Below are positions 1 through 64,000 of a stretch of DNA of 64,000 nucleotides, in pieces. The stretch is taken from assembly GCF_000003815.2 (NCBI RefSeq), contig NC_049979.1, positions 17,840,401-17,904,400 on the forward strand. The letters are read 5' to 3'. The notes under the pieces are model-generated. The model was not told the origin of the DNA. It saw nothing but the letters and a program-made list of their open reading frames with translations, and made no database searches. This stretch comes from Branchiostoma floridae (Eukaryota > Chordata > Leptocardii > Amphioxiformes > Branchiostomatidae). The position numbers were made by a program, and so were the translations under genes. Position 1 is the first letter of the stretch. Each line of letters begins with the position of its first letter.

Positions 1-58
1 TGTTCCTGTTTCAGTGATTTTTACGATGCTGGGGACTTTTCATTTTCTCATAGGAAAT

Positions 59-240
59 GTAGAAATACGAGGGGGCGAGTAAGAACAGAAAGAAACAACA
101 CCCCGACTCCCGGGATTCGAACCCGCGCCGACCCGGGGCAGCCGGATCACAAATCGAACGTGCAAACCGTTCGGCCAAAAGGCTTAAGCCATTAGACGTC
201 TTCGGTTTAGCAGTCCTTGAACACCACTGTTACACTACTC
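59..240 (-). mobile_element. tRNA-derived SINE, copy 1
   Basis: Read on the minus strand, this stretch holds RNA polymerase III internal promoter elements. A box A match (TGGCCGAACGG, complement of 167-177) is followed about 50 bases later by a box B match (GGTTCGAATCC, complement of 113-123). Between them lies an anticodon-arm-like hairpin. The tRNA-like head is followed by a non-tRNA body reaching about 59. A second diverged copy lies at 332-515, so this is an interspersed repeat and not a tRNA gene; no acceptor stem pairs around it. Element ends are approximate. Confidence 0.75.
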
Positions 241-331
241 CCCCTTTTCTTTTCAAGATTCGTCCTCGAATCTCCGAGATCGACATCCCTGTGTGGCACA
301 TACTAGCCTGTTACTCACAGGGCCGGCGTGG

Positions 332-515
332 GAACCATTGTAGAAATTCAGAGGGGCGAGTAAGAACAGAAATAAACAACATCCCGACTCCCGGGATTCG
401 AACCTGCGCCGAACTCGGGCAGCCGGATCACAAATCCAACGTGCTAACCACAACACCAAAAGCTCAAGAGCTGTTGGCGTGGTCAGTTTGGCAGCGCTAG
501 AACCCCACTGTTACA
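332..515 (-). mobile_element. tRNA-derived SINE, copy 2
   Basis: This second copy of the repeat at 59-240 aligns over most of its length, including the box B (complement of 395-405) and the body near 348-390. Its box A region (TGGTGTTGTGG on the minus strand, near 450) is a weaker match, and the D-arm segment GGTTAGCACG is very tRNA-like. The two copies sit in the same orientation about 90 bp apart. Boundaries are approximate and no target-site duplication was identified. Confidence 0.7.
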
Positions 516-1140
516 GGAACAATGTTCAAATGATAAACCTGACATGCACCAACTTGGAAAGATGCGGGTGTTTATATTGATATCTGATGCTTCAATAATC
601 AACATTACACGGAATGTATAGTACCAAGTTGAATAAATGTATATTGGGTTGGACTGAACCAAAATAAACCCCTGTTGTCAAAGTAGACTCGTCCAAGTTT
701 GTCGTCATTTTCGCGCGCTTTTTGAAGATCACACGACTGGAATGACAGAAATTCATGCTCAACACTGACTGATGAAGTAAGGTACGTTTCAAGCATGTTT
801 GTCTTAAATAGCAACAGAGATTATGATCAGCTAATTATGAAGGTCAATGTAGTCAAGATTCGTGTCACAGAAATATTTCTCGTTTTACACAGTGGACCCC
901 TTTATATAAACGTACAGACGGCGGTAAATCAGCGACGCTATTTACGCTAGCGCCACGTTATCTACATTGAGGACTTGTCATTGAGTTATAAGCTCCATGA
1001 TCAAAAGCATATGGGCTGCAGAAGTTAATAGCTAACTTAAGTTAAGACTTCACTATCATTAGATGTTCCGAAGTTTTCACCTTTGCTTGGTTAGGTTGGA
1101 AATCTTGGTAATTAGAAGCAAACTGCTCTTTCAACCAGTC

Positions 1141-1367
1141 NNNNNNNNNNNNNNNNNNNNNNNNNNNNNNNNNNNNNNNNNNNNNNNNNNNNNNNNNNNN
1201 NNNNNNNNNNNNNNNNNNNNNNNNNNNNNNNNNNNNNNNNNNNNNNNNNNNNNNNNNNNNNNNNNNNNNNNNNNNNNNNNNNNNNNNNNNNNNNNNNNNN
1301 NNNNNNNNNNNNNNNNNNNNNNNNNNNNNNNNNNNNNNNNNNNNNNNNNNNNNNNNNNNNNNNNNNN
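1141..1367. other. Assembly gap, 227 N
   Basis: A run of 227 N lies in the repeat-rich left end. Open frames crossing it are meaningless. Missing SLC39A9 exons could lie in this gap or the next one. Confidence 0.99.
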
Positions 1368-1660
1368 GTTAATGACCCGCCCCGAGGTGTATATGGTGTC
1401 ATAACGCCTGGTCCTTTGCTATAACCACCGAATAAAACCACCGATGTGAGCGAAGCGAACGAGGTGGTTTTATGAGCATCGACACTGGTGCCGGTGTCGA
1501 TGCAAATCGACACCGGTGCCGGTGTCGATTCATTCTGACCAATCAGAGGAGCGAAACCCACTTGCCTGGCCCGGATCTTTGTGTTACGGCGTCATAACCA
1601 ACGTGGAACGGGGCCTTCTGATTGGTCCGCGGCACCTGGCTATATGATAATGTTGCTCAT
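1368..1660. repeat. Inverted-repeat element with nested palindromes
   Basis: This segment contains a 10-bp stem (TAAAACCACC at 1433-1442 with GGTGGTTTTA at 1463-1472). Two adjacent near-perfect palindromes follow at about 1478-1501 and 1507-1530, each built from ATCGACACCGG and CCGGTGTCGAT or a close variant. No protein-coding signal is visible. The organisation suits a small non-autonomous DNA transposon whose left end is lost in the preceding gap. Boundaries are uncertain. Confidence 0.55.
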
Positions 1661-3014
1661 CAACAAAAGCCTTGTTATACACATATTACACAGTTCTTTC
1701 TGCTGGTATTATTGAACCACACGATATAAGGTGTATGGATGGACATTTTGTTAGGTAGCACATTCATTCTATATTGATGTGACATTGTGTTTGTTCCACG
1801 AACAAAGATTGTCCTGACATTAAAAAATGTTTTATAAGAAGTGCGATAACTGGTGTTTAGTTTGTTGTCTTTCCAATATCGAAAGCTTGTGCTAGAAAGG
1901 CCCAGTCCATCTGGTGCATGTTGCCATCGCATCATGTCCTGCTATTCCCAAAGACTTGATTAAAGGACGCGAGGACGAAGCGGTTCTGACCTAGAGCGTG
2001 TGATTGTGTGAATCCTTTGTTACTTAGCATGTATTTAAATAGACCCCGCCAAGATAGAGACCTTGCATATCTTGGGTGTCTTTCCGCAGAGTCCGGGTGG
2101 GTATAGGACGAACAAGATTATACGGGTATTCCGGATAACAAAGATACACTTTTTTGCTACTCTGAGTTAGCAACATGAAGATAAGAGGTCCAGCATTATA
2201 GACGAACATGACCTGATCAGTTCAAATAGAGCCAGTATGTACACTATTCGGCTTTCCTCCAAATGTTAGAGATTCTGTAATTTACGTTACCACAGTTCAT
2301 TGGCATTTACCTGTAGAATAGATATCGCCTGCTTCCAACCATTTTCATAAATACATGTATATTCTATCGCTCTTATCCCATCCTACAGGGTGAAAATTAA
2401 GGAGTATTAAACGGTTTGTCTTCATATCAGAAAAAAAAATATATCATTTATTTACTTTTATACAAATGTAGCAAACTTAATAGCTAGTAATTTTGATGAT
2501 TATTCCGAAACAAATGACACGGCGGTTAAATATTTCTCATTGGCGTGTAATTTGAAGGTTTTGGGTTGGAAAATTCGCTAATTTGGCTGTTGTTAATCCA
2601 CTATTACTTGCTGGAACATTTCTCTGTGTAGTAATATGCTCTTTATTACGAAATTGTAGGAAAGATGACATGGCCTACTACAAATCAAATATCTCCAAAA
2701 TTAAGCGTGTTNNNNNNNNNNNNNNNNNNNNNNNNNNNNNNNNNNNNNNNNNNNNNNNNNNNNNNNNNNNNNNNNNNNNNNNNNNNNNNNNNNNNNNNNN
2801 NNNNNNNNNNNATAGCAAAAGATAGTCGATATAAGTGGTAACAAGTTCATACCAGCAGGTAAGCGTTTTGGACAACTTTATTTTTTACAATTTTCTACCT
2901 CCAATTTTCCCAGTTAATGAGGAATGGGCGTTCAATTGAAGCACTTTTCAAGAATCTTAGTAGAGGTCCCATTTCTTCAAAGAATAAAACCTGGCATAAA
3001 TTGTCTGTATTTAC
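1661..3014. other. No gene recognised; contains a 100-N gap at 2712-2811
   Basis: This AT-rich stretch has only short open frames without recognisable domains. The remaining SLC39A9 exons would be expected on the minus strand here or further left, but I could not find them. Confidence 0.6.
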
Positions 3015-4420
3015 CAGTCTGGGCAGAGTAGAGTGAATGGACACCCTCTGGAATGATGACAGCTAATGCAGTACCCACCAGGAGCCCAGCTCCCATCACA
3101 GTCACAAGCTTTAGTCTTTGCTGTAAGAAATCCAATAAAGGCATTGCAGTTACCTATAGTAAATTCCTGTAAGACTACGCAGATACTATTACTAGCATAT
3201 GGATGACATCCTCTGAGTGCTCCAAAAGGTGATATGAGCTCCCCCACAAAAAGTTGAATTCCATATGATTTCTAAGCAATGTATTCAACTTAACAGGCTA
3301 TTGTTTTGAAAGCATATTCTGTGTGTTTGATTAAGTGTTCTTGATCAAGAACACTGAACTGAACATACAGAATATGCTAAATAAAACAATTTTTGGTCTT
3401 TCACATCTTCTTCGTCTTTGGAAGACTTTGCTCTTTTGCATCCATTCTCCAACAGTTTTTTTTTTCACTGTACTCATTTGCACATTTTGCAGCTTCTGTC
3501 TACAATCAACAGTGTGGTTGCAAACATTTTTTTGAGGGGAAAGGAGCCAGCCCAACTGATCTCAAAAGTTAGATTCTTGAAAATTTGTTTGTAACTGAAG
3601 AAGTTAGCAGGTAAAATTTGGCAGCCAGGTGCTAGGTCGGAGGTACACAGTCCTAGGTTCTGAGTGGTGTGGTTGTACACAAACAGTGAAAAAGTGCCTC
3701 TTGCGGGGAGTGACTATGTGCAGTTTGTAATTGCTATAATTAACTAAACAAAGAAGACATAAATAAATAAATGGTATATTGGTCATTGGCAGTTTTTCTC
3801 ATGATACAGAGTAAGTGTACTCAACAAAGAGTGAATAATATGAAGAGGTTTCCGGTAGCTTCAATCTGAACGCACCCATGTGAAAAAAAAATGACATTAC
3901 ATTCAAAGAAGTGAGAACTTATGAATAAGCATTGAATACATTGTTGGTTTTTAAAAACTATAGAGTTTGGAATATGATTAGCTAGCTCAGAGTATCTTTA
4001 AAACAGTTGATGACACATTTGTGCATTGTCTCCAATGAGAATATATGATTGTAATCATGACTTAGTCAAGGAGGATACTAAAATTTCTTGATTAATCTAA
4101 CATATGGATGAACCAATCTTGAAGTTAAACATGAATCTTTGCACCTTGAACCTGAGCGTCGCAAAGGCAACGCAATGTGGCAGGAAAACAGATATTATTC
4201 AAAGGGTAATTGATCTGCCAAATAAACATAACCTATATATGGAGGAGATACACTTTTCACTGTGACCAAGGAGCTTTTATCAAGTCTGTCACACTGTAAA
4301 ATCAAATCTCACCTCAGACAACGATATGGCAAGTGGTATGGAGCCTGCCACGTAACAACCTACTAACATCGCCAGGGATAGCAGCGTGATTCCCCAAACA
4401 TCTCCGATCCACATATCCAT
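3015..4420 (-). CDS. SLC39A9: Zinc transporter ZIP9 (SLC39A9), 5' end only, two exons
   Basis: ZIP9 is a multi-pass zinc transporter of the Golgi and plasma membrane. Two minus-strand exons are visible. Exon 1 (4313-4420, 36 codons) begins [10 protein letters not shown] and carries the first membrane helix, [20 protein letters not shown], nearly identical to the start of human ZIP9. Exon 2 (3015-3120) continues with [14 protein letters not shown] and [19 protein letters not shown], the second helix and the conserved IPEG loop. Both junctions have GT-AG borders and matching phase. Human ZIP9 is about 307 residues, so only about 71 are present. The histidine-rich loop and the metal-binding helices TM4-TM5 are missing from the visible sequence. 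They may lie in the gaps, left of the window, or be lost. The gene is divergent from ERH. Confidence 0.88.
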
Positions 4421-4878
4421 GGCTCGCTACTGCAGGACTTGCTAGATCTTTGTAAAAGCGTTAATAAGTCCCTAGAGCTTTCTAAGTCAAAATAATTTGT
4501 TTAATCATGACACTTCTCCCTGTGTCGAATCTTGACGCCTCTACGACAGCAAGGTTTCCCAGGCTGCATCATTCTAGGACAAAGGTGAAAGGTTAGTAAA
4601 TAAACAAGACTTGTTTTGATAAAATCATAAAACGTTTCCAAATTCTATCATTGATGAATACTACTTTCATCGAAATGATGTGTTTTTCTTACGTCTAGTT
4701 GTCAGCAATCTGACAAAAAGGGCGTTCAAAACTACAGCAAAGCAAAGGTTGTGACCTTTGCCCTGGGACGCCACATCCAGGACGCCATAATATTTTCATC
4801 GACAGTTTGGGGATCTCTGATCATTTATCAGCGTTTATCGTAATTCGAGGATACATATTGTTGTCTGCGTCGGTAGGA
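4421..4878. promoter_or_regulatory. Putative bidirectional promoter between SLC39A9 and ERH
   Basis: This 458-bp segment separates the start codon of SLC39A9 (minus, 4420) from that of ERH (plus, 4879). It must hold both core promoters and 5' UTRs. I see no TATA box placed convincingly for either gene, which fits housekeeping promoters. The assignment rests on geometry and on the same arrangement in human as I remember it, not on a recognised motif. Confidence 0.6.
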
Positions 4879-6806
4879 ATGGTGAGAGGATTTATATACT
4901 AGTACCTGGTTGTGTTTTAAAGATTTTGTGCAGAATGCACGAGCTGCACCACACGCACCAAACTGCATTGCATGCTGCACCTCCCTTCTTTTGGTTGCCC
5001 GTGGGTGGGCGCATGGACAGTAATATTGGGTGGGCGGTGATCATTGACGGGTGTCCGTCAGTTTTCTCGATCTTGTACGAACGATTCTATATTCTCAAAC
5101 CTTCAAGAGTCCATTAACATCAGTGAATACTAGCTGAATTATGAGATCACAATACGAATCGNNNNNNNNNNNNNNNNNNNNNNNNNNNNNNNNNNNNNNN
5201 NNNNNNNNNNNNNNNNNNNNNNNNNNNNNNNNNNNNNNNNNNNNNNNNNNNNNNNNNNNNNAACATTACAACAAATAGAGTCACGGAATTAAATACCAGC
5301 AAATTTATTTCCATTTACAACATTGCAACTGATAGAGTACTGTAAATTACAGTACTCCATTTGTTATAATGTTGTAACATCCATATTATAACTTACTTTA
5401 TTCAGATTAAGTATTCAAAGTTCCTGTCACATTGAGACTTGGCTGAAATGTTGATTTACCAGTGGTTGCTTTGAATCAGTTTTTTCAATTCCGTTTTAAA
5501 CCAAAGTTTTTTTTTGTTTACCACAGGCCCACACCATACTGTTGGTGCAGCCAACTGGCAGGCCAGAGTCCCGAACATACTCAGACTATGAAACAGTGAC
5601 AGAATGTATGGAGGGTAAGTACAATTACAGACAGGACAAATACAATTTATTACATTAAAACATGATAAACATTTTCTGATTTTTTTGTCATTGTCTTTCT
5701 GAATTGATTGTAATGTGTTTGAACATTGTTCCAATTCCGTTTACGTCTATGTAAATAAATCAGCCATAACTTCATCTTTGATACCTTACCTGTACCAGGC
5801 GTGTGTAAGATATTTGAGGAACACCTGAAGAGGGTAAACCCAACCAGTCCCTCCATCACATATGACATCAGTCAACTGTTTGACTTCATTGATCAGCTAG
5901 CAGACCTCAGTTGTCTTGTGTAAGTACTGATGACAACCTTTTGACTATATATATATGTAACAGTTATACATATAACAGAAAGTCTCAAAATGACCAACTG
6001 ATATCCTAGAACTGATGGGGGGTGGGGGGTGGCAGGCCTTACAGTTTCCTTCAGGCAGCATACACATGTTGCCATGACTGCACAATGCACACCATTTGTA
6101 GCCAATCTTAATTACAGCAAGGGGTTTAAAAAAATCCTTGATTACAGTATGTGCCTTGGTTTGGCATGGTGCTTGTTTAGGTAGCTTGTAAATAGTAGTA
6201 ATAATACTAATATAGTGCAATGCAGCTTACTTTGTGATATCATTTGTGATATCTATTGTCTGATATTGTCCTACAGGCATGTAATTGCCTTCATAATCAC
6301 ACGTTATTATACAATCAGGGCTGTCTCCATGACCCATCCCTCTGTCCTGGGATGGAAATCTGCTTGTTGGGACTGACAAAAATTTTACCCTTTCCATCCC
6401 ATGAATCAACTTTATTACATGAAATAGGTGAAAATGTGTTTTTATAAGCTTAACATGTCAGATGTAATGAACTAATAAAATGAACATCATGACCTCCTAA
6501 ACAATGACTGGGTGGAAAAAAGGTTTAAAGCTGGAGACAGCCCTGTAAACAAGTATCAATTTTCTTATTATGGTAGTTAAGGGGTGTGCCTTTAATTCTT
6601 TCGTGAAAAGGTCAAGTAATTTTAATGATATTCATCCTGGCCAAAAGTGTTTTGAGCTCTAAGTTTCAACATCTACATCTATTCTTCCATTGCCTGATAG
6701 GTTTCAAAAATCAACAAACACCTATGCACCCCATGACAAAGACTGGATCAAAGAAAAGATCTACATCTTACTGAGAAAACAGGCTGAACAGGCAAGGATG
6801 GACTGA
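4879..6806 (+). CDS. ERH: Enhancer of rudimentary homolog (ERH)
   Basis: ERH is a small, extremely conserved nuclear protein that dimerises through a beta-sheet and works with splicing and RNA-decay partners, including those acting on mitotic and meiotic transcripts. Coding exons are 4879-4881 (the ATG alone, followed by a good GTGAGA donor), 5527-5614, 5799-5919 and 6701-6806. Phases agree throughout and give 105 residues; the human protein has 104. The reading starts [18 protein letters not shown] and contains [19 protein letters not shown] and [20 protein letters not shown], almost identical to human. The stop TGA is at 6804-6806. The ATG-only first exon is inferred from phase and donor; an alternative first exon inside the 5162-5261 gap is possible. 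Divergent neighbour: SLC39A9. Confidence 0.95.
5162..5261. other. Assembly gap, 100 N, in ERH intron 1
   Basis: This is a run of exactly 100 N, the usual placeholder for a gap of unknown length. It lies in an intron, so it does not affect the ERH protein unless the first exon is inside it. Confidence 0.99.
5262..5390. repeat. Small inverted repeat next to the gap
   Basis: The first bases after the gap (AACATTACAACAAATAGAGT) reappear inverted near 5356-5380, around an inner palindrome (GAGTACTGTAAATTACAGTACTC, truncated form GTACTGTAAATTACAGTAC at about 5338-5356). This looks like a small foldback element that probably contributed to the assembly break. Confidence 0.45.
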
Positions 6807-8457
6807 CGCTGAAGTCATCTTCCCAGGGCATTTTATCTTTCATACAAGGGATTTCCAAAGGAACAGTGATGTTAGTCATCAGACTTGGGAATAAGTGAAG
6901 AAAAACAATGATACAAAGATGAAACTTAGTTTTGTTACTCAGGTTGTTTTCCAAATACTTTATGTCTTCAGTCCCTAGAATTTTGTGAGGTACTGTTAAG
7001 GGTCTATAGTACTCTATACCTCAAAAATATTTTGAAACATGTTGGAGTTATAGCAGCGCAGCATGAATTTTAAAAGATTCAAAGCATTCACAGTTTGAAG
7101 TCAATCAAGAGCCATACTTTTTTCAGGTTTTGACCTGATAAGCAATATTACAATACAAGGGAGACCTGAGACAGCAAGGTGTATTGATGTCCAGTATTAA
7201 ATTGGATGTGCAGGTAGTGTACACCATGGGGAAGTAAGCAAAGTAAAGAATACTCCAACAGAAAGTAGGCAACTAGTGTACCAACTTATTATTCCAACTG
7301 TATTAATGCTTTTGTACTGAAATCATTAAACTGTAAAGAATTGTTTAGGCATGGTTACAAATTCGGTTGTAGTTGGCCTTGATGTTGGTTGTAAAATTCA
7401 TTCAGACCAGAGATCTTTTTGTGCCCAGTTTATTTTTTACTCTAGTTTGTAACATGACTAGAGGATGTTTATCAAATGTTAAGGTTGTAGAAGATAGAAA
7501 GTCAAGTGCAAAAGAGAGAACTTCATGCCTGGGGTGTCTCTATATCAAGTTATTTTAGAACTGAAGTAACAGGAGTAGTATGCTGAATTAGTGATTAAAT
7601 GATACAAGGTAACTGACATTATGTTGGTGTTGAGGGATTCAATGTGGGATATATGGGCTTGTATTTGCCACCATGTCATATAGGGAACATTGTAGAGAAA
7701 CAGTTCAGTTATACTGCAAACCATGTAATCAGTGATTAGGACTAAGATGTGTAAGTCTTTATATGCATAAATGGTTCAGTAGGTCTGTGGAATGAACGAT
7801 TTTGATGTTGATCATTGGTTTTCAAAAAATCTTAGTGATTATGCAAATATTGCTAACATATCTGTGTTACACTGAATTAGTCATAAACAGATCTATTTGT
7901 TGCAGAGAAGGTTTTGGAGCATTGCTAAAATGATATCTTTTTCAAAGTTTTGTTATACTGGGTACTTCACTTGTACTTGTTTATGTAGCCTTTGTTAGCA
8001 GTTCAGTTTAGAAAACATATTAACCTTATTCACAATGTTGTTCAAAGGCACATTCATGTGCAACAAGCATGTTTTTTAAAATATTGTTCATTAAAATGTA
8101 TGAAGTAGATGATAAATGAAATGTGTTTGACTTTACTCAATCAAAGTGCATTTTATTACTGACACAAAATATCAGCCACATACAATCAGCAGCTACCCAT
8201 GATCAGACATGTGATACTATTCACTGTAACTACATGTACAATGTACATCAAAATCACAGCAATCAAAATCACTGATTACTAGTGTAACTAAATTTCTATG
8301 TACTCCATGTAGTATACTCGAAAGTATCTTGTACACTGTAAAGAACTTTGCATCAAACATGACTGAAAACAGATACAAAGTTCGTTGTGCAACAAACTCT
8401 GATGCTACTTATTGAGCTTTACTACATAAGAGTCCTCCAGTAGTCCTCCTGACTAAG
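6807..8457. other. ERH 3' UTR and intergenic DNA
   Basis: This AT-rich sequence after the ERH stop has no recognisable coding exon. Several ATTAAA-type hexamers occur, but none is clearly the ERH polyadenylation signal. The ERH transcript end cannot be placed from sequence alone. Confidence 0.5.
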
Positions 8458-9126
8458 GTGGGAATGTCGGACGACTCGGACCATTACCAACTCGGCCCAT
8501 CTGCCGGGACAACTCGGACCATCCCCCCTGGACAGCTATTTAGTTGATTTTTTTTCGAAAATGTAATCCCCAACACTAGTTTTATATGTATATACTCTGA
8601 AATGAGAAAACTGTAGGTTGGATTGATTGAATTGTGTAATTCATCGGAACTTTTCGGCATTCCATGCGGCGCACATTAGGTCGTTGACCCCGAAATACGC
8701 AGTGTGTGTGGACACGTGGATAGGTGTGAGGTGCTTCTAATAGAGGACAGTAGTAAACTTTACCATTACTTGCTCTTCGGAATAGCTTTAGACAAATAAG
8801 ATGTGGGTATTGATTTGCTAGTTAAGAATTTTTTATATCGCGGTTTTAATATCACCGGCGCCCGCGGCACATATGATGCTAGATCAAAGGACCGCCACTC
8901 TGTATGACCAGGAAACTTCTGACGTTCTAATAGTATCAGCTGGAGACAATCTTTATAATACTAGTACAAATGTACCAAGAAATGTCAAATTAACTTTTTT
9001 TCAAAAGATAAGTAATTTGGTCCGACTGGTACCTGGGGGTGGTCCGAGTTGACCAGGGGGGTGGTCCGAGTTGACCAGATTTTCAATGGGCCGAGTTAGT
9101 AATGGTCCGAGTTGTCCTGATTCCCC
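8458..9126. mobile_element. Non-autonomous DNA transposon with CTCGGACC-rich inverted termini
   Basis: The left end (about 8461-8530) and the reverse complement of the right end (about 9060-9126) align over roughly 40 bases at about 80 percent identity, sharing ACTCGGACCATTAC and AACTCGGCCCAT. The motif ACTCGGACCA or close variants is repeated several times inside both termini, as subterminal repeats that a transposase could bind. There is no transposase frame between them, so it is a MITE-like or deleted element. Exact ends and any target-site duplication are not certain. Confidence 0.75.
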
Positions 9127-9839
9127 AAGTTGGTTAGGTAGAGATGGAGATCTAGACAAGACTCAACTAGCACCCCACTACACACTTCTGTTCTGTGTGT
9201 ACAATCTGACATTTGTTTTAGTTGACAGTGATACTAATAAGTTACATATTTGTTGGTCAATGAAAGTGAAGTTTACAGCAGCTATGATAATGATTTCTCT
9301 ACTGTAGCTATGCAACACATACTGCACAAACCACGTACAGATAAGGCCATACCAATTTAATTTGTTGGCTCTCAGATTTTTTTCAGAAAAAAACATGGAG
9401 CAACAGGGCAAACGAGAATCTAATTCTTTTGCGAAAAGTTAACATAACATAAAAAACAAGGTTTCAGCTTGAAAAAGATTTTATGACGGACAAGCTGTTG
9501 CAGCCCAACCCAGTACAAATGCTATACACTAGATGCACCTGTTTGTTTGAGATTATTAGAAGTACAGTTTTTATGCATGTACATTCATGAAAGAAACATG
9601 TTCATTTAAGATATAAGACGTCTGTATACCTCAATAATCATAATTAGTAATTCATCATGAAAATTTCCTGAATGGAAGGTGTGGGGTATTTTTTTTCTTT
9701 TCAATTTCCCCTCACCAGCAAGTAGCAATCCTGAATCCTGAGAATCAATTGATGAAATCAGTGTGGCCTACTATATACTACTATATGCTCATATACTATA
9801 TGAAGATTTATGCCAAAGATGTCATTCAATAACAGGACA
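9127..9839. other. Intergenic DNA downstream of the minus-strand GBP gene
   Basis: No exon or repeat family was recognised here. The 3' UTR of the GBP gene ending at 9840 must lie in this stretch. Confidence 0.5.
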
Positions 9840-12800
9840 CTACATAATGCTGCATCGAGAAGGACTTGGCACGTTCACCACAGCTGTAACAAAGAAACAT
9901 ACCATCAGTCGCTGCGGTGATCTATAGCAAAGAGTTGTGATATGCATTTGTGCTACCCCAGTGGACATGTTGTAGACATATATGGGTAACTATAAATTAT
10001 GATATAATCTATTTCCTTCTTTTCATGTATATACGATGTAACAGGGAAGCAACTATCATAAGTGTAATCATAATGCAAATGACATTTCATCAGGCCATCA
10101 TTCAGTTCACATCAAAGGATATAGTATGTGTACCGAGTGTTACACGCCTTACATTTCAGTACTTGTCCAGGAGAAGATATCAACAATTTAACCAGTACTT
10201 ACGTGGAGGTGTATCCTTGATAGCCTTCACCAAGTCCATCATCTGCTTGTTCATGTCTGCCTGCTGCTCCTGCATCCTCATCATCAGGTCCTGCATCTGG
10301 GAGGAGGACTTCTCGTTGAACTCCTAGAGGAGACATTTAGGTCCAAGTTCGTAAATGAAGTGTACAATATATCCCAGTGGTTGGTGACACTCCTTGGCCA
10401 GCCACACTCCTTGGTCAGCTTTGATACTATCTTATGCCGCGGGTAAATCTGCCTGGAGATTAGTAGAAAATCTATATGTGATGTTATTCATTCAGTGAAC
10501 ATATGAATTTCCAACGAGAAAGTCGAATGACGAAAACCTAAATATACTAACTAAAGATGATAAAGCAACAAGTAACCTTTGAACCCTACAAAACTGTCAT
10601 CCTTCCTGGTAGGAGAAGACTCAGAGGAAATCAGAAAAAACACAGTGGGATCCTTGAGCCAACCGTAAATTTAAACATCAGTACATAACATTATAACAAA
10701 CCAATAAGTGCTGCTTCAAAACCTGTGACCTCCTTAAATTGTTACTTAACTGTGGCATTACTGTTTCCATGTTGTATTAACCTACCCTTGCCATGGTTGC
10801 ATACTGCTCCATCTGTGCATTCTGCAGGTCTCGGTACTTCTGCTCCTCCTGCTGACGTCGCTCTGCTTCGTCTTGTCTCACCTGTGGGTACCATATTTTT
10901 AGTTAAATATTTGATAATAATTAATGCAAGGTAAAATGATAATAATGGTCATATCAGAGATGGCATGAAGATTTTTGAAAATTGGACTCATCTGCTCATC
11001 ATGACTATTGGTTGACAGTCATTCAAATGTAATACCAACTACTAGTAGTTGATCTGATATCCTTGTTACATGTACCTTCTCCATCTGCTCTCTGTGCTGC
11101 TGATCCATTTTCTGCAGAGTCTCCTGGTGAGCCTTCTGCATGTCCTGTTGCTGGTCAAACAGTTGCTTCACCTCCCGGGCCTTCTCCCTGGCCTGCAGCT
11201 CTGCCTCCTGTGCCTTCTGCTGCTCCTGCATCAGCTGCAGGAAGGAAAGAATTGCACAGGCTTAATTCTTATGTTCACTTCATCACATACATTTCATCTC
11301 TGATGGAGGGCAATATATATAGCATATTAGTAGTCAGCGATAAGAAAACTAAAAATATGCACCCATCCAACCTCAGACACAGAACTTAATCTTCAACAAC
11401 AAGGAAAATTTACAACTTCAGTACTGTACAGTAATATGATTGACCATTGTACATTTCCTAATGGAATGATGAGATTACTAGAAGTACCTTTTTCTGATAC
11501 CCCTTAATCTTTTCAAAGTTTGCCTTCAGTTTCTCAAAGTTTTTGGTCATCTCTTGCAGAACGACCCACTTCTCTGGACCACGAGCCTGCTCACTGTACT
11601 GCTGGCGTGCACTAGCCAGCTCTCCCATCAGCTGCTGAAAGTCATAGTGTGGAGGAGGTGTCTCTACACACTTCCTAAAAAGTAGGACATTACACCACAT
11701 GAAAAATACAAATCAGGGAACAGCATTAATGTCCATCTTGATACTTAAGCTCCAAAATAATCAATGTCATGCCAGGTATCTCTAGAAACAGTGAGGTTCA
11801 ATGGGAGTTTATCAGAGAAAGTCAGAATGAAAATGGATATCGATCTGACCCAGCTAACATGGATTACCTTATTGGGTCAAACAAGGACTCAAACAGCTTC
11901 TGGCAGAAGACCTTGGAGAGTTCTTTGTTTGCCTGGATGAAGTGATAAAGCTCTCCACCAGTCACAACAAACCCCTTCTGCTTCTTGATGGTACCGTCAG
12001 CTGCCACATAGTCAACTGAGCGCTCCTCTCTTTGAACTGCAGTAAACAGTTAACCAGATTAACATTAGAAAGAAAATGTACTACGATATTTAAAACAGTT
12101 TTAAGCCTTTGTTGCTTCTGGTCATGACAGAATATGGTAGCAGTAATCCATGATCATGACAACATAATGATCACCTGCAATTCTCCAAGCATATTTAGAA
12201 ATATCAGATATATTCTATTTATTTTACATCACCTGGGTATGCAGTTGTAGCCTTCATGCAGTCACGGTTGTGAGTTTGGTTTCTATTCCCTAAAGGCCTA
12301 GTGAAACCATCCAAAATGTTAATTGTGCCTACCCAAGCGTTTTTGCATTTCGTCCACCACAATCTTGTTCTCATTGCCCAGATTCCCTGAGCTGATCCCA
12401 AGATGGCCGACCTTCTCCAGAAGCATGTCTGTGACTACCTTGAACAGCTGGTGATGGAGGTCCATAAGGGAAGGCTGGCTGGAGGATTTCCTGAGCAAAG
12501 AACAGAATTTCCTTGGTTTCATCAACATGGAAAGACCTGAATTATTTGGTTATACATTGTACCAGATTAAAGTTTTACCGTAAAAAAAACCTTTCATCAC
12601 TAAAATATATTTGCATACCCATTGTTTTCTGCACTTTCCAAGGGAATCTGTCCATTCTTTGAGGCTGCAGCTACCTGTGCCTGCAGAGGAAAAAGTGTAT
12701 CTTATTACAAGTCATTTTAGTCACATTTGAAGCAGAACAGGAAGTGAATTAGACTGACAATAGCTTAGTCAACAAACTGTGGTATCTTAGCACCAAAAAA

Positions 12801-14901
12801 AATCATTTTTGAAATGCAGTTTAACTATATTTGTAATGTAATTATAAATATGTAATCATAAAATGTAATTATAAATAATGTACGGTGTATAAACCTTACC
12901 TGCATCTGCTGTTTATACTCCACAACCACCTCCTCAATGGCCCTGCTCCGCATGAGCTGTATGGTGTTCTTCCAGGTGTTGTCCAGTGCAGGGATGGCCT
13001 TGGGGTCATTGACCGCTTCCACATACTGCTTGGCCATGATGCTGAGGGCCACACCTGAGAGAAAATATTTCATGTATGCTTGGTGATTTTTAATCAGCAA
13101 GACTGCCAACACCTTTGATGGGAAACATAGTTATTTGGCTGCCACTTACATTGTATGATAAAGCAAACATTATTCATATTGCTTCTGAAACTGATATATT
13201 TATAACTTACATTGATTCCTCTCTCTTACTCACCACTGACAGTTGACCCCTTGTCATAGCCTCTCTTGGCACGTGATTTTAGAAGCAGCCGTTCAATGAG
13301 GTCCTCCACACCCTTGTTGAACTCTGGGTTCAGGTTGCCGGTGTGCTGAGCAATGTTGTTCATTACCTCCTTCTTCTCAGAGGGCCGCTCCAAGGTGGCA
13401 CACTCCACTGAAGAGAAGAATGTAAGGATGGCCCGTCCTACTTTGTCACTGGTTGACTCATCAAAATCATCCTCACCCTGACGTCCAAGCACCTAAGTGT
13501 AGAAGGTATTTTGTATCATTACAACTGTGTAATTCAAGCAAACCACTGAGAACAGCCAGCAAGTGCAGCCCTAACTGATGCAACCACCTGTTATACCAGT
13601 ATCCTTGATCAACATTTAGGGATCGGCAAAATTGCAATTTGGCTTTAAAACAGTGTTTTAAGGCCTAAATTGCACACTTTAATAGCCACAAAAACCTGAC
13701 ATTTTTATGTGCAAGAACACCTATGATTTTTTAAAAACCTATGCCAAAGCTGTAACATCTTACCAGTTATTTTGAAGTCATACCATCATCTTCCACCAAC
13801 CACTCCTTCCTGACAAGAATGAGACACTGCATATTTCATATCTTACCCTAGTCTTCAGGTACTCTGAAGGATCCATGTCTACACCATCCTGGTCAGTGAT
13901 CATCAGAGAAACATCTCGCAGCAGCCACAAAAAGTCTGGGAAGAACTCACGGAAAGCTGACATCTGTGTCTTTTCTCCTTTTTTAACTGTGATCCCCTTA
14001 GCCAGCTTAATGAAACACCTGGTGAGATTTAGAATGCGAAACATGTCAGTGATTCAATGTAGATATTTTGAATTAAATGATTAGTAACCCTGGCCACTGT
14101 GAAAATGTTAACAGCAAAAACGTTTTTGTTGTTAGAGACCAGCTTCTTTGCAATGGTACATATAATGACTAGTGAAGGTCGAAATGTTGTTAGCACAACG
14201 TGTAACATGTTTCAGTATAGTCAATGTACTTACTGCATCTTCTCCAGATCTCCCTTATATGGCACATTGAGGGAGTTGTAGATGAGTAGGGAGGACAGCA
14301 GGATAGTCATCACCAGGATACTGGCATCCTGTTTGGCACTCGCTCCAGCCGCATCTGGAGTTTTTAGGTTTGCTACTTTAGGTTTGATTCTTTGTACTCT
14401 ATGACACTACCCTTTGGGTATAATTCTTACTTTGAGCTGACAAAATTTGTTCAGCTGGCCTAAACAAGAAAAGAACTTCATCAAAAGAAGTAATCAGAAG
14501 AAAAATCATCACACACTTTATTTGATAAAGATTAATCCAATTCCTACATTACCAGGTATTGTTTTCCATACACTTATACCTTTTGTACGGAAACTTATCA
14601 AATGTTATGTACATGTACCTAGCCTAGAGTAGTCCCAAGCTTACATAGTCTACAGAGCAAGCCTAACACGTGCCCTCTAGGCTAGCTCACCTACCTATGC
14701 CTTCTGTGTCCAGCAGCACGATGGTGAAGTCCTTCCCCCTCAGCACACTGGTGCCCATCCAGATGCCAAACGTCTGGGGGTCCATACGATGGCCTAGCTC
14801 AAAGGCATCTGCAGTGCCCAGTAGCCTATCCCGGATAACACCAGTGTGAGATTTTAAGTATGCATAATCATAGTCGCTAGAAAATTATGTTTTCAGTAGC
14901 A

Positions 14902-14943
<42 letters not shown>

Positions 14944-16100
14944 TGTGTGTCTGTGTGTGTGTGTGTGTGTGTAGTCAACCAGCATAACTCCATCTCCATA
15001 ATGCCTATATGGATTGTCTTGATATTTGGTACGTGGATAGGTCTTGATCAGTACATGCAAAAAAGTGAACTGAAACTGAAAGTCTAATGTCACTGAATGC
15101 TTTTGAACATATCTATTACCAACATGTTGAAAATTGATTCTGTAAATTAAGGTACATTAGCATATTGCACATTCTTTGCATTTACCTATCCAAAAGGCAC
15201 CTTCACCTACAATATCCACCTTCTCCTACGCAGAGGGACCACAGTCGTGTCGAAACTCCTTGTGGTCGAGTTAGCTAGCCGTTGTGGACCGTGCGTAGGA
15301 GGATGCAATATCCATAACATGTACAGTTACTTAAGTGGCATTAATTAGTAATTGATTATGCAACCTAGATCCTCATCAGAATACAGGAGATAACAATATC
15401 TCAAGAGATACAGTGTTATATACCCAGTTTCAAACATAGGAATAGCCCGAGAAACCATGTGTATTTCTATGCCGCTTATCGGCGTTCACTGTGAAGGCCA
15501 GTCGTTTCGATCATCTGTCTCGCTTTATGCACCCCTTTTTGCTGAATGGTCTGCGCCATTAAGTACTGTTATCGAGATGTTATTACCATACCACGCCAAG
15601 GTTCACAGTTAATTATCAACAATTCACAGCCAGCCTCTTCTTTCAGTTGCCTGGGTTTCTGCATACTACGAGCAAATTTAAAGAAGACTCTGAAAATAGA
15701 TTACCGGCGACAGAAAGCAGTTGCGAGTGACCGAAAGCTTGAATGCGGAAGTGACACTGCTGAATACATAAGTAGCTTAAAGCTTGCAAGCTACATATTG
15801 GCAACATTCAATGTAATATTACCTGGACAGGATGTAACTTTTACCGCTCCGACATGGCCCACAGATTGCGAGTGCGCTCACGGGCTGCTCGATCCCCTCC
15901 AGTAGGTCCAAGGCCTCGGGAACAACCTGCAGGGTCTCCCGCCGCGCGCCCTGCACCTTCTCAACTGCACCGGTGGACACATTGTACTCCAGATCGTTGG
16001 GCAGAATCAGTGGGATAGCCGAGCCGTGGACGGCCTTCCCACCTGCCTTCGGCTTCAGTGCCTCGACTTTGAAACCGTGCTTGGAATGTAGCCCCGACAT
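9840..16100 (-). CDS. Guanylate-binding protein-like large GTPase with CaaX box (GBP-a)
   Basis: This is a dynamin-superfamily GTPase of the GBP type, which in vertebrates assembles on pathogen membranes. Fourteen coding exons: 15823-16100, 14695-14825, 14234-14354, 13847-14018, 13234-13492, 12900-13054, 12619-12680, 12333-12490, 11868-12036, 11488-11674, 11076-11234, 10786-10881, 10203-10323, 9840-9883. All phases agree, giving 703 residues; human GBP1 has 592. Seen: P-loop GPCRSGKSY (about residue 81), switch region QTFGIWMGT, G3 motif DTEG, and the GBP-type G4 motif LLRD in WLLRDVSLMIT. A helical region and a long Gln/Glu-rich coiled coil (exons 10-13) follow. The last exon encodes VVNVPSPSRCSIM and stop, a C-terminal CaaX box (CSIM, farnesyl type by its Met). 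Head to head with GBP-b. Not assigned to a vertebrate paralogue because GBP genes expanded separately in each lineage. Confidence 0.93.
14903..14972. repeat. (TG)n microsatellite
   Basis: About 70 bases of TG dinucleotide repeat with two TCTG interruptions lie in intron 1 of GBP-a. Open frames through it are artefacts. Confidence 0.97.
15223..15304. repeat. Small hairpin MITE-like element in GBP-a intron 1
   Basis: CTCCTACGCA at the left pairs with TGCGTAGGAG at the right, and the pairing continues inward (GGACCACA with TGTGGACC). The whole unit is about 80 bases and can fold into one imperfect hairpin. There is no coding potential. Confidence 0.65.
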
Positions 16101-16237
16101 GTTAACTGCAACAACCTGGCCACACAACGGTCTGCTCTGCCACTGTCACCAGCCGAAGCCTATTCTCTTCCTCTGGGCGCTTTACCGAAACTCTGCGACA
16201 GTTCCCCTTTTATATCAGATCCGTAAACATATAAGCC

Positions 16238-16247
16238 GGGGATTTCC
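16238..16247 (+). promoter_or_regulatory. NF-kappaB-type site upstream of GBP-a
   Basis: GGGGATTTCC matches the kappaB consensus GGGRNNYYCC exactly and lies 138 bp upstream of the GBP-a start codon. A 10-bp match with this degeneracy can occur by chance. Its weight comes from the promoter position and the second match near GBP-b. Confidence 0.5.
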
Positions 16248-16843
16248 AATGATTGCACTATGCCCCATAGTGAAGGGCAGCAATGAGGTTTCCCAGTAAT
16301 CGCCCCTTGATTTATTTGAATAATTTGTTTGGCCCATGATAGTTTCACTATGTACACCCTCGTCTGAAGTTTGCGCACATCATTAGAATTCCTTTCCATA
16401 AGAGTCCCCCTATACAGAGCTGTAAAATTACATGCATCTTCCCCAGTTATAAATCTAAGACCGCATATCGACTCCTTTGTTCATACAATGAGTCATCCCG
16501 AAAAGTCCCTGTTGAAATTCCCCTTAAATGGTCGATCCGTTTGAAAAACGGGACGAAATACTCCTCAGTTGCCGAATAACACTTTTCAACATCATGAGGT
16601 CGCAAATCTAACGCCTACGAGTAAATCACACTCTAATCATAAAGTTTCTTTAAGATAGTTAGTTGGTCTCACATTTATGACCTTTGCAACCATAATGTTA
16701 TATGCTAGTATTCAAGATATTATAGTACGAGTTAAGTTTTGATGATTCATTACTGAGAAGTCCCCAAAGTTTCACATCCAAGTGTTGCATGAGCTATGAT
16801 GATAAAGCCGTTTTGCCAGATGGCCCCATGCCAGCCTGAATGT

Positions 16844-16855
16844 GAAAGTGAAAGT
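16844..16855 (+). promoter_or_regulatory. ISRE / IRF element 1
   Basis: GAAAGTGAAAGT fits the ISRE consensus GAAANNGAAASY at every position. It lies 346 bp upstream of the GBP-b start codon and 744 bp upstream of GBP-a. In vertebrate GBP genes such elements bind IRF1 or the STAT1-STAT2-IRF9 complex. Confidence 0.65.
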
Positions 16856-16886
16856 AGAAGCTGAAGCCACCCAGTGACTCCGAAAG

Positions 16887-16894
16887 TGACGTCA
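16887..16894. promoter_or_regulatory. CRE palindrome
   Basis: TGACGTCA is the full cAMP-response element recognised by CREB/ATF or ATF-Jun dimers. It sits between the two ISREs, so an ATF/Jun-IRF composite enhancer similar in content to the interferon-beta enhanceosome is possible. That comparison is inference. Confidence 0.5.
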
Positions 16895-16904
16895 GTTTAT
16901 TGGC

Positions 16905-16916
16905 ACTTTCAGTTTC
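16905..16916 (-). promoter_or_regulatory. ISRE / IRF element 2
   Basis: On the minus strand this reads GAAACTGAAAGT, again a full match to GAAANNGAAASY, in opposite orientation to element 1 and 50 bp from it. It lies 285 bp upstream of the GBP-b start codon. Confidence 0.68.
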
Positions 16917-17041
16917 GGAGGTCTGGTGTTTTCATCTTGTGTGGGTTGCAAAATCCCAATTGGAGTTTCCACTGGGTTGTAACGAAAGTTGTTCATTTCT
17001 TGACTTAGGGTAAAGGTTCTGAGCAGGGGAAATTCAGTGCA

Positions 17042-17051
17042 GGGAATTCCC
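17042..17051. promoter_or_regulatory. Palindromic NF-kappaB-type site upstream of GBP-b
   Basis: GGGAATTCCC is a perfect kappaB palindrome 150 bp upstream of the GBP-b start codon. A related half-like sequence, GGGGAAATTC, lies just upstream at about 17026. Confidence 0.55.
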
Positions 17052-17200
17052 CTGTTTGGCGCACTTTAGACTGTCGCACCATTGAGATCATTGAGAAGTC
17101 ACAAAAATCCCCCGCGCCAGGCTAGTTCCGCTTTTGCTCCAGCACAGCATTGATAAGAGCAGAACCGAACGCTTTCAGTCGTGCTTGGGGCTTCTGAAGC

Positions 17201-20200
17201 ATGGCGGCGCAGAGGAACCTCTCCGTCGAATCCCTCGGTCAGAGCCAGTCTATCCCACCGTCTGTACCTCTGGTCCTGCCCAATAACCTGGAGTATGACC
17301 TCGGCACGCACACCGTTCGGCGCAAGCCGGGGGTGGAGCGGTCGTCCCTGACGGTGGTGGCGGAGGCTATGTCGCTGCTGGCGAGTATTGACGACCCGGT
17401 AGCGGTGGTGGCAGTGACGGGACCCTGCCGCACGGGCAAGTCTTACATGCTGTCCCGCATGCTGGGGTCCTCCGACGCCTTCCAGCTGGGACACTCTATG
17501 GAGCCAGAGACTTTCGGGATATGGATGAGCACTAAGGTATGTTTCATCAAGGACGTTACATCCTTGGTTTCATAGCTCATTAGGAGGCTGATTCTGGGTG
17601 TCGTCACGCCGCCTAGTCTCATGATACAGACTAACGTTACTAGTAGCAGTAGTAACGTTATATACAGACAATTTTAGACTAGTAGTGATTGCAGTTGTTG
17701 CCTTTTATTTCACCGGGCATATGATCCTCAGGTGTTGACACGTGACGGGTTGACAGTGGTGTTGTTGGACACGGAGGGTATCGACGCCGTTGACGCCGAG
17801 GCCCGAAACGACGCCTCACTTCTGGTCCTGACCATCCTGACCTGCTCCCTGCTTGTGTTCAACACCACGTCTGTACCAAAACAGGGCCAGTTGGAAAAGC
17901 TACAGTGAGTCATTGTGACCTTTGGTGTGTTTGCTTTGTTACCAGGATCATATTTAATGTATGGCGGCATTGTGCGCAATGCACGTTTCTATATGGTTTC
18001 TGAAGAGAGCCTCTAGTCACAGGTGGAAGCCTGTACTACTACTCACAGCGCTACACCTGTCCCCGTGCGCCACAGCCAGGTGGTCAATTCACTCAATTTT
18101 ACAGGATAACCAATCAGAGGAGTTATGCAAATGGCACATATGCTAATGAGGTAGGGGTTTAAAAGGCGGAGATATCCCTCCATCATCACCTGTCTGGCCG
18201 GCGCGGGGGATGGGTGTGGCGTTGTGAATTTTTCCACTGTTCCAGACATCCACAATCTAAAGTAAATGAAGCGTTTAGTTGACATGCACAATATAATCCC
18301 AGGTAAAACCGTTTTTTTTCTTGTTGAATGGGTCCGCAAAAAACGGACCGCTAAAAAAAAAGTGACCGGACCTTGAACCAATTAGCAACGAACAGATTAT
18401 ATTGGCAGGCGTTCACAAGGTGCTAAGTAATGTCTAACATGCATTGGCATAATACCGGTCATAAGCCTTATACCGGTCGATTAAAAATAGTGGAACTTAA
18501 AGAGATCTACAATTGCAACAATAATCATTTCTGAGGTATGCACACTTCAGACATCTAGGTGTCCAATACATAATTTACAAAGCATCGATAACAATGCATT
18601 CGAAGACAACAAGGCCAAAAGTTTTCAGGTCATTTTCGGGGCAGGCGAGCTCGTCGTGGGACAGACACACTGTCACGTTCATCGCCAGATTTGTAAATAA
18701 TAATCACATGTGCTCACGGCACAAGACGAGCATGATTCAACAGCAATCTTGAATTTCTTTTGGTGACCTACAACTCGTGTAAAAGTGTGAGGAACCGTTG
18801 CATTATCGCCCGGATCTACGGCTGAATGGGTCAAATTGAACGTACGCCGCCATTTTCCCGCCATTTTTAATGCTACGGCCAGCAGTAAAGTTTTACGTCA
18901 TAGCGGTTGTGACGGACCAAAATTAAATGAAAATTCTTGTCAGTATACGCCCATTTTCTCATGACTTTTTGTATGCTCATGCAGATTTTTGTTTTGTGCA
19001 ACTACTAACAGGAAAGAAAGGAACAACAGAGGATGTATCAAGGTACATAGCGGCAGTTAATTGTGCCGTGTTTCGTTCGGCCGGTATAGTGCACCCCCTT
19101 CCAACCACGCGCCCGTTCTCCGTGCAATTCCGCGGTGTGTTCCAATTACGATATTATGTTTTTAGCAGGACCAGAGAGACAAAATAATTTACACAGAAGA
19201 AGTGGCAAAGGTAAGCTGTAACAGCAACATGTAACTGGAGAAAATGATGCGTTGATCATTTGCCAAATTAGCATTGCTTGAGAAATTGCAGTAAACCGAC
19301 CGGTATTATGCCAATGGATGTTAACAGTTACCAAGTTTCTACTGTCAAACTTAGCGTTAACTGTGTTTATATGGATTTCTAAACTCCAATGGGTGTCGGA
19401 TACCCCACCAAACAGATTCCTTTCTAGCGAAATGGACCATTTTTTTTAGAAACGCCCATTTAAACTTTCCGGACAGTTAATTAGGTTCACGGATCCGGAC
19501 CGGTAACTGATCCTCTGGACCCAAATCTGTACCTTAATTTTCTGTACCAGTACCCTCCCCTAATCTCAGGCGTTAGAATGTAGATGCTCACTTGCAGAGT
19601 TCTTCACGCACCTAGCTGTTTTATCTTTTTGTAGATGCTTTGCCGAGTTAGCAGAGGCGGTCCGTATTTGGAAAAGCGGCGAGATGGACCATGAGGAGTT
19701 CAGCCGTCATTTTCCCGATCTCCTCTGGTTACTGCGGGACTCCACTCTCATACCGACAGACGAGGACGGCAACCCCATAGATGCTCGGAGCTACTTGACT
19801 GTGAGTAAAAGTACAAATATTGCAATAAAACTGAATATAAGGCAATGTATTGTAAAGTTGAAACGAATGTATTGTAGGATAGAGGTGTAACTAATTTGCT
19901 ACTGCCTATTCACTCTATCCTGACAGAAGAGGATCCTGAAAGAGAGCGGTCGATTCAGACCGACACCCAGCGACATGGTCAGCCGGGCCATCACCAGTTT
20001 CTTCCCCAGCCTGGACTGCCGGACGCTCCCACCTCCGTCCAGCGACACGACCGTCATGCAGAACATCGAGACCAGCCATGACAAACTGGACCCTGAGTTC
20101 AACCAAGCCATGGAGGACCTGGTGAAGGACATATTGTCCTCTATCAAACCCAAGCAAGGCTTCGGACAAGGTACATGTACTTGAAAATCACCCGTGAGGA

Positions 20201-22815
20201 ATATAACGGTTTAACAAACCGTTGACGACGTACATGTTGTCCACCTACGTTCGATACCGATATCGTTTTCATATGGCCCTGACATTGTTACAACTTTAAG
20301 TTAATAACGCACCTAGATCTACATTGATATTAAAGATCGTTATAACTTATTTTTCCATACAAATGTCTCCCAGGAAAGACAGTTACAGGCCGTCAGCTGG
20401 CAGGCCTTGTGCAACAGTTCGTCGCTGCCCTGAACGACCCTAGGGCCCTGCCAACCCTACAGACCGCCTGGGACGCCGCCCTGATGACGCTGGTGGAGGA
20501 CACCGTGCGGGAGCTGCAGGAGCGCTATGTACAGGAGATGCGGCAGGGAATCCAACAGGCTGGCGGCATGCCGCTGGAGGAGGGTAAGCTCAGAGACATT
20601 CTTGTCTGTGTTGGCACTAACGGCTTTGTTTGGTTGATTCTTTCGTGTTACAACTCGACCAGGTATCAACATTGTTCATTTCTTCAAGAACCTCAAATCA
20701 GCACGTCGTGTAGAAAACAACATAGTCACAAGAAAAGTGAAGTTGTAATGATACAAAGTAACAAAATTAATGTACAAACCATCACCTTATTTTATTATGA
20801 ATAACATACTCATGATACGTACAACATGCTGTCACAGATCCCAACAGCAGCGTGCCATCTATGATGTCCCTGCACCAGGCTGTGTTTGAAGGGCTCCTGG
20901 ACACCCTGAAGGGTCGGCTCCACAGTTTTTGTGAGGCGGCCGAGATGACACAGGCCGTAGTGGATTTGACAGCTCGCGTCAATGGGACCCAAGGCAAGTT
21001 TCGTTTGTAATCTATCTTAATTCCCGATTTAATACTTGCAAAACCTAACATTGACCATGTCAGCAAACTATCATTCAATTACGTTTATCTCCATATAGAT
21101 GACAGCGGCTGTGGGATCTTGTCCAGCCTTCTGAGTGAAAACCGCAGCAGCTCGGAGAGTTTCTGTAATCAGCTGATACAGAACCTTTACCAGCCCATCA
21201 GCGAGAAGCTAGCCTCTCCGCCGGACAACTACGATATCAAGGTCGATCTAAAAGAAAACTCTCATTGAAAGGAAAATAGATTGTTGCAAGTTCCATCATA
21301 CAGATTTTATAAACAGGCTATGATAAACAAACACCGTTTTTTATGCATTAGATATACATGGTCTTAGTTTATCATGCCATAATTTTGAGCATCCCAAAAC
21401 TTAAAGACTCTGGTGCTTAACATGAGAGTTATGTGATTTTTCCAGGCTCTTGAAGCTGACCTGGCGCAGCTGAAAGCGACATACGACGAGGAAGCTAGAG
21501 GGCCATGCAAGCACAAGGTTTACCTGCAGTTCGCAGAATTCCTGGAGGGACAGAAGACGACATTTTCCACCATCAAGGTATCAACATCGCATTAATCATG
21601 ATGGATATTGCTACAGTAAGTAAAACAACGTTGGCATTAACATATACCCTCCGGTGTAAGTAAAAGAACGCTTGCACTTACTTATTCCCTAGATCACTGG
21701 CATTCCCTGCTGGAATGACCGAAAAGACTAGAAATGGGAATACATTTCTACTCAAGCCTATACCATATTTCTATACTCATTGATAATGGGTGAATGTCCA
21801 ATCAGGGTTACCAAGAGGAGGATTACAAGCTACAGGAGGAGACACGGCGGCGGGAGGCTGAGGTGGCCAACCTGCAGGAGGAGAGGCTGCAGGTGGAACG
21901 CCAGATGGCGCTGTCCATGAAAGAGCAGCAGGACCAAGTGGAGATGTTGATGGCGGAGTTTGGACGGGAAGTGCAGAATCTGAAAGAGGAAGAAAAGTAA
22001 GTTGATTTTTGAACCAGCCAACAGAAACTTAAGCTACAGAAACAACTATAACAAACCGATGAGAAATTCATACACTGAAATATTGGCCACGCTCCAAAGG
22101 TGACTAAATTACATTTGATATCACGTATTATCAAATACATGATTTCACCGAAATTGTGCGCAACAAATAAATTCAACGACGTTGTTGTTTTGTGCAGAGA
22201 GCGCCGAGACGCCATGTTGCGGAACCTCCAGGTGCAGATGGAGGAGAAGGCCCAGCAGAACGTGGCGATGCTGGAGGACCTGTCCCGCCGCCAGGAGGGC
22301 ATGGTGCAGCAGCAGATGGAGGCCATGCAGCAGCAGCAGCGCCAGCAGATGGACGGGATGATGGAGATGGCCAAGGCCATACAGGAACGGAACGACAAGC
22401 TCGCACGAGGTTTGTGGTCAACATCAGACTCGACAGTCAGTCAGTGCATATTCACTCATAGCGACATAACATTATCGTTAACGCTGACGTTATCCCGTAG
22501 GGACACAGTGATAGACCAAACTTTTATCTGCAACCCATTTTATGTGACAACATCTCTTTGTGATGTCCGAATTGCTTAATTCTTGTAATCAATGTGTTTG
22601 TGTGGATTTCTTCAGATATGCAAGAACAGGCACAGAAGGCAAAGTCTCCGGGGTTCTTGGACAACATATTGGGTTCCGTCGTTGACATCGTGAAGCAGGG
22701 GGCTAGTCTGTTCCTCATGTCCAAGTTTCCTCTTGCGGGCGCTGCCGCAGCCGTGGGTGCGGGGGCAGCCCAGGCAGTCACAAGTCGCACCGCAAAAGCA
22801 CCAAGCACTAAATAG
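17201..22815 (+). CDS. Guanylate-binding protein-like large GTPase with hydrophobic tail (GBP-b)
   Basis: This is a second complete GBP-type GTPase. Eleven coding exons: 17201-17536, 17732-17904, 19635-19800, 19927-20170, 20374-20583, 20838-20993, 21099-21241, 21446-21577, 21806-21996, 22198-22409, 22616-22815. The 720 residues have consistent phases throughout. Seen: P-loop GPCRTGKSY, switch region ETFGIWMST, G3 DTEG, G4 LLRD in WLLRDSTLIPT, then the helical domain and a Gln/Glu/Met-rich coiled coil (exons 9-10). The C-terminus has no CaaX box. It carries a hydrophobic stretch containing GASLFLMSKFPLAGAAAAVG and ends in a short basic tail, suggesting direct membrane insertion or an amphipathic anchor (inference). 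Exon 6 ends in a GC donor (AAG|GCAAGT), which phase requires. Intron 2 holds a transposon. Divergent neighbour: GBP-a. Confidence 0.93.
18436..19322. mobile_element. Non-autonomous DNA transposon in GBP-b intron 2
   Basis: Terminal inverted repeats of 25 bp at 18436-18460 and 19298-19322 match with one mismatch and share CATTGGCATAATACCGGTC. The roughly 890-bp interior has further ACCGGT-containing fragments but no transposase frame. True ends may lie slightly further out, where weaker similarity continues. Confidence 0.75.
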
Positions 22816-24050
22816 TGAAATGTTGAAATATTCTATACTTTTAAGTTTTACCTTTGTAGAAAAACGTGGTAATTATATAGTATTACCTGCTTTATCGCAT
22901 AGTGTATTGCTTAGCGTGGTATGAAATCCGAAACATGGTCTGACTTACTGCTTCAGTTCTCCAAGTCCAACCTGTTGTCGTGTTTATGATGAATCTGTGC
23001 CGCGAGGTAGATACGGGGTATTTGTTCCAATATTTCCTGGAAGTAGGTTTACAACATGTAAAGTAAAGTAGCACAGTACTCGGAAGTGAAATCAGCCATG
23101 TGTATGTGTGAATTTGCATTGTTATGAATTTACTGCTATTAAAGTACACCTCAACAAATGATCCTGCTCAAGATGGTGCTCGTGTTTACCAAAACCATGT
23201 ACCCGGTAAGACAGAAACGGCGCACGAGACTTTTTCTCATGATCAGCTGGCACAAGCTTGAAAGGGAGTGGTAGGTTTACACGAGATCATTGGCGAAGGC
23301 TATAGGGACAGCCTGATTGAATCGTGGTCGGCCCGTCTTCGACGACCGCCGCCCCCTGTGGTAAGAGGCCGGCTATGGTCGTAGACACAGCATTTATCCA
23401 AGAGATAAACGTCAGTTTTTTAAACTTTTTTGTCGAATTAAGATGTTTAGTTTGTGTCATGATGTAACGTCGTAATGTTGATTCAGTAGTTCTTGCTGTT
23501 GATTAGACACATACGAAACTTTTATAATTATTATTTCCTCCGTTGTTATTACTGTCATTTTTATGCCATGTTATGTTGACTTAGATTATTTTGTTGTCAA
23601 CCTGAATTATATGTTACCATTCTAATTATTAGTTATCTTTGTTAATTTTGACTGTCATTTGTTATTCTGTTATTTTGACCTACATAAGCAAGTATTTTAC
23701 TTTGACCTACATAAGCAAATGTGCTTCTTGTCCATCGCTCACTTAACGAATGTGAATGAACTAAAATAAGATGAAATGAGATGAAATAAGATAAAACAAA
23801 ATAAAACAGCAAAACAAAGTAAAATAAGATAAAGTAGAAATAAAAATAAATTGTTAAGTTAGAATATAAATTAAATTAGAAAATAGAATAAAATCAATCG
23901 GCGTAAATCTGCGCCTGAATACTGGTCAATTTTTGTAGGAGAAAAAGTATAGAATAGTTAGTACATTTGTCCAGACAATAACACCACTAACGTTAAATGA
24001 CCTCTTAAGCGACAATAATGTCTTGCCCTTGCCCTACCCACACATAGCCC

Positions 24051-24098
24051 CAGACGACTGTTGCTCTCGAGCTATAAGCGATAACCAACAGTCGTCTG
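24051..24098. repeat. Perfect 13-bp hairpin
   Basis: CAGACGACTGTTG (24051-24063) is exactly complementary to CAACAGTCGTCTG (24086-24098) with a 22-nt loop. There is no U-tract or coding context. It may be a MITE remnant or a structured RNA. Confidence 0.7.
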
Positions 24099-24177
24099 CG
24101 GCTAACCCATACAATATCCCAATAACCCAATAACCGAAAAAATATTATGAAAGGAAAAGGTCACGATTCTTCCCACC

Positions 24178-24196
24178 AACCTCTGCTTGGAGAGTA
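24178..24196 (-). mobile_element. Solo terminus of the fold-back element found at 56790-57089
   Basis: Nineteen bases, AACCTCTGCTTGGAGAGTA, are identical to the right end of the element upstream of the TRIM-NHL gene. No partner terminus was found nearby, so this looks like a decayed or truncated copy. Confidence 0.55.
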
Positions 24197-24767
24197 ACGT
24201 TACCAATAACCATCGGATATCGGAAATAACGCACGTCTACACTTTTAACAATACTGGTTTATTGTATAAATGAAAATAAGCCCACGTCTGAGGTCGAAGA
24301 ATACGGTATTTAGTCTATTAGTTGTACTAGTTTAGGCGAAGCCAAAACCAAGACACTGCAGGATCCTGCAGGGGTTTTCGGATAATATTTGTAACAAGTT
24401 TGAAACAACAACAACTATTTCAAGTAAAATGATATTTCAGTTGCACTCATTTAAAACTGCTGATACAGTTGATAATGAAAGTTTGAACATGTTTGAACTG
24501 ATTCACATATGTTGTACACAATTTGAAAGTAACTGACAAAGAAACAGGTTATGTCTAGGTCATTCACCTTTGACCTATGTACTCTCACATGGCCGGTTCG
24601 CAGTCACAGAGAGCGGATCACTCTTCCGTAGCTGTCCGAAGTTGTCGAAAGGAACGAGCACCAACAGAGCTTCAGAACACCTTTATGCCTGATGGTAGGC
24701 TAGATATTAAACGTCATATCTCTAGAGACTCTGCGATTGTTGGACGTAGAATACTTTGACGTCTAGC

Positions 24768-27333
<2,566 letters not shown>

Positions 27334-27529
27334 CCTTGTGCAAACTTATCAGCGACATGGACATTACATAGCTGTCTGTTAAAAGGATACAGTTGACATA
27401 CAGACTTTTAATTGGCAAGTCCCAATCTGAACTGTAAATCCAACACAAAACATGGCACTTTCCAAATCCTGATGTTTGTGTTACAGTACAAGAATGGCTA
27501 TGAAGATCAGATAAATGAATATTTGTCTG

Positions 27530-27535
27530 AATAAA
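27530..27535 (+). terminator. Probable ENOPH1 polyadenylation signal
   Basis: AATAAA lies 197 bases after the ENOPH1 stop codon, the first canonical hexamer in the 3' flank. A second candidate, AATAAA near 28001, could serve a longer form. Confidence 0.5.
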
Positions 27536-30154
27536 GCAGTCAAAAAGCAATCAAGCAGGCTTGTCATCTTCAATTTAGCCTCTTTCTTTTGCATTCTGCA
27601 TAGTTTGGATTACGTATGTTTTTGCTCTATATACTGTTTTGCTGGCCGCAAACTGTTTTAAGAGAATAACTCTTGCCTACAGGATAATTAAGACTTGCTT
27701 TTCATGTCAGGGCACCTGGACTGAATGTTGTGAGCATCAAATACAGAAATACCGTGTTCTAGGTAGAGAGAACTATAAGGACTACGGACTATGAACTAGA
27801 GAGCTGGTACTGAAAAAGTCTTGGGGGAGGGGTATTGACTGGTACAGAGAATGGAAGTCTTCAACCATCACGTTGTGCATGACAAAATGCAGTGAGGAGT
27901 ATTTTCAAACCAATGTCTTGCCCCTTATCTTTTCCCTGGAGCAGTCTGTGGAAAATACTATGAATGTAATGCAATGCAACATCCATCTCTGCACAGTTCC
28001 AATAAACCCATCAAACGTACTGTTACTGTGACTTTTCTTGTCATAATTTTGGTGATGCTTGAATCTATGATCCTTAAAAAGGGAGTTTTGACAATTATCA
28101 TATGAATCACTACTAGGTTGAAACTTTGCAAATTAGAACATTACAGGTACTTTGACAATTTTTTTTAACCAACTTTTAGTTTTTACATTCAAAGTGTCCT
28201 ATATATTCAAACTAATTGCTGCATGGAAATTGCCATATGGTCATAGCATAAGTAAGGTTTTGAAAGCATATTTTCAGACATAGGATAGCTTGGTTCTACT
28301 TACATCCTCTTATTAACAAGGGCTGTAGTGTGAAGAATTTTTCACAACTGAAACAGTAACAAAATCATGACTCAGACACTTTTCTTTGGTCTTTCAAACA
28401 TTTATATAACAAAGTCTTTCCAGTTACAGTAGCAGTGGCTGCCATGATCATGCAATTGAACAGGCGGAAGGCTGAGGGAAGCGAAGGCACACCGAAGTCA
28501 TTGCCAACCAGCAGGGACAGATGCTACTGTAAAGAGCCACTGACTGACCAATTCCTGTCTCAACTGAAAACTGGGCATATTGCAACACATGGATGCAAAT
28601 ATAATGACAGGCAAGGGACTAAGTGTTTTAACTGGAAGGTGTTTGAGTCTATTAATGTTGAAATTATGAGTACCCTCCATCATAACATCTCTACATTGAG
28701 TAGTGCAATACAGAAATGTTAACACTCAACAGCTTTCCGACTTAACTTACAGTACGTTTCCATAAACAGGTAAGGAAAGCAGCTCGCTGTTGTCAGGTAC
28801 ACCAACAGATGTAATGGACTACCAGTCACGTAAATAAACATAACTTACTTATTTGGGAAGTCTTCCAAGTCTCTATACTTGTGAGAGTCCCATGCCTGTA
28901 CAATTGATTTGCCTTACATGTACTTGGTCTAACATAGAAATGAAAGGCACTATCATTGTTGTCAAAACCTTGAAGACCTATCCAAGCCACAACCAACACA
29001 GGAACAAACAGAGAAGAAAAACGGGCAGAGAAACTGTCAACGTCGGTTTTGAGAACATGGATCTTGTTGCTCCATTTCAAAATTCAGGAGGGGGTGACTC
29101 AGACCCTTAAATCTTATCTACCATATTTACATTTTTGCACAAGTACTTTTTAACAATCCCCAATCAATTATTTAACTCCTTCATTTAAGTAAATGAAAAT
29201 GCACCACATCCTGCATTGTTTTATCTGTTTCTTCGAGATCAAGCTTGATCATTTTTTAACCCCTCCAAAACTTTGAACAGTGGACATGCTCTCCACGGAC
29301 TGTGCCTCCCATTACTAGACAAAGGGACTTTGCTGAAAATATTGAAAGTTCTGTAAAATACAAAGCAGCTTTACATTTGACATCTTTTAGGAAAGTTCAG
29401 TCTCTTAACTGTCATTTATACTTCTTGTAGGTTTCAGAAACTTTTCATCTAATCAGTTATACATGAGTATTTCTGTATATCCAGCATCAGTACAACAAGA
29501 AATATCATTTGCATTTTGTTACCTTACATTTGTAAATGCTTCCCTCTTACTGGCTAGCAATTGCATGTGTTCAACATAACAAAGGAGTTGATGTATTCAA
29601 ATGAACAAAGGCAAAACAAATGTAACTAGTTAAGTATTTGTGTAAAAGAAGTATTGATACAAGTACTGTCCTTCCTGGCCACAAAAGCTAGCATACTGGG
29701 CATGAGTACCAAGTCATAAATACAGAACAAGTTCAAGTGACCAAAGCTATAGTAAATCTGCAACTTTACAATTACCATATACTGATCTCTAAAGGCCCCT
29801 ATGTTGTTATAGTCATCAATTATCATAGGTTATTTGATTGCTATCTACAAATTAAGCAGGCAATAAAGGCTCAAAGACCAATCCTCACATTACATGGGAA
29901 AGGCAGTCCACTTTTTTGCATATACACCTTCTTAATATATTTGTATTGGAACATCCCATCCACACCACAGTTATCATTAGCCCACAGCAGCAAACACTAT
30001 GGCACAGACATACAGGTACACTGAACAAACCCATGCATCTTCCAGCACATGCACACTTGTTTACACACTGCATCCACAGTCTCTACGCTTCTTGTATGTT
30101 TTTGTCCGAAGCAACAATAGTAGTAATCAAGGTGGCTAGAAAATGGAGTCAACA
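27536..30154. other. Convergent intergenic region, ENOPH1 and HECTD1 3' ends
   Basis: The two genes face each other tail to tail here. A 95-codon open frame at 28435-28722 has no recognisable domain and no splice support. I see no RNA gene or clear repeat. The HECTD1 3' UTR must occupy the right part. Confidence 0.5.
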
Positions 30155-33100
30155 TTAATTTAGGTGGAATCCCTTTTCCCTTGTTGCGGCTAGGAGTCTC
30201 TCTCGTAATATCTCTTCAGAGGAGTACTCGGGGAGCTTCAGGTAGTGTACACAGGTGTTGACAGACGGGAAGCTGCCATCAGAGGCGTCCACTTTGCGGA
30301 CGATGGTGAGGCGTGGGTACAGGTTGGCCAGACCACCGGGGGGGAGGGAGGAGCAACCAGTGGCAAACTGGAGGAACGCCTTCCGCTCATCAGCATTCAG
30401 GTTGCACATCACGTTAACAAACCTTTGGAAACCAGGGCTGTGGGCAGAGAGAGAACAGAATCAAATTATGTGTTTAGTGCCATAGATATCACAAGACGAA
30501 ATTGAGCAACACACATTTTTTTTACCTTCTACAAGGCTATTTCCTATTCAAGACTGAACAAGAAGATGCAAGCTTCTACCTTGTTCACATAACCAACTCA
30601 AAATTTTCATCACTGGAAAATGTACCAGTTGGTTTTGCTGGAAAGGGGAGACTGCACAATGTTCTAGTTTGACTGATTGGCATTTATTGTACAGTGTAAC
30701 ACAACAATAGAGTGCAACACAATAGCATGGTTTTGTACCTTTCCCTGGTATATCCTAGCTTGGGCTCTGTGTAGTTCAGGATGTCATCCCTGATCCAGGA
30801 AGGTGCCTGGTCCCCACTGATCATCAGCTGCACTTCTGTGGGACTGAAGCCTTGAAGCTTCTCCATGGGAAACACCTCGGAGAAGCCAGCTGAGGAAAAA
30901 AATTATTACTTAGAGAGGTCTGCTGAATCTGGCTTCTGAGCATACAGCATTCCATAGCCTTCTCCAATAAACCCCACATTGCCATTCTTAAGTGCATGAT
31001 GCACTTCTCTTCTTTGCAACATTCTTCACACTACATTCTCCAGAAACCCCATTCTGATCTTAATGAAATTCATTTAACTATAATACTGCATGACTTTCTG
31101 CTATGTACATGAACCAAAGTTATCATTAAGCTGTTAAATTGCTATTGGTTATCATACCTCTGAATGCCTCCAGCTGTTTCCTAACACCAGTGTTCATGCA
31201 GAAGTCAAACATCACCTCCACATACTCTTCCAAGTTGTCCAGAGAAAGATGCTGTAACAAGACAAACATAAATTGTCATTTGCTAGGGATCCTTCCTTCT
31301 TTCCTGGCATGAATGAGATACTGTGATTATTTTTACATTGTGTAAACCCCAACAATTAAATGATAACTGCAAAGGTCTATGCTTTCAGTACCAAATAAAT
31401 TTAGATGAAAATAGCATTATCCTTTTGTCTTATTTTGTTTTTCTTCTTATACAAATAAGTGATGCCTGAGATGTTAACAATACATCACTTTCTCCACCAC
31501 CAACTGGTACCCACCTCATCAGAGCCATTGGGTTTCAGGTCCAGGTGGGAGAATCCATACACCTTGGAGGAGGGTGAGTAGGTGAAGTCCAACCTGCATG
31601 AGGAAAAAGGAGAATGTTTCATATACATCATCTGTTGAGCAGCTACAACATCAGGAAATTTGAAAAAAAATTAAAAGAAATAAACTGCATCCACATGTGC
31701 TATGCTTTATATACATCATCTGTTGAACGGCTACTACATTAGGAAATTTAAAACAAATTAAAGAAAGAAACTGCCTCCACATGTGCTAATGGCGTTTTTC
31801 AGACTAAGTACTGATCCTGGCTGGAGAGTGATTACACATACCCCAGGTCCTCTAACTTGCAGGGTGGTCCTGATCCAATTGGGTTCACCAGGCACAGGTT
31901 CTGCAGCTGATTGGACCTGTCATCCTCCGACAGGGAGTTATCATTCAAGATGACGCGCTTCTTCGCAGCCAGCTCCTTCAGTTGGTTCAGGAAACGTGCA
32001 CGATGCGGGTTCACCAGCTCAAAGTCTTCCCAGTTCAGCAATCCTGTCAACAACAATCAACAATCAATTATTCATGAATGTATTAAGATAGGATTACTAA
32101 TTGTAGAGCAGACATTCTAGTGTTTGTGTGTTACGCAATTCATCCTTTCCGGTCATCTGATTTAAAAGGAACTTTGAATGAATACCAGTATTTGCTTTCA
32201 TTGATTCAACCTTGGCTTTGCTAGATTAGTTTACTAGTACAACCTAGATGACGTCGGATGCATAAGATAAATGGAATGACCAGAAATAAAAGGCACTTGG
32301 CTTGACAGAACCTATGAAAACATCAATGCTAACCTGTAAACCAGGCAGGTGACTTGGGTTTGGGTGGGTCCTGTACCAGATCATACTTGGAGTCATCGTC
32401 TGTGATGTAGCCTGTAATGATTTCTGTACCATCTTCAGTGGATGCCTCTGACTGGGTCTCATTGGAGTGTAGGTCGATTTCTGACATGCTGCGGTGATAC
32501 TCTGCACAAGTCTCTGTCATGCTGTTATCTGCGTCCCCAACACACATCAACTTCAGGAAGGGGCGTGACATGGGCAGGTCTACCAGTCGTCCGTCCTGCA
32601 AGCTCTTAGCCAGGAAGATGCCCAGGAAGTGGAACATGCAGGCCACACGTTCTGTTGCCTCTGCATCCTGCTGGAGTGGTGCAGGGAACAGTCCACAGGC
32701 ACGCTGGACATAGTAGCCTGGTGGTTTGGTGCCATGTCCTATATCCACCTAAAAACAAGGAAATGGCTTTGAGTTTGAGGGAGGGTAGCTGATAGTTGTC
32801 TACATCTTTGCATGAGGTATAAGCTGACACACCTGTATCATGCTCCTGCTATGCAGTTACAGCAGGACAACATGTGCAAACAAAACATTAAACAAGTCAC
32901 GTGAACAACCTTCCACCAAGTGAATTCTAATCATATCAAGCTGAAAGAAATGTAAACATTGTGTTCACCTCTCTAGCCTGATCATCAGGGAAGTCATCAT
33001 CACACAGCCACAGCCCCAGGGACTTCCTCTGCAGCTCAGCAGCCACCAGAGCATAGAACTCCAACGTGGGACCCAGTCCTGTGCCTTCCTCACCAAGAAA

Positions 33101-36100
33101 CTCCACCTGGAACACAGACAGGTCATGGGTGAGCACTGCTTCCTCATCAATGGTCCAAATGGAGTGCAATCTATGTGATAAATGACTGGCAGAAAAACTT
33201 CAAGGTCAAGACCGGCCCTTACCTCTAGAACTGATTTCCTGTCAGAATGTAGTCTCATGACATTGACTGCCCATTCCATCAGACTCTCGCCTCGTGGGAC
33301 CTTGACTCTCTCGTGCTTCAGGCGCCCGACCCGGAACTCGTGGTGGTCATCACGCCGTGGTGAGGGTCCGCGTGACCTTTCCAGAGCTGCATCTCTCTTG
33401 TTCTGTAGCCATACAATTGCTCTGTAAGATATTAGGGAAAATGATTCTCACAACTTGGCTTCTTCATGGCATTTCATATTCTAATACAACTAGAGTTCGG
33501 CGACCTCATACCTCCATGAAAATTTAGAGCTTTCGTAAATTTCATGCAATTGACTAACACATTAACATAATTTATGCATGGTATTGTTCATCATTGACTA
33601 ACGTACACATGTCACAATTATAAAATTCCCATTATTAATTATAAAGCGTTTTTGCAATTTTTACATAAATTATGCAAATAAGTTCCTCATTACCATATTT
33701 GGTATCTGCTTACTAGTATATTCCACCTATCATAGTTAACATGTGTTACATTTATTGAAGTCCAGTTATTGAAAACAATGGAATTATACAATTTCCTCAT
33801 TAATTATGCAAATTAAGTCATCATTTGCATAAAATGTATATCATTATGAACATCTTTGCCTAAGGTACCCGCATGCCTAATATGATGCCAATCCATCAAT
33901 CCTTTCTGCAGTTATCCTCTTTAGAATGTCTTGACAAAAATGCCCCTGCAGTTCCGAAATTAAATGTTAGGGGGCTGAAACCTGCCCCACTTTGTCATGA
34001 CACTGCAAGCTATCTACCAGCCAAATGTCAAGACCATATCACATCCAGGACAAGAGATACATTGAAAAAACTGCCATGATATAATATCCTCATTAATTAT
34101 GCAAATGTACTCCTATTTTGCATAATTAGTATTTAATCTTGTACAACATTGTCTAAGGTACCCACATACCAAAAATCATGAAAATCCGTTGTTCCCTTCT
34201 TGAGTTATCCTCGTCAGAAGTTTTTGACAAAAATGCCCCTGCTATCCCCAAACTAGACGCTAGGGGGCCCAAACTTACGTAATTTTTTCCTGAGTACAAG
34301 AGCTATCTAATACTTAAAAATCTTGACCATAGCATGTTCAGAACACCGAGATGGCAAAACCGGAAGTTGCGCTGCAGTACCAAGGCCACACACCAGGGGG
34401 CCCAAAATTGACCTTGACCTTCGTCTTCCCAACCCCTACCTACATACCAAATATCATCGTAGTCCATCACGAGGTTCTCAAGTTATGATGACCACAAATA
34501 TGCGGACACACAGACACACACACAAACACACACACAAACACACACACAGACACACTCAAAACTATACCTCCATTTTTTCATGGAGGTAATGATACATATA
34601 GACATTACTATTCTAGTGAGGGTATTGGATGCAACTCAACCAAACAAGATTCTTCATAAAACTTTGTCATGAGACACATTTAATCCATTCCTTGATTTGT
34701 CATTTTAGTTAATGTTAGCTCTCAAATGCAAGTGTGATAATCAATGACAAAATGAACTCCTATAAATTCATACCTTGAGCAGCCAAAGGCAGTGCAGTTG
34801 AAGTAGAGTTGTCTGGTCTCAAATGGGAAGATCATGGGGCACTTGTTGGTCAGCTTCTCACACCACTCAGGCAGTGCTGCAGCAGCCAGGCTCAGTGGGT
34901 CCTAGCGGAGGAAGGTGAGAAACTAGTGAGACATCTCACATAAAAACACATTTTAGGCATTCAATCTTACGGCAAGTTCATTCAAGTATTGACATTAAAT
35001 ATCCCTAATCACCATGAAACATTTGTGCTGTAATTGAGATTTTACATGTAACAGCATTTCCATAAGCCAAGTATTGGTTATATTAACCTGAGTTTGTTGA
35101 ATGACTTTGTTAGTGAGCTTCTTGCTCTGGAACTCCTCTGCCGACACGTTGAAGTGGTGGCTGTCTCCTCCCTCTGTGTCCATGTCTGCAACATCCGATG
35201 CGACTGCGTACAGTATCCTGAGTAGCTGAAGGACGTCGTCCACTGTGCAGGAGGAGGATCCTCCCGGGCATGCGGGGGAGAGAAGTCTCCCTCACTGAGA
35301 ATGTTGCTGGTGTGAACAACTGGCTTGTGCTGTGGTGTTGGAGGTTTAGATTCACCACCGCTGCCAAGAAACTCCTACAGCCACAAAAGATTGGACCCAT
35401 TTAGCATCATCAACATGAAAACCCACACCTTCATGCTACCCTGAGTGTTTATCATTGATCTCTGATGCCTCTTTGTATCTCTTGATACATGTTACAACAA
35501 AGCAATACGTATCAAATCTTGATCACTGTCGATAACAAGACGCACCTTGTATGCTGCCACCAACTGTGCACAGTTTCTGTTCTTCCTGATGCTCTTGGGA
35601 GCCCCCGTCAGCTTCCATCTCCTGAGAAACGCGGTGTCTGCGTTCTGCTGAAGGTAGGAGATCAGCTCCGACTTCGGCAGATCGTCTGTGCCCAGCGCTC
35701 TCTCCACAAACTCAACAGTCCACCGGCCCTGGGGAAGAAACAAAAACACAAGTCAGCTAGAGCAGATAATGTTTATTCTTCCTTGTCTTTTGAACAGGAG
35801 GAATGCAAAGAACGAAGGAACTTTAATAACGAATAACAAACTACAAAAGGCCGCATCAGCAAGCATTTACATTTTGTGAGCTGCCTCAGGCATTTTGGCT
35901 GCTGTACTTTTATTTGTCAATAGAGATTGATGTATCCCTTGTCTTCTCTCTCTAATCATTGTATACAAGTCATTTAAAACAAAGATAAAAGAATTTTTTC
36001 AGATATTCATTAGCAATCAAAACTCAGACTCACCCTTTTCTCCACTTCCTCTTCTTCCTTTCTCTCTCTGTACACGATTCTAGAATAAGAATATTACAAG

Positions 36101-36977
36101 CATGAAATAAAACTTATCTATACAGGGAAGGCAACTTCGAAAAATTATGAGATTTCATCTAGTATGGCAACTTGCCCACACTCAAGGAGAGACGTGAACT
36201 CGCTGCCATTAAGCTACTCAAGCAAATGATGAACCCGGATCACCCGCTACATGACATGGTCCCTCCGGTCAGGTCAGAGGTCACTGGGAGGTCACTTCGA
36301 AGCTCATGTAGTATCTCGGTCCCAAAAGCAAGGACCTCCAGACTGCGCAACTCATTCCTACACTATACAATCAGACTGTACAACAAATCAATGACTGGTG
36401 CCTAAGTGTTTTATTTGTCTATGTACTGTGTATGTCATGCGTACTGTACATGTTGTCTAGTCGTTGTAAGTATTTACTCTGAGTCACATTGTAAAGATCA
36501 ACGGCATTCAGAGATGCGTCTGCTAAGAATTAATCTCTGTAAGGTTGATTTTAATGAATAAAGAAAGAAGTATAAGTAATGTAGACAAGCATAATGATAC
36601 ACATACATATATGTGGGTTCCCATATCCTGCGTAGTCTATCAGCCCTGCCACCAGCAGACACTGCAGTGGCCACCATGTGTTGGATGTGGCTGAAGATGG
36701 TAGCAGCATCCCCTTCCAGGGTCTGTTCCACTGAATCTACAAACTGTAGTATGCAGAAGCATGGTCAATTACACTAGGTCATTCACTCCATATCTTTTCA
36801 TATCCTCAAAGTACAAACATGGTCTACAACAAACGACTATCCCATTGCACATGACATCTCCAATGACACATAGCAGACATGACAGTATGTTACTCACCCC
36901 TGGTGCTTTGAGAGTGAGAACCAGCTGGGGTGTGGGGACAGTCTCCTCCTGTTCAGGTGTTGCTACCTCTGGGTCGC
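30155..36977 (-). CDS. HECTD1: HECTD1 C-terminal third with catalytic HECT domain (exons 28-42)
   Basis: Exons: 36898-36977, 36607-36743, 36034-36079, 35546-35728, 35296-35374, 35088-35242, 34774-34901, 33223-33421, 32969-33106, 32334-32748, 31842-32043, 31515-31593, 31158-31251, 30739-30889, 30155-30437. The HECT domain begins near [20 protein letters not shown] (exon 36). The ubiquitin-accepting cysteine is in [14 protein letters not shown], about residue 2544, codon at 30251-30253. The final GFHLN supplies the conserved C-terminal tail needed for HECT catalysis. Exons 32 and 33 are separated by only 53 bp. Stop TAA is at 30155-30157. Confidence 0.95.
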
Positions 36978-39900
36978 CTGAGAGATTATAACGACATTAC
37001 AATGACTGACAAGTTTTCATCATCCAAACATGCCAAACAGGTCGGGTGGTCAAACCATGTTGATCACTGTGTTTATCAGATGATAAAATGAGACCACCCT
37101 CTAATATTATAGGTTTGAAACTACTGTTCACATTTTGAATAAAACATGTACTTTGTCATGATATGAACTGTTTGCGTACAGTGTGTTTCTGGTTTAACGA
37201 CAACATAACGACTTCCTGACAATCCAAGTCTATTCTTGACCACTCTGGCCTTTTTACCACTACCTGGGGCAGGGATCTCCAAGTCCTGTGTCTGCTGGAC
37301 ATTGGTACGGCCAGGACGGGGGTCAAACGCCGGTACAAGAGAAGAGAACTGTCTCTTCAGGACAAACTCATCGTCCCAGGTGCGGCGCCGGCCCCCGCGC
37401 AGCTCGTACTCCTCTTCCTCCTGCTGCAGGCGACGTACAATTCCCATCAAAAGACTGCCACAATGTTGGTAGGCTGACTTCAACTACATGAAACACACCA
37501 CGCAGAGCTACGGTATCACTTGCTGTTAGGCACGCATGCATGCTGCAACCAAAGGGTTAGCTGGGCTGATACATGACAGCCAAAGCTGCAGCCCAATATG
37601 AAGGTGAATAAACACTAAAACATGACACAAGATTACAGTTTTAAGCCATGTCCACTCCATCATAATGAATGTCATAATGCTTCCATGCAATGTTTTCGAG
37701 CCTAGCACAAATTCTCTTTGTACTGTATGCATTCTTAGCAGTTGATAATTGAACATGTTTAACATCGTTAATGTTAGTCTTCATAAAAAAATACTACTAC
37801 ATGCGGGAGACTTGTCTTCAAGACAGATATAAGTATATAAAATTAAAGTAATATGTATACAAATGATCCTCAACAATACTACTTGTATCTTCTGGTAAGA
37901 ATAATGATTTCTACATAACACAATCGGAACCAGGAAACAACACTGTGACAACAGGAAGAGACATCAGCACTGACCACAACCTCCTCATACTCCTCTTCTT
38001 CCTCATTCTCATCCTCATTCTCATCATCATCCTCGTCAGGCTCAGGGAGATCATCGTCATCCTCCAGCTCGGCCAGAAGTGTGCTGGCGCGGCAGGTGTC
38101 CAGGAAGTCGTTATCGCTCTCACTGGACGTGGATGTGAGGCTCATCGTCATGGTGGTGCTGAGGTTAGCTGTGGAGACAACAGTCTTGCCTATGAATCCT
38201 GACCAAATTATGTATTAATTTACTTTGGCCAGGTGGATGAATAATGGCATAGACAATGATTTATCTAGGTGCTCTCCAGAAAGGCATAAAGTACAGAATT
38301 TTCAGCTTTGTGAAACCTGAAGTTTATGTCCCGCAAATCATCTTACAGAAACAGAATTCAATGTGCCATTTTTGTCATTTTCCAATGCCTCATTTCTATC
38401 CATAACTGGGAAGAAAAAAGACTCAAGGACTACAGAGTCTAATGTCTCTCTTTGGTCAATGGAGCAAGATTGTTAGAGAAGCACTATAACTACTAATAGA
38501 TTATGCAATCCTGCCATCAAATCTGGTCCCACAACTAACGATTATCCAGATTTATTAATAGTTCTGAGTGTAGAATCCTTTTTCGAGCTCAGTGAAGAGG
38601 AGTCCTTCGTTGGCAGGGCTTAAAACATCTGAACTTTCCTCCAATGGAAATACCCAAGAGAAAAGTAGAAGAACAGGCTTAATAAATTCCAAATACTAAA
38701 TATGGACACTTATTGTCAATTTTGGTCTTCAAGCCTTCTGCATGCTTGAAGACTACTTTATAACTGAAGTATGTACATAATATACATGTATATTACCACA
38801 CATTTGTGTCAGTGTAGCGGAGTAATGTTACTTGTGAAAGGGGGGAGTACTGGGGAAAAGTGCACGAGGTAGCTGCAAAAGACTGTGTTACATGGCTTGA
38901 TATGAAGATAGCTTAACTCAGTTAAAGTGGACGCTTTGGAACAACACGTAGTGAAGGACAGGGTGCATTGAGGGGAATGACACGTACACTGGGTACAGAG
39001 CAGAGAAATTTACACGGCACTTAGATCACCACCACAGGGCCACAGCAGGGTTTGTACTACCAGATCTTTTCACTGCTCAGTGGTAAAATAGAACTTGCAA
39101 GTAATTTATGTGTAAAGTATTTGCAATTGTGACTGTAAAATCTTTACAGTATTCTCATCAGAGTCATCACACAAAATGGCTACTGCCTTTTTTCAGCATC
39201 CTGTCAACAAAATCATCCATTGACTATGACTATGAAGGTTATCTGGTGATATGTCAGACCTTTCATTAGAATTATAAAGAATCAACTTCTATCTTCAAGA
39301 ACAATGTTATTTTCAGGACTGTACAAACCCTGCTGAGCACAACATATAAAGATGGGCAGAATCATCCATGTACCTGCCATGGTGGTTGTGTTAGTGGCAG
39401 TAGCGTTCGAAGTGCTGGACGTAGTCAGGTTGGGGACACTTTGGGCCGAACTCAGCACATTGTTTGATGCCACTGGAGGAGACGGGGTACATTTGTTGGA
39501 CTTACACAGCAGAGACTAACTTCAGGTCCTCAAGACTTGCGGTAAGACTTTTCAGAAGTTTCTTGCTGTCATTTTTCTTACATGCATTTTGTAGCATGCA
39601 GTTGGGAATAACTTTATAACTCACTCCCAAGGATTAGTCTAGGAATTGATAAGGGCATTTGGGGGGTTAAATGACAGATAACATTACTGATTTGAATCCT
39701 GTTGTCACATGGAAAAGTTTACCATAGACTTTCTGTGTTGACGAATGCATACCTCATGCAGAACGGAAAAGGACCTTATACCAAGATAAATTATTACTAC
39801 AATCTGATAGCACATGCACTTCTGATTAAATAGTCCCATCATTATTGAAAACACCCCACTCCCCACACATAAGTTCTATGATGTCTGTGCTGTCGGCACA

Positions 39901-42900
39901 CTAACCTGACTGCACAGCATTAGATCCTGACAGGCCCAGTCTGACCAGTCCGCTGGCATGGCTGCTGCTGGTGCTGCGGCTCAACAGCATGTTGTTGGTA
40001 GCACCAGCGCCAGCCCTTCTCGCGATGGACACAAAGGACTCCATCAGGCTAGCAGCAGTTTCCCGTGCAGACGACAAGTTTGGCACACTTGAGCTCATGC
40101 TTCCTGGTGCACTCGAAGGCTGCGGCTCCCCTCTCAGTTTTGCAGGCTCTGGTTTGAAGGTGCTTAATGTCCTTGTGGTGGACTCTGCTGACATGGCTCC
40201 AGATTCCTCGCCAACAGATGACAGAGTCTCTGAACTCATTGCACTTGTGGGCCGAGGACTCACACTGCCTGGCCGTGGGTCACATGCTGGGCGCTCCACT
40301 GGGTCAGGGAGGGCAGAGATGTCCTCATTGGATGATTCCACAGAGGGTGGGGCCGGTGGCCTGTCACTACTGTGCACCACCACGCCTGTCTCTGAGGTAG
40401 CCTCTGTCTCCAGGTTCACCACAACAGTCTCCGAGGTTGTGGACGTGGCCCCGGCAGATTCCTCTGAGGAGGCCCGTGCTCGAGACTCTCTGCGAGACTT
40501 CAGCTCCTCTCTGGCGCTCCTCACCTCATCATGATCTGAGTCCCTCCTACTTCGCTCAACCTCAACTCCTCCAGTTGCACCCTCTACCTTTTTGGTGTCA
40601 AGGTCCTTTTCCCGTTGGTCCCGACGAGTCCTCCCCACGGCACCCTCAGTGGAGACAGACTTTGTATCAGCTTTCTTGGCCGTCATGACTGCTAGTAGGT
40701 CAGGGTTGTGGGACGGGGCCAGCTGCAGGTCATACTTGCCCTCTGCACCCATACGGTAGGAGTTTGAGCCGCCAGCATCCCAAGTCACATCCACCCAGCC
40801 TGGAGAAATAACAGGACGTTATCAAACATCTTACTCATAATATAAGGGTACAAAGAGAAAAGAAGACCATGGGACTGAAAGCCTAACTGGCTGAGTTCTT
40901 TGAAAAAGCTATAGCCATAAACAGGAATCCTACTGAATATGTTCAAAAGACCAGATCACATAACATACGGGATAGAGGAACTCACAAAAGCACATACCAT
41001 TATGAAGCTCTCCTGTGACGGTGCCCTCTCCCCCGGGTCCACCATCCTGGTCCCGCCACTTCCAGTCGAGTCCTCGTACGACACGTGCACCCACCACCAT
41101 CTGCCGCAGCACCTGGGAGCGCAGGATACGCCGCTGCTTACGCAGATATGCCTCCTGCTCCCGAGCTGCCTTACCTGGAGAACATCACATGTTAGCACAC
41201 AGTTACAACTTCTTGCTTTAAAAACAGCCGAATGCATACTAAGAAACAAACAGTTTACTGCAATAAGAATCCCAGAACACACAGCATACCTATGTCATCA
41301 CAAGCCCCAGTCACGATCCCATACAGCTCAAAGCCTGACAGGGAAAGGTAGTGGGTTTGGCCGCTTGCATTCTTGCCTGTCTGCTGGAGACGAATATGGC
41401 GCCATCCCTGCTTCTCATCCTTAGGGGACTCTATGGGCCAAGAAGCTGTGGACCTGCACAAAGAAACAAATAATGGGACACATGCATGACACTGGTTCTC
41501 ATTAAAAAAAAAGAACAACCAAGGGCATGAATTTCAGAGAATTTTGTACTAAATAGTTGGTTTTGAATCAACTATCTATAGTTGGTTTTGGATCAAAATA
41601 TTTCTCATCAAACTGTCCTTGATATTCTCTAAAATAACACAAACTATAACGTCACCATGAAGCAGCCAAGATTTACCTCTTAGTTAAATTACATTGTATT
41701 GTTTGCAATCTCAATAAATTGAATTAAATAACAAAGAAAGTAAGTTCCATCTTATCAAACTCACCCTGGTTCATTCAGAGAACTGTCGTCAGAGTGGTTG
41801 AACAAGGTGACCCAGTTCTGGCCGTCCTTGGACACTTGGAACTGCCAGTTCCTCAGCGCTGACCTGCCGTACCCACGCGCATGGCGAAGGGTGTAGCCTG
41901 TGGGGATGACCCACACACCCAGGTCGATGGCAAACCAGGCTTTCCTGTGACAATACAGTAACATGTCAGCTGAGAGATCAAACATGGACATTCAAAGACT
42001 GAGGAAATCTATATCAATCATAAATCAATAAAATTCATCTTTAGTTTAACTGAAAGATCAAGAAGCTTAGATGAGAACAATTCACACTGTAAATACATTG
42101 AATATTGCTTTCAAGACAGTTTGACTCAAGCAGCACCCCTGGAACGTACTTGTCATCATTGGTGTGACAGTTGAGGGCAGAGGAGTCCCGGCTCAGAATG
42201 TCCTCCAGGCGACCATAGGGCAGGTTCTTCCCTTCTGATGATGTCACCACCACCAGGCCATACTGGGCTGGGTTCACCCACTCAAATGCTGTCCTGCAGA
42301 GACAAAGTTAACAGGGTGTTGAATTTGGAGACTGAAACAGGCTTTGTGAAAGTACAGTCAAACTTGTATTCAACAACTACTCAAGGTACCAAAGAAATAT
42401 GGTTGTTGACTGGAGTTGGTTGTTGGATAAAACTGGGGTCGGTTGGCTGGTTGGTTGGTATAAAAATTACCATAGGCATCTGCTTGTATGTAACAGTTAC
42501 TTGTAAAAAGTCATACTGATGAAGTTTTGACCCCCAAAGAGTATATTTTAATTCAACTGAGCAAAGAAATACAAAATAATAAAAAAATGTTACAAGAAAA
42601 CATGCTGAATTGGTGTGTTTACAAGTAATGTTACATTCGTACTACAAGATGTCCAAATTATGCATTGACAACTATTAGTCTCCATGCTGTTATGTAAACT
42701 AATTTCAATAAACTATTGTTTAACAATCAGAGCTGTGTTTATCTGTCAATCAAACATGTTCTGTTTGTTAGTTGTCTGCTCCTTAAACAGCCAAAACAAG
42801 CTCTAAGTTTCTCTATCAGTATGTCAAAATTCCCACTGATGTGCACAGTGTTAAATATGCTTCACTGATTTTCACTGACATGTTAGAGTTGAAAAACAGT

Positions 42901-45900
42901 AAAAATCTGTTAATGACATTATTTCTAACAGATTTTTATTGATGTTTACATGGTGTTATTGTTGTGAGGTTTAGTGTGGATCAAAATTGTTTCTGATGCA
43001 AATGTCAGAGCTTACAGAAGTACTCATTTTGAAAATGTTGCTGCTGGGATGGATCAGACACAGCGACTGTCTCTCAATTTTGGTTGTTGAGAGGGGTGTG
43101 AAAGACCCCTGGGGACTGCAAAAATGTGATTGCTGGTTGGGGTAAGCAGTTGGTTGTTTAAAAGAGGACCATCACCATGCAAAATAGGACGGGACTGTCT
43201 CAGAGTGGTTGTTGACTGGAGTTGGTTGGTAGATAGAGTTGGTTGGATAGGCAGGTTTGACTGTACCAATGAATATCACCCCCGCCACTTACTTACATAG
43301 AACATCATGCCATCACTTACTTTCCATTGGTTCCAATCCAATATATGATGCCGTTCTCATCAAAATCTTTCACATGTTTGAATGTGAACGTCTGCCCCTC
43401 CTTCAGCCGTCTGATGTAGGAGAAAGTGCTGCGGTCGTAGTCATACCACTGTTTGGCAACCTGAAAAACCAACCAACAGTTGTCACCATAGCAAATTAGA
43501 AAATTTTAAGGAAAGCTATGTCTCTACTTGAAGGTTGTGATCTTCATAAAAAATTTTCTCCCTTCCAGGAACAATACCTACTAAGTTCCATTTCCTTACT
43601 TTTGTTCTCTTTCCATCTGCATTCTTTATCTTTTTTTTTTCTTTTCCAGCTTCTCCAATCTCTAATACATACCATTTTGAGCAGATATCTTTCCAATGCT
43701 CCTATAGTGGCCAGGGGCTCCATCTTCAAGGTGCGCCCTGTCCTGTCGATGAGCGAAGTCTCCCCATTGGCCCGCTCCAGGCGGAACCGGAGACGTCTTG
43801 TCAAGATCTGTGGAACACAATGTCATTTATCATCCTCTAACAAATAGCAAACTTGTAACACTAAAAAAACACATGAAATAAGTCTTTCCTAAGGTTTCTT
43901 ATAAAATGGAGACAATATGAGACAACAGCAGGAGTAATCAATCTGTTTCTTTGCCAGACAATACTAAATATAGCAAGTGGGTATAAATTGATTTGATTGC
44001 AGAGATAAAACAGTGCTTGAGTCCTACCTGAAGACCCGTTCCTGACCCAGGTCCATCATGTACAAACAAGGGCAGCCTTTCGATGGACTCCAGCACAGAC
44101 ACCAGTTTCCTCACCAGGGCCACAGATGGGGTCACACCGCTGTTGTCAAAGTACAAAGGGAGTCAGAAAGTGGAAATAACATCCTTTTTAATAATCAGTT
44201 CAGTATTTATTTCTATCTAAGACAAACTTCCTCACCCTCCACACCATATGTGGTGTCAGAATATGTGCATAATGATACTTTTTCCTCGATCTAAACTAAC
44301 AATCCATAAAGTCAACTTACCTGTCCTCTGTGTTGTCCCTGAAGGCAGCTTTGAACACCTTGATTCTGGAAGCAACTCTGTTGCTGTCAACATCAACATT
44401 CTGAAAGGAAAAATTGGGCAGGATGTAATAATCATGTTGTCTTTATCTTGGCATAGTATTTCAATTCATTTGTGACTGATCTTCGATCTATTCTCCACAA
44501 ATCACATAAATAATCTGACCAATGTTTTGTGTCCTGTCTTTCAAACCTAGATTTCAAACCTATATTTCCATTTCATCCATTGCCTAAGGTTTCTATGACA
44601 CAGCTGTAGCACATGAACATCAGTATGAGCTCACATTGTTGAGGCAGTTGAGCAGCGCCTGCACCAGCCCACTGCTGTGGAGTTCAAATGCTGAGATGGT
44701 GGCCTCGTCCTTCAGCAGCAGGGTCAGACACTCGAGGGCAGTCTTCATCTGGTCCTCCCAGCCAAGCTCTCCTTCCTGCACCTGCACATGCAAACAGACT
44801 TTCATCTCACACAGATATAAACTTCCTACATCAACTCAAAATCAAATAATAACCTTTTAACACAAATTAGTTTATTACAGGAAGCAGGCATTTGATATGC
44901 CTTAAAAATTGATACTTTATTTGGAACATGTTCTATCACTTTTTTCTTTGTAAAATTGTTTGACAGCTGACATACAGCATGATGCCACAGGCAAGAGTCA
45001 GTATTGTGTTCTGCCTGTACCTTGTTCCCTTTGCCGTGAGCTTCACATGATGTCTCCAGCTGAGCCACGATGCTGCGTAGCTTGGACACCACTCCTCTCG
45101 GGGTCGCCTGTGCTGCCTTAAAGTGCTGCTCGTACAGCTCGCGGGCCAGACACTTGATTTTCTGTTTGGTCTGCTCAGCCTTGGACTTGAACCTATGGCT
45201 CTTCTTTCCACCCCAACCTGCAGAGAACTCGGGACCTGTATAGATGAAACATGACTTTTGCAACATAATGCCCGATAAAACCCATTGGGTGCTTCAACTC
45301 ACAACGTTCAGTAGTAAAAAATTTTTTTTTGTTGGAAAGATTCTGATACTACATAGCACTATGCCATCAGCCATATAGATACAGATACATGTACTACACA
45401 ACTTTTGTATACATTACAAAACTCAATCATCAAATAATCAAAATGTACATAGATTTGTTGACTAAAAAAAGTGTTGCCTATGCAAGACATGATTCTGGAA
45501 TCATACCTATTACTTGGCAATTATTTTCAGAGGAAGAACTGAACTGAACTTGGCAATACCAAGCTGTGTCACACAGAACTTACCGAGAGAGGTTTCTGCT
45601 GTGAAGGAGTGTTTTGTTCCCCTGTTAGATTCAAACACAAAGCCAGGAAGGTCTTCCTTCAGCACAGTAGCCTGCTGTCCATCAGAGTTGTGGACGGAGA
45701 TCTCCCCTTCCTTGCGACACTGCAGTGACCAGTTTCCCACCACAATTTTGGTAGGTCCAGCCTTGGACAGGATGGGAAGACTGGGTGTACCGGGTTTTAC
45801 CCCACTACGAGCCCTCTGCAGCTTCTCTAGGAATTCTCCACGACTCTCTGTAAAACCGAAAACAACCAGTCAGCACTGATTCAGGGAAAAACCAAACATG

Positions 45901-48900
45901 AAGAAACAAAAGATGAGAAATAAAAGTCAACTTCAGCATCTTACAAATAATCATATTTACCTGAACTATCTGAGCCACCTTCAGGGCTGCCACTGGAATA
46001 CATGGTGGCAAGTTTGCCATCCAGAATAAAACGGAACCAGCCGTTGCTACCATTGGACAGTTCCAGGGCCGCGGCATCACTCCACACGTACAGACAGTCA
46101 CGGCCGCGTACCAGGCACCAGTCTCGCCAGTGGTAGGGCTTCCCCTGCACTATCTCTGTCACATCCTGTTGGCCTTCTAACCTCTCAGGCTGAAGGAAGG
46201 AAACAATATTTTCCTCAGGCACTTGGGGTAAAGAGGTGGCTGACACAGCAGGCTACAGGGGGACAAAAATACATAAACATACAGAAGTGCTGCCTCAACC
46301 AGTCAGCTCAACTTTAGAACAAAGCAGAAAATTTTGCAATCAGTCCTTAATAAAAAGTTTTTAAAAAGCAGCTCAGAAAGAATGAGGAAAAGGAAAGAAC
46401 GATATTTACCTTTCCTCCCTTTGCACCTTCCTCTTCCTCTATTTCCTCTTCTGAGTCCTCATCTGGAGGGCCAGCGAGAGAGCACACCTTGCTGACCACA
46501 CCCAGCCTGGCAAAGTGATCCAGGTACAGTTCAGCTCCCTTCTTCATCAGATCATTCACTATCTGTAGTGCCGTCAGATGACCATCGTCATCATCCTGGG
46601 GAAAGGGAAGTGTAATGATGCTGGGATTAAACAAGGTCTGTACTGGATATGGTAAATCAATGAGATGTGACTAGGATGGAATTGCTAAACTTTCATATGT
46701 CATGATGATACGAGCATTGAGTACTGTAACAAGTTGCTTTTTGGGCATATAAAAAAGTAATAAAACGGAGTACATCGAAATGTACCTCCTGTTCAAGTAC
46801 CATTGCCAACACATCGACCAGCAGGGAGGCGAAGGTGGGACCTGTCTGTTCACTGGTGCTCATCTCCTCCAGCAGGGAGGGGCAGATGTAGTGTACCATC
46901 TTACGCAGCAGAGCCAGGGAAGCTTTTCTGTAGACCAATAAAAGAGGTATGATATTAAAAAAAACAGCTTGCCAAAACACATTTGGCAGAATAATGACTA
47001 CCAGAATCTGTCTCCTCAACTTTTCTACAAACAGATTGATATGACTAATCGATATTGTATACTTAAGATTAGACAACATTTACAAACTGGCAGTACGGGT
47101 CCTGCCTACCTGACAGATGGCATCATGGTTTGTTGATAAGCTGCTGCAAACACAGGTAGGAGTCTCTTCAGGTAGAGAGGTGCCATCTCAGGGTCTCCCT
47201 TGGGCTCCACCCCGTCCTGTGGTTCCACGGGCTCCTCCCTGGGGCTGCTGGGCTCAGAGGACACCGGGCACATCCACTCCCCGGGGGACTGTAGGATCTG
47301 CACCACCTGTCGGTGGCCCTCATCGTTCCTCTCACGTGCCTTATCCAGCGGTGTCTTACCATCCTCGTCTCTCAGGTCAGGGTTAGCACCATATCTCAGC
47401 AATGTCTACAAGAAGGAAAGATGTCTCTTGAATCTGGTATGTTTTCAGATTTTTCTTGAAGCACAGGTTTTACCCGCCACAAGTTACTAATTCAGTCTGA
47501 CATATCACAGAACTTTAAATGTAGCTTACCTTGGCAACTTGTGGTCTACCAAAACAGGCAGCATAGTGAAGTGAGGATGACCTCTGCCCCCTGTTGACAT
47601 CTGCTCCCCTTTCACAGAGGAACTCCACCATCTCCTGCGTGCCGAAGGCTGAGGCCCAGTTCAGCAGGGTCTGACCAACATCGTCCATGAAGTTCACCTC
47701 AAATGCTGCAAGAACCAAAGTGTTATTTGAGTGTTAAAACGTAACAGATAGTATAATAATGGAATAGAAATGTATGCTACAAATGCCAAATATACCACAG
47801 AATGTGAGTTATAGGAGTAACTACACTTAAGTCTACATATTCTAAGAACAAAGCAAGATGCCTTGCGATGTGAGCTGAAAGTTTCTAAATATTTGAAGCA
47901 TTGAAGAGTGCAGGTATCTGTTTACATAGCAAGTCATACAGGTAGTGTTATTTTGATACATGTTTTTCATGGCAACTCAAGATAACCAAACTTACTACCG
48001 GTATCCACTGCATCGATGAGAGCATCGGTATCTTTGCTGCGGATACAGTCGATGAGCTGGCGGTGAGAGCGCTCCCCGGCACTGTCCATCCTGCGCAGGC
48101 CTGGCAGCCTGCTGACACTGCTGATCCCTGTCTTTGGGAGAGCTTTCCTCCCCTCAAACACCAGCACCAACAGGAGATCTACCAGCCGCATGGTGTCCAG
48201 CACACATCTAGTGAAAGTGGTCAGTCACAGTGTTGACAATGGAAGTCAGTACAGAAAACCATCCCTTATCAAGGCAAGCAGAGGCTGATGTACCAGTATG
48301 TTTACACATGTACAAATGTAATGCAGATGTTGTTAATGCAACTGTAATTTTTATCAAAGCACTGAATGGGATTGTTTTAGCTGCAGCAACTTTTTTCACA
48401 TCATTACCATACCTAATAATCTTTACAGCATCAAGCAATTTACAAATACCTCCACAGCATGTTTTGTACAGCTTGCATCTAGCAAAGTGTCTACGAATGA
48501 AAAATTCCAATAGTAGCTATGAAGTTCATTAAGAGAGCTTTATCCATCTACCTTTCATCTCCTGAAAGTGCTTTCTCTATGGCTTCTGGCAACTCTGATC
48601 TCAGCAAGTCCTGCATGAAACATATATTCATATATATTAAACATCCACATTGATTCTAAACACACAACGGTATTGATATGAAAAACAACCTTCCCATCTC
48701 AAAAACAAGATAAAATTGAATGCAGAATTTTTTACCTTTGTTATGCCTTCTGATCCTCTGCAAAGTGTGGACAGTAAGCTGATAATAGTGGAGACATTGG
48801 CACTAGATTTTGTTGACTCGGGCGTGGCACCAACTGCACCTGGGGTCCCACCTGGTGTACCTGCCTGAGCACCTGTCAGCTGGCCTGATGCACGGCCCTG

Positions 48901-51900
48901 TAAGGAACATTCCAGCATAAATTATGTTACACAGGCTGTAGAACTTTACTTGCTGTTCCATTTTACTCCACTTCAATACATAACAATTCAGTCATATCAA
49001 GTTACCATTCCTTGTATTGATGCCTGATATAATTATTCCTATTTAGAAGATAACACATTGCTCTAAATTTCAATGACATCACATGATCACAATGACACTA
49101 TTGCCGCACCTGGTTGGCTAGTCTACTGAGGAGCTCCGAGGTCAGCCCGTGCTCGGCCAGTGGGGCTGGGTCCATCCCACGCCGGGTGAACCTGTCTGCC
49201 AGCGAGGCGAAACAACGCAAGGCTCCGTCTGCAACCTGGGAGGGAAACATACATGTACAGATATTACAGTTACCATGCAATATGTACTTTGTAAAGATAC
49301 ACCTCCATTGATGATGACACTTAACAGACCTGTTCATATCAGCTATAACCCCCACCATGATGAGAACAGTAAAATATTCTTTTATCTTTATTTATTCGTT
49401 TGGCTGTTTACAGACAGCCAGGGCTGCCCAACTAGCCATTGGCTATTACCAAGCATGTTGGGCATATATATAGAAAGGAGAGTTGAGTGAAAGGCATTTT
49501 GACTTGTCCCACCTGTGGGTCCTCATGTCTGAGCAGTGTGGAGAGGGACTCCACACAGGTTGGTAGCGATGTGTCCTGGGGCTCCATCTTCCCACACAGC
49601 CGTGACACCACCGCCATGGCTGAGTGCAGGGTGTCTTTGTGCACCAGGGAGCCATTGTCACGGATAAATGTCAGCACACAGTTCAGACCTCCTGCTTCAA
49701 ACACAGCTCCTGACTCACGTGTACACATCAACTCCAGCACCTGAGGGAGTTACAGACAGCAGAGTGAACCTCGGTTCTGATAATCAAAATTATCACAAAA
49801 CAAGCCATAATGTATAGGCGTATGCACTTCCCAGAAAATTATCCTACTTATATAAACTATTTCAGATGGCTGGTGCAATAGTTAATCCTGATCAACAGAC
49901 AAATGTTAACACAGCCATGACAGTGGAGTACAGTAAGTAAATACTGGACAGCGCTGGTAGACAAAGCATTCTTACCACTAAGCTAGCTTAGTTTGAGTCC
50001 TGCACATCTGCCTACCTTCACACATTGTTCTGCCAGGTCCTTACTGGTCCTAGAGGACAGCTCCACCACTACCAGCCTGTTGCAGATGGCCTTCACAGCA
50101 CCGTCCACTGCCACGATGCGCCGGGTGCACTCCGCAGACACATCCAGGTAGTAGGTGAGGGCGCGGGCAGTCACCTCCAGTACGTTATCAGGAGCACACT
50201 CATCCAGGAAGATCTTACACAGAGCTGGGATGAAAGATCGGGGAGGGCAGCTGAAAGGGAAGAAGTTAGTCATTTAGAATGTGCAACAACATTCTCTGCC
50301 ATTACATTATTATTAGAAAATTGACCCTATTGCAATCAAGATTGCTTCAGCTTTTCATATCAATAATCATAAAATATAAAACAAGCTTGTTTTTCAACAG
50401 AAAATTTTATAAACCAGGAGAAGACGATACACTTAATTAGACAAGGTGCACCGTCATTATGATATGTGACCTCTTATGAAAGCAGGCTGAAACCTGACAC
50501 CACATAGGAAAAAACCATTACATATGTGCAACATGTACTGATGCTCCAGCTGTGTACACAGTATGCTTGTGTACATGTACACAACAGGGATAACTTATAT
50601 CATTCTCATATTACATGTACCATGCATTGACTACTCCGATTGTAACCAGTTATTTTCCCATCAGTTGGAGTGACCTTATTACATGTTCTCACTTGAAGAT
50701 GCAAAATGCAGCATGTTACATGATAATGTGAACTAAAAAAGGACTCCTTTCTAAGGACTACTACTACTTCTCTAATCAACTGATTATAACATCACTTAAG
50801 AAAGTCACTGTTAACATTAATTACTACATGTATATTCTGATTTGGAATTTGGTCCCCATCCTCTACCAGTAACTCCAATAATTGCAAATAATCAAGGTTC
50901 AAGAAAAATAAGAAATTGAAGGCACTATACTGTAATAGTTCACAAAAAAAACTACACATCCCTACCCATGGTAACCTGTTTGTTTCATATACAATATTTT
51001 GCCAAACTGTCACATTGGCTACCAATGTGGCAAAACAAACAAACAAAAATGTAGCAAGAAAACTGTGAACAATTATTCTAACAGCCCTAAGTTAGGGCTG
51101 ATAAAATCTAATATGTTCACAGTTCACAGTGGCCCCCAAGTTAACCACTATTTTTATATCAAACGTAGTTCAAACTAAAGCACCACTACAATGACTTGGC
51201 AAAAATGAATTTTGAACAAGATGATAATATCTTTTATAAGTATAATTTACAAAATCTTACATTTGAGCAGAACTGATGGTGAATATGACCAATTATCCAC
51301 GTTACAACCAAGGCTACATGACATAACTTTTGATCTACAAATATAGCACAATCATAAGTAGCCCACTTTCTTTTGATTGATTGCCTGGTAAATCAATAAT
51401 GCTCAATTATACACCTACAACTTAGTACAAGTAGCAGACTTCCAATACTATGTTTGGGCTGATTAAAACAGCTTTCTACAAAGAGGGTTTGATATCATAG
51501 AAAAATTACTTAATGGCTCTATCTAATCCCAAACATAACCAATTAGTCTATAGGCATAGTATAGCCTTAGACTCTATATATACACTGCTCAGCTGCCATG
51601 AATATACCCTTTGCTAAAAATATTCACAATCTTTGGTACTAGTCAAAGTTGGACCTCCCCCCATCTTCGAGCTTCTGTGTCACTCCATGGGTTTTACTGT
51701 ATATGGTGTGTGGTTGTGCCAATTCCCACAGGTCTGCCTTATGTCCATATAAAGACATTTACTCCATGTTCCAAGTTACTAGCTCCAGTCTGGCTGATAC
51801 TTTACTGTCTAAGATGGAAAAATACTTGAAAATACTTGAAAAATCAGCATTGTATCAATTTAAGCACCATGTTCTATTCAAGTCCATCTGACCATACTTC

Positions 51901-54900
51901 AGTCAAGTTAAAAAATACTACATGCCCAAGATCTCACACAGAATGTTTTGACTGATAAGCGTTTTAATGTAAACAACTGCACAATGACCTCCACCTTACC
52001 TTCAAGAGAAATGAGGCTGACCAAAGGACACAGATGTTTGAGATGACAGGGACAGTTCATGTTTCACAACATTACACCCACAACAATATAAGTTATAACA
52101 CATACAAATGTTTATGTCATACCTGTGACGCGAAAACGTTCGATACGGGTGTTCCGGACCGGGCCGTACGCTTCCGTATCGCACAGGTTCGAAAGGCGTA
52201 TCACACAGGCTTTCTTCGAGTAAATCAAACCATTTCGAGCGGGCCGAATACGGCTCGGTTGGCAATTCGAATACCTCATTCGGACGTTGGAACATTGCTG
52301 TTGCAACACTTTTGGTTCGAGGGCACCAAATTTGTTCAACTTCTGGCGCATTTCGCATCAAAACATGGGTTTCTCAGGTGGATATGACATAAATAAAATA
52401 CAACATGGTGTATTCCGCATCACCCTCTGTCCCAGCCCTCCCGCGGGTCGAGCGGGCCGACCCGCGGTCGGACTGATACCTCGGGTGATACGGAATACAC
52501 AGTGTTGTATTCTATATATATTATATATAACAATAACCATCTCTTCAAAATCAATATACTACGCCATCTTATAGTTTTTACTTCAGGTCAAGGGCAAGCT
52601 ACACACAGATGTCTTCATATGCTCAATGAAACCGTATAGATAGAATTTAATACAAATAGGGGAAAATCTGACATTGCATCACAAATCATGATATAATTTC
52701 TATTTCTGTATCATGTCAGAGTTGTTTTTTTCAGACATAAGGGTACAGCTTTGTAACTTGAAGTTGCAACATTACTTTTTTAAAGAAAAATTGTTGCATA
52801 GCCAGCCAATTTCATACATAGACAACAATTTTCTGTTCATTACATGCCCTTGTACTGAACTCCCTCTTCTCATTTATGCATCATTGCAAGGGCAGTCATT
52901 ACTAAGCACAGGTGGCTATCAGGGAGAATTAACAACACTACAGCTGGAGGGCAGGAACATTACATGTTACTGTTCTGTCACTAAAAGACTAAGAACTGAG
53001 CAAACAGAACCTTGCAATGACTAATGGCTTACACAACCCTGAACACTGCTTTTCATGGTATGGAGGTTATGAATCCTTGTGCCTCAAAAGTGCCAAGGCT
53101 AGTCATGTTAGCATTTGTCTTTCTGACACAATTCTAAAAGATAAACAAACAAAATTACATATAATATACACCGAGTTGTCTGTTGTTCTGATTAATTTTT
53201 CTGGTTTGTTTTTTGCCTGAAGACCTTCTACGGTTGACTTCTCCCTGCCATGACCTGCCTATTGACCAAGGCTAAAATAACCTATAAATACGACCATCAC
53301 ACTGGGAGACGGATACATCCATTTTGAAAGCTCAACAGTTTTGTAAATTAGACCTTCTACTACATCATCATAAGCATATGCATCTTAGTTACAAATAGTA
53401 ATTTCTTTATCTGTCAGCAAATCTACCTATAGTGATGTAATAATGACAGGGTAGTCAACTGACACAGACCAGCATGACCCTGGGTCATGATGTAATAATG
53501 CCAAATTTCCCAACTACTGAGGACTGGTACCCTTTACATTGTATTTGCATGTCCTCTCATTTTGATGAATCATCTTACCATCATTGGTAGTCTATTGTTT
53601 TGCCTAATAGTAATCCTGTACAACAGAATAGTCATGATGATAAATTTCTTTGTTCAAAGATAATGCTACTTTTGTTAGGCAAATGAATGATTGCATCATC
53701 TGAGAATCATCACTTTATTTGATAGTTTCTAGGAAACACATCATATATAAATTACTATAATCAACTTATTTGGAAAGAGCTTTCCTCTCAAGGATGTTGG
53801 CATTGTTTATGGACTAGAGTTTAAAGTTCAACTGGCCATCCTCCTTACAAATACCATGCAGTGTTATGCTGGCATTGCACAATACACGTCTCTTAGGACC
53901 CAGAGTGCTTAGCCAAAGTTGTGAACATATACAGACAGGATTGTTTGCCAGGAAGTAAATAGGCAAAGAAAGGCAATTATGTAATCCACATGGTGACAAA
54001 GAGGAACAGAAATGGCTAATATTTTCCAGAGAAAGAAAAATGCACTTGAATAAAAATGAAACAATTTTGGTACAATGTAGCTCTCGCATACACGTGGAAC
54101 TGCTGTTAGAGCTGTGTTTCAAAACACAAACTTGTTTTTCCCATGGGTTATTTTTACATTCACGATGCATACAAACCACTAACAAAACAACATTATTGCA
54201 TCTTTGCTTCCTTCATATCAAATCTTCAATTCAAATCTTCAACTATCCTACTAAAACAACAGTCCTACATTTAAAACATACATAAATACAGTATGTGGTT
54301 TCCTGCTTCTGCATAAATAACATCCATCTTGATACACAGGAGTTCATGTTTTCTTTCTGGGTGCCACTTGGCTGTTTATGACTCATCCACCAAAACAGGA
54401 TGCAACTCACACGGTCAAGAGACAAATTATCACAATGTCAGACAATGTGAGTTTGACTAATAATGTTTGTCACTTGTGTTAAACGAAATTCAACCTTCTT
54501 TCCATACATGTATCAGGACGAGAAACTCTCCCTTTCTCATCATCATGGGATTTAAATTCGTAAACCTCGGAAACATTTTGTCTGGAGAAAAGCTGAATCT
54601 ATAGTGGACAAAGCCTATGTGAATTTTCAATAACAAATAAACATGTCCATACAGGAAAACATAAAATGTGTAATGACAAAGTTAAGATGACCAGAAGCAG
54701 GTGGACTAGTTCCCCTCACGTGGCCTCATTGTTCCGTTGTTCGGAGGCCACAGCTGACACTGCAGCCCTTTGTTGTCTTTCCACAACTGACGAGACAAAC
54801 CCTAGCTTTCTATCGGCTAAAAATCATGTGTTCAAATCATCAATATCATAAACAACCAATGCTTTAACTTAAAATATCGTTCTCTTATGTTCACGTAGTA

Positions 54901-55195
54901 TTGTTCTTGGTTCCTCTTTCCATAACGATGACTTGGACAGACGGAAAGTGGGAATTCCCGTTCGTCAGTGGAAACCGTCTCGTAAGTCTGACTATGATAT
55001 ACACAACTCGGCATCTGGTAAACATTATGTGATGTGCACAAGAGTGGTTCCTTACCTTTCGAAGCACCTGTCCACGTTGTCTGACATGAGTAACAGCATA
55101 CAGAGCTGTTCCAGAGCGATAAGCTGCATGTCCCTCTCATCTCCCTGGCCCATGGACAGCCACTCCAACAGTGTCTCGGGGTCCACGTCCGCCAT
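30155..55195 (-). CDS. HECTD1: HECT-domain E3 ubiquitin ligase HECTD1, complete
   Basis: HECTD1 is a large cytoplasmic/nuclear ubiquitin ligase needed in vertebrate development (neural tube, placenta) and cell migration. I assembled 42 coding exons on the minus strand by reading them against the human protein. All borders are GT-AG, all phases agree, and the total is 2575 residues against about 2610 in human. The start, [20 protein letters not shown], and the end, EKGFHLN, are almost identical to human. Order of parts: N-terminal armadillo-like helices, ankyrin repeats, Sad1/UNC-like beta-sandwich, MIB/HERC2 domain, Ser/Thr-rich linker, acidic tract, C-terminal HECT domain. Exon coordinates are given in the part entries. 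Intron 1 is 4.8 kb; most others are 0.2-1 kb. No gap interrupts the gene. Confidence 0.97.
33509..34588. repeat. Interspersed repeat with internal tandem units in a HECTD1 intron
   Basis: The segment begins with TACCTCCATGAAAA and ends with its inverted match (TTTTCATGGAGGTA). Inside, two diverged copies of a unit of about 300 bp (about 33780-34080 and 34085-34330) share CTAAGGTACCC, GACAAAAATGCCCCTGC and TTAGGGGG-like blocks as well as CTCATTAATTATGCAAAT. A CA-rich microsatellite (about 34505-34556) precedes the right end. It has no transposase and is probably a non-autonomous element. Confidence 0.65.
36160..36580 (+). mobile_element. 5'-truncated non-LTR retrotransposon fragment in a HECTD1 intron
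   Basis: A plus-strand frame at 36172-36405 resembles the extreme C-terminus of a LINE reverse-transcriptase [21 protein letters not shown], then [10 protein letters not shown], and finally [14 protein letters not shown]. An in-frame stop directly upstream shows 5' truncation. A 3' UTR follows and ends in AATAAAGAAAGAAG-like A-rich sequence near 36560. Similarity is judged by eye to the typical R-x-S-F-x-P-x-x-x-x-x-Y/W-N ending of CR1/L2-like elements. It is inserted antisense to HECTD1. Confidence 0.65.
37264..44781 (-). CDS. HECTD1: HECTD1 middle: Sad1/UNC-like and MIB/HERC2 domains, linker, acidic tract (exons 15-27)
   Basis: Exons: 44635-44781, 44321-44400, 44028-44139, 43673-43807, 43321-43460, 42150-42293, 41765-41944, 41290-41453, 40998-41174, 39906-40799, 39374-39472, 37975-38168, 37264-37423. 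Exons 20-22 encode the Sad1/UNC-like (F5/8C-type) sandwich, with [20 protein letters not shown] and [20 protein letters not shown]. Exons 23-24 encode MIB/HERC2 ([29 protein letters not shown]). Exon 24 (894 bp) then runs into a Ser/Thr/Glu-rich, poorly conserved linker. Exon 26 carries a long Asp/Glu tract. Exon 27 begins at an internal CTGCAG acceptor that restores the human-like [20 protein letters not shown]. Confidence 0.93.
42355..43263. mobile_element. Tc1/mariner-like non-autonomous element in a HECTD1 intron
   Basis: The left end CAGTCAAAC (from 42355) matches inverted GTTTGACTG (to 43263), and TA dinucleotides flank both ends (42353-42354, 43264-43265), as Tc1/mariner integration produces. 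Subterminal GTTGTTGACTGGAGTTGGTT-type repeats occur near both ends. The 909-bp interior has no transposase frame. Confidence 0.75.
45021..55195 (-). CDS. HECTD1: HECTD1 N-terminal half: armadillo-like and ankyrin exons 1-14
   Basis: Exons: 55056-55195, 50016-50250, 49513-49740, 49110-49235, 48736-48897, 48552-48610, 47996-48207, 47530-47705, 47110-47405, 46786-46927, 46410-46595, 45961-46252, 45584-45847, 45021-45235. Exons 1-6 encode helical repeats ([40 protein letters not shown]). Exon 5 has a Gly/Thr-rich insert, [19 protein letters not shown], unlike the human spacer. Exons 7-9 carry the ankyrin repeats, with [20 protein letters not shown] and [17 protein letters not shown]. Exon 11 ends in an acidic tract. 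Exons 12-13 hold the conserved core [30 protein letters not shown] and GNWSLQC. Confidence 0.95.
50251..55055 (-). other. HECTD1: HECTD1 intron 1
   Basis: This 4.8-kb first intron is the longest in the gene. Most of it is AT-rich and featureless. A CpG-rich island-like segment (about 52120-52360) followed by a hairpin MITE (52397-52511) stands out. No exon of another gene was recognised on either strand. Confidence 0.8.
52397..52511. mobile_element. Hairpin MITE in HECTD1 intron 1
   Basis: AATACAACATGGTGTATTCC at the left matches inverted GGAATACACAGTGTTGTATT at the right. The pairing continues through CATCACCC/GGGTGAT, for a terminal inverted repeat of about 29 bp in a 115-bp element. The GC-rich core contains CCCGCGGGTCGAGCGGGCCG. 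There is no coding capacity. Confidence 0.75.
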
Positions 55196-56780
55196 CTTGG
55201 GTTTATGGCCGACGGTCTGCTCCGATGGTTTTGGTACACTGTAGGCACTGCTGATCGGGAAAACGCGGCCTGCTGACAGCGATAGTCGATATTTTTTACA
55301 GCATATGAAATGGTAGACGAGAATACCGAGACTCAGGTGAAAATATGAGTCGTTTCCGGTCTTCTTCGGGAACGTTTCACCAGGCTTGCATCACAGATGA
55401 CCCTTGGCCCAGGCTGCCCATATACACCCGGTATCCTGCTAGAAGCAGCCTAAAGTCTTCGTCATAAAAACATTTCTGCCGTTTCAATTGGAAGCTATCT
55501 CTGCAGAAAATGATCTTCAGCTGATCTTGGCGTATTTAAAGTCCCGTCTGGACTCGCAACTGGCTCGATTTGTTTACGAAGGACAGGTTTTGTTGTCCTC
55601 CAAATAGCGGCTGCTGTCAATACCAGCCAGCCTCGTTCTGGTATTACCTACGCGAATGAGTGACCCGGGGTCAAATAGCCGATTACGTCATCCTATTTAC
55701 AGCGACATCTAGCGGTTAAGTAGCGACGTGTATCATATCAACAAGAGCCCGATGAGCTCTGTTGCTAGGCAGTACATGTAGAAGCCAGTTAATCGCACAA
55801 CGGATTACCGCACACTTCTGTTAATTGCACGGAATCCCAAAATTCCAAACCAGTGCTGTCCAGCTGGATAACTTGCACGAAATACACTGGCAAAATGGAT
55901 GTGCAATTAATCGGCTTCTACTGCAATGGCTTAGATGTAACAACCGGGCTTGTCGTATATTTGTCATCGTTCACGTTTTCTTGAATTGTTCTGTACGTAT
56001 TTCTGCAGGTGTGCGACTTTACACATTAGCCTGGCTTTTCACTACCCGTCTGAAATGCTATATTTAACTTTATACCTAGTGATTAAACACCGTTCTTTAA
56101 ACATACTTCATAGTTTTTATTGGTTGCCATACATTGTACCCTGTACGATTGTTGAGCAATAAATTCATTCATTTATAACCTCCCTGCTGTAAAGGCCCAT
56201 TACGTAATTAATAACAATAAGACAATGTAGAAAGTAGATTTTTACACAGTAAGTTAGATAAACCGTATGAATGAATGCGAAACTCAAGCCATATGATACG
56301 CTATGTCAGGCCTGATACGCATGACCGTTCTAATGACGTTTGTACACGTACCGTCTCTTCTCAAGTCGGTACGCGTTTCTCAGTATGTGTGCGACAAAAG
56401 GCGTGCAAAGCAAACTGAAGTCACACATCTACTCGGAGAATAAATTGGCCCAAACTTACAATAGACTCCTTGAGTAGACCAAACCCGAGTGCGTGGTGGG
56501 AGTACTGTGGAAATATTTCTCCAGCAATAGGACGACGTGGATCACAACTGCGTGAACTTTTTAACAAATAATTTTTAAACGACTTTGCTCAGTACAAGGC
56601 CATTGGCCACTTCTAGACACTACTATGCTCACTGTGGTAGCATCTCTTGTCCGTAAGTCAGAAATATCGAGCTTTTAATATGAAGAAATTCTTCCTTAGC
56701 CAATGTATATTTCAAATAGAGTAGCCCTCAGGGCTGTGTCATTCTTTTTGACTTGTCAGATTTACGCTTTTGTCTGGGCA
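55196..56780. other. HECTD1 upstream region / intergenic
   Basis: The HECTD1 5' UTR and promoter lie left of about 55.7 kb, adjacent to the start codon at 55195. No TATA box is evident. Apart from the repeat at 55776-55925, I see no gene. Confidence 0.5.
55776..55925. repeat. Inverted-repeat MITE-like element
   Basis: TGTAGAAGCCAGTTAATCGCAC at the left (shown in part: TAGAAGCCAGTTAATCGCAC) matches the inverted right end (TAGAAGCCGATTAATTGCAC on the minus strand) with a few mismatches. The element is about 150 bp and noncoding. A TA dinucleotide at both tips suggests a Tc1/mariner-type family. Confidence 0.65.
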
Positions 56781-56789
56781 CAAATGAGT

Positions 56790-57089
56790 TACTCTCCAAG
56801 CAGAGGTTTAGGCTCCGGCTGTTTTTTAACGTTTTTTTAGTCGTTTTTATCGGGCTTTCTATTTTGCCATTTTTTTTCGTTGTGCCAAATTCTTGAGTAA
56901 CACAGAACNNNNNNNNNNNNNNNNNNNNNNNNNNNNNNNNNNNNNNNNNNNNNNNNNNNNNNNNNNNNNNNNNNNNNNNNNNNNNNNNNNNNNNNNNNNN
57001 NNNNNNNNATGGCAAAATAGAAAGCCCGATAAAAACGACTAAAAAAACGTTAAAAAACAGCCGGAGCCTAAACCTCTGCTTGGAGAGTA
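56790..57089. mobile_element. Fold-back (MULE-like) transposon with 9-bp target duplication
   Basis: Two 81-bp terminal inverted repeats (56790-56870 and 57009-57089) are identical base for base, starting TACTCTCCAAGCAGAGGTTT. The element is flanked by the direct repeat CAAATGAGT (56781-56789 and 57090-57098), a 9-bp target-site duplication typical of Mutator-like elements. The centre is broken by a 100-N gap (56909-57008), so the interior is unknown. The insertion ends 78 bp before the TRIM-NHL start codon. Confidence 0.82.
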
Positions 57090-57176
57090 CAAATGAGTGA
57101 CATTTCGCCTGTGTGACGATGTGAAACCTGTGTGTTGTCATCACTGGTAAAACCTGTTCCATCACCTTGAATTATC

Positions 57177-59112
57177 ATGGCTACCACACAGCAGTACGAG
57201 TCAAAGTTTAGGCAACAGATGAGAGAGGAATTCCTCTCCTGTAGCATCTGTACGGATACTTTCAAGAAACCGAAAGTTCTGCCCTGCCAGCATACGTTTT
57301 GTTCGACCTGTCTGCGAGATTGGGCCGAAGCGCGCAAGCCCTTCCAATGCCCGATGTGCCGTGTGTCAGTGGACCTGCCAGCTCAGGGCGTGTCGGGCTT
57401 TCAAGACAACCGTCTTGTGGCCGAGCTTTGTGAGCAGTTCTCAGACAAGCTTTCCACAAGTCCACCGAAGGCTGAGCAACGTAACCAAGGCAAATGTTAC
57501 TTCCACCCAGGGCAGGACATAGCTTTGTTCTGCCAGCAGTGCAAGATGCCAGCCTGCAACCACTGCGTCAACGAGAGGCACACAGGCCACACGTTTTGGA
57601 GTGTGGAAGAAGGGGCATTCCAAAGAAAGGATGTATTCGCGAGCTTGATCACTGACAGCCATCGATTCCGCGAGACGATCGTTGGGAAGCTCCAGCACCT
57701 TGAGCACGGAGAGAAAAGGCTGAACCAGCAAAAGAAAGAAGCTGACGAGGGTGTCGCAAGGGTTGTGGCTGACGCAATAGCGCAGCTACGCAGCTCCGAA
57801 AAAGTCCTGCTGTCTGAGATTGACGAAAACTACCGTCAGAATCTTGGACCCATCAAACAGAAGCACAACGCACTACTCGCGCAAGTTGCTCAGCTCACAG
57901 AGGCATGTGACGCTGCACGGCTCTCCCTGAGTCAGGGGGGTCGCGAGGCCCTAGGGCAAGAGGCGGCCCTGCACAAGATGCTATCGAGGTACCGAACCGA
58001 CCCGTCGTCGCAGCTGGCGCCCATACAAGCACAGGTTGTCACCTTCCAGCCAGCTACCATCGACCTCCGCAATCAAAAGTTAGGCAACCTTAGTCTCCAG
58101 TCATTCANNNNNNNNNNNNNNNNNNNNNNNNNNNNNNNNNNNNNNNNNNNNNNNNNNNNNNNNNNNNNNNNNNNNNNNNNNNNNNNNNNNNNNNNNNNNN
58201 NNNNNNNCTCACTCCACAGACAGGTGGATATAGCCACCGTTAAGTCCGGGTCCGGGTAGCCCAACAAGTCCGGGGCCGGGTAGCCCAACAAGCCCAGGTC
58301 CTAGACTAACCATCCCGGGGATAGCTTCAACAGGTGCGACTGTTTCCCGCGCTCGTAATAACGAGGTGTACATCACCGACAAGAGGAACTGCCGGATCCT
58401 GGTCTACAATTTGCAGGGTGCCCATATCCGCCATTTCACCACTTCTGTTCCAGGTGCAGCCGGCACGGAGGTGATGGGGCCAGATGATGTCGAGGAGGAG
58501 GAGGCAGGGAACCTCTGGGTGGTGGGAGTTATCGACAAAACACGTGACCAACTTGCCGTGCAGTATGCTAAAGACTGCAGCTTCGTCAGCAAGATAGACC
58601 TGAAGCTGAAATATCCATCCTCGAGCCTAAGCATAGCCGTGAACAAGAAAAAGAACTACATCGTCCTGCCGTACGACGTCAGCCGTGACGCCGTCAACAT
58701 CTGTAAGCCGAACGGTTCTACTGTTCGACACGTCGGTGGCGGGAAACACGGCGTTAAGCATGCCAGTGGATTCGCTGTGAACAACGATGGAAACATCTAC
58801 ATCTCCGATGATGAAAACCACAGCATCTTCGTGTATGACGGGAAGGGGAAATTCCTGTTCAAGTTCGGTAGCTACGGTACCGGTGATGGTCAGATGAACC
58901 AACCCCGTGGCGTGTGTACCGACACATCCGGCAACGTCGTCGTGGCAGACACGGGGAACCGCCGTGTGGAGTTGTTTGACGCTAAAGGGACGTTTCTCCG
59001 TCACATCAGCGCCAACATGAATGCTCCCGTTGCAGTAGCAGTGGGTCAGCATGGGCAACTGGTCATCAGTGACATTGGGAACAACGCCATATCTGTTTTC
59101 GACAGGTACTAA
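57177..59112 (+). CDS. TRIM-NHL RING-type E3 ligase, interrupted by a gap
   Basis: This is a RING-B-box-coiled-coil protein with C-terminal NHL repeats (TRIM2/3/56/71-like class), likely a cytoplasmic ubiquitin ligase. The 5' frame (57177-58107) encodes a C3HC4 RING (CSICTDTF, LPCQHTFCSTCL, CPMCRVSV, about residues 22-62), a B-box 2 (CYFHPGQDIALFCQQCKMPA, CVNERHTGH, about 107-146) and a coiled coil. After the gap (58108-58207) the frame changes. The continuing frame, open from 58234, encodes a Pro/Ser/Gly linker made of a 24-bp tandem repeat. NHL-type repeats follow (NNEVYITDKRNCRILVYNLQ, GNIYISDDENHSIFVYD, GNVVVADTGNRRVELFDAKG), stop TAA near 59110. The frame break is probably the arbitrary gap length or an intron rather than a pseudogene. 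Amphioxus has many such genes, so no orthologue name is given. Confidence 0.85.
58108..58207. other. Assembly gap, 100 N, inside the TRIM-NHL gene
   Basis: This placeholder gap of unknown true size lies between the coiled-coil and linker-NHL coding parts. The first open codon of the downstream frame follows a TAG at 58231-58233. Confidence 0.99.
58241..58310 (+). repeat. 24-bp tandem repeat in the TRIM-NHL linker
   Basis: Two nearly identical 24-bp units starting AAGTCCGGG, plus a diverged partial third, encode repeated SPGPGSPT in the linker frame. Such a repeat could expand or contract and may also explain why the assembly broke just upstream. Confidence 0.75.
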
Positions 59113-60959
59113 TCATGAATTTTCGGAGGACATCCGTAGAATGGTCATAAATACCAAAGGAACTAAGGTTCTTAACCTGCTGAAAACTCCTACTTGAATG
59201 ATTCAGGTCATCCTCCACAAACCACCTGAGAAATAGGGTGAAATAAGCACATCGCAGAGTAGCGCCACAGGATACGTGAAGGATTCGTGTAACCGGGTAG
59301 TCAAACTGTGGGATATGTTCTTGGAATATGTATGTAGCAAGAAAGTCCATACTTTTTAGCTTATCCTGTAAAGCAGATTCATAAACAGTAATGAAAGCAT
59401 ATGCAAAGTATGCAGCACAAATAACCCCATGTTCACAGTAACAAGCCCTGCCAAGACTGTCAAATAAAACTGAAAGTTATGTGCAAAGCAAGGAATGCCA
59501 ATGAAACTTAATGAAGAGGAAATGTAGTACATTGTACTATTTGTACATGTACTTCAGGGCAAAGCACCTCCCTAGCCTATGTATCGTAACTGATAGAGGA
59601 CACTGAGGGTGACATGAACTCCAAGGCTACTGATTGGTGATTGGCAATCCTGGACATGCTAGTACATAGTTTTCTGCTGTACAGACTCTCTTGTATCAGT
59701 TCCTAACTAAACTTATAGTGAACTCTTATAGATAAGCACTTTAATTATTAACTGACAAGTCATATGAAGGTTTTGACTTTTTGTTTTTCATTGCTACAAA
59801 TCTTTCCAAGATATTGTTGGATACCATGAGTTGTTCAGTTCACTTTAAAGTCATGCTAGTATCTAATATTTGCTTTGCTACAACAGTGACAGGACAGGTT
59901 AAAGAGTGCAACAGAGCCTGGGGCAGTGTAAATAGCTTTCAGTTTGTGCAGACAAATAATTATAACCAGAGCAGTAACAGCAAGGTGAGATCAATGGGCT
60001 TTCATTTTTGGAATGGAATTCAACAGCATAATTCTATGTCAAAAGGAACAATTTTAGAACTTAAGATTATCAGAAGCATTATATATTAGTTGTTCCTATA
60101 CTATGATGATATCTTATTCTTACCTGCCACAATGATGTTTACCATATCTATTCACATTACATTTGTACTCACAGTCTAAAATTCTTCTTCATAAAATCTT
60201 AAATGGAAGTAAACTGATATAGTATATAAAGTATATACCATTGGGTAACATTATACATATATATACAAACATCTCATATACAAATGTATAACCACAGCAA
60301 ACAAGGAACATACACTTAATGCAGTTATTAAGTCTTGTCTTGTGCTGGGTCCAAGGTCTGGGGCAAGATTAAGTCTTGACCAAAGGCCAAAGATTTGCAC
60401 CACTATTGCACCAATAATTGCTATTACTCCATGCAACAGATATGTTACTGCACCACATATATACTGTTCATATTAATCACTTTATACTTATACAAGATTA
60501 CATGGATTAATGATGAAATAGTATACATGTAGTTGAGGGGAAGTGATGATCAGTGTTCAATTATCTGGTGGACATAGACTAGATGACTATTGTAAGAGTA
60601 CATAAACCTTCACAATAAAAGGACATTGGGTGAAAATCAATACAAGCCTCTGTTGTTCATGATGCATGAGTTCAGAGTTAACACAACCCAGTAAGAAAGA
60701 AATATAGTTTTGACACTTTCATAGACAGTTAATCAACATGGCAATATGGATATATCCTGTGCCATTTTCATCCTTCCCAAAATATTGAGATTTCATTGGT
60801 AGTATTTCTCTGTATGCATCTAAGGAATGTAACAAAGAAATGCAGTCAGACAAGCACTTTTGCTATGTACATGTACATTTAGAGTATGAATATACCTTTT
60901 GTCTAACAGAACATATGATTAATCTGAACATCTAACATAATTTCCACTCCTCAGCATCT
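59113..60959. other. Convergent intergenic region, TRIM-NHL and PNKD 3' ends
   Basis: An AATAAA at about 59463-59468, some 350 bases after the TRIM-NHL stop, is a plausible polyadenylation signal. The rest is AT-rich with no recognised exon, RNA gene or repeat. The PNKD 3' UTR lies at the right end. Confidence 0.5.
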
Positions 60960-63900
60960 TCATGTGGACACCTTGAACTTGTCCTTCATCTCCCTGAGCT
61001 CTGCCAGCACACTGGCCTGGAACTCCTCTGTCACACCTGTCAATCTCCTGGTTGCCATGCCGACCGCTTCAGCCACAGCGGGGTCCCTGGTCCTCAGGAA
61101 CACGTTGTGTTGTTTCTCATCTCCCACTGTTGATGGGCACTGTTTGTTGGGATATGGCAATGAGGCTCACAAACTAATTGTGACTGATTGTGTTATTGCA
61201 TGCCTGAATTACAAGTCCAGTCTCCCATCCAATCATCACTGGATCAAATTTGAGTAGTAATTTCCAACACAAATATTGGACTTGATCTGTGTAAATTCAA
61301 CTTTTGTGTTGGAAATTACAGTTCAACTTTGATCCAGAAAGACATCTACCAACACAAATGAGCTTCCATGTTAAAATCCAACTATCAACCTTGCTATTGG
61401 TAATGGTCAGCAAATACAACTGTATTCTGCATTATAGATAAATTTTGTATACTGCGCATGTACATATAATCATGTACAACTTAAAACAAATATATACACA
61501 GAATGCATCTGTGGGAAACAATGGATTCAGCACATAAAACCAAGTTACAACTAAGCCAACTCACGGTAGCCATCCTTGCTTTTCTTCTGTCCTTTGTCCA
61601 TCTCAGTTTCTCTCTGATGTTCTCATTGTCTCCATCTATTGTCTCTCCATAGAGCAGGTTTTCCAGAGTGTACTCATGACCTTAGAAATGATACCAGCAA
61701 TTACACTGTTATCCAGTGACGAACTTTCAGATTGAGTAGCCATGACAAACTGAAGTAGAAAGACAATTGCAGACAGAAAATCATAGTGAAAGGAATCATT
61801 ACTATATTGTCTTCAATTAAAGCACGGAAAAGGCCAAGATGAGATCACCTGGCCAGATGATGGTGTTGTCTGGCTGGCTGCTGACCTTCTCCAGAGACTT
61901 CAGCATGGTCGCTGCATCACCCTCAAATGTGCGACCTGACATGGTGGTAAACATTATTTCAACTCCTGGTTTTCCACATCATAGCACTCAAATAACAGAA
62001 ACGAGGACAGGGCCATTTTTTTACATTCAGAATAGGAATGCAGAATAGGAGTTGCAGTTTTTGTTTGTCTGGCCTTTTTCCTTGCTGGCCAGGCCAGACT
62101 GTTGCTCTCCCTGCCTCCCATACCCCCTTACCTGCATGGCCAAGCAATAACCAGAACAAAATGCCACTGTTGGTGATTAAATTCTACACGTCTGTGGAGT
62201 TTGAACCATATATGTTTATGGACGCTGGCATCATAACTGATATGTAGTGGGTCCTTCTGCTTGGCCAAGTACTTAGTAGCCATATGATAATGAATAATGT
62301 TAAATCTTAAAGGAACAACTTTACATGAGTTGTCTACATGCATTCTACATGCATTCATGCTTATAAGTCAGACTTACCACAGCCCCCAATAAAGAGGAGA
62401 TCTCCAGTGAAGAGTGAGTCAGGTGCCTGGAATGGCGCTCCATCCAACTGGTACACCACATGGCCCACTGTGTGTCCAGGAGTGGACATTACATGGAACT
62501 CCAACCCTCCCACCTGTATCATATCCCCATCCAGTACTGGGCTGGATAGGACACATAATAACATCCTGAATACATACATACAGGGCATGCTGTAAGAACT
62601 CTTACAGTAACTGTACCACTCACACCTGTGCTACATCCCCATCCAGTACTGGGCTGAACAGGACATTTATTACGTAAGGCAAATTAGGGCTCCAGAGTGA
62701 CACATTAGGAAACAATAAGTACAATAAACAAACAAGGTGCAGAAGTTTGACAAACAAAACTACAAGTACTGTCTTCTGTACTTAACCTGTGGTACAGTAC
62801 TCCTTACCACTGCTTCTATTATCTCTATATCCTAAAGTTAATGACAAGTTTTCTTGTCATAAGATAAGATTTATTGTTACAGTGATAACTAGTATGTACT
62901 TAGATCGGTATATTTGTTCTGTTGGTACATACTTGGTGAGGCCTGGAACTCCATCTGTAGCACTGCCATATATGGGCAGACCTGGAAACATCCTCTTTAA
63001 GGCGTGGTTCCCACCACTGTGGTCCCTTAGAGAGAACAGATAACAAAGGTTTACAGGTGGGAAAGCTTTACATCTGTGTTGTTCTGACCAAAACTGCTGG
63101 TCACATGATGTCCAATTTTGTTAACGCTACCAGTGATCATATCCATGTTGGTAAAGACATGCATATAACATCCGACATTTACCAGTGTTTGTGAGTTGTC
63201 AGCACAGCTGCAAGCTGTATACCTTCTTGCTTCACATAGGCCTGGAAAAAAAACACAAGTACAAATTTTTTAACATTCTTTTTTTAACATTTAATAACAA
63301 TTATTATTAAATTTCTGACAGATATGTTATGGTGATAACTTAACTGTTACATCACTATATCTTCTAACTGCCATGTATTCATAACACTTTCTGTAGTTCA
63401 ACTTACATTATATGGTTAAAAGTCTGCATGTGGGGGGAGTAAAGAAGCTTCATGCTACATTCAACATCTTTCATATCCCTTATGTGAATCACAACTTACT
63501 GTATTACAGCATATGTCTAAATGAAGATCAACAAACCTAGCTGGTCCTATTCACATAGCTAAAGTGAGTAGGACCATACCTGAACTGCCTCTGGGTCAGA
63601 AGGGTCCACAACAACTGCAATCCTCCTCTTGGTGTTCATCACCACATAGCTGTAGTTGTCTGAGACAATGGCCACAGGCTGGATCTTTAAGTCTGGATAA
63701 TATGTCAATCAACGGACTATGTCTTTCAATTCCAACTAAAGGGAACTCAAATTAGAAATCAACAGGTGGTCAACCTTACTCGTTTTCTGTACACACATAC
63801 AACTGATGTAACTGTACTGAAGTACTTTTGGGATATGAAATTCTTAGCAGACAACCTCAGTGAAACAATCAATGTTAACATAATCATAGTTCATCATCAT

Positions 63901-64000
63901 AGAGTCAATTTTTAATATGTAAAAGCCAATTTCTTACACAAACCTCCAAATGTCACTGCTGATGTAACAGAGTGGCCATCTGGATATTTCTCCCTTGCCT
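60960..64000 (-). CDS. PNKD: PNKD-like metallo-beta-lactamase-fold hydrolase, 3' part
   Basis: This is a glyoxalase-II-related enzyme; human PNKD underlies paroxysmal nonkinesigenic dyskinesia. Exons (minus): 63944-64000 (5' end beyond window), 63580-63692, 63183-63241, 62933-63025, 62378-62541, 61849-61935, 61565-61680, 60960-61139. Phases agree. Seen: KYPDGHS and VSDNYSYVV (as in human PNKD RYPKGHS, LSDNYSY), the metal-binding [58 protein letters not shown] and CPSTVGDEK. All metal ligands expected for the binuclear centre are present. The HAGH family is the alternative, but the N-terminal and linker similarity favours PNKD. Stop TGA is at 60960-60962. The N-terminal membrane segment of the long human isoform would lie outside the window. 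Confidence 0.9.
62626..62653 (-). pseudogene. Duplicated start of a PNKD exon (pseudo-exon)
   Basis: These 28 bases copy the first 28 bases of the true exon at 62378-62541 with four differences. The preceding intron end, including its CAG acceptor, is copied too. The pseudo-exon is followed by a usable donor (CAG|GTGTGAGT). Inclusion before the true exon would shift the frame, so it is most likely a nonfunctional local duplication. Confidence 0.6.

Follow-up and report, generated by a model that had tools for sequence, protein, structure and literature searches.

The 1.1 kb of DNA between two divergent GBP genes of Branchiostoma floridae contains two full ISREs facing each other head-to-head, an exact CRE between them and NF-kB sites proximal to each gene, and we somewhat favor the view that IRF and Rel factors use it as a control region inducible by immune stimuli. 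Together, the IRF, CRE/ATF and NF-kB matches suggest that GBP genes could be placed under the control of infection without interferon.

Two divergent GBP genes

The window, by which we mean the whole 64,000-nucleotide stretch analyzed, is G000:C1:17840401-17904400 of a genome totaling 513,431,437 bases in 431 contigs; positions given without a contig name are those of the window. The ATGs of the divergent pair lie about 1.1 kb apart, at 16098-16100 on the minus strand for the left gene and from 17201 on the plus strand for the right gene.

12828..16100, minus strand: left GBP gene, the exons that entered the family test, with a continuation to about 10183 assigned by eye
17201..22812, plus strand: right GBP gene, exon 1 at 17201-17539, later exons assigned by eye

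Both flanking genes are GBPs, as a preliminary description of this DNA had proposed. With exons joined by eye (up to 21592 for the right gene), the GBP N-terminal GTPase domain (PF02263) scored above its cut-off in both, at 3.7e-46 for the right and 1e-40 for the left. The GBP C-terminal domain (PF02841) was found in the right gene at 1.5e-6 (28.3 bits against a cut-off of 24.3), and the left gene, for which the model is partial, gave 23.6 bits, slightly below that cut-off. Among solved structures the right protein matched GBP1 best (7.3e-38, versus 1.5e-9 for atlastin-1). The right GBP is followed by an enolase-phosphatase (ENOPH1-like) gene at 24800-27330, recognized by eye.

ISRE, CRE and NF-kB sites between the genes

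The sites that we discuss below are the following, the last of them lying outside the intergenic region:

16207..16214, minus strand: TATA box TATAAAAG of the left GBP
16238..16251, minus strand: CATTGGAAATCCCC, a CCAAT-like plus NF-kB block in the left GBP promoter
16844..16855, plus strand: ISRE 1, GAAAGTGAAAGT, an IRF-type site, exact pattern match
16887..16894, no strand assigned: CRE/ATF palindrome TGACGTCA, exact pattern match
16905..16916, minus strand: ISRE 2, GAAACTGAAAGT (CCGAAACTGAAAGT with flanks), exact pattern match
17042..17051, no strand assigned: palindromic NF-kB site GGGAATTCCC, preceding the ATG of the right GBP by 150-159 bp
15072..15083, plus strand: a third full ISRE, GAAACTGAAAGT, within intron 1 of the left GBP gene (gene assigned by eye)

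Two perfect ISREs and an exact CRE between the GBP genes had been described before, and pattern matching located all three, with a gap of 49 bp between the head-to-head ISREs and the CRE inside it. The CRE is joined to an IRF half-site, giving GAAAGTGACGTCA at 16882-16894. Distances from the ISREs to the start codons come to about 285-357 bp for the right gene and about 744-816 bp for the left. The palindromic kB site, the kB/CCAAT-like block of the left promoter and the TATA box, which lies about 23 bp beyond that block, were absent from the earlier account. We found no GAS-like (STAT1) sequence TTCNNNGAA in 16101-17200, where 0.29 are expected by chance, so that its absence does no more than fit a reading that does not involve STAT. 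At 57266 the window has its fourth full ISRE, inside a RING/B-box/NHL-like coding frame (gene assigned by eye); this TRIM-like reading frame, also delimited by eye, occupies 57171-59109.

The preliminary description had further called the gene pair an operon-like unit. We rejected this idea, taken as one transcript or a shared core promoter, because the genes lie on divergent strands at the distance given above, each has its own proximal kB site, the left gene has its own TATA box, and the ISREs are unequally distant from the two starts.

Chance expectation for the sites

The motifs proved non-random for the region: in 3000 dinucleotide shuffles of 16101-17200, at least one full ISRE appeared in 57 and at least two in none. 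The whole combination of sites was likewise absent from all 3000, since two ISREs already were. The CRE appeared in 36 of these shuffles, the palindromic kB site in 4, and at least three kB positions, the number observed, also in 4; two of the three observed positions overlap. At the scale of the window, at least one CRE occurred in 53 of 100 shuffles of the 64 kb, and a CRE alone is thus unsurprising there. The four full ISREs of the window compare with 0.56 expected from dinucleotide shuffles and with 1.3 expected from the genome density (P=0.04), which is one per 50.2 kb (10,229 in 513.4 Mb). At that density the probability of two or more in 1.1 kb is 2.4e-4, a value for a single region that is uncorrected for the number of promoters.

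Genome-wide, ISREs were not enriched, the backwards control having 12,297 matches and the motif itself 10,229. Head-to-head pairs separated by 20-50 bp gave 8 forward matches at 6 places (the five other than ours assessed by eye only), versus 28 in the backwards control and 1.6 expected if sites were independent. We therefore rejected ISRE pairing as a genome-wide signature, head-to-head pairs being rarer than their backwards controls. Direct pairs numbered 135 forward and 163 reverse, versus 46 and 76 in the control, and among the first 100 places listed were mostly repeats of the GAAAAGG, GAAAGGG and GAAAGTG type. A dispersed GAAAAGGAAAGT / GGAACGAAAAGG repeat (for example at loci L004 and L032) is the source of many full ISRE matches, and naive motif enrichment in this genome would consequently be misled. 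The CRE/IRF fusion GAAAGTGACGTCA, considered as an immune signature, occurred 71 times versus 29 in its control, with local clusters, and was not adopted as one. Taken together, the shuffles and pair counts mean that two ISREs are locally improbable and that the pair by itself carries no genome-wide signature.

These counts bear on one alternative, that an intergenic stretch happened to match degenerate motifs and was picked out by a reading with GBPs in mind. By our arithmetic, several regions with two ISREs are expected by chance over 20,000-30,000 promoters, and this, like the head-to-head count below its backwards control, speaks for such an explanation. It is at odds with the local shuffles, with the ISREs found upstream of other GBPs and never downstream of their first-exon starts, and with a kB block that is held in place (both described below), and we think it improbable.

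ISREs upstream of other GBP loci

We collected GBP loci with PF02263 (23 exon matches) and with the N-terminus of the right GBP (35 exon matches, 30 of which were taken up as loci). The 21 loci retained were those whose match resembled the first GTPase exon, with the window pair counted as one upstream region and 19 others; later exons, second matches to the same gene and the loci at C1:10.38-10.39 Mb, taken for putative atlastin, were left out. For each locus, turned to its gene strand, 1.5 kb of upstream DNA was scanned.

The 27,507 bp upstream of the 19 other loci contained 8 full ISREs, distributed over 5 loci. Half of these were of the repeat type GAAAAGGAAAGT and all in L004. The other four occurred one each at L045, L003, L005 and L006 (4 of 19 loci), versus 0.55 expected (P=0.0024, for paralogues that are not independent because they share ancestry). 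No full ISRE was present in 32,715 bp downstream of the same loci, coding DNA included. Fourteen of the 19 had no full ISRE in their 1.5 kb, a stretch that may be intron for some: the open frame before the match lacked an ATG in 6 loci and had only a distant one in 2 more, so that in these 8 the DNA called upstream may be intronic. Masked bases amounted to 558 in L007, 335 in L037 and 100 in L040. The best-scoring paralogue exon of the right type (L035, C143:495392) has four kB-like GGGACTTYCC sequences spanning about 300 bp, 1.1-1.4 kb upstream, possibly a repeat.

A second GBP branch comprises seven genes, five on C206 (a 197-kb contig), one on C13 and one on C6. The C13 member has GBP2 and GBP1 as its closest solved relatives and is 35% identical to the right window GBP over 64 residues. 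ISREs at GBP genes beyond the window pair recur in this branch, where the same ISRE, CCGAAACTGAAAGY, lies upstream of three of the seven genes. Several promoters of the branch carry CTTTCAGTTTCGG, identical in its bases to ISRE 2 taken together with the flank. This sequence is found about 240 bp before the match and about 190 bp before the ATG in L005 and L006. In L003 it is about 1 kb upstream, where a 30-bp block is 96.7% identical to that of L006 and shifted by about 750 bp. The corresponding block of L002 (the C13 gene) is missing one base and hence has no full ISRE, and L004, L007 (partly masked) and L009 had no CTTTCAGTTTCGG-type site in the stretch examined.

Because CCGAAACTGAAAGY, like YATTGGAAATYCCC below, was chosen after the alignments had been viewed, its genome counts (12 in 513 Mb versus 11 in the backwards control) are descriptive and not tests. 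One of the 12 lies in the window, four on C206 and seven elsewhere, and four of the 12 are upstream of GBP first exons, ISRE 2 of the window included. The fourth C206 site, CCGAAACTGAAAGC at C206:135939-135952 (L064), has flanks like those of the GBP ISREs and no GBP exon within the 2.2 kb examined. By eye, no immune pattern was seen beside any of the seven sites outside the window and C206. A single site falls inside an LRR-like coding frame. Another has an ADP-ribosylglycohydrolase-like frame (17.6 bits, below the cut-off of 26.2) at a distance of about 1 kb, and a third has a frame resembling methionyl-tRNA synthetase (by eye) at about 0.8 kb; no gene was recognized at the other four.

An NF-kB block kept in place in left-type promoters

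We compared the upstream DNA of three left-type genes, the left gene of the window and those at C167:105934 and C167:118052, in which the exon ATG stands at the same place; the comparison was restricted to these because the first exon of other similar relatives seems to be further upstream. A ATTGGAAATYCCC block is found at -150, -156 and -155 from the ATG in the three genes, while the rest of their upstream DNA aligns poorly. Its pattern YATTGGAAATYCCC, whose counts are descriptive as stated above, has 15 matches genome-wide versus 6 in the backwards control, and 3 of the 15 are these left-type promoters. A/T-rich, TATA-like bases are visible by eye near the corresponding place in the two C167 paralogues. 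Nothing in either of them could be aligned with the ISRE pair. Single ISRE-like sites occur elsewhere upstream of the C167 genes, the core GAAAGTGAAA at -639 (L042) and the full ISRE GAAAATGAAAGT at -491 (L045), both relative to the match. With the ATTGGAAATYCCC block in place and the ISRE region aligning poorly, NF-kB is the positionally kept element in the left-type branch.

NF-kB (Rel) together with the TATA box might be the real driver, with the ISREs an incidental or species-specific decoration. The block kept in three left-type promoters, the palindromic kB site 150 bp from the right ATG and the lack of a shared ISRE pair among left-type paralogues all fit this alternative, which would nevertheless leave unexplained why two full ISREs occur in a region where none of 3000 shuffles had them, and why an ISRE recurs in another GBP family within a conserved block. 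We consider it rather unlikely, though well short of negligible.

IRF genes and the response to poly(I:C)

The preliminary description had credited amphioxus with IRF genes, and we indeed found about 10 IRF-domain loci (grouped by hand) in the same genome. One IRF DNA-binding domain (C13:4114018-4115254, PF00605, 1.3e-33) is separated by about 11 kb from a first GBP exon, C13:4102857-4103153, on the same strand (L002, L063, L072). Given about 20 GBP loci and about 10 IRF loci in a genome of 513 Mb, chance would bring one of each this near together in about 1 of 100 genomes, by arithmetic done post hoc. A physical linkage of regulator and target is possible. Against a direct link of this kind counts the lack of any full ISRE in 2.0 kb at the C13 GBP (L063) and in 3.7 kb at the C13 IRF (L072). 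A search with PF00143 (type I interferon) gave no match in this genome and also none in the control genomes. The preliminary description had called amphioxus apparently interferon-less, which agrees with the excerpted text of PMC5752451, where interferons are said to have gone unidentified in the genome of B. floridae.

IRF2 shares the sites of IRF1, and the sequence of ISRE 1, GAAAGTGAAAGT, presumably also fits PRDM1/BLIMP1. A repressor or a different factor, PRDM1/BLIMP1 or IRF2-like, might thus occupy the ISREs and keep the GBPs low until release. The excerpted text of PMC5752451 offers such a reading some support and speaks against simple induction, since in B. belcheri treated with poly(I:C) a GBP5 has a log2 ratio of -10.75 (IFI44, -9.66). 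This GBP5 was among the 15 most down-regulated genes there. On the other hand, IRF1 and IRF8 of B. belcheri are described in the excerpted text of PMC10155998 as ISRE-binding activators whose action on the GSDME promoter is exerted via motifs of the IRF1/RelA type, and repression through these sites seems to us a slim prospect.

A candidate control region without an interferon step

We prefer to regard the 1.1 kb as a putative immune-inducible control region because of the ISRE pair never matched in shuffles, the kB block in place and the excess of ISREs upstream of other GBPs, to which the second-family ISRE, the roughly 10 IRF loci and the reported activity of B. belcheri IRF1 and IRF8 (PMC10155998, in excerpt) can be added. 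Weighing against it are left-type paralogues without the ISRE pair, the 14 of 19 loci without a full ISRE, ISRE and head-to-head pair counts that do not exceed their backwards controls, and the drop of a GBP5 after poly(I:C) in B. belcheri (PMC5752451, in excerpt). If the control-region reading is right, pattern recognition would lead to binding of IRF1/8-type factors to the ISREs, Rel to the kB sites and an ATF/CREB/AP-1-type factor to the CRE. The bound factors would together increase transcription primarily at the right GBP, given how close the ISREs are to its ATG, and the region would perhaps act as a distal enhancer for the left GBP. This logic would be nearer to that of a direct IRF/NF-kB target than to that of an interferon-JAK-STAT target, as it would contain no interferon-STAT step.

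That IRF control is older than interferon is plausible and has largely been anticipated in print: in its excerpted text, a review of IRF1 (PMC7819612) notes that IRFs, unlike interferons, are widespread among invertebrates, and it speculates on control through IRF elements without interferon. GBP expression is treated in another review (PMC9005921, in excerpt), which points to a 2009 source. Among the papers listed by our searches of the open-licence literature, no title or abstract opening described an amphioxus GBP promoter. More tentatively, and with some doubt, IRF-to-GBP control may be an ancestral chordate circuit, with interferon inserted later, in vertebrates, upstream of an existing IRF/NF-kB-to-GBP wiring. 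We raise this because two anciently separated GBP families, located on different contigs, both have CCGAAACTGAAAGY, and because one GBP lies near an IRF gene. If the sites work, amphioxus GBPs would offer a precise promoter at which to ask what IRFs controlled before interferon, and the answer would bear on whether interferon was an addition to an older circuit running from pathogen sensing to a cell-autonomous GTPase. Since the ISRE recurs in a second GBP family, this question can be tested at several promoters and not just one.

Comparison with known systems

The IFN-beta enhanceosome assembles ATF-2/c-Jun, IRF and NF-kB on about 55 bp. The three classes of site are common to both systems, and in amphioxus the CRE is fused to an IRF half-site; unlike the enhanceosome, the amphioxus sites extend over about 210 bp (16844-17051), and the target is an effector and not a cytokine. 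Promoters of vertebrate interferon-induced GBPs carry an ISRE plus a GAS. The amphioxus region resembles them in that full ISREs precede GBP genes by a few hundred bp, and differs in having no GAS-like site and in holding its ISREs inside a divergent pair. It differs also in that interferons are not identified in amphioxus, according to the excerpted text of PMC5752451.

Among invertebrates, the poly(I:C)-responsive genes of Nematostella offer a parallel. The portion of PMC8476169 examined names GBPs among the genes detected after poly(I:C), reports IRF, STAT and NF-kB motifs as well as a higher abundance of TATA boxes among up-regulated genes, and finds no significant change of GBP1 on knock-down of RLRb. 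That system differs from ours in being cnidarian and in providing genome-wide statistics, and the same portion describes no GBP promoter. Another related system is the B. belcheri GSDME promoter, which is acted on by BbIRF1/8 and slightly by p65 (PMC10155998, in excerpt): it too belongs to an amphioxus immune effector and combines IRF1 and RelA motifs, and differs in that those motifs were tested by reporter assay and pull-down, whereas those of the GBP region are predicted from sequence. The DNA between the two GBP genes is thus a predicted immune promoter of the IRF/NF-kB type, in an animal group for which such control is documented for another gene.
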